From assembly GCF_039822205.1 (NCBI RefSeq), contig NZ_JBAGBW010000016.1, positions 1-49,300 on the forward strand: a stretch of DNA of 49,300 nucleotides, in the 5' to 3' direction. The position numbers were made by a program, and so were the translations under genes. Every line of letters begins with the position of its first letter. Within the stretch, counting starts at the first letter, position 1. The DNA is from Thermodesulfobium sp. 4217-1. GTDB lineage: Bacteria; Thermodesulfobiota; Thermodesulfobiia; Thermodesulfobiales; Thermodesulfobiaceae. Of the stretch, positions 1-49,300 are shown one piece after another. The notes below the pieces were generated by a model. That model did not search any database and was not told the DNA's origin. It saw only the letters and a program-made list of their open reading frames with translations.

Positions 1-824
1 GGGGAGAAAGTGAGAGACTTGAGTGACGCCCATGTTGGCCTTGCTAAAAAGCTTTTACTTACGTTTGACTCCATCTCTTGAAACATTTCGATTGGAACGG
101 TAAAGGTAAAGATATCATCGCCAAGATGGTTTCGTATATTCTTTCTTGCAGAGATATCGCTTAACCCTACCACAGCCCTCTGGGGTGCTGATCCTCTCTC
201 TTTATAAGCAAAAATACCCATAGTCTGGCAACCTGCGCCCCACGGAAAAATTACACTTTCGAAAGAGTCCCTGCCATAATTTGCAAGAACAACTAAAGCA
301 GCCAGTTCATGTGGATTCACAGGGAAGACTATCACCTCTGGTTTCTCTACATTCAAATCTACATTTTGCAAGGGCTTAAATATTACATATTCTGTTGGAA
401 CTTCCATAATAGGCATCTGTTCTAAAAATTTTTTAACTTTTTCCGGGGTCTTTACGTATCTTTCCCCCTCAAGAAAGTCTTCAATAAAGTCTTTCCTTGC
501 CAGATTCTCTAAGCTTGCAGCGATTTCCTTGCCTAAGTCATCTTCCTTATTCCCGCTTGACAAAAATTTTTCAAAACACGATTGTCCCCCAGGAAAGTAT
601 TTATAGGCGTTGCCAAAGCCAAGACCTACTCCGCCGCCCCAACAGCCATAGGTTTTTCTATCAAAGGCAGCAGTCCTTCCTTTAGCAGCATTTGCAAAAA
701 GCCACATCACGCAGCCCCATCTGCCCTCTTTGAATCTCATTGCATTTTCAGGCAACTTATCCGACCAGATAATCGCAACAGGATTAAACTTCATTTTCAA
801 AGCCGATTCTATCTGACTTTTCAT
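1..824 (-). CDS. DUF169 family protein (C-terminus cut by window edge)
   Basis: The frame is open from an ATG at 824 to the window edge, giving about 274 residues with no stop. The start has a good Shine-Dalgarno, AAAGGGGGAA, a few bases upstream. The start MKSQIESALKMKFNPVAI, a glycine-rich stretch around residues 60-75 (YGCWGGGVGLGFG), and a later segment reading FPWGAGCQTMGIFAY match the DUF169 (COG2043) family as I know it. That family is common in anaerobes and methanogens, has conserved cysteines, and has no assigned reaction. It lies 52 bases downstream of the nitrilase-family gene on the same strand, so it may be read through from it or from its own AT-rich promoter. Family assignment is by pattern recognition only. 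Confidence 0.75.
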   Translation of the reverse strand, partial: MKSQIESALKMKFNPVAIIWSDKLPENAMRFKEGRWGCVMWLFANAAKGRTAAFDRKTYGCWGGGVGLGFGNAYKYFPGGQSCFEKFLSSGNKEDDLGKEIAASLENLARKDFIEDFLEGERYVKTPEKVKKFLEQMPIMEVPTEYVIFKPLQNVDLNVEKPEVIVFPVNPHELAALVVLANYGRDSFESVIFPWGAGCQTMGIFAYKERGSAPQRAVVGLSDISARKNIRNHLGDDIFTFTVPIEMFQEMESNVSKSFLARPTWASLKSLTFS

Positions 825-876
825 GTTTCCCCCTTTAAAAATTTAAAAAAATTTTAAAACATATAATATTATTATA

Positions 877-1644
877 TTATTGTAAATTAAATATCCTTCT
901 GTCGCCCAAAACGTTGAAATCGCTTCTGTATTTTTCTACCGATGAAAGATCTATATCAGAAAAATACAGGCCTTCTTTATCGCCGCACTCCAAGAGAGTT
1001 GCCCCATAAGGGTCAAAAATAAGAGAGTTGCCAGAATACAAGTTATTTCTATCAGAGCCCACCCTGTTTACTCCGACTATGAAGCATTGGTTTTCAATCG
1101 CGCGAGCCCTTAAAAGAGTTTTCCAGTGCTCTATCCTGCTCTTTGGCCACATAGCGCTCACTATCGTAACCCTTGACTTTGTGGAAATCTTTCGAAAGAG
1201 TTCTGGAAACCTTATGTCGTAACAGATTGCAAGACCCACCTTGCCCAGATTCTTTGACTCTGCCACCACAGACTCACTCCCCTCTGAAAAGATATCCCTC
1301 TCCCCCATAATACCTATTAGATGGATTTTCTTGTATCTACCAATGCAGCTTCCGCCGCTAAAATAAAAGCCGCAATTGTACATGCTGCTGTCTTCTTTTA
1401 CAGGCAATGAACCATATATATCCATGCTGCATTCTCTTGACATGCTTGAAAGTTGATCAAAATAATATGATAGGTTTTCGCTAACCTTTTTAATTGAACT
1501 CTTGTAATATCCAGAGAGAAAGGTCTCAGGCAAGGCTAAAAGATTTAGGTTGTTCTTCTGAGCCTCTAAGATCGCCCTCTTAACCTTCTCAAAGTTTAAT
1601 TCAAAGTCTCTTAATATGTCCATCTGAAAGAGCCCTATTCTCAT
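877..1644 (-). CDS. Carbon-nitrogen hydrolase (nitrilase superfamily)
   Basis: A 255-residue protein with the full nitrilase-superfamily catalytic set. Glu is about residue 40 in LALPETF, Lys about 106 in YKKIHLIG, and Cys about 141 in AICYDIRFPEL. These enzymes hydrolyse or condense amides (omega-amidase, carbamoylputrescine amidase, deaminated-glutathione amidase types); the CYDIRFPEL motif resembles the omega-amidase/YafV-like branch, but the substrate cannot be read from sequence. I chose the ATG at 1644 because it overlaps the stop of the upstream glycosylase gene as ATGA and begins with the expected first strand MRIGLFQMDI. A longer frame would add ten non-conserved residues. The overlap suggests translational coupling with ogg. 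Confidence 0.85.
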   Translation of the reverse strand: MRIGLFQMDILRDFELNFEKVKRAILEAQKNNLNLLALPETFLSGYYKSSIKKVSENLSYYFDQLSSMSRECSMDIYGSLPVKEDSSMYNCGFYFSGGSCIGRYKKIHLIGIMGERDIFSEGSESVVAESKNLGKVGLAICYDIRFPELFRKISTKSRVTIVSAMWPKSRIEHWKTLLRARAIENQCFIVGVNRVGSDRNNLYSGNSLIFDPYGATLLECGDKEGLYFSDIDLSSVEKYRSDFNVLGDRRIFNLQ

Positions 1645-2267
1645 TTGTCCACACATCCTTTTTCCATAAACCATATATATAGATCCAAGACTCCCGGTGG
1701 CTTTCCAAAATCATCTGAAATTTGAAAAAAGGTTTTCTCGAAATTAATATATGTTTTTTCGGTAATTGTTTTGGGAATCTCATCAAGATAGCCATATTCC
1801 TTCATAACCCTTAATATGTGCCTGTCAAGAATCGCCACATCAAATATACCAACGTTTCTAAGGAAGTGGCTTGCCTCTTTCATCCCAAAGCCCTTTACCT
1901 CTTTTACCAGGGTCTTCCTCTTGTCAAAAGTGCTTACATCAGAGCCCAGGATATCTCTCAACATCCCAAAAAGTCTTCTGTTTTCTACGATAAATCTATA
2001 TCGCGGATTCCAGAACCTATAGCCCAGCTCTCTAAGAGTTAGCTTTAGCTCTTCTTCCTCCATATACAAGAAACCATCGCCTATCTTGTTCTGAATAGAT
2101 ATGCCGCCCTTAGCAGAGTAGTTTGCAGTCAGAACACAGAAACAAAGCTCCTCAAAGATCTTTTCTTCACTGCCAGAACCAATTTCTCTAAACTGAGAAA
2201 CTCTCAACTCAATTTGGCTCTCGCAAGGAGATCCCCTAAGAGAGTCTAACTTATCTAATAGTCCCAA
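1641..2267 (-). CDS. ogg: 8-oxoguanine DNA glycosylase/AP lyase, Ogg2 type
   Basis: Base-excision repair enzyme that removes 8-oxoguanine and nicks the abasic site. The helix-hairpin-helix and catalytic region reads GFGMKEASHFLRNVG, with catalytic Lys about 130, followed by AILDRHIL with the catalytic Asp about 148. The C-terminus LDLYIWFMEKGCV is typical of the archaeal/thermophile Ogg2 subfamily. Starting at the TTG at 2267 gives 208 residues, the usual family length, and places the gene 2 bases after the upstream stop. The in-frame extension back to 2438 would overlap the upstream gene by about 170 bases and looks non-conserved. The ribosome site for this TTG is weak, so translation probably depends on coupling. 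Ogg2 is most common in archaea and thermophilic bacteria. Confidence 0.88.
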   Translation of the reverse strand: MGLLDKLDSLRGSPCESQIELRVSQFREIGSGSEEKIFEELCFCVLTANYSAKGGISIQNKIGDGFLYMEEEELKLTLRELGYRFWNPRYRFIVENRRLFGMLRDILGSDVSTFDKRKTLVKEVKGFGMKEASHFLRNVGIFDVAILDRHILRVMKEYGYLDEIPKTITEKTYINFEKTFFQISDDFGKPPGVLDLYIWFMEKGCVDK

Positions 2268-2269
2268 TT

Positions 2270-2683
2270 TTATTTGTGATGTCCTGAAATTTCTCCCAAT
2301 TCCATCATAAAGCCCTCTTCCTTCATCTTTTCCATAGAGCACTCGCCTTCCATGCCCTGATCGTTGTATTCGCATACCCTGTTCTCTATATCCACAGTAA
2401 GCTTCCCGTCGGCAATTGCATCTGAGTGATACCACCACATAAAGATAGGCTTGTATTCATATTTTGAGAAATACTCTTTCCCTATAAATGACACTATGTA
2501 TGGAGCCATAAGCAGGAATTTCTTATCTACAGACTTAATATTGGCTGCCAGATCCCCATCTAAATCGAGCTTGTTCTTCCACAAGTGTTCTCTTGCCTCA
2601 AGTCCTCTATCCAGCTTAAGGAGCATGTCCTCTTCATTTTGTTTTATAACATTTTGCCACAAAGCAAAAAACTCATTATCCAA
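2270..2683 (-). CDS. Hypothetical protein, 137 residues
   Basis: I do not recognise this family. The start is a TTG at 2683 with a strong GGAGGT six bases upstream, which supports it being translated. The protein is acidic and soluble with no membrane segment or signal peptide. It is alpha-helical and charged in its first 60 residues. An aromatic patch, FMWWYHSDAIADGKL, lies at about residues 82-96, followed by two cysteines near residues 105 and 116, and a His-His-Lys tail. It is the first gene of a tight run with ogg and the nitrilase-family gene, 2 bases from the ogg start, so a shared role in damage repair or metabolite clean-up is possible but only an inference from position. Confidence 0.65.
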   Translation of the reverse strand: MDNEFFALWQNVIKQNEEDMLLKLDRGLEAREHLWKNKLDLDGDLAANIKSVDKKFLLMAPYIVSFIGKEYFSKYEYKPIFMWWYHSDAIADGKLTVDIENRVCEYNDQGMEGECSMEKMKEEGFMMELGEISGHHK

Positions 2684-2732
2684 ATTTGCACCTCCAAAAT
2701 ATTTAAAAACCTAATATAAAATTAGATATTAT

Positions 2733-2745
2733 ATTATACTATAAT
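2733..2745. promoter_or_regulatory. Back-to-back -10-like palindrome between divergent operons
   Basis: The sequence ATTATACTATAAT reads as a perfect TATAAT on both strands around a central C. It sits between the minus-strand operon starting at 2683 and the plus-strand macro-domain gene starting at 2831. No convincing -35 box is visible for either direction at 16-18 bases, and the surroundings are very AT-rich, so chance is a real alternative. Confidence 0.3.
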
Positions 2746-2830
2746 GTTGATATTAGCTTTTTGATAGAGAACTTATTAGTTTAACCAATTAAAATTTTAT
2801 TCTCAGTTTGCTAATTTCAGGAGGAAAAAA

Positions 2831-3406
2831 ATGGTTGATATCAATTTTAAAATAAAGGATAAAATTTTAGAAATTGTTAAAGGAGATATCACGCTCAGGG
2901 ACACTGATGCCATAGTAAATGCGGCAAATAGATATCTTCAGCATGGGGGCGGCGTAGCCCTTGCAATTGTCAGAAGAGGCGGAGAGATAATCCAGACTGA
3001 AAGCAATATGATAATTAGAAACCAGGGGCCTATTCCCACAGGGAAAGCGGTATACACTACAGCAGGCGATTTAAAACCAAAACACATAATCCATGTAGCT
3101 GGTCCTGATTACAATGAATATGCGCCTGACGCAGCTATGGAGCTACTAAAGATGTCTATAAATTCGTGCTTTGATCTCGCATTGAAACTTAGGCTAAAAA
3201 GCATTTCTCTTCCTGCGATTTCATCAGGCATATACGGCTTCCCAAAGGACAAATGTGCTGATATTCTTATTCGAGAATCCTTTGAACATCTTATGAAAGA
3301 CGAATCGCTGAGAAAAATTGAGTTCGTGCTCTATGAAGAGATTACAGCAGAGGTTTTTGCAACAACAGCAAAAAAATATTTTGAAATTTATAAAAATAGA
3401 AAATAA
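2831..3406 (+). CDS. Macro-domain protein (ADP-ribose binding/hydrolysis)
   Basis: A 191-residue single macro domain, the fold that binds ADP-ribose or O-acetyl-ADP-ribose and often removes ADP-ribose from proteins or nucleic acids. The motifs are clear: VKGDIT with the adenine-contacting Asp about 19, VNAANRYLQHGGGVALAI with Asn about 30-33 and the GGG phosphate loop about 39-41, and LPAISSGIYGFP in the second half. The ATG follows TCAGGAGGAAAAAA, a textbook ribosome site. The gene ends 4 bases before the aldehyde dehydrogenase start, so the two are almost certainly co-transcribed. The short C-terminal extension ends in a Lys/Arg tail with no recognisable extra domain. Substrate is unknown. 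Confidence 0.9.
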   Translation: MVDINFKIKDKILEIVKGDITLRDTDAIVNAANRYLQHGGGVALAIVRRGGEIIQTESNMIIRNQGPIPTGKAVYTTAGDLKPKHIIHVAGPDYNEYAPDAAMELLKMSINSCFDLALKLRLKSISLPAISSGIYGFPKDKCADILIRESFEHLMKDESLRKIEFVLYEEITAEVFATTAKKYFEIYKNRK

Positions 3407-3410
3407 TTAA

Positions 3411-4898
3411 ATGGAGAATATTGCAGATATACTGAAAAACAGTCCGTTTTCTGACCTACTCTCTAAAGATCCAATCCCAGAGATCAGCTTCCTGATTGGC
3501 GAATGGAGGGCCTTAGGCGGAAAGCCTGAGAACAAGATCTCGTCGATAAATAACAAGATACTTTACAGGTTTAGGGGGCCTGTCTCCCCTGACATAAAAC
3601 AAATTATAAATACCTCCCAAGAGGGCTTCTTAGAGCTGTCAAAAATAAGCCACTACAAGAGATTTGATATGTTGATGAAATGCAGAAAGTTGATTGAGGA
3701 GAATTTCGATCTCCTGGCGAATGTCATAGTTATGGACAGCTCAAAACCGATAAAGCTTGCAAGGGGCGAAATAGACTCCACCATAGAAAGGCTTAATTTC
3801 TCAAGTATCGATCTGATGGCGCTAAAGGGAGAATACATACCGTCAGGCATATTTGATGATTTGAAGGATAGAAGCGTAATTACCCTGAGAGAGCCATACG
3901 GCATATCTGTTCTTATCAGCCCGTTTAATTTTCCCTTTTTTCTCCACGCATCCAAGCTTGCAAGCGCTCTGATAGCTGGCAATTCTACCATTTCCATACC
4001 CAGCGAACACACACCTCTATCAGTCCTACTTCTGATAAAGATATTTGAATTGGCTGGCTTTCCAAAGAAGGCCCTCACCACCATTGCGACATCAGAGACA
4101 CAAATAAAAGAGATGATAGTAAATAACCAGAAAACAGACCTCGTTTCTCTTACAGGTTCGAGCAAAACTGGCGAGAGCGTGATAAGAAATGCGGGCATAA
4201 AGAAGCTCCACCTTGAATTGGGCGGCAAGGCATTTGGCATAGTTCTGAAAGATGCCAATCCAAAAGAGGTCACAAGGTGTTGGCTAAATGGGGCGCTAAA
4301 AAACGCAGGACAGCGTTGTGATGCTCTAAATACAATATTAATTCCAGAAGAGATAGAAGAGGTCATTGTGTCTTCAACGCTGGACAAAATAAAAAACATA
4401 AAAAGGGCGGATCCCTTTAGCGAAGAGTGCAACCTGGGGCCATTGATATCAACCTCATCTGCAAACAGATTAAAGAAGCTTATAAAAGAGGCGATTGACT
4501 CTGGCTCAAAGATAATATTCTCAGACAGCCCAACCAATGCCTATTTTCCGCCACAATTAATAAAGATCTACAACCCTGAAATAAAGCTGATGAAAGAAGA
4601 AGTATTCGGTCCGATTTTCATATATTACGTATACAAAGATATAAATGAGGCGGTAAACATTATAAATTCTTGCAAGTACGGTCTGGATCTTGCAATATTT
4701 GGCTCTGACGTGAACTATATGATTAAGCTATCAAGAAGGCTCAAGGCTGGGCAGATACATATAAACGACTATCCCAGACACGGCACCGGATATTATCCTG
4801 TCGGAGGGATCAAGTCGTCAGGAACGGGCAGCAAAGAAGGCATATTTTACACTGTCCAGGAAATGAGCTACACAAAAGCGATAATAGTGAAAAATTGA
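3411..4898 (+). CDS. Aldehyde dehydrogenase family protein (GAPN/lactaldehyde dehydrogenase-like)
   Basis: A 495-residue NAD(P)-dependent aldehyde dehydrogenase. Catalytic residues are present: oxyanion Asn about 173 in SPFNFPFF, general base Glu about 269 in HLELGG, and nucleophile Cys about 303 in NAGQRCDA. The GQRCDA context is closest to non-phosphorylating glyceraldehyde-3-phosphate and lactaldehyde dehydrogenases. One oddity: the usual KPSE cofactor motif reads IPSE around residue 196, so the conserved lysine that contacts the nucleotide ribose is isoleucine. It starts 4 bases after the macro-domain gene with no clear ribosome site of its own, implying coupling. The real aldehyde is unknown. 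Confidence 0.87.
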   Translation: MENIADILKNSPFSDLLSKDPIPEISFLIGEWRALGGKPENKISSINNKILYRFRGPVSPDIKQIINTSQEGFLELSKISHYKRFDMLMKCRKLIEENFDLLANVIVMDSSKPIKLARGEIDSTIERLNFSSIDLMALKGEYIPSGIFDDLKDRSVITLREPYGISVLISPFNFPFFLHASKLASALIAGNSTISIPSEHTPLSVLLLIKIFELAGFPKKALTTIATSETQIKEMIVNNQKTDLVSLTGSSKTGESVIRNAGIKKLHLELGGKAFGIVLKDANPKEVTRCWLNGALKNAGQRCDALNTILIPEEIEEVIVSSTLDKIKNIKRADPFSEECNLGPLISTSSANRLKKLIKEAIDSGSKIIFSDSPTNAYFPPQLIKIYNPEIKLMKEEVFGPIFIYYVYKDINEAVNIINSCKYGLDLAIFGSDVNYMIKLSRRLKAGQIHINDYPRHGTGYYPVGGIKSSGTGSKEGIFYTVQEMSYTKAIIVKN

Positions 4899-4914
4899 TA
4901 TATCATAGTGCTTC

Positions 4915-6009
4915 TTATTGGCTCTTTGTGTTCCCAGTCGGCTCAATGTGACCGGCTTTTTTAAGATAGTGTACAACAACAGCCTTTAAAACGCCAGTCG
5001 CTGGTATGGCCAGGATTAAGCCTTCCAAACCAAAGAGCTGCTCACCTGAGACCAGAGCCAATATTATAAGAATTGGGTGAACCTGAGCCTGCTTTCCCAT
5101 TATCCTGGGGCACAATACATAGCTCTCCAGCCAGTGTATGCAGAGTATCACCGCCACAACCTCAAGAGAAACTGTCCAAGACTGAGTGAGTCCAAGAAAA
5201 ACTGCAGGCAAGGTGGTAGAGAGGGTTCCGAAAACTGGTATTACAGAAAGACATCCTGCCAGCACCCCTATCAAGATGGCGTATTGAATTTTCAAAATAA
5301 CAAGGGCTATGGTAGTTAATGTACCGTTTATAAGACATATCAGAAATTGCCCCCTGACAATCCTCTTCAAAACAAAATCCACATCGGTAGAGAGCTCCAC
5401 GACCTCTTGCCTTCTGTCGGGGGGAAATAGGGTTAAGAGACCTTCTTTAATATTTTCAAAGTCGATTATCCAGAAGGCGGCGACCATAAACACAATAAAT
5501 ATATTAACGCCCGTTCTTACAGATTCCAAAAAAAATGTCTTCAGAACTTTTGCGCTCTCGTAAAAGGAGAGAGAATATGGGTGAGACTGAACGTATTCCT
5601 GAGACAAGAAAACTCCGTTAAATGAAGACCTGATATCAAGGGGTATAGAAAATGAATTCAAAAGCGTCTGCAAATTGTCCATATAGCCCTTAATCGATTC
5701 AAAATATACAGGTGTGTGCCTTGCTATGCTCCTTACTTCGTTAGAAAGGCCAAAGAAGAGCACGATACCAATACTTCCCAGGAAGGCAAACACTATAATA
5801 TAAGATACGATCAGAGATATTACCCTATTTTTTTGAAATCTCAACACTAAGTTAAAGAGGGGCTCTATCAGATACGCAAGCAAAAGAGAGATGAAAAATA
5901 GTATCAAAATACCCTTAAAGATCCACACGACAAACAAGCTCAATATTATAACAAGAGCTATAATAAAGACCTTTATTCGAGGATATACCAGATGCTCTTC
6001 GAGTTTCAC
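4915..6009 (-). CDS. AI-2E family transporter (PerM/YhhT-like permease)
   Basis: A 364-residue polytopic inner-membrane protein of the AI-2E transporter family (COG0628). Two or three hydrophobic segments fill the first 75 residues. A long periplasmic-type loop follows, residues about 80-150 (SIARHTPVYFESIKGYMDNL). A second membrane cluster contains the family-typical GVLAGCLSVIPVFGTLSTTLPA near residues 245-270. Family members export small molecules such as autoinducer-2, or act in Na+/H+ exchange, and the substrate here is open. The start is GTG at 6009, 8 bases after the gltX stop, so it is probably the second gene of a gltX operon. Confidence 0.85.
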   Translation of the reverse strand: MKLEEHLVYPRIKVFIIALVIILSLFVVWIFKGILILFFISLLLAYLIEPLFNLVLRFQKNRVISLIVSYIIVFAFLGSIGIVLFFGLSNEVRSIARHTPVYFESIKGYMDNLQTLLNSFSIPLDIRSSFNGVFLSQEYVQSHPYSLSFYESAKVLKTFFLESVRTGVNIFIVFMVAAFWIIDFENIKEGLLTLFPPDRRQEVVELSTDVDFVLKRIVRGQFLICLINGTLTTIALVILKIQYAILIGVLAGCLSVIPVFGTLSTTLPAVFLGLTQSWTVSLEVVAVILCIHWLESYVLCPRIMGKQAQVHPILIILALVSGEQLFGLEGLILAIPATGVLKAVVVHYLKKAGHIEPTGNTKSQ

Positions 6010-6017
6010 TCTAAGCC

Positions 6018-7424
6018 TTATGCATCATTGAGAAATTTTGAGACCCTTCTTATTACGATGTCCTTTCCAAGGGCGTCTACGATCTCAAACAACCCTGGGC
6101 CTACCTTCATTCCAGTGATTAACAGCCTAAGAGGATGGACCAAGTCCTTGAAAGCAAGATCAAGGGAGGCTGCCATTTCTCTTGACTTGTTCTCCAAATC
6201 TATATGTGAATCATAACCAGTATTCAGCAGTTCGAGAAATTTCTCCAAAAGCAGTGCGGTTGAACTATTTGACTTTATGCTATCCATTTCTTCAGCCGAA
6301 AGCTCAGGTTCTACAAAGAAATATTTCGTGCCGATAACAAGGTCCTGCAGAGTCCTTGCCCTTACTTTGCCAAGATTTATCGCCCTTATGGTAAAGTCGT
6401 CTTTCACAAGCTCTATCCCTGCTTTATCATAAAAGGCTTTGGCAAGGTCAAATAACTTTAGATCGTCCATATTTTTTATATATTGAGAATTCATCCAGTC
6501 CAATCTCTTCATGTCGAATACAGCGGGATTCGAGTTTAGCTTTGCAAGACAAAACATAGATATCAGCTCATCCCTTGAAAATATCTCCTGGCCCTCTTTT
6601 GGCGTCCAACCAAGGAGCGACAAAAAGTTAAAAAGGGCATCAGAAAGGTATCCCATTTCCCTATATTCCAGAACGCTCTCGGCTCCATGCCTTTTCGAGA
6701 GCTTTGCCTTATCAGGCCCCAGAAGAAGCGGTATGTGGGCGAATTTTGGCAATTCTTTGCCGAAAGCCTTATAAATGATCATCTGTTTAAAGGTGTTCGT
6801 CAAGTGATCGTCGCCTCTTATGACGTGGGTAATATCCATATCTATATCGTCTATTACCACCGCAAAGTTATAAGTCGGATACGAGTCAGACTTCATTATC
6901 ACCATATCGCCGCCCAGACTGTCATTCGCAAATGACACATCGCCCTTTACAGCATCGCGCAAAAATGACTTTCCGTCGGGGATTCTTATCCTTAGAACTG
7001 ATTTTAAGCCCTTGGCTCTGAGGTCCCTCTTCTGATCCTCGCTAAGATCCCTACACCTGCCGTCATATTTTGGAGGTCTGCCCATCTTTATCATCATCTC
7101 TCGTCTTTCCCTTAGCTCCTCAGGGGTGCAAAAGCACTCGTATGCCAAACCCTTTTGGAGAAGTTCGTTTGCCTTCTCTCTATATATATCCAGTCGCTTT
7201 GACTGATAATATGGCCCCTCATCCCACTCTATCCCCATCCATTTCAAACTTTCTAAGATGACTTCCTCATATTCCTTTGACGATCTCTCTGTATCCGTGT
7301 CCTCAATCCTTAAGATAAATTTGCCCTCAAGACGCTTGGCAAAAAGGTAGTTAAAAAGTGCAGTGTGAGCTCCGCCAATGTGAAGTGCACCTGTAGGAGA
7401 TGGAGCAAAACGAACTCTTATCAT
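6018..7424 (-). CDS. gltX: Glutamyl-tRNA synthetase
   Basis: A 468-residue class I synthetase that charges tRNA-Glu. The N-terminus MIRVRFAPSPTGALHIGG holds the HIGH-type motif (HIGG, residues 15-18). A KLSKRHGAESV motif near residue 240 is the KMSKS equivalent. The RIEDTDTERS block that binds glutamate is near residue 40. Length is normal. The ATG at 7424 has AAAGGAGATCTTA upstream. Whether it is discriminating or also charges tRNA-Gln cannot be told here, since no gatCAB genes are in view. Confidence 0.96.
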   Translation of the reverse strand: MIRVRFAPSPTGALHIGGAHTALFNYLFAKRLEGKFILRIEDTDTERSSKEYEEVILESLKWMGIEWDEGPYYQSKRLDIYREKANELLQKGLAYECFCTPEELRERREMMIKMGRPPKYDGRCRDLSEDQKRDLRAKGLKSVLRIRIPDGKSFLRDAVKGDVSFANDSLGGDMVIMKSDSYPTYNFAVVIDDIDMDITHVIRGDDHLTNTFKQMIIYKAFGKELPKFAHIPLLLGPDKAKLSKRHGAESVLEYREMGYLSDALFNFLSLLGWTPKEGQEIFSRDELISMFCLAKLNSNPAVFDMKRLDWMNSQYIKNMDDLKLFDLAKAFYDKAGIELVKDDFTIRAINLGKVRARTLQDLVIGTKYFFVEPELSAEEMDSIKSNSSTALLLEKFLELLNTGYDSHIDLENKSREMAASLDLAFKDLVHPLRLLITGMKVGPGLFEIVDALGKDIVIRRVSKFLNDA

Positions 7425-7591
7425 TAAGATCTCCTTTCATAAACGCTTCTGATGTAGTAAAAAAATATATAAGTTTATTATAAGCGATATTTCAAATTTA
7501 TTAGCAATTTTTAATACCTAAGCAAGTGTCAAGAAAAGAAATTTAAATATTATTAAACTTTTCATTAACTAATATTTCTAAAACTCTTTGA

Positions 7592-7619
7592 TTTACAAAT
7601 AAAATTAATTTGTTAAAAT
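7592..7619 (+). promoter_or_regulatory. Promoter for the glycan cluster, apparently giving a leaderless mRNA
   Basis: TTTACA (7592-7597) and TAAAAT (7614-7619) are separated by 16 bases. Transcription would begin about 7626, right at the ATG (7627). No Shine-Dalgarno precedes that ATG, which fits a leaderless or nearly leaderless transcript. Confidence 0.5.
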
Positions 7620-7626
7620 CATTCTT

Positions 7627-8586
7627 ATGGAAAACAAAAATAATCTGAAAATTGCTGTGGTTGTGCCCTGTTATAACGAAGAAGCAGCCATTGGAAGTGT
7701 TATAAAAGGTTTTAGAGAATCTCTAAGTGAATTTAGCGATACTAAAATTTACATTTATGACAACAATTCAGTTGATCCTACAATAGAAATAGCTAAGAAG
7801 TGTGATGCTATTGTACGTCAAGAAGAGCGTCAGGGCAAGGGGAATGTAGTAAGAAGAATGTTTAGAGACGTTGATGCTGATTTTTATATCTTAGTTGATG
7901 GAGACTCTACATACGAGCCATCTATTGCTCCATTGATGCTGAAGTTAGCTATAAAGAGGCAGTATGACCTTGTTAACTGCATTCGTAAAGAAGTGGATTC
8001 AGAAGCCTATCGCTTTGGTCATACATTTGGAAATAGAATCTTAACAAAAGCTGTAAATATGATATTTGGTAACTATATTCAGGACATGCTATCTGGTTAT
8101 AAAGTTCTATCAAGGCGATTTGTAAAGTCTTTCCCAGTCCAATCAGATGGGTTTGACATAGAGACAGAGATAGCTATTCATGCATTGCAACTTCAGTGTC
8201 CTATGGGATATATTGTAGGAAATTATTATAAAAGGCAAGAGGGCTCAAATAGTAAACTAAATACATATAGGGATGGGTTTAAGATCTTAAAATTAATTAT
8301 CGCACTTTTTCGTCATGAGAAACCTTTACTGTTTTTCTCTCTAATAGGTCTTATACTGGCTATGATTGCCTTGGGATTAGGTATTCCTATAGTCATACAA
8401 TTTATCGAGACAGGTTTAGTGCCCAAGCTGCCTACTGCATTGCTTGCTGTAGGGATAATGATCATTGCATCTTTATGCTTCACAATAGGAATAATACTTG
8501 ATACTGTAACAAAGGGAAGAATAGAAAATAAAATGCTTGCTTATTTATCGCATAAAATGTTTGATCCAGAAGGTAGTAGAGAATAG
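7627..8586 (+). CDS. Polyprenyl-phosphate glycosyltransferase, GT2 family (DPM/GtrB-like)
   Basis: A 319-residue membrane-anchored family 2 glycosyltransferase that would move a sugar from a nucleotide sugar to a polyprenyl phosphate carrier at the inner face of the membrane. The N-terminal catalytic domain starts IAVVVPCYNEEAAIG. It has ILVDGDSTYEP (a DGD in place of the usual DxD) near residue 97 and the QGKGNVVRRMF loop near residue 73. Two membrane helices close the protein (residues about 237-260 and 272-296), as in GtrB and dolichol-phosphate mannose synthase relatives. It leads a run with a methyltransferase, a decayed gtrA and two GT-C-like proteins. There is no ribosome site. Confidence 0.88.
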   Translation: MENKNNLKIAVVVPCYNEEAAIGSVIKGFRESLSEFSDTKIYIYDNNSVDPTIEIAKKCDAIVRQEERQGKGNVVRRMFRDVDADFYILVDGDSTYEPSIAPLMLKLAIKRQYDLVNCIRKEVDSEAYRFGHTFGNRILTKAVNMIFGNYIQDMLSGYKVLSRRFVKSFPVQSDGFDIETEIAIHALQLQCPMGYIVGNYYKRQEGSNSKLNTYRDGFKILKLIIALFRHEKPLLFFSLIGLILAMIALGLGIPIVIQFIETGLVPKLPTALLAVGIMIIASLCFTIGIILDTVTKGRIENKMLAYLSHKMFDPEGSRE

Positions 8587-8588
8587 TA

Positions 8589-9281
8589 ATGTATAGCGGC
8601 AAAGAGAATTTGGAAGATATGCTCTTAGCAGAAAATTATAATAATCATCTATCAGAGCTTATTAAGCCACATTTGAATTTAAAATATACTATTGTTGACT
8701 TTGGATCTGGTTTAGGTAATTTCGCTGAGAAATTTAAAAAAATTGGTTACAATTTATATTGTGTAGAGATAGATGATGATCTTAGAAGAAAGTTAGAAAA
8801 CAAAGGGTTTAAGTGTTTTAAAACCTTAGATGAATTAGATGACGATAGCATTGATTTTATCTATACATTAAATGTTATTGAGCACATTGAAAATGACGAT
8901 GAAATAATTAAAAAGTTTTATAAAAAGCTTAAGAGGGGGGGGCAAATAGTAATTTATGTCCCCGCTTTAAAGATTTTATATAGCACTATGGATAAAAAAG
9001 TTGGTCATTTTAGAAGATATTCTATGAAGCATTTGAATAACCTAATGATAAGTAATGGGTTTGAAATTCAAAGGTCTATTTATGTTGATTCTCTTGGTTT
9101 TTTAATTACATTGTTTTTCAAAACATTTGGGAATAAAGAAGGAAATATAAATCAGCAAGCACTAATTATTTATGATAGATATTTATTTCCAATGAGCATT
9201 TTTCTAGACAATTTGTTTAGGAAAATATTAGGCAAGAATCTTTATGTTCTTGCTAAAAAGCCTAATAGAGTAATTTCTTGA
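8589..9281 (+). CDS. Class I SAM-dependent methyltransferase
   Basis: A 230-residue methyltransferase of the Methyltransf_11/UbiE-like fold. Motif I is IVDFGSGLGNFAEKF, about residues 36-50, followed by the acidic strand end YCVEIDD and the post-motif FIYTLNVIEHIEND. It starts 2 bases after the glycosyltransferase stop. Within a glycan cluster it could methylate a sugar or the carrier-linked intermediate, but the substrate is not readable. Coding composition is strongly AT-rich, like its neighbours on both sides. Confidence 0.85.
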   Translation: MYSGKENLEDMLLAENYNNHLSELIKPHLNLKYTIVDFGSGLGNFAEKFKKIGYNLYCVEIDDDLRRKLENKGFKCFKTLDELDDDSIDFIYTLNVIEHIENDDEIIKKFYKKLKRGGQIVIYVPALKILYSTMDKKVGHFRRYSMKHLNNLMISNGFEIQRSIYVDSLGFLITLFFKTFGNKEGNINQQALIIYDRYLFPMSIFLDNLFRKILGKNLYVLAKKPNRVIS

Positions 9282-9285
9282 ATAA

Positions 9286-9440
9286 ATGAGCTTATACAAA
9301 AATCAATTTGTAAGATTTTCAATAGTTGGTGCTATAGGGTTTTTTGTAGATGCAAGTATTGTTTGGATCTTAACCCAAAAAGATATGCATCCAGTTTATC
9401 GCATATAATAGCTTTCAACATCGCAGTAGTGACAAGTTAG
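9286..9440 (+). pseudogene. Remnant of a gtrA-family flippase gene
   Basis: A start at 9286 reads MSLYKNQFVRFSIVGAIGFF and continues VDASIVWILTQKD, the first half of a GtrA membrane protein, which flips or helps transfer polyprenyl-linked sugars. It stops at 9406 after 40 residues. A different frame from 9402 continues the family pattern (HIIAFNIAVVTS) and ends in a TAG at 9438 where a Trp codon is expected. The rest, about 60-70 residues, is absent before the next gene at 9483. This is a frameshift plus nonsense plus deletion. GtrA normally partners the GtrB-like gene two positions upstream, so its loss is informative. Confidence 0.75.
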
Positions 9441-9482
9441 CTTCAAAGTTCTAAGCTTTTTTAAAACTAAAGGAGAATATAT

Positions 9483-11522
9483 ATGAAAAGTCATAAAAAT
9501 CTTATACCATCAGTCTTAATCAGTGTATTCTTCTTTCTTCTAATGAACTCATTAGCCTATTATTTAGGAGCTGATTTTAATTGGGACCTATTAAATTACC
9601 ATTTTTACAATGGTTATGCATTTTTGCACGGCACATTTATATCTAATTCACTTCAAACAATACAATCTTACCTTGAACCATTATTAAGCTCCTTTTATTA
9701 CATCCTTATCTCCAACCTCTCTCCTTTGTTGGTCAATCTTATAATCGCATCGCTTCAATCTATAAGCCCTATATTGATTTTTTTATTAAGTCTAAACATT
9801 TTTTACAACCTTAAATATAAATATTTAATATCATTTTTAATAGCCCTATCTTCAATTTTTGGTCCAACTTTTATTTCAGAAATAGGTTCCACTATGGGAG
9901 ATACTCTTGTCGCACCTCTTATTATTTTATCCTGTTTATTTATGATAAAATCAATCCAAAAAATTACCATTGAAAATAAATCATACAATAAAACTATCTC
10001 CGTTTATATAGTTGCCTCTGGAATAAGCCTTGGATTAGCAGCAGGACTTAAACTAACTAATATGATCTATGTAATAGGTATGTTCGCTTCATCTTTAATT
10101 GTATTTTTGCTGCTAAATATAGAACTTAAGAAAAAGTTAACTTATATCTCACTTATATCCCTTAGTATGGCTATATCATTTCTTGTTATCTATGCCCCAG
10201 TTGGCATAATTTTGTATGACAACTTTAAAAATCCCTTGTTTCCTTTTTTTAATAATATCTTTAAATCTCCGTTTATATCACCCGTAGCTATCGGAGACAC
10301 AAGATGGACTCCTAAAAATTTATTTCAATACTTTGAGGTGCCATTCTTACTAATTAGCAAAAAAGTTGTCTTGCCATATTCAAACAATTGGGTAGGCAGA
10401 ATGGAATTACCTTTTAAAACTTGCTTGTTTGCAGACATAGCTATTTTTGTTCCATTCTATTTTTTTTTATTAATTAAGCAATTTAGGCGCAAATATAATG
10501 AATATCCAAACATATTCATAGTTTTATTTTTTATATTTTCTTATATTCCTTGGCTATTAGAATTTGGACTTTATAGATACATAGCAGCCTTAGAGATACT
10601 GGCACCCTTGGTCCTTTTCATAATCATCTCTTCATTTATTAAGAACAAATATTTATACGTCATTTTATCGGGAATTATTTTACTGCTTTGTTTAATGAGT
10701 TATCCATATTATAACTGGGGTCGTATCAAACCATTCCCTGAAACTTACTTTGGAATCGACAAGCAAATGTTCAAAGAATACGACAACTCAATGATAATTG
10801 TAGGCAGCATTCCAATAGGCTTTGTCATTCCATATTTACCGGAAAATGACAAAATTATAGCTATTCCATTTAAAGTATTCCCCTTTTTCAGAATACCCTT
10901 AACTGAACAATATGAACATAAATATTACAAAAGTATTGAAGACTGGGACAAAAAAATATATTATCTATCTATCAACCAGCCAGATACACAAAGAGCATTA
11001 GAAATTCTAAAGGACTATAAGCTCTTAATTAATTTTGGTTCTTGTAAAGAAACAAGAACCAATGGTCCAAAAATTAGCCTTTGCAAAATGGAAAAAGTCA
11101 GTGCTATAAATGACTCGATTATAAACAAACTGATAAATCAAGAAAACGAAAGAAGTTTAAAAATCTTTGATACTTTATTAAATTCATCAATCAAATATCT
11201 CGATACAAATAGCAACCTCTCAAATCTATACCCACAATATCTTGAAGAAAATGGATATCTTGACAAATCTTTTGGATATGGACAAGGAGCAGGTTTTAAC
11301 TGGACCGTTAATGGCAGTTGGGCTGGAAAATGGCCATGTCCTGACAATAAGGGTAGCTGTTTTGGTATAGGACTATTAGGTGATTCTTACAATACAAAAT
11401 CAATAATAGATAAATATAAGTCTAAAAGCTTACAAACATTCTTCCCCTATCCAAAAATATATGATAAAGAATCTAAGGAGTCAAACGGATTCCTTCTTAT
11501 GGTTTTTAGGACACCAAAGTAA
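9483..11522 (+). CDS. Large polytopic membrane protein, probable GT-C glycosyltransferase
   Basis: A 679-residue protein with many hydrophobic segments over residues about 10-420 and a soluble C-terminal domain of about 250 residues. Near residue 30 it has a conserved-looking loop, GADFNWDLLNYHFYNGYA, just after the first membrane helix. That is the place where GT-C enzymes using polyprenyl-linked donors carry their acidic catalytic loop. The C-terminal part includes a Gly/Trp-rich section (GAGFNWTVNGSWAGKW). The ATG follows AAAGGAGAATATAT. I infer a periplasmic-face sugar transferase (the GtrC role) from topology and neighbours. No specific family was recognised. Codon use is strongly A/T-biased. 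Confidence 0.6.
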   Translation: MKSHKNLIPSVLISVFFFLLMNSLAYYLGADFNWDLLNYHFYNGYAFLHGTFISNSLQTIQSYLEPLLSSFYYILISNLSPLLVNLIIASLQSISPILIFLLSLNIFYNLKYKYLISFLIALSSIFGPTFISEIGSTMGDTLVAPLIILSCLFMIKSIQKITIENKSYNKTISVYIVASGISLGLAAGLKLTNMIYVIGMFASSLIVFLLLNIELKKKLTYISLISLSMAISFLVIYAPVGIILYDNFKNPLFPFFNNIFKSPFISPVAIGDTRWTPKNLFQYFEVPFLLISKKVVLPYSNNWVGRMELPFKTCLFADIAIFVPFYFFLLIKQFRRKYNEYPNIFIVLFFIFSYIPWLLEFGLYRYIAALEILAPLVLFIIISSFIKNKYLYVILSGIILLLCLMSYPYYNWGRIKPFPETYFGIDKQMFKEYDNSMIIVGSIPIGFVIPYLPENDKIIAIPFKVFPFFRIPLTEQYEHKYYKSIEDWDKKIYYLSINQPDTQRALEILKDYKLLINFGSCKETRTNGPKISLCKMEKVSAINDSIINKLINQENERSLKIFDTLLNSSIKYLDTNSNLSNLYPQYLEENGYLDKSFGYGQGAGFNWTVNGSWAGKWPCPDNKGSCFGIGLLGDSYNTKSIIDKYKSKSLQTFFPYPKIYDKESKESNGFLLMVFRTPK

Positions 11523-11564
11523 CAATTTTTATTTTTATTTGCACAAAATTAAAAATTGAGATTT

Positions 11565-11608
11565 AGCATATTAAATTAAATGCTGATTAAGAGTTATTTT
11601 TGTATAAT
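11565..11608 (+). promoter_or_regulatory. Promoter with an overlapping dyad upstream of the second GT-C-like gene
   Basis: A perfect TATAAT lies at 11603-11608, about 36 bases before the TTG start at 11645. Just upstream, AGCAT (11565-11569) and ATGCT (11580-11584) form an inverted repeat with a 10-base spacer covering the expected -35 area, where no good -35 hexamer is seen. This could be an operator or activator site. The spacing suggests the second GT-C-like gene has its own promoter. Confidence 0.4.
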
Positions 11609-11644
11609 GTTTAAGTTTACTAGAAATAATTTTAGGAGGGCACG

Positions 11645-13651
11645 TTGAAAAAAGAAATATTCTCATTTATTGGCAGCCAGAGAATACTAAGCTCTTTGAG
11701 ATCAAGGCTTAGCACTTCTGCCCTGAAAGACAATCTCAAGCTCAGCGAAGAAACATTTGCTTTTATCGTTCTGTTCTTCCTCACTTTTTATATTATTATT
11801 ATGCCTTTTGGAGCAGGACTTGACCCCTCCTGGCAGTTTGCAATGAACTATGCCTTCGAGCACGGTCTAACCTTCGGCAAGGATATAATATTCACTTTCG
11901 GACCTCTGGGCTTTCTGGCAGCGCCTGGCCCGATGTATCTGCCGCTAATCTTTGCTAATCCAATATTCATAATCATAAACTCATATATGATACTGTCTTT
12001 TATATTTCTCGTTAAGTTATGCAGTCAGGAGCGCACGATAAAAAGATACTTAGGCTATCTTCTCACATATATCCTGATCCTGATCATAAACGACCACAAC
12101 TTTGTAAGATCCCTTGATTTAGACCTCATATTTACGAGCTTAAACCTTTCATTTCTCTTTTACCGCACGAAAAAGCCTGTTTACCTTCTGATGAGCGCAC
12201 CTGTCCTCGTATTTGGCTTTCTTTACAAGTTTGGAGCCTTTGCAATGTGCGCTGCCATCTATCTTTTTAGCTACCTTATAGCGATCAAGAACCGCCGCTT
12301 TAAGCTCCTGTCCTCTTATATACTTCTCATTATCCTTCTTTTCACTCCCTTTTACCTTTATTTCTTTAAAAATTTCTCAAACCTTATAAACTTCACGCGC
12401 GGCTATCTTGAGCTCTCATACGGCTATTTTGCAGCCTCATCGTCATATCCCCCTATCCACGAAAATGCCTTTGCTATTGTATTTCTTCCTATTGCCTTTC
12501 TTACATTTTATCTGGTAAAGAATAAAGAGTTTAAGATATTTTTAGTCTCATTAATCCCATTTTTCTGGCTGGTCGCGAAGTATTCCTTCTGTATAGAGGG
12601 ACCCTGGTTTTCGGGCTTTTTTACCACTGTCTTTTTAGGATTTGCAATCTTTACGATCATCGTCTTAGAGAATAGACAAATCTTCTCTTTTTTAAAGAGA
12701 TTTACCATTGCCTGGTTTATAATGCTTATTTTCCTGATCTCATCCAACTCAATAATGCCAAATTACTGTTCAAACCTTCTTGGGAACATCTCAAACAGTC
12801 TGGACTTTAAGTACTTTAACGTAGCAAATCTCACTGCGATGACAAACAACGCGAAAGTTCAAACGGAGAAAAATCTTGAAATAGACACCCTGCCAGAGAA
12901 TATCGAAAGGAAAATTGGAAAAGCATCGGTGGACACATACCCCTGGGAATCATCTCTGGTATTTGCCAATTACTTAAACTGGGACCCAAGGCCTGTCTTT
13001 CAGTCCTATACCGACTACACCCCCTGGCTTGACAGCCAGAACGATGCCTTTTTGCGATCAGATAACGCGCCCGAGTACTACATCTGGTATGGAGTTGGCA
13101 ACAATCCTCCCTTTCAGAGCTTCAGGGGTGGAATGCTCCTGAATGACGACCCAAAAACATTATTGGATATCCTTAGAAATTACTCTATGATAGAAAGAGA
13201 AAAGAAGTTTACCCTCCTTAAGAGATGCGCGTCCCCATCAATCTCTGAGCCCACAAGTATAGGGCAATCTGAAGCTGGCTGGAATACCTGGATAAATGTG
13301 CCCATAAAAGGATCAGACAAAAATATAGTACTTGCAAAAATCTATATAAAGAAGAATCTACTTGGCTCGATAAAGCGCATGTTGTATAAAGAAGAACCGA
13401 TTAGCATCGAGTACAAAGATATAAAGGGCAATATTCACACCTTTCGTCTCCTCCCTGACAATGCAATAGAAGGCGTCTGGATAAGCCCCCTGCCAGTAAG
13501 CATGGAGAACAAGGTTCACTTTATGAGCGCAGTCCCCATAGAGTCATTTAGGATAACTGCTCAGGACAAGCTGCTATACAGTGATAAGATTAAATTAGTT
13601 TGGGAGAAGATAGATATATACGATAAAGATCTTATAAAATTATCTGACTAA
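11645..13651 (+). CDS. Large polytopic membrane protein, second GT-C-like protein
   Basis: A 668-residue protein with about 10 or more hydrophobic segments over residues 40-380 and a soluble C-terminal region. After the first helix it has GAGLDPSWQFAMNYAFEHG followed by TFGKDIIFTFGPLGF. This D-x-S-W plus FTFGPLGF pattern is one I associate with uncharacterised bacterial GT-C-like membrane proteins. The TTG start follows TTAGGAGGGCACG. Compared with the preceding gene it uses clearly more C- and G-ending codons, so the two may have different histories. It ends in a 4-base convergent overlap with yjbQ. The function is inferred. Confidence 0.6.
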   Translation: MKKEIFSFIGSQRILSSLRSRLSTSALKDNLKLSEETFAFIVLFFLTFYIIIMPFGAGLDPSWQFAMNYAFEHGLTFGKDIIFTFGPLGFLAAPGPMYLPLIFANPIFIIINSYMILSFIFLVKLCSQERTIKRYLGYLLTYILILIINDHNFVRSLDLDLIFTSLNLSFLFYRTKKPVYLLMSAPVLVFGFLYKFGAFAMCAAIYLFSYLIAIKNRRFKLLSSYILLIILLFTPFYLYFFKNFSNLINFTRGYLELSYGYFAASSSYPPIHENAFAIVFLPIAFLTFYLVKNKEFKIFLVSLIPFFWLVAKYSFCIEGPWFSGFFTTVFLGFAIFTIIVLENRQIFSFLKRFTIAWFIMLIFLISSNSIMPNYCSNLLGNISNSLDFKYFNVANLTAMTNNAKVQTEKNLEIDTLPENIERKIGKASVDTYPWESSLVFANYLNWDPRPVFQSYTDYTPWLDSQNDAFLRSDNAPEYYIWYGVGNNPPFQSFRGGMLLNDDPKTLLDILRNYSMIEREKKFTLLKRCASPSISEPTSIGQSEAGWNTWINVPIKGSDKNIVLAKIYIKKNLLGSIKRMLYKEEPISIEYKDIKGNIHTFRLLPDNAIEGVWISPLPVSMENKVHFMSAVPIESFRITAQDKLLYSDKIKLVWEKIDIYDKDLIKLSD

Positions 13652-14049
13652 GAAGTTAGTTTTACTAAGTTTATATTTCTAACCCTGGGGCCGTCTGCCT
13701 CCACGAAGAATATCCCCTGCCACCTGCCCAGCTTCAGAGCGCCCTCCTCTACGGGAACCATCACAGATGAGCCAATAAGAGTTGAGATGACGTGTGCGTC
13801 AGAATTTCCTTCCAGATGTCGAAATCTTATGCCTTCAGGAATATGAAGCTTGAGAAAGCTCTCAATGTCAAGGGCCACATCCGGATCAGATGCCTCGTTT
13901 ATAGTAATTGCGGCAGTTGTGTGAGGCACATAGCAAAGAAGCGCCCCATTGTAAACACCAAATAACTTCCTTATCGCGCTGTCTATCATAGACGTAACGT
14001 CTATTAGCTGAAGCTTCTTTGAGGTCCTGAGACTTATCGATTCTGTCAA
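13648..14049 (-). CDS. yjbQ: YjbQ family protein (UPF0047)
   Basis: A 133-residue small globular protein of the YjbQ/UPF0047 family, whose members have weak thiamine-phosphate synthase activity in vitro and an unsettled real role. Family signatures are CYVPHTTAAITINEASDPDV with the conserved His and Glu, HLEGNSDAHV, and the end block RWQGIFFVEADGPR. The TTG at 14049 is preceded by AAGGTGATAA, a good ribosome site. It lies downstream of the pilin terminator and overlaps the convergent membrane gene by 4 bases. Confidence 0.92.
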   Translation of the reverse strand: MTESISLRTSKKLQLIDVTSMIDSAIRKLFGVYNGALLCYVPHTTAAITINEASDPDVALDIESFLKLHIPEGIRFRHLEGNSDAHVISTLIGSSVMVPVEEGALKLGRWQGIFFVEADGPRVRNINLVKLTS

Positions 14050-14087
14050 ATTATCACCTTGTACACTCTGAGAGAGAAGTAATTAAT

Positions 14088-14113
14088 AAAAAAGGCCGCC
14101 TCGGCGGCCTTTT
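14088..14113 (-). terminator. Rho-independent terminator of the pilin gene
   Basis: An 11-bp stem, AAAAGGCCGCC (14090-14100) with GGCGGCCTTTT (14103-14113), has a 2-base centre and a T run on the minus strand (14088-14093). It lies between the pilin stop (14122) and the yjbQ start (14049), so it would insulate the abundant pilin mRNA. The symmetric A/T flanks mean it may also act on the plus strand. Confidence 0.88.
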
Positions 14114-14121
14114 GAAGTTTT

Positions 14122-14520
14122 TTACCAGGAAGTGCAGGTTGTGCCAGCGGCTCCAGAGCCCGTGCAAGAAACAGTACCAGTTGTACTATCATAGCTAAGA
14201 GTATATTGATAACTTGTTCCACCAGCAGCAACTGATAGAGTGTTTCCATTAAAATATATTCCGCCCTGAGATTGAGTACTAGCCTCAACATCTGCTATAC
14301 CTGCTGCGTAGGTTCCATTCTGCCCATAATACAGAGCTGCTGCGCCCCTCAAGGCAGCAAGCGCGCCCTTTGCAGATGCGTCAGCAGCGTTCTTGGTAAG
14401 GTTTTGATAAAGCGGAAATGCGACTGCAGAGAGTATGCCGATGATGACGATGACCACCAAAAGCTCGATCAACGTGAAACCCTTCTTGTTCCTTAGACTC
14501 TTTCTTGGTAAGTTTAGCAT
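14122..14520 (-). CDS. pilA: Type IV pilin (major pilin candidate)
   Basis: A 132-residue prepilin. The class III signal MLNLPRKSLRNKKG is followed by FTLIELLVVIVIIGILSAV. Prepilin peptidase would cut after Gly14 to leave N-terminal Phe, with Glu at mature position 5. The C-terminal half is small, rich in Gly/Ala/Thr/Ser, and has two cysteines 11 residues apart in VSCTGSGAAGTTCTSW that could form the D-region disulfide. The ATG at 14520 has TAGGAGGGGTTAT upstream. It follows pilB-pilT-pilC on the same strand but has its own promoter and terminator, consistent with high expression. Confidence 0.94.
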   Translation of the reverse strand: MLNLPRKSLRNKKGFTLIELLVVIVIIGILSAVAFPLYQNLTKNAADASAKGALAALRGAAALYYGQNGTYAAGIADVEASTQSQGGIYFNGNTLSVAAGGTSYQYTLSYDSTTGTVSCTGSGAAGTTCTSW

Positions 14521-14556
14521 ATAACCCCTCCTAAGATTATTTTTAGAACTTCTTAC

Positions 14557-14583
14557 ATTATAAATCAGTTGCAAAGCTGTCAA
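14557..14583 (-). promoter_or_regulatory. Promoter of the pilin gene
   Basis: On the minus strand TTGACA (14583-14578) and TATAAT (14562-14557) are both perfect consensus boxes but are only 15 bases apart, shorter than the 17-base optimum. Transcription would begin near 14550, giving a leader of about 30 bases with the TAGGAGG site before the ATG. Further upstream are an orphan AAGGAGGT (about 14611-14618) and a GATATA-CCA-TATATC dyad (14629-14643). Confidence 0.7.
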
Positions 14584-14678
14584 TAGTAATACTCAGTCCT
14601 ATATAAACACACCTCCTTACACTACTATGATATACCATATATCGGCAAAAGAAAAGAGAAATTATTTGACTATAGAAA

Positions 14679-15923
14679 CTATTTTACGATTGCCTGATAC
14701 AGGCTAAATATAGGCAGATACATTGCTATTACGATAAATCCCACAATGCCACCTATTATCACTATCATAGCAGGCTCCAGCATGCTTGAGAGAGCTTTTA
14801 CAGTGGTCTCCACCTCGTCGTCATAGTAATCGGCAGACTTATCCAGCATCTCATCAAGGTGCCCCGTTTCCTCACCGATAGCTATCATCTCCACCAATAC
14901 CATAGGGAATTTATCGGTCTTGCTCATAGAATCGGCTATCGTCTGGCCCCTCCTGACAGCGTCGTGTATAAACCTTATGCCCTTCTTCAATACCACGCTG
15001 GACAACACGTCTTCTATTATCTCAAGAGATGTGAGTACCGGCACGCCGCTCCTTGTCATAGAACCAAATGTCCTTGCAAACCTGGAGCACTCTATCTTCA
15101 TATAAAGAGGCCCGAATATCGGCAGCCGAAATATGACAAGATCAAAGGCCTCCCTGCCCTTTGGAGTCTTCAGAGCCCTGGTAAAAAGAAAGATACCCGC
15201 TATCAAGAATATAACTATCAAGATAAAGTTGTTTATCAGAAAATGGCTGGCGTTTACTACTATAGAGGTCATAAGAGGCAGCTTCGCACCCATTCCCGTA
15301 AGAAAGCCCGCGAACATTGGGACGATAAAAATCAGCAAAAAAGAGCTGAGCGCCATGGCGATGGTTAAGACAAATATAGGATAGCTCACAGCCTGCTTTA
15401 CCTGATTCCTAAGGGCCATCTCCTTTTCCAGGTAGGTTGCAATCCTTGCAAGTATTACGTCAAGAGAGCCAGATGCCTCACCTGCTCTTACCAGGCTGGT
15501 ATAGAGCTTGTTAAAAAGGTTGCTATGCCTCTCAAAAGCCTTTGCCAGGCTCTCTCCGCCTTCTACCCTCTTCAGGACGTCGTCGATAATATCCTTGAAT
15601 GCCTTTTTCTTGGTTTGTGACTTCAGGGTGTTTAGCGTCCTTGCTATTGGCACCCCTGCCGCCACCAGGGTAGCAAACTGCCTTGAAAATATTACGAGCT
15701 CCTTCTGGCTAACCCTATTAAAAAGAGAGAAGGAGCCTGACGGCTTCTTATCATCCTTTTGCGCCGCTAAAGCCTGGGCTTGATCTTTTATTTCGTTTAT
15801 CTCTACCACCAGGAATCCCTTGTTTCTAAGGTCGTTTTTCAAGACCACAAGGGATGCTGCATCGGTATTTCCAGTAACCAGCTTGCCCTGAGCGTCCCTG
15901 ACCCTATAGAAGAAATTAGGCAT
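14679..15923 (-). CDS. pilC: Type IV pilus inner-membrane platform protein PilC (GspF family)
   Basis: A 414-residue GspF-family protein that forms the membrane base on which the PilB and PilT ATPases act. It has two repeated T2SSF domains, each about 120 residues. The first contains FSRQFATLVAAGVPI near residue 80. The second contains FARTFGSMTRSGVPV near residue 285. Three membrane helices follow the usual pattern (after the first domain, mid-protein, and the C-terminal MIVIIGGIVGFIVIAMYLP). The ATG overlaps the pilT stop as TAATG, and GGGAGGCTGTA is upstream. Confidence 0.96.
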   Translation of the reverse strand: MPNFFYRVRDAQGKLVTGNTDAASLVVLKNDLRNKGFLVVEINEIKDQAQALAAQKDDKKPSGSFSLFNRVSQKELVIFSRQFATLVAAGVPIARTLNTLKSQTKKKAFKDIIDDVLKRVEGGESLAKAFERHSNLFNKLYTSLVRAGEASGSLDVILARIATYLEKEMALRNQVKQAVSYPIFVLTIAMALSSFLLIFIVPMFAGFLTGMGAKLPLMTSIVVNASHFLINNFILIVIFLIAGIFLFTRALKTPKGREAFDLVIFRLPIFGPLYMKIECSRFARTFGSMTRSGVPVLTSLEIIEDVLSSVVLKKGIRFIHDAVRRGQTIADSMSKTDKFPMVLVEMIAIGEETGHLDEMLDKSADYYDDEVETTVKALSSMLEPAMIVIIGGIVGFIVIAMYLPIFSLYQAIVK

Positions 15924-16981
15924 TACAGCCTCCCAACCAGACGCATAAACTCTTCCTTGTTCACGGCGACCGTAAATGCGTCCTCAAAGGATACCTTCCC
16001 GCGCAGCACCAGATCTTTTAGAGATGAGTCAAGCTGCTGCATGCCGTATCTGCCCGAAGTCTGTATCACAGAATATAGCTGTGCTGCCTTGCCCTCCCTT
16101 ATAAGGTTCTTCACAGCAGGAGTAGCGATCATCACCTCCACCGCAGCCACCCTGCCGCCCCCAATCTTTGACAAAAGCGATTGGGAGAGAACACCTTGAA
16201 GCGCTGTGGAAAGCTGGGTTCTGACCTGCTGTTGCTGGTTTGTAGGGAATACGTCTATTATCCTGTCTATAGTCTGAGGGGCATCGTTCGTGTGAAGGGT
16301 TGAGAACACCAAGTGCCCTGTCTCTGCGGCGGTAATAGCCGCAGATATCGTCTCAAGGTCTCTCATCTCTCCCACCAATATTACATCGGGGTCTTCTCTT
16401 AAAGATGCCCTTACAGCCCTAGCAAAGGATTTGGCATCATTTCCTACCTCTCTTTGATCTACTATAGACTTCTTGTGAGAGTGAAGATATTCAATAGGGT
16501 CTTCAATAGTGATAATATGGCACTCTCTTGTTCTATTTATTATGTTTACAAGTGAGGCAAGCGTGGTAGACTTTCCTGAGCCAGTAGGACCTGTTACCAG
16601 CACAAGTCCTCTTACCAGCTTGGCAAACTCAGCTACCACAGGAGGAAGGCCCAGAGTTTCCAGACTTGGGATCTCCCATGGTATCAGTCTGAGCGCTGCG
16701 CCCCATACGCCCCTTTGTCTGTAAACGTTTACCCTGAATCTACCTATTCCAGATATGCCGTAGGAGAAGTCAATATCGAGCTCCTCTTCTATCTTCTTCT
16801 TCTGAAGATCTGAGAGCATAGAAAATATAGTCTCAAATGCTATCTTTGGTGTAAGGTTGCCATACTCCTCCAGCCTTACCAATCTCCCCTCCTGCCTTAT
16901 GACGGGAGGTATTCCGACAGAAAGGTGTATGTCGCTCGCGTTCATTTGAACAGCCTTTTCGAGAAGTTCTGATATCTCCAT
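15923..16981 (-). CDS. pilT: Type IV pilus retraction ATPase PilT
   Basis: A 352-residue hexameric ATPase that powers pilus retraction and twitching. Walker A is GPTGSGKSTTLAS near residue 130. The Asp box is followed by the Walker B-like ILVGEMRDLETI, and the His box is HLVFSTLHTNDA. The PilT-specific motif near the end reads AVKNLIREGKAAQL, matching AIRNLIRE, which separates PilT from PilB. Start ATG with GGAGGCAAT. It lies 8 bases after pilB and overlaps pilC by one base. Confidence 0.97.
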   Translation of the reverse strand: MEISELLEKAVQMNASDIHLSVGIPPVIRQEGRLVRLEEYGNLTPKIAFETIFSMLSDLQKKKIEEELDIDFSYGISGIGRFRVNVYRQRGVWGAALRLIPWEIPSLETLGLPPVVAEFAKLVRGLVLVTGPTGSGKSTTLASLVNIINRTRECHIITIEDPIEYLHSHKKSIVDQREVGNDAKSFARAVRASLREDPDVILVGEMRDLETISAAITAAETGHLVFSTLHTNDAPQTIDRIIDVFPTNQQQQVRTQLSTALQGVLSQSLLSKIGGGRVAAVEVMIATPAVKNLIREGKAAQLYSVIQTSGRYGMQQLDSSLKDLVLRGKVSFEDAFTVAVNKEEFMRLVGRL

Positions 16982-16989
16982 ATTGCCTC

Positions 16990-18714
16990 CTAATCTTCGG
17001 TAAATATCTTCTTTACAATTTCCTGGGGGGTAGTAATCCCCTTAAATATAAGATCTACTCCATTTTCTCTCATTGTTCTCATGCCGCCTTTGATAGCTGC
17101 GCTCTTTATCTCTTTGGAAGGCGCTCTTGACATAACAAGAGACCTGACCTCATCGTTTACTACCAGGAGCTCGGGCACCACGATCCTGCCCTTATATCCC
17201 GTTCCAAAACACGCGCTGCAACCTGTGCCCTCAAAATATGTGATCTCTCCCACAGGTCCAAAGCCAAACCCTCCAGGAGAAATGCCCAAAGCTACCTTAA
17301 GGTCATCAGGCATCGGCACCTCTCTTACGCATTCGGGGCAGACTTTCCTTACAAGCCTTTGTGCCAAAACACAAAGGGTGCTGGATGCGAGCAAAAAGGG
17401 CTCTATATCCATATCCATAAGCCTTGGAAATGAACTGGCAGCGTCGTTTGTGTGAAGGGTGCTCAGCACAAGGTGCCCTGTCATAGCAGCCCTAACAGCT
17501 ATCTCCGCCGTCTCAGAGTCTCGAATCTCGCCAACCATTACGATATCAGGGTCCTGTCTCAAAAAGGACCTTAAAAGGCTTGCAAAGGTAAGATTTATCT
17601 GTGTGTTTACCTGAGACTGGGTTATACCAGGGATATAGAACTCCACAGGATCCTCGGCAGTCAATATGTTAACGTCTTCATTGTTGAGCAGGCTAAGGGC
17701 AGAATACAGCGTGGTAGACTTTCCTGAGCCAGTAGGACCGGTTACAAATATCATGCCATAAGGCTTTTGCAATATAGATTTAAAGGTCCTTAGCTCCCTT
17801 TCGGGAAATCCTAAAAGCTCCAGGTCCATCGCTACTGCCTTTTTGTCAAATATTCTAAGAACAACCTTTTCTCCCTGAGTACAGGGCATTATTGATACCC
17901 TCATATCTATCTCTTTGTTTGCCACATTCAGGTGCATTCTGCCATCCTGAGGCCTTCTTCTCTCTGAGATGTCGAGAGTGGAGAGTATCTTTATTCTTGA
18001 AACAATAGCAGGGCCAATTGTTTTTGGAAACTCTGAGATCATCAAAAGCGAGCCGTCAATCCTATATCTTAAGACTATCTTGTCTTCATAAGGCTCTATG
18101 TGAACATCTGATGCCCTTTTTAGGACTGCTTCTTCCACAATTGAGTCAACTAAATCCACTACAGATTCGTCATCGCCATAGGTAAATTTCTCTTTTTGCT
18201 GCTGAGAATCGGTATAGGCCGCTACATCGTCAGCTTCCTTCCCGAACATCGTCTCTTCTCTTTTTTTGAAGCTTATCTCGCCAGAAATATACTTTGCAAA
18301 GTCGCTTGCAAGGATCATAGCAGGCTCGATATCTGTCTTTGTAATCATACGAACGTCGTCAACGGTGGACAGATCCTGTGGGTTCACCATTCCAAGCAAG
18401 AGGTTTTTCCCCTTTAACGCTAAGGGCAATATCCTTCTTTGTTTTATGAAATCTGGAGATAAAATCTGCAAGGCCTTTTCATCAAGTGGGGTTTCTTGTA
18501 TGCGTTTTATCTTAAAGCTGTAAATGCCCTCCAGCCTCTGGAGCAAGTCTTTCGTCAGAAGCCCTTTGTTGTCCAGTATGTCGAGCAAGGGCATATCGCC
18601 AACCTCAAGTTCGTATAAAACGTCTCTAACATAGTCTTCTGTCAAAAGACCATCATCCAAAAGCTTGCTAACTACCCTTGCTTCTTTCGGCCTTTTCGCG
18701 CTCTCTACTGTCAA
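16990..18714 (-). CDS. pilB: Type IV pilus assembly ATPase PilB (GspE family)
   Basis: A 574-residue extension ATPase. The N-terminal MshEN-type domain (residues about 1-150) contains RRILPLALKGKNLLLGMVNPQD and may bind a nucleotide or c-di-GMP as in relatives. The core has GPTGSGKSTTLYS, IVMVGEIRDSETAEIA and HLVLSTLHTNDAAS. A tetracysteine zinc site is split as CPEC and CSAC, typical of PilB and absent from PilT. The start is TTG at 18714 with GGTGG a few bases upstream, and no ATG is available in frame nearby. No pilM, N, O, P or Q genes are in this window. Confidence 0.95.
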   Translation of the reverse strand: MTVESAKRPKEARVVSKLLDDGLLTEDYVRDVLYELEVGDMPLLDILDNKGLLTKDLLQRLEGIYSFKIKRIQETPLDEKALQILSPDFIKQRRILPLALKGKNLLLGMVNPQDLSTVDDVRMITKTDIEPAMILASDFAKYISGEISFKKREETMFGKEADDVAAYTDSQQQKEKFTYGDDESVVDLVDSIVEEAVLKRASDVHIEPYEDKIVLRYRIDGSLLMISEFPKTIGPAIVSRIKILSTLDISERRRPQDGRMHLNVANKEIDMRVSIMPCTQGEKVVLRIFDKKAVAMDLELLGFPERELRTFKSILQKPYGMIFVTGPTGSGKSTTLYSALSLLNNEDVNILTAEDPVEFYIPGITQSQVNTQINLTFASLLRSFLRQDPDIVMVGEIRDSETAEIAVRAAMTGHLVLSTLHTNDAASSFPRLMDMDIEPFLLASSTLCVLAQRLVRKVCPECVREVPMPDDLKVALGISPGGFGFGPVGEITYFEGTGCSACFGTGYKGRIVVPELLVVNDEVRSLVMSRAPSKEIKSAAIKGGMRTMRENGVDLIFKGITTPQEIVKKIFTED

Positions 18715-18851
18715 AACCCACCACCATTTTAAAGAATTTATTTATGACACATAATTATCATATTACCAAAACTTTTAATTAAATTTTATTAACGTTCTCA
18801 CTTTATTGTAAAAATTATATAATATTATCTGACAAAATAACAGGAGGTAAT

Positions 18852-20132
18852 ATGAACGAATTATTGATAGAAAACGCATCAATACTCGATGTAAAGTCTG
18901 GCAATGTTTTAGAGGGGTCAAATATCTACATCTCCAATGGCATTATAAAAGGCATAAACGTTAAGAAAGAGTGTTCTGAAAAGATAAACCTAAACGGTCA
19001 GCTGGTGATGCCAGGGCTGATAAATGCTCATACCCACGCAGCAATGACGCTCCTTAGAAGCTATGCAGACGATCTGTCCTTGATGGATTGGCTCACCAAC
19101 CATATTTGGCCTAAGGAAGCCCAGATTATAAACCCTGAAACGGTATACATAGGCACCCTTATTGCCTGTTATGAGATGGCGAAAAATGGGGTTACTACAT
19201 TTGTAGACATGTACTTTTATGAAGATATGGTAGCAAAAGCAGCCGAAGAAATAGGCCTAAGGGCCTTAATTGGCGAGGGGGTTTTGAGCATTCCTACTCC
19301 TCATGCAAAAGGCGAGGCACAAGGGATAGAAAACACAAAAAGATTAATAGAAAAGTACAAAAATAGCGAGCTAATATCTACTGTCGTCGCCCCTCACGCC
19401 CCATATACCTGCTCAGATGTCCTATTAAAAGAGCTCTCATCAATAGCCATAAGAGAAGGTTGCCCAATTCATATTCACCTGTCAGAATCTGAAAAGGAGT
19501 TCCTCGACATGCAAAGGGAAAAGAGCCTCACCCCCACAGAATACCTTGCAAACCTGGGGCTATTTGAGGCAAAGACGCTCGCAGCCCATGCAAATTACTT
19601 AACCGATGAAGACATCTCTATTCTGAAAGAAAACGATGTAAGCATAGCCCACTGCCCCGAGAGCAACGCGAAACTGGCAAGCGGCATATGTCCTGTGGTA
19701 AAGCTATTCGACTCTGAGATAAACGTAGCGCTTGGCACAGACGGGGCAGCCAGCAACAACAACCTTGATATTCTTGGTGAAATGGATTTTGCTCTAAAAC
19801 TTCAGAAGATCTCCAATGGGAATCCGCAGGCGCTAAAGGCCCTTGATGCCCTTCAAATGGCTACCTCAATGGGAGCAAGGGCGATATTTAAAGAAGAAAT
19901 TGGCAGCATCGAAGTGGGCAAGAGAGCTGATTTTCTTGTGATAGACAGAGAAAACCCTTCATTGCTGCCAGGACACCACATAGTAAGCGACTTAGTCTAC
20001 AGCGCTACACCCGATTGCATATTGAGCCTTTGCGTAAACGGCAAATGGGTTATAAAAGACAGACTTCCTCAATTCGATAAGGATAAGATAATAGGACTTT
20101 CAAAAGAGGTTATGAGGAAGTATTTTCCATAA
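18852..20132 (+). CDS. mtaD: 5-methylthioadenosine/S-adenosylhomocysteine deaminase
   Basis: A 426-residue amidohydrolase that deaminates S-adenosylhomocysteine or methylthioadenosine, feeding SAM salvage. The metal site is complete: HTHAAMTLLRS (His 60 and 62), HIHLSESE, AHANYLTDED, and the Asp in GTDGAASNNNLD. The DWLTNHIWPKEAQI segment near residue 80 is characteristic of MtaD rather than generic chlorohydrolases. Start ATG with AACAGGAGGTAAT. It is monocistronic, divergent from pilB, with a possible -10 (TATAAT at 18818-18823). The precise substrate among the MtaD/DadD group is uncertain. Confidence 0.9.
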   Translation: MNELLIENASILDVKSGNVLEGSNIYISNGIIKGINVKKECSEKINLNGQLVMPGLINAHTHAAMTLLRSYADDLSLMDWLTNHIWPKEAQIINPETVYIGTLIACYEMAKNGVTTFVDMYFYEDMVAKAAEEIGLRALIGEGVLSIPTPHAKGEAQGIENTKRLIEKYKNSELISTVVAPHAPYTCSDVLLKELSSIAIREGCPIHIHLSESEKEFLDMQREKSLTPTEYLANLGLFEAKTLAAHANYLTDEDISILKENDVSIAHCPESNAKLASGICPVVKLFDSEINVALGTDGAASNNNLDILGEMDFALKLQKISNGNPQALKALDALQMATSMGARAIFKEEIGSIEVGKRADFLVIDRENPSLLPGHHIVSDLVYSATPDCILSLCVNGKWVIKDRLPQFDKDKIIGLSKEVMRKYFP

Positions 20133-20227
20133 AAAATTCTTTAAAGACAAATATAATAGGGCTTGCAGGATAGAGGTCTTCAATATCGTGCAAGAATGCC
20201 TTTGTAATAACAATTAAAAACCCCTTA

Positions 20228-20244
20228 AGCTTATAAAGTAAGCT
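20228..20244 (-). terminator. Weak hairpin after manC
   Basis: AGCTTA (20228-20233) and TAAGCT (20239-20244) form a 6-bp stem directly after the manC stop. On the minus strand it is followed within about 7 bases by a short T run. The stem is AT-rich, so strength is doubtful. Confidence 0.35.
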
Positions 20245-21619
20245 ATATGTACTCGACGTCGTCTTCCTCCAGGTATTCTCCCTGCCAGATTTCCAATATC
20301 TGAGCGCTTATCTTGCCAGGATTGGTTATCTTGTGAGGAGTAGATTTCGGTATCAAAACGCTCTCGCCCCTGTGATAAAATGCCTTCTTGCCATCTTTTT
20401 CAACCTCTACTGCCCCAGAGAGTATCATCCAGTTCTCCGATCTGTGATGGTGCATCTGAAGCATTATCTCCTTCTTAGGAAGCAACAATACCTGATAGAT
20501 AAGGAAGTTATCCCCTCTGCTCACAAGAGTCTTCTGTCCCCAAAATCTATAGACAGTTCTGTGAATCTGACTCTCTTCTCTGCCCTGTTCTTTGAGGGCG
20601 TCAAAAGCGTCCTTTACATATTGTGAGTGACCCCTCTTGCAGACCAAAATCGCGTCATCGGCGTCTACCACTATCAGGTCTTCCAGGTCCACTCCCACCA
20701 TAAGCTTGCCAGTACTATACATAAACGAATCTTTACAATGAAGGGCAAGCACATCGCCTGTAGTCACATTTTTGCTCTTGTCCTTTTTTGCTACATCATA
20801 AAGAGAGTCCCAGCTCCCAAGGTCGCTCCATTCAAAGCCAGATGGGATAACTGCACCCAATTTAGAACGCTCCATTACAGCCTTGTCCACAGGAATGGAC
20901 GGCAAGGAAGAATATATCCTTTCAGTATCTGACCCAGGAGAGTTTTCGAATATACCTTTTACCTTGTCAAAAGTTTCTACATCAAAATTTCTCACCTCAG
21001 AAAGAAATACCTCAGGCTTCCACATAAACATCCCAGAATTCCATAGATAGTTCTCATCCTGAATATAAGTGTTTGCCTTTTCTATGGAAGGCTTCTCCTC
21101 AAATCTTGATATCTTAAAACCCTTAGAGCCTTCAATCCTGTTACCTTTTAAGATGTAGCCGTAGCCAGTAGAGGCAAAAGATGGTTTTATGCCAAAGGTT
21201 ACTATATAACCCTTTTCAGCTAAATTTTCGGCATCTCTTGCAGCTTCATAAAAAAGGTTTTCATTCGAGATCATGTGATCGGCAGGCACGACCAATATCG
21301 GCTCATTAACACCAATTTTTTCAAAGTACAACGTAAGATAAAGGCAGGCCGCATAGGTATTTCTTGGATACGGCTCGAGCAAAATATTATATTTTATTTT
21401 CGAATTGCCATTGTTGCTAAGCTGCCATTCCAAATCTTCTTTGTGTGCCTCAATCCCCACAATTAAAATATGGTTTTCGCACAGGGGCAACAGCCTATCT
21501 ATGGTGTTCTGCAGTAAAGACTTATCGCCAGTAAGCGATATAAGTTGTTTTGGGTATCTTTCTCTGCTCAAAGGCCAAAGCCTGCTCCCTACACCTCCAG
21601 CAAGTACAGCGATCTTCAT
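20243..21619 (-). CDS. manC: Mannose-1-phosphate guanylyltransferase / mannose-6-phosphate isomerase
   Basis: A 458-residue bifunctional enzyme making GDP-mannose. The N-terminal nucleotidyltransferase domain begins MKIAVLAGGVGSRLWPLSRE followed by RYPKQLISL. ILVVPADHMI and the FEEKPSIEKA sugar-binding block follow. The C-terminal cupin (residues about 350-458) carries the isomerase metal motif in MHHHRSENWMILSG and HRGESVLIPKSTPHKITNP. GDP-mannose would supply glycan genes such as those at 7.6-13.7 kb, though they are not adjacent. It overlaps the preceding flavoprotein gene by 4 bases (ATGA). Confidence 0.93.
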   Translation of the reverse strand: MKIAVLAGGVGSRLWPLSRERYPKQLISLTGDKSLLQNTIDRLLPLCENHILIVGIEAHKEDLEWQLSNNGNSKIKYNILLEPYPRNTYAACLYLTLYFEKIGVNEPILVVPADHMISNENLFYEAARDAENLAEKGYIVTFGIKPSFASTGYGYILKGNRIEGSKGFKISRFEEKPSIEKANTYIQDENYLWNSGMFMWKPEVFLSEVRNFDVETFDKVKGIFENSPGSDTERIYSSLPSIPVDKAVMERSKLGAVIPSGFEWSDLGSWDSLYDVAKKDKSKNVTTGDVLALHCKDSFMYSTGKLMVGVDLEDLIVVDADDAILVCKRGHSQYVKDAFDALKEQGREESQIHRTVYRFWGQKTLVSRGDNFLIYQVLLLPKKEIMLQMHHHRSENWMILSGAVEVEKDGKKAFYHRGESVLIPKSTPHKITNPGKISAQILEIWQGEYLEEDDVEYI

Positions 21620-22185
21620 TTTTCACTCTCCTCAGAGAAGAAGTCCATTACATTATCAATATCTTTTTCAAGGTTATATTTAGAAAAATCTTTATTATTT
21701 TCAATATTCATATAAAACAAGGGCTTAACTTCAGGCACATCTATGACGTTCAAGAGCCATCTGACAGAAAGAGCAGCACACTCATATCCCTTGGCAAACG
21801 ATGTACCACCTATCAGCACGATTAGAGCCTTTCTGCCATTATTGTCAATTTTCTTGCCCAGAATATTTTTTCTTGCCCAGAACGGTTGGCATCTATCTAT
21901 CGCAGATTTTAAAGTAGAAGTAACCCCACCAAAGAATACTGGGGAAAAAAACAAAAAATACTTACAAGCCTCGATCTCATCATAAATCTGGTACATATCG
22001 TCTCTAATTATACAGTTACCTGTTAAAGAACACTTTTCGCATCCCCTACAGGGGGAAATATTCATCTCTCTGATATCGAATCTGATAACATTATCCAAAA
22101 ATGTTACAAACCTATCTATCAGAAAATCAGTATTTCCCCCTGCATTAGGACTTCCATTTATAACCAAAAACTTTTCCTTAGTCAA
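21616..22185 (-). CDS. NADPH-dependent FMN reductase / iron-sulfur flavoprotein family
   Basis: A 189-residue flavodoxin-fold protein. The FMN phosphate loop is INGSPNAGGNTDFL (about residues 8-22). SPVFFGGVTSTLKSAIDR is the flavin-contacting loop. Between them lies a Cys cluster, CRGCEKCSLTGNC, followed by IIRDDM. This is the pattern of iron-sulfur flavoproteins, common in strict anaerobes for detoxification of oxygen or reactive species. Start is TTG at 22185, overlapping the NlpC/P60 stop by 8 bases with only a weak ribosome site. Whether a 4Fe-4S cluster is bound cannot be shown here. Confidence 0.82.
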   Translation of the reverse strand: MTKEKFLVINGSPNAGGNTDFLIDRFVTFLDNVIRFDIREMNISPCRGCEKCSLTGNCIIRDDMYQIYDEIEACKYFLFFSPVFFGGVTSTLKSAIDRCQPFWARKNILGKKIDNNGRKALIVLIGGTSFAKGYECAALSVRWLLNVIDVPEVKPLFYMNIENNKDFSKYNLEKDIDNVMDFFSEESEK

Positions 22186-22636
22186 TATAACTTCTTGCCC
22201 CTAAATACCTCTCGGCATAGTATGATTCGTTCAAAGAATCAACCATTATCCCACCATGATAAGCTGCGTGAATAAAGCGGTTGTCACCGATATAGATGCC
22301 CACATGACTGGGACCGCTTTCATAAGTTTGGAAAAAAACCAGATCGCCTGGTTTAAGGTCTGATGTAGAAATCTTATCTCCATCATAATACTGTGAGTCT
22401 GCATCTCTTGGAATGCTGATACCATTGATCCTAAAAACATATTGCACGAAACCAGAACAGTCGAAACCGGAAGGAGTTGTTCCTCCCCATCTGTAAGATA
22501 CCCCCTTGAGATGCAAAGCAGTTCTAATTATCTCCTGTCTCAAATCTTGATTGTTTGCATACGCGCTCGGCGCAAACAGAACAGAAGAAAAAGCAAAAAC
22601 AGTCAACAACAAAAAACAAAATAATTTACCCTTCAA
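22178..22636 (-). CDS. Secreted NlpC/P60 peptidoglycan endopeptidase
   Basis: A 152-residue exported cell-wall peptidase. A signal peptide MKGKLFCFLLLTVFAF continues SSVLFAPSAYA with likely cleavage after Ala27. The catalytic domain has Cys60 in GFDCSGFVQYVF, His111 in PSHVGIYIG and His123 in RFIHAA, as expected for cleavage of D-Glu-diaminopimelate cross-peptides. I chose TTG at 22636 because AAGGAGG lies nine bases upstream and the signal peptide then has normal length; the frame upstream covers that ribosome site. There is no separate wall-binding domain. Confidence 0.9.
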   Translation of the reverse strand: MKGKLFCFLLLTVFAFSSVLFAPSAYANNQDLRQEIIRTALHLKGVSYRWGGTTPSGFDCSGFVQYVFRINGISIPRDADSQYYDGDKISTSDLKPGDLVFFQTYESGPSHVGIYIGDNRFIHAAYHGGIMVDSLNESYYAERYLGARSYID

Positions 22637-22661
22637 ACATTCTTTCCTCCTTTCTTGGTCT

Positions 22662-22694
22662 AAAAACACACAGGCAAAGGAGTCCCTGCCCTGT
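22662..22694 (-). terminator. GC-rich imperfect palindrome with T run (terminator or REP-like element)
   Basis: On the minus strand ACAGGGCA and TTGCCTGT pair, with one bulge, around a 9-base centre, and five T residues follow (22666-22662). It separates the repeat protein (ends 22735) from the NlpC/P60 gene and could terminate or attenuate between them. The composition, including GGGGACAG next to it, differs from the AT-rich surroundings and resembles REP-type palindromes. Confidence 0.5.
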
Positions 22695-22734
22695 CCCCTT
22701 ATTCTTTGTCCAGAATTGCCTAACCTAACAGGGG

Positions 22735-23529
22735 TTAAAAGTTGTTTGCAAAATTAAATGCATTTTCTGCATCAGATTTCGCGCCAATTGACTTAAAGCC
22801 GTCTCCCGCTTTGACTAGATCCTCTCTGTTACCCTCGCTAAGTGCTACAGAAAATGCATAGTTGTAGGCAGTCCAAGCGTCAGCTTTAGAGCCTACACTC
22901 CTAAACCCATCTCCTGATTTGATTGCACCAGACGCAGATCTAAATTTCATAGCCAGTCCAAACGCATAATTGTATGCATTCCAGGAGTTTTCCTTGTCGC
23001 CCAAGGACTTAAAGCCGTCTCCCGCCAATATACACCCATCTAATGACTTTTGCATCTTCGCAAAAGCAAATGCAATAGTGTAAGCCTTCTTCGCGTCAGA
23101 ATCACTGCCCAGCTTTCTAAAACCGTCTCCAACTGTAACCAGGGCTTGAATGTTCCTCTGAGAAATAGCAAGACCCAAGGCATAGGAATATGCATTCCAT
23201 GCATCCTCGGTATCTCCTGCATTCAAAAAACTATCAGCAGCAGATAGAGTCTTGTCGATATTTCTCTGGATCATCGCAGCACCAAAGGACGCCGCAAGAT
23301 CAGATGTGGACGTCTGACCAGAAGAGAGATCTGCAGAAGAAGAGCTGTAAGATCCAGAAGCTGATGGCATCACGCTGGAATTAACACCTTGTGCATTGCT
23401 TTGCTGTGAAAATGCGCTGTTAGATAAAAAAGGGTTTTTTGCACTATCAACGCTTTTTGCACCGGCAGAAACTGGAAAAAAGAATAAAAGGACAGTTAAA
23501 AACGCTGCCATTTTGGTGCAACCTTTCAT
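22735..23529 (-). CDS. Secreted protein with 36-residue TPR-like tandem repeats
   Basis: A 264-residue protein I cannot assign to a named family. The signal peptide MKGCTKMAAFLTVLLFFFPV is followed by SAGA. A low-complexity Ser/Gln linker covers residues about 30-80. Five tandem units of exactly 36 residues follow: a degenerate one at 98 (ADSFLNAGDTEDAW), then GDGF starting at 134, 170, 206 and 242, each followed by a K/R-S-x-G turn and a D/N-A-x-x-A-[YF]-x-[FY]-A helix. The period and the aromatic-Ala pattern suggest helical hairpins like TPR or Sel1. Start ATG at 23529 with AAAGGGGGT. A role in the envelope is inferred from the signal peptide and the neighbouring hydrolase. Confidence 0.72.
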   Translation of the reverse strand: MKGCTKMAAFLTVLLFFFPVSAGAKSVDSAKNPFLSNSAFSQQSNAQGVNSSVMPSASGSYSSSSADLSSGQTSTSDLAASFGAAMIQRNIDKTLSAADSFLNAGDTEDAWNAYSYALGLAISQRNIQALVTVGDGFRKLGSDSDAKKAYTIAFAFAKMQKSLDGCILAGDGFKSLGDKENSWNAYNYAFGLAMKFRSASGAIKSGDGFRSVGSKADAWTAYNYAFSVALSEGNREDLVKAGDGFKSIGAKSDAENAFNFANNF

Positions 23530-23630
23530 TCAACTACCCCCTTTCAAGCGGGCAAATAAATTTTCAAAATAATTTAGGATAGTATAACATATTTTTTAAA
23601 AATACAACACATCTTGAAAGGAGAATTAAA

Positions 23631-24062
23631 TTGATAAATAATCTAATAGATGAGCTCTATATTTTGTCCCTTTCTTCCTATAATGCAGGAGAATTACCTG
23701 TAGGTTCAATAATCTACAAAGAAGGAGATATATTGTCAGCGTCCGAAAATCTATGTGAAAGAAAAAAATCTCCCATCGAACACGCCGAGATATCAGCGAT
23801 AAAAATCGCAGTCGAAAATTACAATAGATGGCATTTACAAGGTTCTACTATCTATTGTTCTCTTGAGCCCTGCCTGATGTGCGCTGGCGCAATAATAGAA
23901 TGCAAGATAAAAAACGTAATATTTTGTGTAGAGTCCAAAAAACCCACAAGGGAGATCCTGGAATCAAACGGAGTTTTTTGTAGGCAGATATGTGACACAA
24001 GGTTCAATCATCTTTTAGAGAGATTTTTTAAAGACATAAGAAATAAAAATAGCGCTATATAG
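23631..24062 (+). CDS. tadA: tRNA-specific adenosine deaminase (TadA-like)
   Basis: A 143-residue zinc deaminase converting A34 to inosine in tRNA-Arg-ACG. The zinc and catalytic residues are His51 and Glu53 in HAEISAIK and Cys81/Cys84 in EPCLMCAGAI. Length fits TadA. Start TTG at 23631 follows GAAAGGAGAATTAAA, a strong ribosome site, with no ATG nearby. A general cytosine/guanine deaminase is the alternative, but the IEHAEISAI context and size favour TadA. The tRNA-Lys gene follows about 100 bases downstream. Confidence 0.88.
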   Translation: MINNLIDELYILSLSSYNAGELPVGSIIYKEGDILSASENLCERKKSPIEHAEISAIKIAVENYNRWHLQGSTIYCSLEPCLMCAGAIIECKIKNVIFCVESKKPTREILESNGVFCRQICDTRFNHLLERFFKDIRNKNSAI

Positions 24063-24124
24063 TATCAAGAGTCAGATATCCTCAGCGAAGATTGAAGTTC
24101 ATTAAACAAAAAGTAGCGTAAATA

Positions 24125-24153
24125 TTGACATAAAATTATAAAAAGTTTAGAAT
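24125..24153 (+). promoter_or_regulatory. Promoter of tRNA-Lys
   Basis: TTGACA (24125-24130) and TAGAAT (24148-24153) with a 17-base spacer, an almost perfect housekeeping promoter. The expected start, near 24160, is only a few bases before the mature tRNA 5' end. Confidence 0.85.
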
Positions 24154-24163
24154 TACAACTTGT

Positions 24164-24240
<77 letters not shown>

Positions 24241-24323
24241 TTTTGTTTTTAAGTAATTGTGCAATGAAACCTTTTGCTTAATCAATTAAAAGACAAAATG
24301 AAAAAGCGCGATATTGAAGTTGA

Positions 24324-25049
24324 TTAGATTATTACATCTCCTGCATAGAACACAGGCCCATCCTTGCAAACTCTTACATATCCACTGACGCTCTTTACCA
24401 CACAACCCATACAAGCCCCTGCACCGCAGGCAAAGACAGACTCTAAGCTTATCTGTGCGTTTTTGTGTCTCCTTTGGATTGCCTTCAACATTGGCACAGG
24501 TCCGCAGGCAAAAACGCCGTCATATTCTTTTTTCAATACAAAGTCAGCCACATTACCCTTTTCTCTATAAGATCCATCATCGGTATAAACAAATACTTCT
24601 CCGAGCTCAGCAAACGAATCTTCGAATATAACCCTATCCCTATTTCTAAATCCAAGTATTACGTCAACCTCAACTCCGTTTTTTTTAAGGTTTTTCGCCA
24701 GATAAAACATCGGCGCAATCCCTGTACCGCCAGCATATAGAAGAGCTTTTCTGACATTACCAAACTGAAATCCATTGCCCAGAGGTCCTCTAATCTTCAA
24801 GATATCTCCTGCCCTGGATCTGCTTAAAATCTTTGTCCCATTGCCCTTTATCTCAATCAAAAATCTAAGAATATTTTTATCAGCATCAAAAACGCTAAAT
24901 GGCCTCATAAAAAATGGATCATTGAGATCGTTTACCTTCAACATAAAGAACTGCCCAGGAATGGGATTCAAATTAGTTTCAGCATCTAAATCAATTAAAA
25001 AATGGAAATTACTAACCCTTTCAGTATTTGCAATTCTTGTATCAATCAT
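24324..25049 (-). CDS. pyrK: Dihydroorotate dehydrogenase electron-transfer subunit
   Basis: A 241-residue flavin and 2Fe-2S protein that passes electrons from dihydroorotate dehydrogenase B (PyrDB) to NAD. The FAD domain has MRPFSVFD, KGNGTKILS and GPLGNGF. The NAD domain has LLYAGGTGIAPM and GVFACGPVPML. The C-terminal cysteine cluster reads ESVFACGAGACMGCVV with a fourth Cys in VRVCKDGPVF. This matches PyrK; the broader ferredoxin-NADP reductase family is the alternative. It is the last gene of the suf operon, 5 bases after wecG, and pyrD is not in view. Confidence 0.92.
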   Translation of the reverse strand: MIDTRIANTERVSNFHFLIDLDAETNLNPIPGQFFMLKVNDLNDPFFMRPFSVFDADKNILRFLIEIKGNGTKILSRSRAGDILKIRGPLGNGFQFGNVRKALLYAGGTGIAPMFYLAKNLKKNGVEVDVILGFRNRDRVIFEDSFAELGEVFVYTDDGSYREKGNVADFVLKKEYDGVFACGPVPMLKAIQRRHKNAQISLESVFACGAGACMGCVVKSVSGYVRVCKDGPVFYAGDVII

Positions 25050-25054
25050 TTTTC

Positions 25055-25774
25055 CTATCTCCCAAAATTTTTTATCTTCCAGAAAAATGCAAGGAGGGCA
25101 AACTTTGGAAGTACTAGCATTCTCCTTGCCCTCTTTGGTTCGCTAATCAACCTGTAGAACCATTCAAGACCCAAGCTTCTAAAGATCTTTGGCGCCCTTT
25201 TCTTTTTGCCCGACAAGACGTCAAAGGATCCTCCAACTCCCATCCCGATTATATTATTATTAACTTTAGCAAGCTCATTTAAAAATAGCTCTTGTTTTGG
25301 AAAGCCCATAGCAGCCATCACAAATGATGCACCAGAGTTAGCTATTCTATCTACGGAAGGTCTAAAATCATCAAAATAGCCGTTTTCATAACCGACCACT
25401 TTTATGCCAATTTTTAAGAATTTATCGTTTAGAGCCTTTACGACATCATCGCTTGAGCCTATCAGATAAACTCCTTTGTCAAATTTTTTGCATATATCCA
25501 AAAAATGCGGTATAAGGTCGATCCCACACATTCTATTTGTATTCAGATATAAAGCAATGCCAATTCCATCTGGCACTACGAGATCTGCCCCGTTAAAAGT
25601 TTCAAGAGCAATCTTTGAGTTGGCATCCTTTTTCATAGAGTACATGACCATTTCAGGATTAAGGGTTACAATCCTGAAACCCAAGTTATTGGCAAGTCTT
25701 TCTTCGAAGGATGATAGTATGCCCTCAAGCTCTAATATATCAACAGGAACAAGATCGAATATAAGTTTTCTCAT
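25055..25774 (-). CDS. WecG/TagA/CpsF family glycosyltransferase
   Basis: A 239-residue GT26 enzyme that adds N-acetylmannosamine-type sugar to a polyprenyl-pyrophosphate-linked GlcNAc in wall-polymer synthesis. Conserved blocks are IVTLNPEMVM, LVVPDGIGIALYL with the catalytic Asp, GSSDDVVKAL, and the end block GMGVGGSFDVLSGKKKRAP with WFYRLISEPKRARRM. Start ATG at 25774 lacks a clear ribosome site and lies 12 bases after csaB. Pairing with CsaB suggests synthesis of a pyruvylated secondary wall polymer that anchors an S-layer. Confidence 0.92.
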   Translation of the reverse strand: MRKLIFDLVPVDILELEGILSSFEERLANNLGFRIVTLNPEMVMYSMKKDANSKIALETFNGADLVVPDGIGIALYLNTNRMCGIDLIPHFLDICKKFDKGVYLIGSSDDVVKALNDKFLKIGIKVVGYENGYFDDFRPSVDRIANSGASFVMAAMGFPKQELFLNELAKVNNNIIGMGVGGSFDVLSGKKKRAPKIFRSLGLEWFYRLISEPKRARRMLVLPKFALLAFFWKIKNFGR

Positions 25775-25786
25775 CTAATTGTGTGT

Positions 25787-26746
25787 TTAAATATAATCAA
25801 AATTTTTATAAGCCAATTTTTCAAGTTCTCTTAACTTTTTAGAAATTTGCTTTTCTATGATGCTCTTTCTATCGTACATCTCTGAGAGATCTTTAAGAGT
25901 CAGAGCTTTATAGCAATATTCTTCTAATCCTATCTGGCGCATAAAACCCCTAACCTTTGGGTCATAATCAATAGATATGAATGGAGTCAATGACTTAGCG
26001 CAAAATACTGCGCCGTGAAACCTGGTAGCCACGAACATCTCACATTGGGCGACCGACCTAAACGTTGTTAAAAAATCCCCATATAAAATTTCATCAAATT
26101 TTATTCCGCAACTCCTTAGATATCTCTCATCTTCTTTGTCGAATGCTACGCCTCTTATCACAAAACCCTCGCTCTTCAATCTCTCAGAAAACAACTTCAA
26201 GTCTTGAACTGACTGAGAAGATTCTTTGCACGATCTAAGGTTGATGCCAAAAATTTTCTCTTTCTTAGGATGCAAAAAATCTATTGTAAAGGTTATATCA
26301 GCAACCTCTTTGAGAATATCGCCATTCAATCTCAATCTTTTTGCCAAAGAAAGAGAGAGAGAATCTCTCAGGGCCAATGTGTCAACTCTATTTAAAAATT
26401 TAACAAAGAATTTTGACTTTTCAAGATCAATCGGGCCAAGCGATTGAGATAGCATTAGAGTCTTCTTCCCAAACAGGCTGGCAATAAAAACTATGCCTGT
26501 GTAAAAAACTAAGCTTGAAAAGCTAGTTCTATCTTGGATAATTCCTCCGCCCGGAAAGACTACTCTCTTAGCCAGCAATAAATTTTTAATCACATCAAAT
26601 AATTTATTTTTCTCAACGTGATTGGGCGCTGATTTTTTAGAATTCCACAGAATCTTTACTTCATTTTTGTTCTTTAAAAGATATGCCTGGAGAATCGCAT
26701 CATCTCCCACATTGCCAGCCCCAAAATAGCCTACTAAAAAGTCCAA
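25787..26746 (-). CDS. csaB: Polysaccharide pyruvyl transferase CsaB
   Basis: A 319-residue enzyme that adds ketal-pyruvate to a wall polysaccharide so that SLH-domain S-layer proteins can bind. Family features are the N-terminal GYFGAGNVGDDAILQAYL, the VVFPGGGIIQDRTS glycine loop, MLSQSLGPI, and the ATRFHGAVF block with the His in the C-terminal half. Start TTG at 26746, one base after the panC stop, with a weak ribosome site. The WecG/TagA gene follows immediately. SLH-domain proteins would be expected elsewhere in the genome. Confidence 0.9.
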   Translation of the reverse strand: MDFLVGYFGAGNVGDDAILQAYLLKNKNEVKILWNSKKSAPNHVEKNKLFDVIKNLLLAKRVVFPGGGIIQDRTSFSSLVFYTGIVFIASLFGKKTLMLSQSLGPIDLEKSKFFVKFLNRVDTLALRDSLSLSLAKRLRLNGDILKEVADITFTIDFLHPKKEKIFGINLRSCKESSQSVQDLKLFSERLKSEGFVIRGVAFDKEDERYLRSCGIKFDEILYGDFLTTFRSVAQCEMFVATRFHGAVFCAKSLTPFISIDYDPKVRGFMRQIGLEEYCYKALTLKDLSEMYDRKSIIEKQISKKLRELEKLAYKNFDYI

Positions 26747-26747
26747 C

Positions 26748-27587
26748 TTAAGACTCTATTATTATATTGTCTATCAGACGGACCTTGCCTATCCAACCAG
26801 CCACAAGAACAGCTACCGGTGGCTTAATATCTGATTTTTCATTAAGATTTTCTATGTCTACTGCTTGAAGATAATCTAATTTTATGCCCTTGTCCTGAAG
26901 CCTTTTCTTTGCTTCTTCTATGATTCCTATTTCAAAAGAGCCAGATTCGATTTTCTCTTTTATCCAGAAAAGCTCTTTGCTAAGATTTAGAGCTAACTCT
27001 CTATCCTCAATAGACAGATATGAATTCCTTGAGCTCAAAGCCAAGTTATCAGTACCTCTTACGATAGGAGATGGAACAATTTTTACTGGAAAGTCCAAAT
27101 CCCTTACCATCTTTCTCAAAATCACCATTTGCTGAAAGTCCTTCTCACCAAAATGGGCAAAATCAGGCTGCACTATATTAAAGAGCTTGCTAACGACTGT
27201 GCAGACCCCTTTAAAGTGGCCCGGTCTAAATAAGCCGCACAGCTTGTCCTGGAGCTCTCTTACCTCTACGAAACAAGATTGCCCCTCAGGATACATTTCT
27301 TCTGGACTAGGACAAAAAACAGCGTCAACGCCCTCTCTATCAAGCAATCTGAGATCTGTTGCAAGATCTCTTGGGTACCTGTCTAAATCCTCATTTGGAC
27401 CAAATTGAATTGGGTTGACGAATATCGATACCACCACAATTCCAGACATTCCCCTCGCCCTTCTGACAAGAGATATGTGACCCTCATGCAAAAATCCCAT
27501 TGTCGGAACAAGGGAAATTGTCTTACCAGCTGACCTTTTCGCTTCCAAAAACTTTCTCAGAGATTTCTTATCGAAAAAAACTCTCAC
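26748..27587 (-). CDS. panC: Pantoate-beta-alanine ligase
   Basis: A 279-residue enzyme joining pantoate and beta-alanine to make pantothenate, the CoA precursor. The HIGH-type loop is VPTMGFLHEGHISLV near residue 28. The ATP-site motif is HFGEKDFQQ, and the KMSKS-like segment is LALSSRNSYLS. Start GTG at 27587 overlaps the sufB stop by one base (TAGTG). The rest of the pathway (panB, panD) is not in view. Confidence 0.96.
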   Translation of the reverse strand: MRVFFDKKSLRKFLEAKRSAGKTISLVPTMGFLHEGHISLVRRARGMSGIVVVSIFVNPIQFGPNEDLDRYPRDLATDLRLLDREGVDAVFCPSPEEMYPEGQSCFVEVRELQDKLCGLFRPGHFKGVCTVVSKLFNIVQPDFAHFGEKDFQQMVILRKMVRDLDFPVKIVPSPIVRGTDNLALSSRNSYLSIEDRELALNLSKELFWIKEKIESGSFEIGIIEEAKKRLQDKGIKLDYLQAVDIENLNEKSDIKPPVAVLVAGWIGKVRLIDNIIIES

Positions 27588-28837
27588 TACAGGGCGTCCT
27601 TTGCTGTAGCGTTTATAATGTCTTTTATTTTATTATCTATAAATTTAGGAATATATGGGATATTTAAGTTCAAAAAGCCTGTGGTAATCAAAGAAACGGC
27701 ATCGTCTTTATTTATCCCCCTGCTCATCAGATACTCCACCTGCTCTTGAGAAATTGGACCAATGGATGCCTCATGAGAAAGGTGTGCCCTTACAGAGCCT
27801 TCTGATACCAGAGCAGGAATTGCATACATCGTTGCCTCTTTTGAAAAGACTATGCCTCTGCAGTCAAGATGAGCCATACAAACTTCCTTTGTCTTTGCAA
27901 TCATATCTCCTCTTGAATATATTACGCTCTGATCTGCTGCTATAGTCCTCGCAATCGACTCAGCGCGAGTGTTTGGAGCTTCAAGATACATCTTCGAACC
28001 AAGGTCGATATAAGAATCTTTTAATCCATATATTACATTGTTAAATTGAGCAGCAGCATTTTTGCCAGTGAGATAGACATTTGGTGCCGATTGAATTGAT
28101 TTTACAGGCTTCATAAGAATATAATTGTTAACAAATTTGGCGTCCTCTTCAAGGTGAATGCTCGTTCTTGGCCTTACGTCAAAATTATCTGCCCAGTTGT
28201 GAATCATTGTAAAGGTTAGACTACCACCCTTTTTCACATAGAATTCACTAATTCCAAGATGAATGCCTTCAGCATCGTTCTTTGAAAGAGAGCACCCTGT
28301 AATAACGTTTAGAGATGCGCCCTCTTCGACGATGATGATATTGTGGACGTTTTGGCTTATGTTGTTCTCATCCACGAGCAAACACGCTTGCAAAGGGTAT
28401 TCTATATGCTGATTTGGGAAAACCCTCATAAAATATCCGTGCGAAGGATTAAGTGCAACCGCAGCGGTGTATTTGTCCTGATCAGGCTTAACTATCCTCC
28501 AAAAATAATCCTCAATAAAATCAAATTTTTCTACCGCGTCATCTGTGCTCATTATCTGGAGCTGATCTTTATACTTTTCATTGAGACTCTCATATATTAC
28601 GCTATGGTTTAGCTGAACAAATGAGCCACTTCTGACATCTTCTTTTATATCCATACCGCTCATAATAGCGGCTTCCATAGTTTGGGCCTTTAAAGATGAC
28701 AGGTTCTCAACTCTATCTCTTTGGGCAAGCTCTTTAAATCTTTCCAGATCAACGTCAGGACCTAATAGAGCCTTTTTATCCTTTGCAGCAGCAGCTAACG
28801 ATTTTATTTCAGAAAGCCTATTTTCACTTATTGGCAT
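27587..28837 (-). CDS. sufB: Fe-S cluster assembly scaffold SufB
   Basis: A 416-residue SufB/SufD-type scaffold built from a right-handed beta-helix. The C-terminal third has the SufB marks: HLDCRGIVFS with the Cys that assembles clusters, and ARAHLSHEASIGPIS with the conserved Glu. With sufC it forms the minimal SufBC system known from archaea and deep-branching anaerobes; no sufD, sufS or sufU is next to it. I chose the ATG at 28837, overlapping the sufC stop by 10 bases with AAGGGGTGTCAGGT upstream. A GTG three codons earlier is possible. Confidence 0.92.
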   Translation of the reverse strand: MPISENRLSEIKSLAAAAKDKKALLGPDVDLERFKELAQRDRVENLSSLKAQTMEAAIMSGMDIKEDVRSGSFVQLNHSVIYESLNEKYKDQLQIMSTDDAVEKFDFIEDYFWRIVKPDQDKYTAAVALNPSHGYFMRVFPNQHIEYPLQACLLVDENNISQNVHNIIIVEEGASLNVITGCSLSKNDAEGIHLGISEFYVKKGGSLTFTMIHNWADNFDVRPRTSIHLEEDAKFVNNYILMKPVKSIQSAPNVYLTGKNAAAQFNNVIYGLKDSYIDLGSKMYLEAPNTRAESIARTIAADQSVIYSRGDMIAKTKEVCMAHLDCRGIVFSKEATMYAIPALVSEGSVRAHLSHEASIGPISQEQVEYLMSRGINKDDAVSLITTGFLNLNIPYIPKFIDNKIKDIINATAKDAL

Positions 28838-29568
28838 ACCTGACACCCCTTATAACCATTTCGCTTTATTTCATTTAGCATATCTCTTGGATTACCGCTA
28901 CATATTACCCTACCGTTTATGAAAATATAACCCTTGTCAGCGTTAACGAAGTCAAGAATATAGCCTGTATGGGTTATTATCAAGGCACCCCTTTTGGGGC
29001 TTCTCACCTTATCTTTGCCAAGCAAATGATTTATGGCATGGCCTACAAGAGCAATATTCTCCATATCCACGCCCGATTCGGGCTCATCTATAAGCACAAA
29101 TTCAGGTTTTTGTAACATAAGTTGCAATATCTCAGATCTTTTCATCTCTCCGCCAGAAAATCCATCATTAATTGATCTCTTTATATGTTCTTTAATCTTC
29201 AGATTTTCCAAAATAACTTCAACTTCTTCATCAGAGATACCGTTGTTCTTGCTCAACAAATTTATCAATCTTTCCAGGCTTACGCCTCCGACCGTTGGAG
29301 GTCTCTGGAATGATAGACCAATGCCCATTTTTGACCTTTCATATATATCCTTGTTTGTAACGTCTTCCCCTTTAAAAAATATCTTGCCATGATCGACTTT
29401 ATATTTTGGAAAACCCATCAAAGACATCATAAAGGAGGTTTTACCAGCTCCATTCGGTCCAAAAAGAACGTATACGTCCCCATACCCCATAGAGAAGTCT
29501 ACTCCCTTGAGAACTTGCTTGCCCTCTACAGATACCCATAAATCTACTACCTGCAGCATCTCTTGCAT
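28828..29568 (-). CDS. sufC: Fe-S cluster assembly ATPase SufC
   Basis: A 246-residue ABC-type ATPase without membrane domains that drives the SufBC scaffold. Walker A is FGPNGAGKTSFM near residue 36. The ABC signature is DGFSGGEMKRSEILQ. Walker B is FVLIDEPESGVD with the SufC-typical ESGVD. The switch His is in ALIITHTGYIL. The C-terminus ends in a CxxC (GCQVCQ), which I do not recall as common for SufC. Start ATG with TAAGGAGCAACGAT. First gene of the suf-panC-csaB-wecG-pyrK run. Confidence 0.94.
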   Translation of the reverse strand: MQEMLQVVDLWVSVEGKQVLKGVDFSMGYGDVYVLFGPNGAGKTSFMMSLMGFPKYKVDHGKIFFKGEDVTNKDIYERSKMGIGLSFQRPPTVGGVSLERLINLLSKNNGISDEEVEVILENLKIKEHIKRSINDGFSGGEMKRSEILQLMLQKPEFVLIDEPESGVDMENIALVGHAINHLLGKDKVRSPKRGALIITHTGYILDFVNADKGYIFINGRVICSGNPRDMLNEIKRNGYKGCQVCQ

Positions 29569-29603
29569 ATCGTTGCTCCTTAGGAAAAATTTTTATATGT
29601 CTA

Positions 29604-29633
29604 ATTTTAACATATAAAAATAATAAAATTCAA
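29604..29633 (-). promoter_or_regulatory. Promoter of the suf operon
   Basis: Minus-strand TTGAAT (29633-29628) and TAAAAT (29609-29604) are 18 bases apart. A TG just before the -10 (TGTTAAAAT) makes it an extended -10. The start would be near 29597, giving a leader of about 30 bases to the sufC ATG at 29568. Confidence 0.55.
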
Positions 29634-29661
29634 AGAAGGCATCCTGTTCCAGAGTAGTGTA

Positions 29662-29678
29662 AAATTGTCTGACAATTT
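29662..29678. promoter_or_regulatory. Perfect 17-bp palindrome, candidate GntR/FadR-type operator
   Basis: AAATTGTCTGACAATTT has 8-bp arms around a central T. Its core TTGTCTGACAA fits the TnGTnnnACnA pattern known for FadR-subfamily GntR regulators. It lies in the divergent gap between sufC and the NifV-like gene, about 30 bases upstream of the suf -35 box. A looser outer repeat, TGTAAAATT at 29658-29666 and AATTTTACA at 29683-29691, surrounds it. Confidence 0.55.
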
Positions 29679-29744
29679 ATAAAATTTTACAAAAATATCC
29701 ATTTACACTAAAATTTTATAAGAAATATTCAGGAGGTGATAGGT

Positions 29745-30917
29745 TTGTATCCAACTCTCAAAGACTTTACTGATAAGATTTTTATTGTCGACACAACGCT
29801 CAGAGATGGCGAACAAACGGCTGGAGTTGTTTTTGCAAACCAGGAAAAGATCCACATTGCAAAACTCTTAGACGAAGTAGGCGTTAATCAGATCGAAGCA
29901 GGAATACCTGCTATGGGAGGTGGAGAAAAAGAAGCTATCAGATCGATAGTAAACTTAGGTTTAAAAGCATCGATAATGGCCTGGAACAGAGCGGTAATTG
30001 AAGACGTAAAAAATTCAATTGACTGCGGAGTTGATGCTGTAGCAATATCCATATCCACATCCGACATACACATTAAACACAAATTAAAAACATCGAGAGA
30101 AGACGTGCTTGATTCAATGTGTAAGACAGTTGAATTTGCAAAATCAAAGGGACTTTACGTCTCAGCAAACGCAGAGGACGCATCTAGATCTGACATGGAT
30201 TTTTTGATCAGATTCGCCGAAAAAGCCAAACAGTCTGGAGCCGATAGACTCAGATTCTGTGATACCTTAGGGATTCTTGATCCATTTGAGACCTTTGCAA
30301 AAATTAAAACTATATGTGATAGCACGGGAATTGATATAGAAATGCACACCCACAATGATTTTGGTATGGCAACCGCCAACGCACTTGCAGGCGTAAGAGG
30401 TGGTGCAAAATATGTAGGAGTAACAGTAAATGGCCTTGGAGAGAGAGCTGGAAACGCTGCCTTGGAAGAGGTAGTAATGGCTCTTAAAATAATACACAAC
30501 CTTGATCTTGGATTCAAAACAAAGAAGTTTATTGAAATATGCGAATATGTAGCCAACGCTTCATCAAGACAGATCCCAATATGGAAGACGATTGTCGGTG
30601 CTAACATATTTGCACATGAATCTGGAATACATGCCGATGGAGTGTTAAAGAATCCGACAACCTATGAGGCGTTTTCACCTGATGAAGTAGGTCTGGTTAG
30701 GCAGATCATCATAGGAAAGCATTCTGGAAGCGCAGCAGTAAAAAATAAATTTCATCAATTTGGCATAGAGTTGAGCAAAGAAGAGACAAAAATGATACTG
30801 GAAAGCGTTAGAAATCTATCAATTCAGCTAAAAAGGCCCTTGTTTGACAAAGAGCTTATGTATATTTACAACGATGTCCAAAAGGATATAAACAAGGAAT
30901 CTAACTTAGCTGTCTAA
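29745..30917 (+). CDS. Homocitrate synthase family protein (NifV-like)
   Basis: A 390-residue HMGL-like TIM-barrel enzyme condensing acetyl-CoA with a 2-oxo acid. The catalytic Arg20 is in TTLRDGEQTAGV, the metal-binding HTHNDFGMATAN is central, and FAHESGIHADGV and GKHSGS follow. GEQTAGVVFANQEK and EAGIPAMGGGE are closest to NifV homocitrate synthases. Length lacks the LeuA regulatory domain. Start TTG at 29745, eight bases after AGGAGG; the GTG at 29736 overlaps that site and is unlikely. Homocitrate could serve a nitrogenase cofactor or lysine/coenzyme B-type chain elongation; no nif genes are visible. A citramalate or related synthase remains possible. Confidence 0.82.
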   Translation: MYPTLKDFTDKIFIVDTTLRDGEQTAGVVFANQEKIHIAKLLDEVGVNQIEAGIPAMGGGEKEAIRSIVNLGLKASIMAWNRAVIEDVKNSIDCGVDAVAISISTSDIHIKHKLKTSREDVLDSMCKTVEFAKSKGLYVSANAEDASRSDMDFLIRFAEKAKQSGADRLRFCDTLGILDPFETFAKIKTICDSTGIDIEMHTHNDFGMATANALAGVRGGAKYVGVTVNGLGERAGNAALEEVVMALKIIHNLDLGFKTKKFIEICEYVANASSRQIPIWKTIVGANIFAHESGIHADGVLKNPTTYEAFSPDEVGLVRQIIIGKHSGSAAVKNKFHQFGIELSKEETKMILESVRNLSIQLKRPLFDKELMYIYNDVQKDINKESNLAV

Positions 30918-30929
30918 TATTAATATCGC

Positions 30930-30950
30930 GGCCAGGTTAAATGCCTGGCC
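30930..30950. terminator. Hairpin shared by convergent genes
   Basis: GGCCAGG (30930-30936) and CCTGGCC (30944-30950) form a 7-bp GC-rich stem with a 7-base loop. It overlaps the last codons of the convergent epimerase and follows the NifV-like stop by 12 bases. The T tract is poor on the plus side (TATTCTTT), so termination may be weak. Confidence 0.5.
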
Positions 30951-31899
30951 TATTCTTTAGAAACCAGCTTACCGTCATATCGATACCGCTCTTTAAATCT
31001 GTTTTTGGCTCCCATTTAAGGTTTTTCTTGGCACTGCTATAATCCAACAAACTCCTTCTAAGGTCTCCCAACCTTGCGTCAGCATAATTTGGAATGGTTG
31101 CATCATCAGGTATTGACAAACCATATTTTTTTGCGCTCTCTAAAATTAATAAGAATATATCTTTAGTCTTGGTTGCCATGCCCGTCGAAATGTTAAATAT
31201 TCCACTCTCATCTGACATAAGAGCAAGATCGTTTGCCCTTACAACGTCTTCAACAAACACATAATCTCTTATCATTCCGTCATTGTCTTCAGGAAATACG
31301 TTTATAGCAGACTTCTTACCATTAACTATATTTTCCATAAATATAGATACTACGCCTGCCTCACCATGCGGCACCTGTCTTGGGCCATATACGTTTGAGT
31401 ATCTCAAAATCACATATTTAAACCCCGAACTTAAAGCCAAAAGTTTTATATAGTTCTCAGAAGTTAACTTCGCAAGAGCGTATGGAGAAACCAAACAAGG
31501 CTCTGTATCTTCTGTGGCAATATCTTTTATTTCACCATATATAGCGCCGCCAGTTGATGCAAATAAAAATTTTGCTTTTAATTTTGAAGCGCATTCGAGC
31601 ATTTTTATCGTGCCAAGTATGTTCGTTTTTGCATCGGTGTATGGGTGGGTTACCGAATAGGGCACCGATATCTGAGCTGCCTGATGACAGATTGTGTCAG
31701 GAGAGAACTCCAATATCCTATCAGATGTGCTATCAGAACATATATCCCCCTGGAAGAACAAGCTTTTTGGGTTTACGTTTGCGATGTTTCCAGATGATAA
31801 GTCATCAATTGATAGAACGTCGTGACCCTTCTCTATCCAATAGTCTACGATGGTTGATCCGATAAAGCCAGCTGCCCCAGTAACCGCAATCTTTGCCAA
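30937..31899 (-). CDS. NAD-dependent sugar-nucleotide epimerase (UDP-glucose 4-epimerase-like)
   Basis: A 320-residue extended short-chain dehydrogenase. The NAD loop is VTGAAGFIGSTIVD at the N-terminus. HQAAQISVPYSV follows, then the catalytic Ser/Thr in FASTGGAIYGE and YxxxK in SPYALAKLTSENY. RYSNVYGPRQ is the substrate-pocket block typical of GalE/UDP-glucuronate epimerase relatives. It would supply an epimerised UDP-sugar for glycan synthesis. Start TTG at 31899 with AGGAGGTAAAT. It follows cstA across a strong terminator, so it has its own promoter. Confidence 0.87.
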   Translation of the reverse strand: MAKIAVTGAAGFIGSTIVDYWIEKGHDVLSIDDLSSGNIANVNPKSLFFQGDICSDSTSDRILEFSPDTICHQAAQISVPYSVTHPYTDAKTNILGTIKMLECASKLKAKFLFASTGGAIYGEIKDIATEDTEPCLVSPYALAKLTSENYIKLLALSSGFKYVILRYSNVYGPRQVPHGEAGVVSIFMENIVNGKKSAINVFPEDNDGMIRDYVFVEDVVRANDLALMSDESGIFNISTGMATKTKDIFLLILESAKKYGLSIPDDATIPNYADARLGDLRRSLLDYSSAKKNLKWEPKTDLKSGIDMTVSWFLKNRPGI

Positions 31900-31954
31900 A
31901 TTTACCTCCTGAATTATTAACCTAAGTTAAACATATTTAAGTATATTGTATAAC

Positions 31955-31983
31955 AAAAAAAATAGGGACAAAAATCGTCCCTA
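31955..31983 (-). terminator. Rho-independent terminator of cstA
   Basis: The stem TAGGGAC (31963-31969)/GTCCCTA (31977-31983) has a 7-base loop and eight T residues on the minus strand (31962-31955), just after the cstA stop at 32013. This is a textbook intrinsic terminator. Confidence 0.92.
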
Positions 31984-32012
31984 CTTCTTTTTGTTATAGA
32001 TTTTGGAAAATT

Positions 32013-33893
32013 TTAAATATTGGTTCCCTTTGCTTCCTTACCAGACAAGAGATTTGACCAAATTCTTATAGAATCTAATACTAACCATATACCCATAGCA
32101 AGGAGTAACAATGAGAGAAATGCGTTTATTCCCATAGCGAAGTTGCCCTTCATTGCAAGAGGCATATAAATATGGCTAAAGTTCAGCCAACAGGCATAAA
32201 ATGTGACAATTGTCATAAAAACAGCAGGTAAAAATGTGACCATAGCGTAAGAGAACTTGCCAGTTCTCCTTAGAATTTCAGTGGTAGATATTATAAGGGC
32301 AAAGGTCGCAAGGAGTTGGTTGGTAGCTCCAAAGATAGGCCAGATAGTAGATACGTTGCCCGAATAAAGCAAATAGCCCCAAAAAAAAGACATAAGAAAC
32401 CCAGTGGAAATAATGCCGAAGTTCCAGTGCATATCTTTAAATTGAGGTATAAAATATCCAAAGAACTCCTGCAAAAGATACCTGCCGACTCTTGTTCCAG
32501 CATCAATAGCAGACAAAATAAACATAGCTTCAAACATAATTATAAAGTGATACCAATAGGCCATCATGCCAGAAAGAAATGGTACCTGTTCGGTTATATA
32601 GGCTACGCCAGCAGCAAGAGAAACTGCTCCGCCAGGCCTTCCTGCAAGATTTTCGTGAACCATTGCAGACAGTATAGGAACCTGATTTGCAATCATGCCC
32701 AATTTTTCAAATACTGCCGGAGGAGTGTTAATTGCAAAGTAATCTCCCTGAGGCAGGACACAAGCGGCTATAAGTGCAAGGACGCCCACAAAGCTTTCTA
32801 ATATCATTGCTCCATAGCCTATAAATCTCGCGTCACTCTCACAACTTATCATTTTTGGCGTGGTACCCGATCCAACGAGTGCGTGAAAACCAGATATGGC
32901 ACCGCAGGCAATTGTTATAAACAAATATGGGAAAAGCGGGCCAGGAATAATCGGGCCGCCGCCTGCATCAAATTTAGTAAAAGCTGGCATTTGAAGATTT
33001 GGATGAACTATAAAAACGCATATTGCAATTGCAACCGCTACACCTATCTTCATATATGAAGATAGATAATCTCTGGGGAGAAGGAGCATCCAAACTGGTA
33101 GAACAGATGCTATAAAGGCATAAGTAGGCAAAATAATTTTTACAGTATTCTCATCAAAGGTTAGCATCCTCCCAATCTCTGATTGTGGTGGAACCAAACC
33201 ACCAACCCAGGTAACGACAAATAAAAGAACCACACCTATAAGGCTAGCCTCCAAAATCTTACCAGGGCGAAATACATACATCCAAAAGGCCATTATAAAA
33301 GCAATCGGTATAGTAAGGCCGACAGTTATAATACCCCATGGGGAGTTCTTAAGAGCATTTACCACAGCTATAGAAAGTCCAGCCATGGCAAGGACAAGAA
33401 TTAAGAATGTAGCAAGAGAGAGGACCTTGCCTGTTGGGCCAGAGATCTCTCTTCTTGCTATATCTGCCAGAGAACAAGCGCCTCTTCTGGTAGATGCGAC
33501 AAGGACCACGAAGTCATGAACTGCGCCAGCAAGAGCCGCGCCAATGACCAGCCAAAGGAGCCCTGGCATAAAACCGAACTGTGCAGCAAGAACAGGGCCT
33601 ATAAGAGGGCCAGCTCCTGCAATAGCTGCAAACTGGTGGCCAAATAAAACATATTTATTAGTAGGAACAAAGTCTCTCCCGTCATTGATCTTACATGCAG
33701 GAGTTTCGGCTCCAGAATCCAAACACATTACCTTTGCAGCAAGAAAGGCACTATAATAGCGATATCCAATTGCCCAAATAGCAAAACCGAAGATTAAAAG
33801 CAGTACAGCGCTTGGTACGCTTAAAACAGAAAGCAAAGCTAAGACAGCAACGATTAGAAGTAGAATGATCACAAAAATAGATGTAGCCTTCAT
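32013..33893 (-). CDS. cstA: Carbon starvation protein CstA family transporter
   Basis: A 626-residue polytopic membrane protein of the CstA/BtsT family, importers of pyruvate or peptides. Family blocks are TNKYVLFGHQFAAIAGAGPL near residue 75, VGSGTTPKMI with SGFHALVGSG near residue 340, and FWGYLLYSGNVSTIWPIFGATNQLLA near residue 520. About 16 hydrophobic segments are present. Start ATG at 33893 with AAGGGGG eight bases upstream. A 10-codon upstream ORF with its own strong ribosome site ends overlapping this ATG. A strong terminator follows. Confidence 0.95.
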   Translation of the reverse strand: MKATSIFVIILLLIVAVLALLSVLSVPSAVLLLIFGFAIWAIGYRYYSAFLAAKVMCLDSGAETPACKINDGRDFVPTNKYVLFGHQFAAIAGAGPLIGPVLAAQFGFMPGLLWLVIGAALAGAVHDFVVLVASTRRGACSLADIARREISGPTGKVLSLATFLILVLAMAGLSIAVVNALKNSPWGIITVGLTIPIAFIMAFWMYVFRPGKILEASLIGVVLLFVVTWVGGLVPPQSEIGRMLTFDENTVKIILPTYAFIASVLPVWMLLLPRDYLSSYMKIGVAVAIAICVFIVHPNLQMPAFTKFDAGGGPIIPGPLFPYLFITIACGAISGFHALVGSGTTPKMISCESDARFIGYGAMILESFVGVLALIAACVLPQGDYFAINTPPAVFEKLGMIANQVPILSAMVHENLAGRPGGAVSLAAGVAYITEQVPFLSGMMAYWYHFIIMFEAMFILSAIDAGTRVGRYLLQEFFGYFIPQFKDMHWNFGIISTGFLMSFFWGYLLYSGNVSTIWPIFGATNQLLATFALIISTTEILRRTGKFSYAMVTFLPAVFMTIVTFYACWLNFSHIYMPLAMKGNFAMGINAFLSLLLLAMGIWLVLDSIRIWSNLLSGKEAKGTNI

Positions 33894-33922
33894 TTCTCAA
33901 ACCCCCTTAAAAAATTTGTCAA
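33890..33922 (-). CDS. Possible 10-residue leader peptide coupled to cstA
   Basis: AAGGAGGG (33937-33930) has no gene of its own unless the TTG seven bases later (33922) is used. That frame reads MTNFLRGFEK and stops at TGA, which overlaps the cstA start as ATGA. The arrangement looks like a coupling or leader-peptide device. It is only 33 bases, so chance is possible. Confidence 0.35.
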   Translation of the reverse strand: MTNFLRGFEK

Positions 33923-33995
33923 AACTTCTCCCTCCTTATTCTTCAAGATTTAATAAAAAATATACAAATTTATTATACCACATAGTTACTAGCAT

Positions 33996-34508
33996 TTATT
34001 GAGTTAAATCATAAGAAAGTATTATAAAACCAACCTTTTCATTAATATTCATAACAGGAGACACTACAAAAAAAATACCTTTTTCATTCAAAACAGTTAT
34101 TTTTTGAAAGCTTGAAAATTGTTCAGGATAAAACCTTGAGAAGTCAGAGCCTTCATATTTTTTATTAGTAGATATCTGAATCGTATTACCGCTCACAAAG
34201 CTAATTTCTCTAAAACCTTTATTTTTAACAATTTGATTAAAGCACTCTTCCACTTGATAAGTTCTATTTGACTGGATGCTATCCCTGACAAAAAAGGTTA
34301 ATGGTATTGAGATATCTGTCAAAAAGTCTTTGCTATCGTTAGCAAACTTCTCCCCTAAATCTTTTTTCACACTTTCAATGTTTTTTTGACAGTTTCTATC
34401 ATAAGTTTCCTTAGCAGAATTGATTGCAAATATCCAGTACACATTTGATACAATCAGGCAAATAAACAAAATAAAAATGAAGTAGACGTACCACTTAACT
34501 TTTTTCAT
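33996..34508 (-). CDS. Membrane-anchored protein with an extracytoplasmic sensor-like domain
   Basis: A 170-residue protein with one N-terminal membrane helix (WYVYFIFILFICLIVSNVYW), then a coiled, charged stretch (about 30-60) and a domain of about 100 residues. Phrases such as ITVLNEKGIFFVVSPVMN near the end recall the Cache/PAS-like sensor domains of chemoreceptors and histidine kinases. No second membrane helix or signalling output domain follows, which is odd for a sensor. I chose ATG at 34508, behind GGAGGGGAAT. The family is not certain. Confidence 0.62.
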   Translation of the reverse strand: MKKVKWYVYFIFILFICLIVSNVYWIFAINSAKETYDRNCQKNIESVKKDLGEKFANDSKDFLTDISIPLTFFVRDSIQSNRTYQVEECFNQIVKNKGFREISFVSGNTIQISTNKKYEGSDFSRFYPEQFSSFQKITVLNEKGIFFVVSPVMNINEKVGFIILSYDLTQ

Positions 34509-34560
34509 ATTCCCCTCCATAAAAGTTATTTACACATTTTAAATCTTTAGCTGTTTACAA

Positions 34561-35325
34561 TTAATAATTAAATTTTTTAAAATACAAGAAGGAAAGAACA
34601 ATATTTATGCTCATAGCGACATTTAAAGATTCAACGCTTTGGGTTGGTATACAAACTGTTTTGTTAGAGATGCCAATAATATCATCGCTTATGCCATTGC
34701 CTTCGTTTCCGAAAACAAGAAGGGTTCTTTTTGTGAATTCACAATTAAAAAAAGGCGTAGTAGCCCTTGGGGAAAAAGAAAATACTTCTAAGTCATCTTT
34801 CATTTCAATTATAATCTCATTAAAGCCTTTCCTTCTAAATGGCACCTTAAAAATTGCTCCAGCTGATGACCTAATAACCTTTGAGTTGTAAACGCTGCAA
34901 GAATCCTCAGACAAAAACACACCGCCGCATCCAAATGCCAGAGAACTTCTCAAAATAGTGCCCAGATTTCCAGGATCTTGAATCCTATCCAGATAAATCC
35001 ACGGCGAGGGACCAAACTCTTTTTGTTCAGGAGGCCTGCCAAAGCTAATAATGCCGGTTGGAGACCTTTCGCTTGAAAGTCTCTTTATGATCTCATCTTT
35101 AACTATGGTGAATTTTAAATTTTTACATATTTCTGTAAAAATCTTATCTTGAAAAAAGGCATTCTCGAGCATTTCTTCATCTTTTAAAAGGATAAGATCT
35201 GGCAAATAATTTGCTCTGAGAGCCTCTTCCAGAGTATGAAAGCCCTCAAAAAAAACAAATTGCCCAGATTTTTTCATTCTGAGCAATTCTTTAATTTCAG
35301 CCCTTGAAGCAAAGCTTATGTTCAA
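34561..35325 (-). CDS. SpoU/TrmH-family RNA 2'-O-methyltransferase
   Basis: A 254-residue SPOUT methyltransferase for rRNA or tRNA ribose. The N-terminal substrate-binding domain (about 1-95) has FFEGFHTLEEAL. The catalytic knot domain has motif 1 LDRIQDPGNLGTILRS, motif 2 LLVFGNEGNGIS and motif 3 IPTQSVESLNVAMSINIVL. Start TTG at 35325 overlaps the rplT stop region by a few bases, and its ribosome site is weak. The position after rplT is common for such methylases. The target nucleotide is unknown. Confidence 0.88.
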   Translation of the reverse strand: MNISFASRAEIKELLRMKKSGQFVFFEGFHTLEEALRANYLPDLILLKDEEMLENAFFQDKIFTEICKNLKFTIVKDEIIKRLSSERSPTGIISFGRPPEQKEFGPSPWIYLDRIQDPGNLGTILRSSLAFGCGGVFLSEDSCSVYNSKVIRSSAGAIFKVPFRRKGFNEIIIEMKDDLEVFSFSPRATTPFFNCEFTKRTLLVFGNEGNGISDDIIGISNKTVCIPTQSVESLNVAMSINIVLSFLYFKKFNY

Positions 35326-35329
35326 AAAG

Positions 35330-35677
35330 TTACAAGTCCTTGACTTGCATTACTACCTTTTTAAATTGCTCTGGATAAGAAAGAGCCATCTGTGCCAAAA
35401 CTTTTCTGTCAAGATCGAGGCCAGACTTCTTTAAAGCACAAATAAACTTGCTGTATGAAAGACCATATTCTCTCACAGCAGCGTTTATCCTTACGATCCA
35501 AAGACTTCTATATTCTCTCTTTTTCCTTCTTCTATCATTAAAGGCATAAGCAAGGGCATGAAGCAAATGCTGATTTGCAGTCCTATAAAGTCTGTGCAAA
35601 GATCCCCTAAAACCTTTAGTCATCTTTAAAACCTTCTTGTGACGCCTATGCGTCACAAAACCACCTTTAACGCGCAT
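35330..35677 (-). CDS. rplT: 50S ribosomal protein L20
   Basis: A 115-residue L20 with the typical basic N-terminal helix region ([20 protein letters not shown]) and the globular end ([24 protein letters not shown]). L20 is also the repressor of the infC-rpmI-rplT operon in many bacteria. Start ATG with AGGAGGAAAAGAAT. Confidence 0.98.
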
Positions 35678-35712
35678 ATTCTTTTCCTCCTAAAAAATCC
35701 TAAATTTAAAAA

Positions 35713-35919
35713 TTAATTTACGTTGTGATATGGAAGCTGAATCAAAAGTCTTGGCAGGTCAGAGCCCGATAAGACTAAAATATTTGAAAGGCTTCTCTTT
35801 CTTTTTGGGCTCTTATGAAAAAGGAGGTGACTCCTATTTTGCTGTCTTCTGATAATCTTTCCAGAACCCGTTACCCTAAATCTCTTAGCTGCTGCTCTAC
35901 ACGTTTTCATCTTAGGCAT
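35713..35919 (-). CDS. rpmI: 50S ribosomal protein L35
   Basis: A 68-residue L35: MPKMKTCRAAAKRFRVTGSG followed by KIIRRQQNRSHLLFHKSPKRKR. The start overlaps the end of infC by 8 bases. It is slightly divergent after residue 45 but of normal length. Confidence 0.97.
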   Translation of the reverse strand: MPKMKTCRAAAKRFRVTGSGKIIRRQQNRSHLLFHKSPKRKRSLSNILVLSGSDLPRLLIQLPYHNVN

Positions 35920-36466
35920 CTTTCAACCCTCCTTTTTGTTCTATCTTTTGTTTTATTTTAGCTGGGCCGATAACTGCTACAAGGTGTTTCTCTGTCTCGA
36001 CCTCAGGAAGTTTTTCTAAAACAGCATTTTCGAGTAGACCAAAAAATTTGTTAACAAGTTCTATTCCCTGATTCATGTGAATCATTTCTCTGCCTCTAAA
36101 TATAACACTAAGTTTAACCTTGTTGCCCTCGTCAATGAAGTCTTGTGCAGCTTTCGCCTTGGTTTTAAGATCGTTCCCGCCTATAGCAGGTCTCAAACGA
36201 ACTTCTTTAATGATAGTCTGCCTTTGATGTTTTCTTTGAGATTTTTCTTTTTTTGACTGCTCAAATCTGAATTTTCCATAATCCATAATTCTTGCTACAG
36301 GGGGGCTTCCCTGAGGAGCAATTAACACGAGATCGCTACCTTTTGTCCTCGCCAACCTTAAAGCCTCTTGCGTAGTCTGCACACCCAATTGCTGACCATC
36401 AATATCGATCAGTCTAACGTTAGGGTAGATCTGGATCTCTTCATTAACGACATACTCTTTGCTTAT
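35912..36466 (-). CDS. infC: Translation initiation factor IF-3, ATA start
   Basis: A 184-residue IF-3. The N-domain begins SKEYVVNEEIQIYPNVRLID. The linker is Lys-rich (FEQSKKEKSQRKHQRQ), and the C-domain has VKLSVIFRGREMIHMNQG. On the minus strand GGAGGTG is followed at normal spacing by ATA (36466-36464), aligning exactly with the Ile-Ser-Lys start of other IF-3 genes. The in-frame GTG at 36475 overlaps the ribosome site itself. Rare start codons on infC (ATT, ATC, ATA) are a known self-limiting control, because IF-3 rejects them. Confidence 0.93.
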   Translation of the reverse strand: MSKEYVVNEEIQIYPNVRLIDIDGQQLGVQTTQEALRLARTKGSDLVLIAPQGSPPVARIMDYGKFRFEQSKKEKSQRKHQRQTIIKEVRLRPAIGGNDLKTKAKAAQDFIDEGNKVKLSVIFRGREMIHMNQGIELVNKFFGLLENAVLEKLPEVETEKHLVAVIGPAKIKQKIEQKGGLKDA

Positions 36467-36510
36467 AACATTCACCTCCGAATTTAAAAATAAGACAATA
36501 ATACTAACAC

Positions 36511-36534
36511 AGATCTTTTATATAAAAAAGACCT
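36511..36534 (-). promoter_or_regulatory. Hairpin in the infC leader
   Basis: As RNA on the minus strand, AGGUCUUUU and AAAAGAUCU pair over 9 bp (one G-U) with a 6-base loop. It lies in the predicted leader of about 80 bases, where L20-type autoregulation is expected. It is AT-rich and does not itself look like an L20 site. Confidence 0.45.
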
Positions 36535-36551
36535 AAAGTAAAATATATTTG

Positions 36552-36580
36552 ATTATACGAAAAAACAAAAAAAATAACAA
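36552..36580 (-). promoter_or_regulatory. Promoter of infC-rpmI-rplT
   Basis: Minus-strand TTGTTA (36580-36575) and TATAAT (36557-36552) are 17 bases apart, with the start expected near 36545. It faces away from the plus-strand operon that begins at 36616. Confidence 0.75.
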
Positions 36581-36599
36581 CGATCAATTCATAATAAAC

Positions 36600-36605
36600 T
36601 ATAAT
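36600..36605 (+). promoter_or_regulatory. -10 box of the acpS operon
   Basis: TATAAT ends 10 bases before the ATG at 36616, so transcription would begin about 4 bases before the gene. No Shine-Dalgarno or clear -35 is present, so the first gene may be read from a nearly leaderless mRNA. Confidence 0.5.
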
Positions 36606-36615
36606 AGTATAAACT

Positions 36616-37041
36616 ATGAATTATAAATTTGCACAGATATTTATAAATGCTCTGGAAGACTACCTTATATTATATTCTCTATTGTGTCCGCTTGATAGTT
36701 CGAGCTTTTTCACAATAGAGTTCGCTATAGCGTATATAGAAAGAGGCTTTCCAGGACTATATATAAAAGAATTGAGAACTCAATGGAAACACTATGCGAA
36801 TGATATCCAATTTAGAGATTATCTTGTGCAAAATTCTACATTTATAAAAAACTTAGATTCCAAAGAGATTGATCTCGACCTAATAGTCAAACTGAGAAAA
36901 TTTTTACAGACTGCGAAAAAGCTGGTTATTATTTATGTCCCTGATGTAACAGAGAAACTCTTTCCATATATCAATCTCGATGAAAGAGAGCTTCTTGACC
37001 CTGTAAAACTAAAAAAATCTTTAAAGAGGGGTGCCTTTTGA
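36616..37041 (+). CDS. Hypothetical protein, 141 residues, first gene of the acpS operon
   Basis: I do not recognise a family. It is a helical, soluble-looking protein with a hydrophobic first 30 residues (FAQIFINALEDYLILYSLLC) that is not a clean membrane helix. It also has an FFTIEFAIAYIERGFPGLY block and a basic tail (KLKKSLKRGAF). It overlaps acpS as TTGA, and there is no ribosome site at its own ATG. The overlap and the maintained frame argue that it is real. A regulatory role for the operon is only a guess, so I assign no function. Confidence 0.65.
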   Translation: MNYKFAQIFINALEDYLILYSLLCPLDSSSFFTIEFAIAYIERGFPGLYIKELRTQWKHYANDIQFRDYLVQNSTFIKNLDSKEIDLDLIVKLRKFLQTAKKLVIIYVPDVTEKLFPYINLDERELLDPVKLKKSLKRGAF

Positions 37042-37418
37042 TAGGGATTGATATTGTAAGCCACAAAAGAATAGAGAAAGTTTTCAATCGATTTAAACAT
37101 GAATTTCTCAGAAAAATATATACAGAAAATGAGATAGAATATTGTCTAAGTAAAAAATCTTTTGTAGAATGCTTATCTGCAAGGTTTGCGGCAAAAGAGG
37201 CTTGCATAAAAGCTATTTATCAATACTGCTCTGTGCGCCTGGAAATGAAACAAATAGAAATATGCGGCAAGAGAAATGAAGGAGCGACCATAAGGATATA
37301 TTCCGATAAGTTAGATACATCAAGTTTACAAATATTACTCTCGATATCCCATGAAAAAGAGTATTCTGTGGCAGTTGTGTTAATTAATACAAATAGCTTG
37401 GAAAAAGGAGGAAATTGA
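37038..37418 (+). CDS. acpS: Holo-[acyl-carrier-protein] synthase
   Basis: A 126-residue enzyme that moves 4'-phosphopantetheine from CoA to acyl carrier protein. The metal ligand Asp is in MIGIDIVSHKRIEKV. The second acidic site is in ARFAAKEACIKAI, and the typical LSISHEKEYSVAVVL ends the domain. Start TTG at 37038 overlaps the upstream stop, with GAGGGG upstream. The pocket helix region is a little divergent, but length is normal. Confidence 0.93.
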   Translation: MIGIDIVSHKRIEKVFNRFKHEFLRKIYTENEIEYCLSKKSFVECLSARFAAKEACIKAIYQYCSVRLEMKQIEICGKRNEGATIRIYSDKLDTSSLQILLSISHEKEYSVAVVLINTNSLEKGGN

Positions 37419-37419
37419 A

Positions 37420-37869
37420 ATTATTAGAAAAGCCAGGATTGATGATGCAAAGAAGATAAAAGCCTTGATCGAAGGCTTCGCCAAACACGATCTTATGCTT
37501 GTAAGACCGCTATCTGATATATACGAATGTATAAGAGATTTTTGTGTGGTAGAAATCGATGGAAAAGTATGCGGTTGCGGAGCACTTCATATATTTTGGG
37601 ATGATATAGCAGAGATAAGAAGCCTATCTGTAAGCTCAGAATATCAAAGAAGAGGAATAGGAAAAGAGATTGTGAATTTTCTTATTAATGAGGCAAAACA
37701 ACTTAAATTAAAAAAGGTATTCGCTCTAACCTATCAGGTTGTTTTCTTTAAATCTGCAGGATTTGACATAGTAGATAAGTCACATCTACCGCAAAAAATA
37801 TGGTCAGATTGCGTAAAATGCCCCAAATTCCCTGATTGTGATGAAGTTGCAATGATTCACAAGATATAG
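37420..37869 (+). CDS. argA: Short-form N-acetylglutamate synthase (ArgA-like GNAT), ATT start
   Basis: A 149-residue GNAT acetyltransferase, starting the arginine pathway by acetylating glutamate. The acetyl-CoA loop is EYQRRGIGKEIV. The C-terminus SDCVKCPKFPDCDEVAM is the Cys-rich end seen in short bacterial ArgA proteins. The first strand MIRKARIDDAKKIKAL needs a start at 37420, which is ATT, 8 bases after AAGGAGG and 1 base after the acpS stop. The next in-frame candidate is a TTG at 37465 that would delete the first strand and has no ribosome site. Confidence 0.83.
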   Translation: MIRKARIDDAKKIKALIEGFAKHDLMLVRPLSDIYECIRDFCVVEIDGKVCGCGALHIFWDDIAEIRSLSVSSEYQRRGIGKEIVNFLINEAKQLKLKKVFALTYQVVFFKSAGFDIVDKSHLPQKIWSDCVKCPKFPDCDEVAMIHKI

Positions 37870-37878
37870 AACAGGACA

Positions 37879-38868
37879 TTGATAATATTGGACTTTTTTG
37901 TGTTGCTCATATCTTTGCTCGCCATCTTAGCATTCTGTGAATTATTTACAAATGCCGTAGAATGGCTTGGAAAAAGTCTAAATTTCGGTCACTCAGTGGT
38001 GGGCAGCGTATTTAGTGCAGTTTCAACTGCCCTGCCAGAAACAATTGTGCCAATAATAGCCCTTATAACCATCCCGACCTTTACTTCCAGAGAAGAAATT
38101 GGCATAGGAGCAATTTTGGGCGCGCCTCTTATGCTCTCAACGCTAACCTTTTCTTTGCTAGCTATACCGGCTATCTTTAGAAAAAAAGATAGCAATCTAA
38201 ATTTTAAAAGAGAATCTCTTCTCTTAGACATAAAGTTTTTTATATTAAATTTTTCTGCGGCGCTATTGATATCGCTCTTTGCAGAACAGCTAAGAGGCTT
38301 TTTTGTTATATTTTTTCTAATATCTTATCTGGCATATCTATACATAGTTTTCAAAAACGATGAGGGCTTCGAAGAAGAAGAACTACACCCCCTTATATTT
38401 TGTAAGTCAGCATACCCTTCAAATATATTTATATTTTCGCAATTGGCCATTGGGTTGTGCGGAATTGTTTTGTCATCATATTTTTTTGTAACGAGCATTG
38501 AATCGGTATCAAAAATTATTGGACTTGCTCCTTTTATAATATCAGTGATACTTTCTCCGATAGCTACAGAGCTCCCGGAAAAGTTTAACTCAATATCCTG
38601 GGTTATTAAGGGCAAAGACCATCTGGCTATGTCAAACATTACAGGCGCAATGGTATTCCAATCTTCCTTTCCAATAATAGTAGGGCTGACACTAAGTACA
38701 TGGCACCTTGATGAGAGGGCGCTTATTTTAGGCTGTATAACAATTATTTCCTCTCTATATCTATATTTTTTAATAAGAAGGGGCAGTATCAATCCAAAAG
38801 CACTGTCCATAAACTTTATCTTATATATAACTTACATCCTAATATCTATAAACTTTGGAGCTAAATAA
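37879..38868 (+). CDS. Sodium/calcium exchanger (CaCA) family membrane protein
   Basis: A 329-residue protein with about 10 membrane segments and the two inverted alpha-repeats of the CaCA superfamily. The first repeat is GHSVVGSVFSAVSTALPETI near residue 37. The second is PFIISVILSPIATELPEKF near residue 220. It would exchange Ca2+ or another cation for Na+ or H+ at the inner membrane. The start is uncertain among TTG at 37879, TTG at 37888 or non-canonical codons between, with AGGA at 37873. It lies 9 bases after argA and 2 before pth. Confidence 0.87.
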   Translation: MIILDFFVLLISLLAILAFCELFTNAVEWLGKSLNFGHSVVGSVFSAVSTALPETIVPIIALITIPTFTSREEIGIGAILGAPLMLSTLTFSLLAIPAIFRKKDSNLNFKRESLLLDIKFFILNFSAALLISLFAEQLRGFFVIFFLISYLAYLYIVFKNDEGFEEEELHPLIFCKSAYPSNIFIFSQLAIGLCGIVLSSYFFVTSIESVSKIIGLAPFIISVILSPIATELPEKFNSISWVIKGKDHLAMSNITGAMVFQSSFPIIVGLTLSTWHLDERALILGCITIISSLYLYFLIRRGSINPKALSINFILYITYILISINFGAK

Positions 38869-38870
38869 AT

Positions 38871-39449
38871 ATGAATTTAGATTGCTTATTCGACAAAAAA
38901 GAGATTTTTCTCATAGTAGGGCTTGGCAACATAGGACAAGAATACAGCCTAACCAGACACAATATAGGTTTTTTATTTTTGGACTTCTTAGCAGACAGTC
39001 TTGGCATAAAGCTGTCAGGATACAAAACTAAAATTAACAATCTGATATTTCTAAAACCTACCACGTATATGAATAGGTCGGGAATTGCAGTTCAAGAGGT
39101 TTCAAGTTTTTACAAAATTGAACCAAAAAACATTATAGTTATATACGATGATATGGATCTTGATTTCAAAACGATACGGTTTAGACCAAAAGGAAGTTCT
39201 GGAGGGCACAAAGGCATAGGATCGATTATAGATATCCTTGGGACAGATTCAATTCCAAGAATAAAGATTGGCATAGGAAGAGAAAAAAACGCTGAGGCAA
39301 AAGACTATGTATTGTCAAGGTTTAACAGTGATGAAATGCTGTATTTACCTGAAATATTTGATGCTGCAAAAAATTGTCTTGAGATTTTTTTGGAAAAGGG
39401 AGCGAGTTTAGCGCTTGAAAAATGCGGCAGAGTTAAAATTATCTCCTAA
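38871..39449 (+). CDS. pth: Peptidyl-tRNA hydrolase
   Basis: A 192-residue enzyme that recycles peptidyl-tRNA. Core motifs are LIVGLGNIGQEYSLTRHNIGF with the catalytic His, KPTTYMNRSG, IYDDMDLDF and KGSSGGHKGIGSI. Length is normal. ATG at 38871 with GGAG ten bases upstream inside the previous gene. Part of the pth-mfd pairing often seen in Firmicutes and relatives. Confidence 0.97.
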   Translation: MNLDCLFDKKEIFLIVGLGNIGQEYSLTRHNIGFLFLDFLADSLGIKLSGYKTKINNLIFLKPTTYMNRSGIAVQEVSSFYKIEPKNIIVIYDDMDLDFKTIRFRPKGSSGGHKGIGSIIDILGTDSIPRIKIGIGREKNAEAKDYVLSRFNSDEMLYLPEIFDAAKNCLEIFLEKGASLALEKCGRVKIIS

Positions 39450-39485
39450 ACGTCCTTGCGCTAAATCCTTGAAAGGGAGAATTAA

Positions 39486-42400
39486 TTGAAATTCATAGAA
39501 GATCTCTTTGATAATATATTGAAGCGTATCACAAAATCATACAAGGATCGTGTAATAGATATTCAATTTGAGAGTGCACTATTTCTAATTGACTCTTGTA
39601 TGAAACAGAAAAAGAGGTCGCTTTTTGTCTACAAAAACGAAAAGCTATCCCAAGAAGTATACGCCCTATTCAGAAGAATCTCCAAACATGGTAGTGAAAG
39701 GGAAGAGGCCCTGCTACTTTCACTATATCCAGCGTGGGATATTCTGTTTGGGGAAAGGCTCTCACCATCTCCCAGGATAACTTCTCAAAGGATTATAGCG
39801 CACAAAAGCGATTACACTATGTTAAGCTCTGTAAAAGCCATCCTCTCGCCTCTCGAAGATAATTTTCAAAGTTTTAATCTCATCTCTGGCATAGAGATTG
39901 ATAGGGACAATCTAATAAGTATGCTAAACACTACATACGTTAGAAAGAGTCTTTGCGAATTGCCAGGAGAATTTGCAGTAAGAGGAATGTTGTTGGACAT
40001 CTTTCCATTTTACTTAGAAGCTCCGATAAGGCTTATTTTTAGCGACAACACGCTTAAACAGATAAAATCTTTCAATCCAGAAGACCAAAGAACCTTACAG
40101 GAAATAGAAAATTTTAATCTAATAACCATTAAACCATTAAAATTTTCAGATGAAGAAAAAGAAAATATCAAATCATTTTTCGAGAGCCTGCCCAAAAATG
40201 ACAGAGATCTGATATCTGATGAGATAGACAATATTATGTCAGACACGAATTTCTCTGGCATTGAAAATTATCTATGTTTTAAGAAGGACTTAAAATTTCT
40301 ACCAGATGATTTTGACTCTATCTTTTTTGTTGAAACAGACCAAATCCAATCTGAGATAGAAAGACTTCTGCAAGAAACTAAAAAACTCAGAACCTTTCAG
40401 ATTGAAAACAACATATACGTACAAATGCCTTCTTTTGTTAATAGAGTTAAAAATTTTGTTTGTCCATCAACCCAGGGCAGCTCTGAGGTTAGCTGTCATC
40501 ATAAGGACATCATCAGCTTAGACAAAGGCCTCTTGCAACCTTTTGCAAAAGAAATAAATCAGGCGCCGCCTTTGCCCAGGGGCAGAACAGAAGACATTCA
40601 AAATACTCTAAAGTGGTATCTAAAATCTGGTTACACTGTCGAAATATCAATCAATCATATGCCAGATTTTATAAAAGATCTAGAAGGCCCTCAGATAATA
40701 TTGTCAGAAAAAACCTATCCTGCTGGCATAGAAATTATCGGAATAGATAAAGAAATTGCAAAAAAATATAATATAAGAGAAAATTTTATAATCTTTACCT
40801 CACAAGAATTCTCAACAAGGCAGGCAAAGGAAACAACTTGTAGGCGTAAAAATATAACAAGTCTGCAGGAGCTCCAATATAACGATTTGGTAGTTCACAG
40901 AGACCATGGCATTGGAAGATTCTCAGGCCTAAAGCTAATGAATTTTAGCGGTGTACAAAAAGAATATGCACAGATTTTATACAAAGACAAAGACTTGCTA
41001 TATATTCCGGTTGAAGAGTTTACAAGGCTCTCAAAGTATATAGGCCCAGATGATGTAGAACTCTCAAGCCTGAAATCAAACGAGTGGGTCGCAAAAAAAA
41101 AGAGAGCTAAAGAGTTTGCAGAGAAGATAGCCCACGAGATAGTTTTCATTGAGGCATCCAGACAGAATGTTCACAGAGATGCTTATTCAAAGGGCAAAGA
41201 ACTTTCTATAGAAGAGTTAGACCTAAAAGAAAGCTTCATGTATCAAGAAACGCCAGATCAGGAAAGGGCCATTGAAGATGTATTTTCAGATATGTCAAAA
41301 CCCTATCCAATGGACAGGCTCATAGTAGCAGATGCGGGATTTGGCAAAACAGAAATTGCGATAAGAGCTTCCTATAGAGCAGTGCTCGCATCAAGACAGG
41401 TTGCGGTTCTGGCTCCAACAACTCTGCTCTCAGATCAGCACCTTAGAACATTCAAGAATAGGTTTGATGCACTTGGAGTAAGAGTAGAAGGCCTATCAAG
41501 AATTTCGTCAGGAAATAAGAATAAGATATTGCAAGATCTTGCAGAAAATAAAATAGATATAATTATAGGCACGCATTCTTTGTTATCAAAAAATGTAAAA
41601 TTTAAAAATTTAGGGCTATTAATCATAGACGAAGAACAAAAGTTTGGCGTTATGCAGAAAGAGCGCTTCAAAAAAATTAGAACAGAGCTTGATGTCTTAT
41701 CTCTATCTGCGACGCCCATACCCAGAACGCTAAATATGGCGCTAAGCGGTCTAAGGGATATATCTACGATCTTTACGCCCCCGCAAAACAGGATGCCAAT
41801 TCGATCAATAGTATCGGTATTTAAAGACGTAATAGTTAGAGAGGCTATACTCAGAGAAATAGACAGGGGCGGACAGGTATTTATCGTCGATGCAAGAATC
41901 GCAAACCTAAACAATCTAAGGGACAGAGTAGAAAGTATAGTAAATAACGTTAGTTGTGCCATTCTACACGGACAAAAAAGCCCACAAGAGATATCATTGA
42001 CTTTAGAAAAATTCTTAAACTCAGAAATAGACGTTTTAATATCAACTGCTATATTAGAATCTGGTTTAGACATACCTCAGGTGAACACTATAATCATAAA
42101 CAATGCCGATCTCTTTGGACTCTCTGAACTCTATCAGTTGAGGGGGAGAGTGGGGAGAAGCTCAAAGCAAGGTTATGCATATTTTCTATACAACTCAGAT
42201 AAAAAAATTACAGAAGATGCCAGGAGAAGGCTCTATACAATCCAAAAAAATTCTGCTCTTGTAAGCGGTTTTAACATAAGCCTAAAGGATATGGAGATAA
42301 GAGGAACCGGAAATGTATTGGGCACACAACAACATGGACACATGGAGAATATTGGCGTTGAATTGTTCACCGAAATGATATCGGAAGAGCTGTCAAGAAT

Positions 42401-42827
42401 AAGGGGCTCTGCAAAGGAGCTCACTCAGGTAACAGCTCACATTGAACTATTTATTGATAAAGATTATATAAACGAAGAGGGGCTAAGAATCGATCTATAC
42501 AAGAGACTACAGAAAATTGAGAACGAAGAAGAGCTTTATTCTTTACAGGAAGAAGTCGAAGACAGATTTGGCAAGATGCCCCAAGGACTTCTAAATATAT
42601 TTTTAGTAACACTAATAAGGTTAAAAGCCACAAAATTGGGGATTAAAGAGCTACACATTCTGAAAGACAGGCTAAAAATTGCCCCGAATAAAGATGAATA
42701 CACAGAAAAAATAAAAAAGAGCTCATTTTTTATAAAATCTTCAAAAGAAGAGATTACCGTTCGAAGCCCCAACCCAACCGATCCATTTGGTATGGCCATA
42801 TCTATCCTATCAGCTATATCAAAGTAA
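39486..42827 (+). CDS. mfd: Transcription-repair coupling factor Mfd
   Basis: A 1113-residue ATP-dependent translocase that removes stalled RNA polymerase and recruits UvrA. The UvrB-like N-terminal region spans about 1-330. The polymerase-interacting domain near residue 460-530 has DLVVHRDHGIGRFSGL. The motor has Walker A ADAGFGKTE, IIDEEQKFGVMQKERF, SATPIPRTLNMAL and QLRGRVGRSSKQGYAY. The D7 domain ends the protein. Walker A begins with Ala instead of the usual Gly (GDVGYGKT in well-known Mfd). Start TTG with GAAAGGGAGAATTAA. Confidence 0.96.
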   Translation: MKFIEDLFDNILKRITKSYKDRVIDIQFESALFLIDSCMKQKKRSLFVYKNEKLSQEVYALFRRISKHGSEREEALLLSLYPAWDILFGERLSPSPRITSQRIIAHKSDYTMLSSVKAILSPLEDNFQSFNLISGIEIDRDNLISMLNTTYVRKSLCELPGEFAVRGMLLDIFPFYLEAPIRLIFSDNTLKQIKSFNPEDQRTLQEIENFNLITIKPLKFSDEEKENIKSFFESLPKNDRDLISDEIDNIMSDTNFSGIENYLCFKKDLKFLPDDFDSIFFVETDQIQSEIERLLQETKKLRTFQIENNIYVQMPSFVNRVKNFVCPSTQGSSEVSCHHKDIISLDKGLLQPFAKEINQAPPLPRGRTEDIQNTLKWYLKSGYTVEISINHMPDFIKDLEGPQIILSEKTYPAGIEIIGIDKEIAKKYNIRENFIIFTSQEFSTRQAKETTCRRKNITSLQELQYNDLVVHRDHGIGRFSGLKLMNFSGVQKEYAQILYKDKDLLYIPVEEFTRLSKYIGPDDVELSSLKSNEWVAKKKRAKEFAEKIAHEIVFIEASRQNVHRDAYSKGKELSIEELDLKESFMYQETPDQERAIEDVFSDMSKPYPMDRLIVADAGFGKTEIAIRASYRAVLASRQVAVLAPTTLLSDQHLRTFKNRFDALGVRVEGLSRISSGNKNKILQDLAENKIDIIIGTHSLLSKNVKFKNLGLLIIDEEQKFGVMQKERFKKIRTELDVLSLSATPIPRTLNMALSGLRDISTIFTPPQNRMPIRSIVSVFKDVIVREAILREIDRGGQVFIVDARIANLNNLRDRVESIVNNVSCAILHGQKSPQEISLTLEKFLNSEIDVLISTAILESGLDIPQVNTIIINNADLFGLSELYQLRGRVGRSSKQGYAYFLYNSDKKITEDARRRLYTIQKNSALVSGFNISLKDMEIRGTGNVLGTQQHGHMENIGVELFTEMISEELSRIRGSAKELTQVTAHIELFIDKDYINEEGLRIDLYKRLQKIENEEELYSLQEEVEDRFGKMPQGLLNIFLVTLIRLKATKLGIKELHILKDRLKIAPNKDEYTEKIKKSSFFIKSSKEEITVRSPNPTDPFGMAISILSAISK

Positions 42828-42830
42828 ATC

Positions 42831-43304
42831 TTATGCCTCTCTCTTCATTATCCATGCGTCTTTATGTTCGCCATAATAATTTTTTCTCTTATATATAATT
42901 CTAAAACCCAATTTTGTATAAAAGGCGCAGGCAAGAACATTGGTAGACTCCACCTCAAGCCACATTTCTTTACCATTAAGGAAAAAATTCTCAACTGCAT
43001 GCTTAAATAGCCTGCTGCCCAAACCAATATTTCTAAAGCCTTCCTCAACGTATATATATGCAAGATGAACCTCATCAAAGACTTTAAAAAACGAAACGAA
43101 TCCAACTGGCATATTGTTATAAATGGCTATATAAAAACACTTCATCGGATCTTGCAAATCTTTTTTCAAAAAATCTATATTTGGATAGAAAGAAGGCAAA
43201 CGTTTGCCAAATTCCATCAAATTCTCACAGTAGGCCTCAGAGACAGGAGAGATGTTTATCTGGGATTTATCAATTTTGTCAAAAGCACTATCCTCATTGT
43301 TCAT
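42831..43304 (-). CDS. rimI: GNAT acetyltransferase, RimI-type
   Basis: A 157-residue N-terminal acetyltransferase, probably acting on ribosomal protein S18 or other proteins. Motif A is YVEEGFRNIGLGSRLF, and the end block CAFYTKLGFRIIYKRKNYY is typical of RimI. ATG at 43304 overlaps the tsaB stop as TAATG; an ATG 8 codons earlier would overlap tsaB by 25 bases. Placement after tsaE-tsaB is the classic RimI position. Its stop is only 3 bases from the convergent mfd stop. Confidence 0.88.
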   Translation of the reverse strand: MNNEDSAFDKIDKSQINISPVSEAYCENLMEFGKRLPSFYPNIDFLKKDLQDPMKCFYIAIYNNMPVGFVSFFKVFDEVHLAYIYVEEGFRNIGLGSRLFKHAVENFFLNGKEMWLEVESTNVLACAFYTKLGFRIIYKRKNYYGEHKDAWIMKREA

Positions 43305-43900
43305 TATGTTAATGTCGAACGGTTCCATATTTTGACATTAAGATCGACCCCATATTCTGGTTCGAAATTATATATATCCTCTTTCTTGAAAATCTCATAT
43401 ATTATTTTAATGTCATTTATAGAAATATTCACAAAATTCTTCAGCTCGCAATTTCCTATGAAAAATCCTTTTGTAGTTATAACTTCGTCTTCTTCTGCCA
43501 ATTTATAGTTACAAAATTTGCTATCACGCGAACAGTCAGCAAGATAATAGGTTTTCTTTTTTGAAAGAAGAGCCATATTATATTTTTCTTCTTTTATATT
43601 GGATAAAAATATTTCAAAGACATTAGCTGAGTAGAGACTTGCGCCCAAGCAAAGACATAGAGTCTTAGCAAATAATATGATCATTCTCAATGAGGTAAAT
43701 GAGCCAGGACCCCTGCAAACGTAAATTGAATCAATTTCATTGATATTAATACTATACAGATCTAAAAAATGACTAAATCGAAGATGCAGTTGATCTGACA
43801 AATGTCCTTTGAAACTGAAATTTTTAATGTCTTTGCCGTTGGCTATCATAAAAAAAGTCTCATCATTTACATTCGCAATAAAAAATTTAATATTTTTCAC
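43304..43900 (-). CDS. tsaB: tRNA threonylcarbamoyladenosine synthesis protein TsaB
   Basis: A 198-residue partner of TsaD needed for the t6A37 tRNA modification. The family signature appears as YVCRGPGSFTSLRMII, where most TsaB proteins have GPGSFTGLR. FSFKGHLSDQLHLRF is the preceding helix. The second half is divergent and shorter than in E. coli. Start GTG at 43900 behind AAGGGACG. Identity is supported by position between tsaE and rimI; tsaC and tsaD are not in the window. Confidence 0.88.
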   Translation of the reverse strand: MKNIKFFIANVNDETFFMIANGKDIKNFSFKGHLSDQLHLRFSHFLDLYSININEIDSIYVCRGPGSFTSLRMIILFAKTLCLCLGASLYSANVFEIFLSNIKEEKYNMALLSKKKTYYLADCSRDSKFCNYKLAEEDEVITTKGFFIGNCELKNFVNISINDIKIIYEIFKKEDIYNFEPEYGVDLNVKIWNRSTLT

Positions 43901-43912
43901 CGTCCCTTAAGA

Positions 43913-44362
43913 TTAACTTTTATTGAAAAGACTGCAATACTCAGCAGCCTTCCCCCCACGAATAAAGATCTCTCTATGATCCTCATATAAAACAAATTCA
44001 AAAACCGTTGCGTTTTTAAATATTGGCAAATCAAATTTTGGCCACTCGACTATTACAATCTCATCTTCAATTTCTTCAAGCTCCATAAAAAGGGCAAAAT
44101 CTGGCTTTTCCAACCTATAAAAATCAAGATGATAAATTCTTGTGTCTTTAAAATCGTACTTGTTCAAGAGAGTGAAACTCGGGCTAAAGGCTGTACCCAC
44201 AATCCCTCTCACAAAGGTAGTCTTGCCAGATCCCAGATCCCCTACCAAGAGCAAAACGTCGCCCTTTTCAAGAATTTGGCTGACTTTATCGCCGAACTCA
44301 GTCATTTCCTCTTCGCTATTAATTACTACTTTATTAACTTTATTTTTATCCTTTTCTGCCAT
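43913..44362 (-). CDS. tsaE: tRNA threonylcarbamoyladenosine synthesis ATPase TsaE
   Basis: A 149-residue P-loop ATPase of the TsaBDE complex. Walker A is VGDLGSGKTTFVRG near residue 42. The Thr-rich switch is FSPSFTLLNKYD, followed by IYHLDFYRLEKP and the IVEWPKF motif. The N-terminus is Lys/Asn-rich. ATG at 44362 lacks a visible ribosome site, as does the upstream dnaG. Confidence 0.94.
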   Translation of the reverse strand: MAEKDKNKVNKVVINSEEEMTEFGDKVSQILEKGDVLLLVGDLGSGKTTFVRGIVGTAFSPSFTLLNKYDFKDTRIYHLDFYRLEKPDFALFMELEEIEDEIVIVEWPKFDLPIFKNATVFEFVLYEDHREIFIRGGKAAEYCSLFNKS

Positions 44363-44389
44363 ATTATTTTTTTACACAGCATATTAATT

Positions 44390-46075
44390 TCATTTCTCAA
44401 ACGCTAGTTTTGCAATTTTTAAAGAAAGTTCTTTTTCCTTTTTTGCCAGGTCTAAAAATTCAACCTTTGCTTCTTTGTTGGTGGAGAGATTTTCTCTTAA
44501 AATTAACATATTTTTTCTTGTCCACGCAAGTTGTAATATCGTTTCCCACTGATCGTCTGAAATAATTGGTATATCCTCTAAGATAACCTGACTTATTTTA
44601 GCCTTTGTTTTATCAGACAGCTCGAAAATATTGTCGTCCAAATCAAATCCATCCTTACTAAAAATCTCTTCTGCTGCCTGCAAAAATTCATCATCGCTAA
44701 AAAGCATAGAATAATCAAAAGATTTAAGCAAAAAGTAAAAGTCAGGTCTCTCAATAATTGTCCTCAAAATATGTCTATCAAGATAATTTACAGAACCATA
44801 GACTATCTTTTCTCCAGATATCTTTCTTTTCGATATCCTTTCCGAATCCGACAGAATCCTTGATTGTGGAATATGCAGTTTTTCGCTAACCTTTTTTACA
44901 AATTCATCGATCTCTTCTGCGCCAAGGTTTTGTATCTGTGAAATAGCCAGTCTATATTTTTGTCTTTTTGACTCAATGGTATTAGAAATATCAGAAAAGA
45001 TAAGATTGACTCGAAAATCTACGCCGCTAATATAATTTTGCAAAATTTTTCCCATAGCTGTCCTGCCCGACCTCACAAGAACGTCATGTGGATCCAAGCC
45101 ATCGGGGAGAGTTGCGACAGAAAGGCTGCAAGTAAATTGATCTGTCATATTTAAGAGTCTATTTGTAGCAATCTTACCAGCTTCGTCAGCGTCATACATA
45201 ATGATTAATCTATCTACGATCTTATCTATCCTCTTAAAGGCAGATGGACTAGCGCTAGTTCCCAGAGATGCAACTGTGTTTCTAAAAGAGTTCTGATGCA
45301 TCATCAGAGCATCAAGATAACCCTCGACCAATATAGCCTTTCTTGAACTCTTTATGTGTTCAAAGGCCCTATCGATTAAAAATAGCGTATTCTTTTTCCT
45401 GAAGACAACGGTATCAGGATAATTTAGATATTTAGGGGAGTCTAATGCATTAGTTATCAGCCTTCCGCCAAAAGCCACAATTTCATTTTCTGCATCCTTG
45501 ATAGGGAAGGAAATCCTGCCAGCAAGACGCAATATGCTATCCCTTATATTTGAAAATATAGCAGATTTATAAATTATATCTTCAGAGATAGATAGTTTCT
45601 TCAGTCTTTCGACCAGATCCACTGCATCTTCTGGAACGAATCCTATTTCATATTCTTTCAAAAAATCATCAGAAAAACCCCTTGAACGCAGATAATTCAA
45701 AGCCCCACTTCCAATTTCTTTCCATAGACTTTCCTTAAAAAACTCGCCTGCCTCACTAAGCACCTTTAGAACCTTGTCTTTTGACGAGCTCTCAAATTCA
45801 GAGGATATCTCAATACCGCAAATTGAGGCAGCCTTCTTAAATGCCTCTACGAAAGTAAGATTTTCAAGTTTCATAAGAAAAGCAAAAGCATCCCCGCCAG
45901 TCTTACATCCAAAGCAGTAAAAAAGGCCTTTTTCGGGGTTTACATGAAAAGATGGAGTTTTTTCGTTGTGAAAGGGACACAACCCGATAAGGCTCTTCCC
46001 TTGCTGTTTCAAATGAACATAATGTCCAATAATCTCTGTTATTGAGATCTGTTTCTTGATATAGTCAAGATCCAT
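44390..46075 (-). CDS. dnaG: DNA primase
   Basis: A 561-residue primase that makes RNA primers at the fork. The N-terminal CHC2-type zinc site is GLCPFHNEKTPSF with CFGCKTGGDAF (Cys33, His36, Cys54, Cys57). The Toprim domain holds AILVEGYLDALMMHQ and a later MYDADEAGK. The C-terminal region, from about residue 430, should bind the DnaB helicase but is divergent. ATG at 46075 has no clear ribosome site. rpoD, its usual partner, is not adjacent. Confidence 0.95.
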   Translation of the reverse strand: MDLDYIKKQISITEIIGHYVHLKQQGKSLIGLCPFHNEKTPSFHVNPEKGLFYCFGCKTGGDAFAFLMKLENLTFVEAFKKAASICGIEISSEFESSSKDKVLKVLSEAGEFFKESLWKEIGSGALNYLRSRGFSDDFLKEYEIGFVPEDAVDLVERLKKLSISEDIIYKSAIFSNIRDSILRLAGRISFPIKDAENEIVAFGGRLITNALDSPKYLNYPDTVVFRKKNTLFLIDRAFEHIKSSRKAILVEGYLDALMMHQNSFRNTVASLGTSASPSAFKRIDKIVDRLIIMYDADEAGKIATNRLLNMTDQFTCSLSVATLPDGLDPHDVLVRSGRTAMGKILQNYISGVDFRVNLIFSDISNTIESKRQKYRLAISQIQNLGAEEIDEFVKKVSEKLHIPQSRILSDSERISKRKISGEKIVYGSVNYLDRHILRTIIERPDFYFLLKSFDYSMLFSDDEFLQAAEEIFSKDGFDLDDNIFELSDKTKAKISQVILEDIPIISDDQWETILQLAWTRKNMLILRENLSTNKEAKVEFLDLAKKEKELSLKIAKLAFEK

Positions 46076-46135
46076 AATATTTTACAAAAAAGGGTCAATC
46101 AAATTTAAACATATTATTTCCATAGCTACAGGATA

Positions 46136-46594
46136 CTATGAATCAGAGGCACCTTCAATCAAGAATTTAATTACAGAAAAAACTCCTGGATAGACCCTCA
46201 CTTTTGCCTCATATTCTCCTGGCATCTTAGCGCCATCAAAGGTTATTTGTTTTGAATCAAAATCAAACCCTAACTCTTTTAATTTATTAGAGATATCTTT
46301 TGAGGTTATAGCTCCATAAAATTTGTTATTTTCGCCAACCCTTGCCTTGATCACTATATTTGTAGAAGAGAGCTTCTGTGCCAAAGCCTTTGCATCAGTC
46401 AATCTCTTATCTTCTTTCTTTTTGTTTGCAACCTTTCTTGTCTCATATTCTTCTATAATTGACTTTGTAGCCTCTTTTGCCATCTTTTTTAAAAACAAAA
46501 AATTTCTCGCATAACCCTGAGAGACCTCGACTATATCCCCTGTCTTGCCAAGAGACTTTATATCTTGTGTAAGCAATACCTTAATCTTATCCAT
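46136..46594 (-). CDS. rplI: 50S ribosomal protein L9
   Basis: A 152-residue L9 with the conserved start KVLLTQDIKSLGKTGDIVEV, then SQGYARNFL, a long connecting helix and a C-terminal domain ending in YPGVFSVIKFLIEGAS. ATG follows AGGGAGGATATAT. Confidence 0.97.
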   Translation of the reverse strand: MDKIKVLLTQDIKSLGKTGDIVEVSQGYARNFLFLKKMAKEATKSIIEEYETRKVANKKKEDKRLTDAKALAQKLSSTNIVIKARVGENNKFYGAITSKDISNKLKELGFDFDSKQITFDGAKMPGEYEAKVRVYPGVFSVIKFLIEGASDS

Positions 46595-46671
46595 ACTATA
46601 TATCCTCCCTACAAGATTGAAATTTCAAAGGCAATATTACAAAAATTAGAAAGCGAAAAGAAACGAGAAAA

Positions 46672-47598
46672 TCATCTAATAAATCTTCTAATGTTAAAAA
46701 CAGAATCAAACACTCCAAAAAAAACTAACGAAAAGCTCAAAAAGGGCAATATTACAAACAACAAAACTATAAATATGCTTATAGTTTTAGATAAAAAAGC
46801 GTTTTTCAAAATCAATTTTTTTGACAGTATATACAAGAGCACAGAAGCCCCTGCAACTATATACACAAAAGTAAGTATCGATTCAATGTTTAAAAAAGCG
46901 TTTTTAAATTCAGTCGGTATCGGTAAAAAGGCTGCTACTAAAGTAAGCAAAAATAAGAGACTTAACTCATAAGGAACGTGAATATCTTTGAAATTTCCAA
47001 ACTTAGTAACTTCAATTTTATAGACATATTTTAAAATATAAGAAACAACTCTATATTGGAAGAGAGACCACAGAAAAAACAACAGTATCAATATAGAGGG
47101 GAGATATATTTCAAAATATTTTACAAATTGTTTAACCTCTTCAGGTGTTACGCCCGAAGACCCTTGATAGTAGGTCACCATAAATGATTCAAAGCTCGTA
47201 TAAATATTGTTTAAAAGATCCTTTGGGCCAGAAAAGATAATATATGCCGCTCCTAAAGCAAATAGCCCGGCAAGAGCTGCAGTAGAGCCGAGCAAAACAT
47301 TTATCGGCTTTTCTCTCTTTAAAATTGCCCCCATAACTATACCCAAAGAAAAATTAATTGAACAAAAAACTACAGAAATTATGTATGGTAGAAAAATAGC
47401 TATAATGATGCCAGATAGAAGCAGGGCAATCATGCCTTGAACAATGCCTTTTTTATACGTGATCACACAAATAGGTGCAGCCATCAATAGAAGCCCCAAA
47501 AAACCTAATGTTGGCACATAAATACCAAATAAAACAAGAAATACCACTAAGGCCGATACTAGCAAAACCTCAATGGCATCAAAGTTTTTTTTAAACAA
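46672..47598 (-). CDS. DUF2232 (YybS-like) membrane protein
   Basis: A 308-residue protein with about eight hydrophobic segments. It sits between rpsR and rplI, the usual location of YybS/DUF2232 proteins in Firmicutes and relatives. The block KEINV-type loops are not distinctive; assignment rests on topology, length and position. A charged loop with a SSGVTPEEVKQF stretch lies near residue 150. Start TTG at 47598 behind AAGGAGG. Function unknown in the family. Confidence 0.78.
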   Translation of the reverse strand: MFKKNFDAIEVLLVSALVVFLVLFGIYVPTLGFLGLLLMAAPICVITYKKGIVQGMIALLLSGIIIAIFLPYIISVVFCSINFSLGIVMGAILKREKPINVLLGSTAALAGLFALGAAYIIFSGPKDLLNNIYTSFESFMVTYYQGSSGVTPEEVKQFVKYFEIYLPSILILLFFLWSLFQYRVVSYILKYVYKIEVTKFGNFKDIHVPYELSLLFLLTLVAAFLPIPTEFKNAFLNIESILTFVYIVAGASVLLYILSKKLILKNAFLSKTISIFIVLLFVILPFLSFSLVFFGVFDSVFNIRRFIR

Positions 47599-47617
47599 AG
47601 GACCTCCTTAAATAAAA

Positions 47618-47686
47618 GTGAGTAGTTAGCTATAGGTCTTGATGTATTCAAGTAAACTACTACAAGTTTAAGTGCTAACTACTCAC
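47618..47686 (-). ncRNA. Predicted three-way-junction RNA element between rpsR and yybS
   Basis: A perfect 13-bp outer stem, GTGAGTAGTTAGC (47618-47630) with GCTAACTACTCAC (47674-47686), encloses two hairpins. One is CTTGA-TGTAT-TCAAG (47638-47652). The other is TAAACT-ACTACA-AGTTTA (47653-47670). On the minus strand it is followed by TTTTATTT and then the yybS ribosome site. It may end most rpsR transcripts, be a processing site, or be a protein-binding RNA. Not a structure I recognise. Confidence 0.5.
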
Positions 47687-47696
47687 GATTAATCTT

Positions 47697-47930
47697 TTAG
47701 TCGACAGTAAATGGCAAAAGAGCGATCATCCTTGCCCTTTTTATCGCTGTAGTAAGCTGCCTTTGATGCTTAGCGCAAGCTCCAGTAGCCCTTTTTGGCA
47801 AAATCTTACCTCTATCGCTTAGATACTTCTTTAAACGATTTACATCTTTATAATCAATAAACTTAACTTTTTCTGCACAAAAAGAACAGGCCTTACGTCT
47901 AACTCTTTTTCTTGTATTCTGTAATGCCAA
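47697..47930 (-). CDS. rpsR: 30S ribosomal protein S18
   Basis: A 77-residue S18 of the zinc-binding (C+) form, with CSFC and CAKH cysteine/histidine pairs and the basic core [20 protein letters not shown], then [12 protein letters not shown]. Start TTG at 47930 behind AAGGAGGGTTTTAA. Confidence 0.97.
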
Positions 47931-48023
47931 TTAAAACCCTCCTTCTATTTCAAGACAATTTAAAATAAGTAATAAAATTTAAAATTAATCAAGTAGCTAC
48001 TTAAAGCTCACGCTCTCCAATTT

Positions 48024-48449
48024 CTAAAAAGGAGAGTCACCCTTAGAAAAGTCATCATCAAATATAAAATCTTCTAATTCAGCGCTTTCTTCTCCAGTAG
48101 CTGACTTTTGGGAATTGTCTTGCTTGGGCGTCAGAAGCTGAACGCTATCAGCAATAATCTCAGTAACAGTTCTCTTAGAGCCTTCTTTGGTTTCATAGCT
48201 CCTATTTTGTAATCTGCCCTCTACAAGAAATAGTACTCCTTTTCTCATATAGTTACTGACAAATTCAGCAGTAGCGCGCCAGGCTACTATATTGAAAAAA
48301 TCTGCATTTGTTTGATCTGTAGAATTCTTTCTGTTAATCCTATTGACTGCAATAGTCAAACTCGCCACAGGTATGCCATCAGCAGTGTATCTGAGTTCTG
48401 GATCTTTAACAAGCCTACCTACTAATATGACCTTATTAAATCTGCTCAT
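48024..48449 (-). CDS. ssb: Single-stranded DNA-binding protein
   Basis: A 141-residue SSB. The OB-fold starts MSRFNKVILVGRLVKDPELR and has FFNIVAWRATAEFVSNYMRKG and VEGRLQNRSYE. An acidic tail ends in DDDFSKGDSPF, the protein-interaction tip. ATG at 48449 overlaps the rpsF end by 14 bases. Gene order rpsF-ssb-rpsR is the classic one. Confidence 0.96.
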   Translation of the reverse strand: MSRFNKVILVGRLVKDPELRYTADGIPVASLTIAVNRINRKNSTDQTNADFFNIVAWRATAEFVSNYMRKGVLFLVEGRLQNRSYETKEGSKRTVTEIIADSVQLLTPKQDNSQKSATGEESAELEDFIFDDDFSKGDSPF

Positions 48450-48816
48450 CAGAATCAGTCTCTCCTTTTTTTGACTGATTATCCTCCTTATCAGCACTCA
48501 CGACTACTTTTTGAAGGATATCTGGTTTTTTGACTATCATATGACGAATCACAATTTCATTAATCTTCAAAATTCTGTCGATTTCTGAAACCGCAGATGT
48601 TACCAACTTAAATTCATCATAGAAATAGATAGCTTCACGCAGGTCGTCAATCGTATAAGCTAATCTTTTTTTGCCCCAGTTGTCGCTTTTTATAAGCTCA
48701 CCGGAATTTTTTGCAATCAGATCGTGAATACGCTTCATCAACGCATCGATCTTTTCCTCTTCCGCATTTGGGTTGAAGAGAATTACTAGTTCATAAAACT
48801 TTGAATTTATCAACAA
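48436..48816 (-). CDS. rpsF: 30S ribosomal protein S6
   Basis: A 126-residue S6: YELVILFNPNAEEEKIDALM, then GKKRLAYTIDDLREAIYFY, and ILKINEIVIRHMIVKK, plus a Lys/Asp-rich tail. Start is TTG at 48816 or the TTG next to it at 48813, both behind GGGAGGTG. First gene of the long minus-strand operon. Confidence 0.95.
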   Translation of the reverse strand: MLINSKFYELVILFNPNAEEEKIDALMKRIHDLIAKNSGELIKSDNWGKKRLAYTIDDLREAIYFYDEFKLVTSAVSEIDRILKINEIVIRHMIVKKPDILQKVVVSADKEDNQSKKGETDSDEQI

Positions 48817-48835
48817 AACACCTCCCTATGGGTTT

Positions 48836-48852
48836 TGCCCTCTGTGTGGGCA
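48836..48852 (-). promoter_or_regulatory. Small hairpin in the rpsF leader
   Basis: TGCCC and GGGCA form a 5-bp stem with a 7-base loop between the tRNA-Ser 3' end and the rpsF start. It could separate or process the two transcripts, or take part in S6-S18 feedback, but I do not see the CCG bulge typical of the known S6:S18 motif. Confidence 0.35.
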
Positions 48853-48860
48853 GGGATAAA

Positions 48861-48954
<94 letters not shown>

Positions 48955-49050
48955 AAAAAGCAAACACATTATAACACAGTTACGAAGAAAGAGTGAATAG
49001 AAGAAATAAACTTAACTCTTACAAGCAATAACTAAGAAAACAATATTAAT

Positions 49051-49300
49051 TTAAAACATATCTCTTATTTCATCTATACTTTGAACCTTGATAGTAGCTT
49101 TAAGTATTCTTCTTAACTTCTCCCTGTCCTTCGTTTTTTTCACCAATAGCTTTATATCTCTTGGAACTTTATCAAATTTGGCTTCAATGGCATCTAAAAG
49201 TAAATCCTGGGCTTCAATAATCATGCCCTCTATCTTACCTTTCTCCATACCTTTCTCCATACCTTTCTCCATACCTTTCTCCATACCCTTTTTCATGCCT
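49051..49300 (-). CDS. C-terminal part of a PD-(D/E)XK transposase/Rpn-like protein (cut by window edge)
   Basis: The frame is open to the window edge, so the true start lies outside. The visible part has a run of GMEK repeats, then a helical tail with AQDLLLDAIEAKFDKVP and KTKDREKLRRILKA. Such repeated GxEKG segments before a DLLLDAIEAKFG-type end are common at the C-terminus of Rpn-family or PDDEXK transposase-like proteins in thermophiles and cyanobacteria. The nuclease domain itself is not in the window, so the call is tentative. Confidence 0.6.
   Translation of the reverse strand, partial: GMKKGMEKGMEKGMEKGMEKGKIEGMIIEAQDLLLDAIEAKFDKVPRDIKLLVKKTKDREKLRRILKATIKVQSIDEIRDMF
49237..49296. 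repeat. 12-bp tandem repeat encoding GMEK
   Basis: Four exact copies of ACCTTTCTCCAT (49237-49284) and one degenerate copy (49285-49296). Each is in frame and encodes one Gly-Met-Glu-Lys unit on the minus strand. Copy number could vary by slippage without breaking the frame. Confidence 0.95.

Follow-up and report, generated by a model that had tools for sequence, protein, structure and literature searches.

The window, meaning the whole 49,300-nt stretch of DNA analysed here, is an entire contig of a 2.0-Mb draft genome from a heat-loving bacterium, probably a Thermodesulfobium to judge by the low G+C and isolated position. In this 69-contig assembly (G000) the 23S rRNA gene was found and the 16S rRNA gene was not, probably reflecting an assembly gap. 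At the contig edge (49224-49300), 12-bp direct repeats encode a repeated MEKG motif in the 5' end of an ORF that matched no Pfam family. Comparisons within the genus covered the window species and three relatives (G001, G002, and G003), every other genome being related at the level of the same domain only. On the minus strand runs a series of genes in the order tRNA gene, rpsF, ssb, rpsR, yybS (DUF2232), rplI, dnaG, and tsaE, with the element under study between rpsR and yybS. Since the operon genes all lie on the minus strand, the relevant RNA is that of the minus strand. The features of the locus are as follows:

47618..47686, minus strand: the whole element, an intercistronic inverted repeat / RNA hairpin of 69 nt
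47674..47686, minus strand: 5' arm of the basal stem as transcribed, GUGAGUAGUUAGC (four-species alignment)
47631..47673, minus strand: variable interior, 43 nt here and 41-43 nt in the relatives
47618..47630, minus strand: 3' arm of the basal stem, GCUAACUACUCAC (four-species alignment)
47610..47617, minus strand: T-rich stretch 3' of the stem, TTTTATTT (alignment and folding)
47697..47930, minus strand: rpsR (ribosomal protein S18), the upstream gene (Pfam PF01084)
46672..47598, minus strand: yybS-like membrane protein (DUF2232), the downstream gene (Pfam PF09991)

The element lies inside the rpsR-yybS gap (47599-47696), 10 nt past the rpsR stop codon and 19 nt short of the yybS start, so that an earlier description of it as filling the gap was right about its place but passed over the uncovered 10 and 19 nt. 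Read on the minus strand, the stem is followed by UUUUAUUU, then by AAGGAGG, and then by the TTG start codon of yybS, just as had been described for a T-rich stretch leading into the yybS ribosome site. This arrangement of a U-rich stretch and a ribosome site 3' of the stem exists only on the minus strand, which is the message strand. The T-rich stretch is weaker in the relatives (CTTTATTT, TTTATGTA, and TTGTTTAA).

Several other intergenic and gene-start sequences were noted as well. The gap between the tRNA gene and rpsF (48817-48865, minus strand) contains a leader in which AUCCCUGCCC-n-GGGCAAAACCCAUAGGGAGGUG is common to all four species, and which folds into a hairpin and a UCCCU/AGGGA helix over the Shine-Dalgarno sequence, with a conserved unpaired C. 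This leader had no Rfam match, although it looks like the known S6:S18-binding rpsF_leader (PMC4647458). A short palindrome in the ssb-rpsR gap (47931-48023), AAGTAGCTACTT, was present in the window species and G002 and absent from G001 and G003. At the start of yybS (47560-47598, minus strand), ~35-40 nt are nearly invariant in the four species. This segment includes codons that are unusual in AT-rich DNA, 10 of 12 synonymous codons are identical against 44% in the gene, and it is possibly part of a translation-control region. Outside the operon, three species were compared over a 234-nt gap between co-directional genes (35678-35911), where 75% of the columns, and one unbroken run of 35 nt, are invariant; a leader RNA, an unrecognised gene, or a regulatory region are all possible there.

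The perfect 13-bp stem that the sequence-only reading had noted in a 69-base element was recovered in full, with 13 arm pairs joining 47618-47630 to 47674-47686 around 43 enclosed nucleotides. The minimum free energy of the element was -25.4 kcal/mol (z = -4.2), and none of 200 shuffled sequences was equally stable. Arms of at least 13 did not occur in any of 8 first-order Markov simulations of the window. The window itself contains two such repeats with loops of up to 60 nt, namely the element and an AT-only palindrome that sits in a divergent promoter region. In each of the four species, the basal stem had a predicted pairing probability of 0.92 or more over the range 37-60 C. The 13-pair inverted repeat is real and beyond chance expectation.

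The element was present in the identical gap in all four genomes of the genus that were compared, and a search with the pattern GTAGTTAGC-N(25-50)-GCTAACTAC gave exactly one match per genome, each time in this gap. In the alignment the core of the 5' arm reads GGGUAGUUAGC or GAGUAGUUAGC across the genus. The basal stem has 13 pairs in the window species and in G002, 12 in G003, and 11 in G001, and variation in the arms consists of one A-U to G-U change and the loss of one or two pairs from the outer end of the stem. Of note, the four genomes form two close pairs and amount to about two to three independent observations. Between these species pairs 23/26 and 24/26 arm bases were identical, compared with 45-49% identity at the fourfold-degenerate sites of five operon genes. 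The corresponding binomial tails against the fourfold background were 2.8e-5 and 5e-7, values which assume independent sites and which, with four genomes in two close pairs, are indications rather than exact probabilities. Identity in the loop was about half between the species pairs, which is the background level. Coding constraint is unlikely to lie behind the conservation of the arms, as the loop length varies by 1-2 nt among the species. A search for compensatory changes had been proposed as a check of the element, and it had little power: because the arms hardly vary beyond the single A-U to G-U change and the lost outer pairs, covariation is largely uninformative, and support for the element rests on sequence conservation instead. 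The best reading of these data is that the shared, functional part is a basal stem of 11-13 bp just 3' of the rpsR stop codon.

The interior is a different matter. In the window species, structures with at least two interior hairpins made up 92% of the predicted ensemble at 37 C and 82% at 55 C, and the two hairpins that had been described inside the stem are indeed part of the minimum free energy fold. They are no general trait of the genus, as the fraction with at least two hairpins at 37 C fell from 0.92 in the window species to 0.39 in the nearest relative and to 0.00 in the other two. The interiors of G001 and G003 are predicted to fold as a single rod, and helices 2 and 3 of the interior are broken in the relatives. 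We therefore rejected the three-way junction as a conserved trait, with two of the four species folding the interior as a rod. Because the interior differs in the relatives, the title of three-way-junction RNA describes the main fold of one species and not the conserved element, of which only the basal stem is common to the genus.

Searches beyond the genus returned no credible copy among 141 other genomes. Rfam 15 gave no match at 47618-47686, either at the gathering threshold or with E up to 5. With a covariance model made from these four sequences, only the four genus members gave strong scores; as the element is near-palindromic, the minus-strand model also picked up a weak signal on the other strand. 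A borderline match in G131 (L138, E 0.004) proved to be a short hairpin formed by repeats, in a different context that has no rpsR, and we set it aside as chance. The same verdict was reached for a resemblance of the 3' arm to 23S rRNA (10/11 bases, GCUAAAUACUC, L127 position 598): the 5' arm had no match to 23S rRNA, the matched region is not known to bind S6, S18, or L9, and rRNA mimicry was rejected. Within the window genome, near-matches to the arms (up to 2 mismatches) were no commoner than for a reversed control pattern. The copy-number search also disposed of the suggestion that this might be a mobile hairpin element, as each of the four species has a single copy, at the orthologous position. 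Although its inverted-repeat anatomy is what a REP, a MITE, or an IS200-like end would show, arms that are better kept than synonymous coding sites speak against such an origin as well, and we give it a negligible chance.

We wondered what the position of the element might say about its role. Among 105 rpsR loci from other bacteria, a sample biased towards Clostridia, 77 had a terminator-like hairpin within 150 nt 3' of the gene, compared with 9/105 shuffled sequences and 3 of 101 upstream stretches taken as controls. Operons thus frequently have a boundary at the rpsR 3' end. The element occupies this boundary, yet the gene run goes on along the same strand. The account that we favour, at somewhat less than an even chance, is that of a genus-specific intercistronic RNA boundary element that splits rpsF-ssb-rpsR from yybS-rplI-dnaG by stabilisation, processing, or partial attenuation. 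The hairpin on the rpsF-ssb-rpsR-yybS-rplI-dnaG message would mark a segment boundary, and during or after transcription rpsF-ssb-rpsR would gain a structured, protected 3' end. The upstream half, encoding ribosomal proteins and SSB, would then accumulate above yybS-rplI-dnaG. The main route would be a block to 3'-5' decay once the downstream part has been cleaved, and some transcription attenuation might occur where the U-tract is better. Co-transcription across the rpsR-yybS gap, a difference in segment abundance, and its cause are what we infer here. The genes past the element encode a membrane protein, L9, and primase, and equal dosage of the yybS-rplI-dnaG products with S6/S18 is not expected, presumably so in the case of yybS and dnaG. 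Conservation at one site, arm identity, the stable stem, the boundary at the rpsR end, and the types of downstream genes all count in favour of the boundary element, which is the most economical account of them.

The same position also invites another explanation, in which the element ends transcription behind rpsR incompletely, as a leaky intrinsic (Rho-independent) terminator or an attenuator, with part of the polymerases reaching yybS-rplI-dnaG. It sits where many other bacteria have their rpsR terminators, UUUUAUUU directly follows the stem in the window species, and it is the most stable U-tailed hairpin detected 3' of any gene in the window. The stem of 11-13 bp exceeds the at least 5-6 bp of an intrinsic terminator, but the loop does not fit: about 3-8 nt would be expected and the compact terminators of the window have 3-5 nt, whereas all four species have an internally structured loop of 41-43 nt. 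A terminator scan did not pick up the element. The 8-nt tract contains 7/8 U in the window species, 6/8 in G002, and 5/8 in both G001 and G003. The gaps of the window were also aligned over the collinear stretches of G001 and G003. In these alignments, 55% of the arm columns were invariant in a compact terminator-like hairpin at 14050-14121, and another terminator-like hairpin near 31950 (gap 31900-32012), with a conserved T run behind it, had a rewritten stem that still pairs, while 88% of the columns in the rpsR-yybS arms were invariant. The only other gap with a comparable invariant count was the divergent region at 29569-29735. Its long conserved AT-rich palindromes, TTATAAAATTTTA and TGTAAAATTTTATAAATTGTCAGACAATTTTACA, are probably a promoter/operator region. 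The long loop, the fading U-tract in the relatives, and the unchanging arms thus disfavour an efficient terminator and speak against a standard intrinsic one; the element may possibly act as a weak terminator in the window species, and a leaky terminator or attenuator appears rather unlikely overall. The sequence-only reading had offered a regulatory RNA or a processing site in place of a simple terminator, and this part is favoured by a position and sequence kept in four species and by arms conserved far above synonymous sites. As a point of method, terminator-like stems drift within one window and this stem does not, a contrast that sets specific RNA elements apart from generic terminators even with four genomes.

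Letter-by-letter conservation of the arms exceeds the need of a pure stabiliser, i.e. a stem without fixed sequence, which hints that a protein or a nuclease recognises them. Since the arms are kept in this way, sequence-specific recognition stays a serious rival. In a protein-binding regulatory RNA, a ribosomal protein of the operon (S6:S18 or L9) or another factor would sit on the stem and control yybS-rplI-dnaG, or else determine how stable the upstream half is. Conservation of both helix arms at the letter level fits such a site, as do the first yybS codons with their unusual synonymous conservation (10/12 against the 44% background), and the L17DE motif offers a precedent: this conserved RNA lies behind a ribosomal protein gene, and proteins encoded in the operon upstream of it have been suggested as its ligands (PMC7247131). 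Nevertheless, the lack of an Rfam match, of a conserved unpaired motif inside the element, and of any resemblance to 23S rRNA beyond the one 10/11 match of the 3' arm all weigh against it, and the rpsF_leader-like leader at the operon start likely provides an S6:S18 site already. We consider protein binding unlikely on balance. The narrower proposal that a ribosomal protein or other factor reads the GGGUAGUUAGC/GCUAACUACUC helix behind rpsR, controls the yybS-rplI-dnaG half, and so links ribosome supply to primase expression is decidedly unlikely; if the arms are such a binding site, ribosomal-protein and primase expression would be linked. Alternatively, the stem might serve translational coupling by bringing the rpsR stop codon beside the yybS ribosome site, with an outer helix that opens as ribosomes terminate on rpsR. 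A weak candidate for this helix would form between GACU, at the stop codon of rpsR, and AGGUC, at the Shine-Dalgarno sequence of yybS. The stem is only 10 nt from the stop codon and 19 nt from the start, and one-sided changes keep the consensus outer pairs (GACU/GGUC), but the outer helix was predicted in only one of four species at 55 C, and the coding and Shine-Dalgarno roles of its bases already account for their conservation, which makes a coupling fold quite improbable. Conserved arms around a variable spacer would also be expected if a protein read two inverted half-sites in DNA. Such an operator is very improbable, as it would sit within an operon between co-directional genes, with half-sites 41-43 bp apart and a spacer of no fixed length, no conserved internal promoter in the gap alignment, and no close arm copies above background elsewhere in the genome.

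Altogether, the element is real, conserved, and limited to the genus, and it is most likely an RNA hairpin that is ordinary in kind. It is an addition to the rpsF operon of an isolated, deep-branching lineage, conserved there and not listed as an RNA element before. Its nearest counterparts differ from it in several ways. Intrinsic terminators behind rpsR in other bacteria share the site directly 3' of the gene and a stable stem; the element differs from them in its structured 41-43-nt loop, its conserved arm sequence, the weak U-tract of the relatives, and the adjoining co-directional genes. The rpsF_leader belongs to the same operon and ties an RNA structure to S6/S18 expression, but it lies upstream of rpsF, its H1 stem contains the Shine-Dalgarno sequence, and its protein site has two conserved cytosines (PMC4647458), whereas the element lies behind rpsR, with the Shine-Dalgarno sequence outside the main stem and no conserved CC in the loop. 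The L17DE motif of Firmicutes (PMC7247131) is likewise a conserved RNA structure behind a ribosomal protein gene, though of another gene and in another phylum.

The preferred reading, a boundary between operon segments, brings the element closest to two other systems. One is the cip-cel operon, found in a clostridial bacterium, whose intergenic stem-loops direct cleavage and stability and set segment stoichiometry (PMC10311766); these also lie between genes, which are co-transcribed, and cleavage was shown there, whereas our case is built on sequence. The other is found in E. coli, where the operon segments that are stabilised end 3' in stable hairpins, often lacking a U-tract, and these protective hairpins are conserved between species (PMC5927463). 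Like these intra-operon hairpins of the malE-malF type (Dar and Sorek 2018, PMC5927463), the element is stable and conserved in evolution, borders the upstream segment on its 3' side, and does not have a strong U-tract in all species. It differs from them in arms that are conserved nearly letter for letter, and in being known from its sequence, where theirs are known from RNA ends and decay rates.
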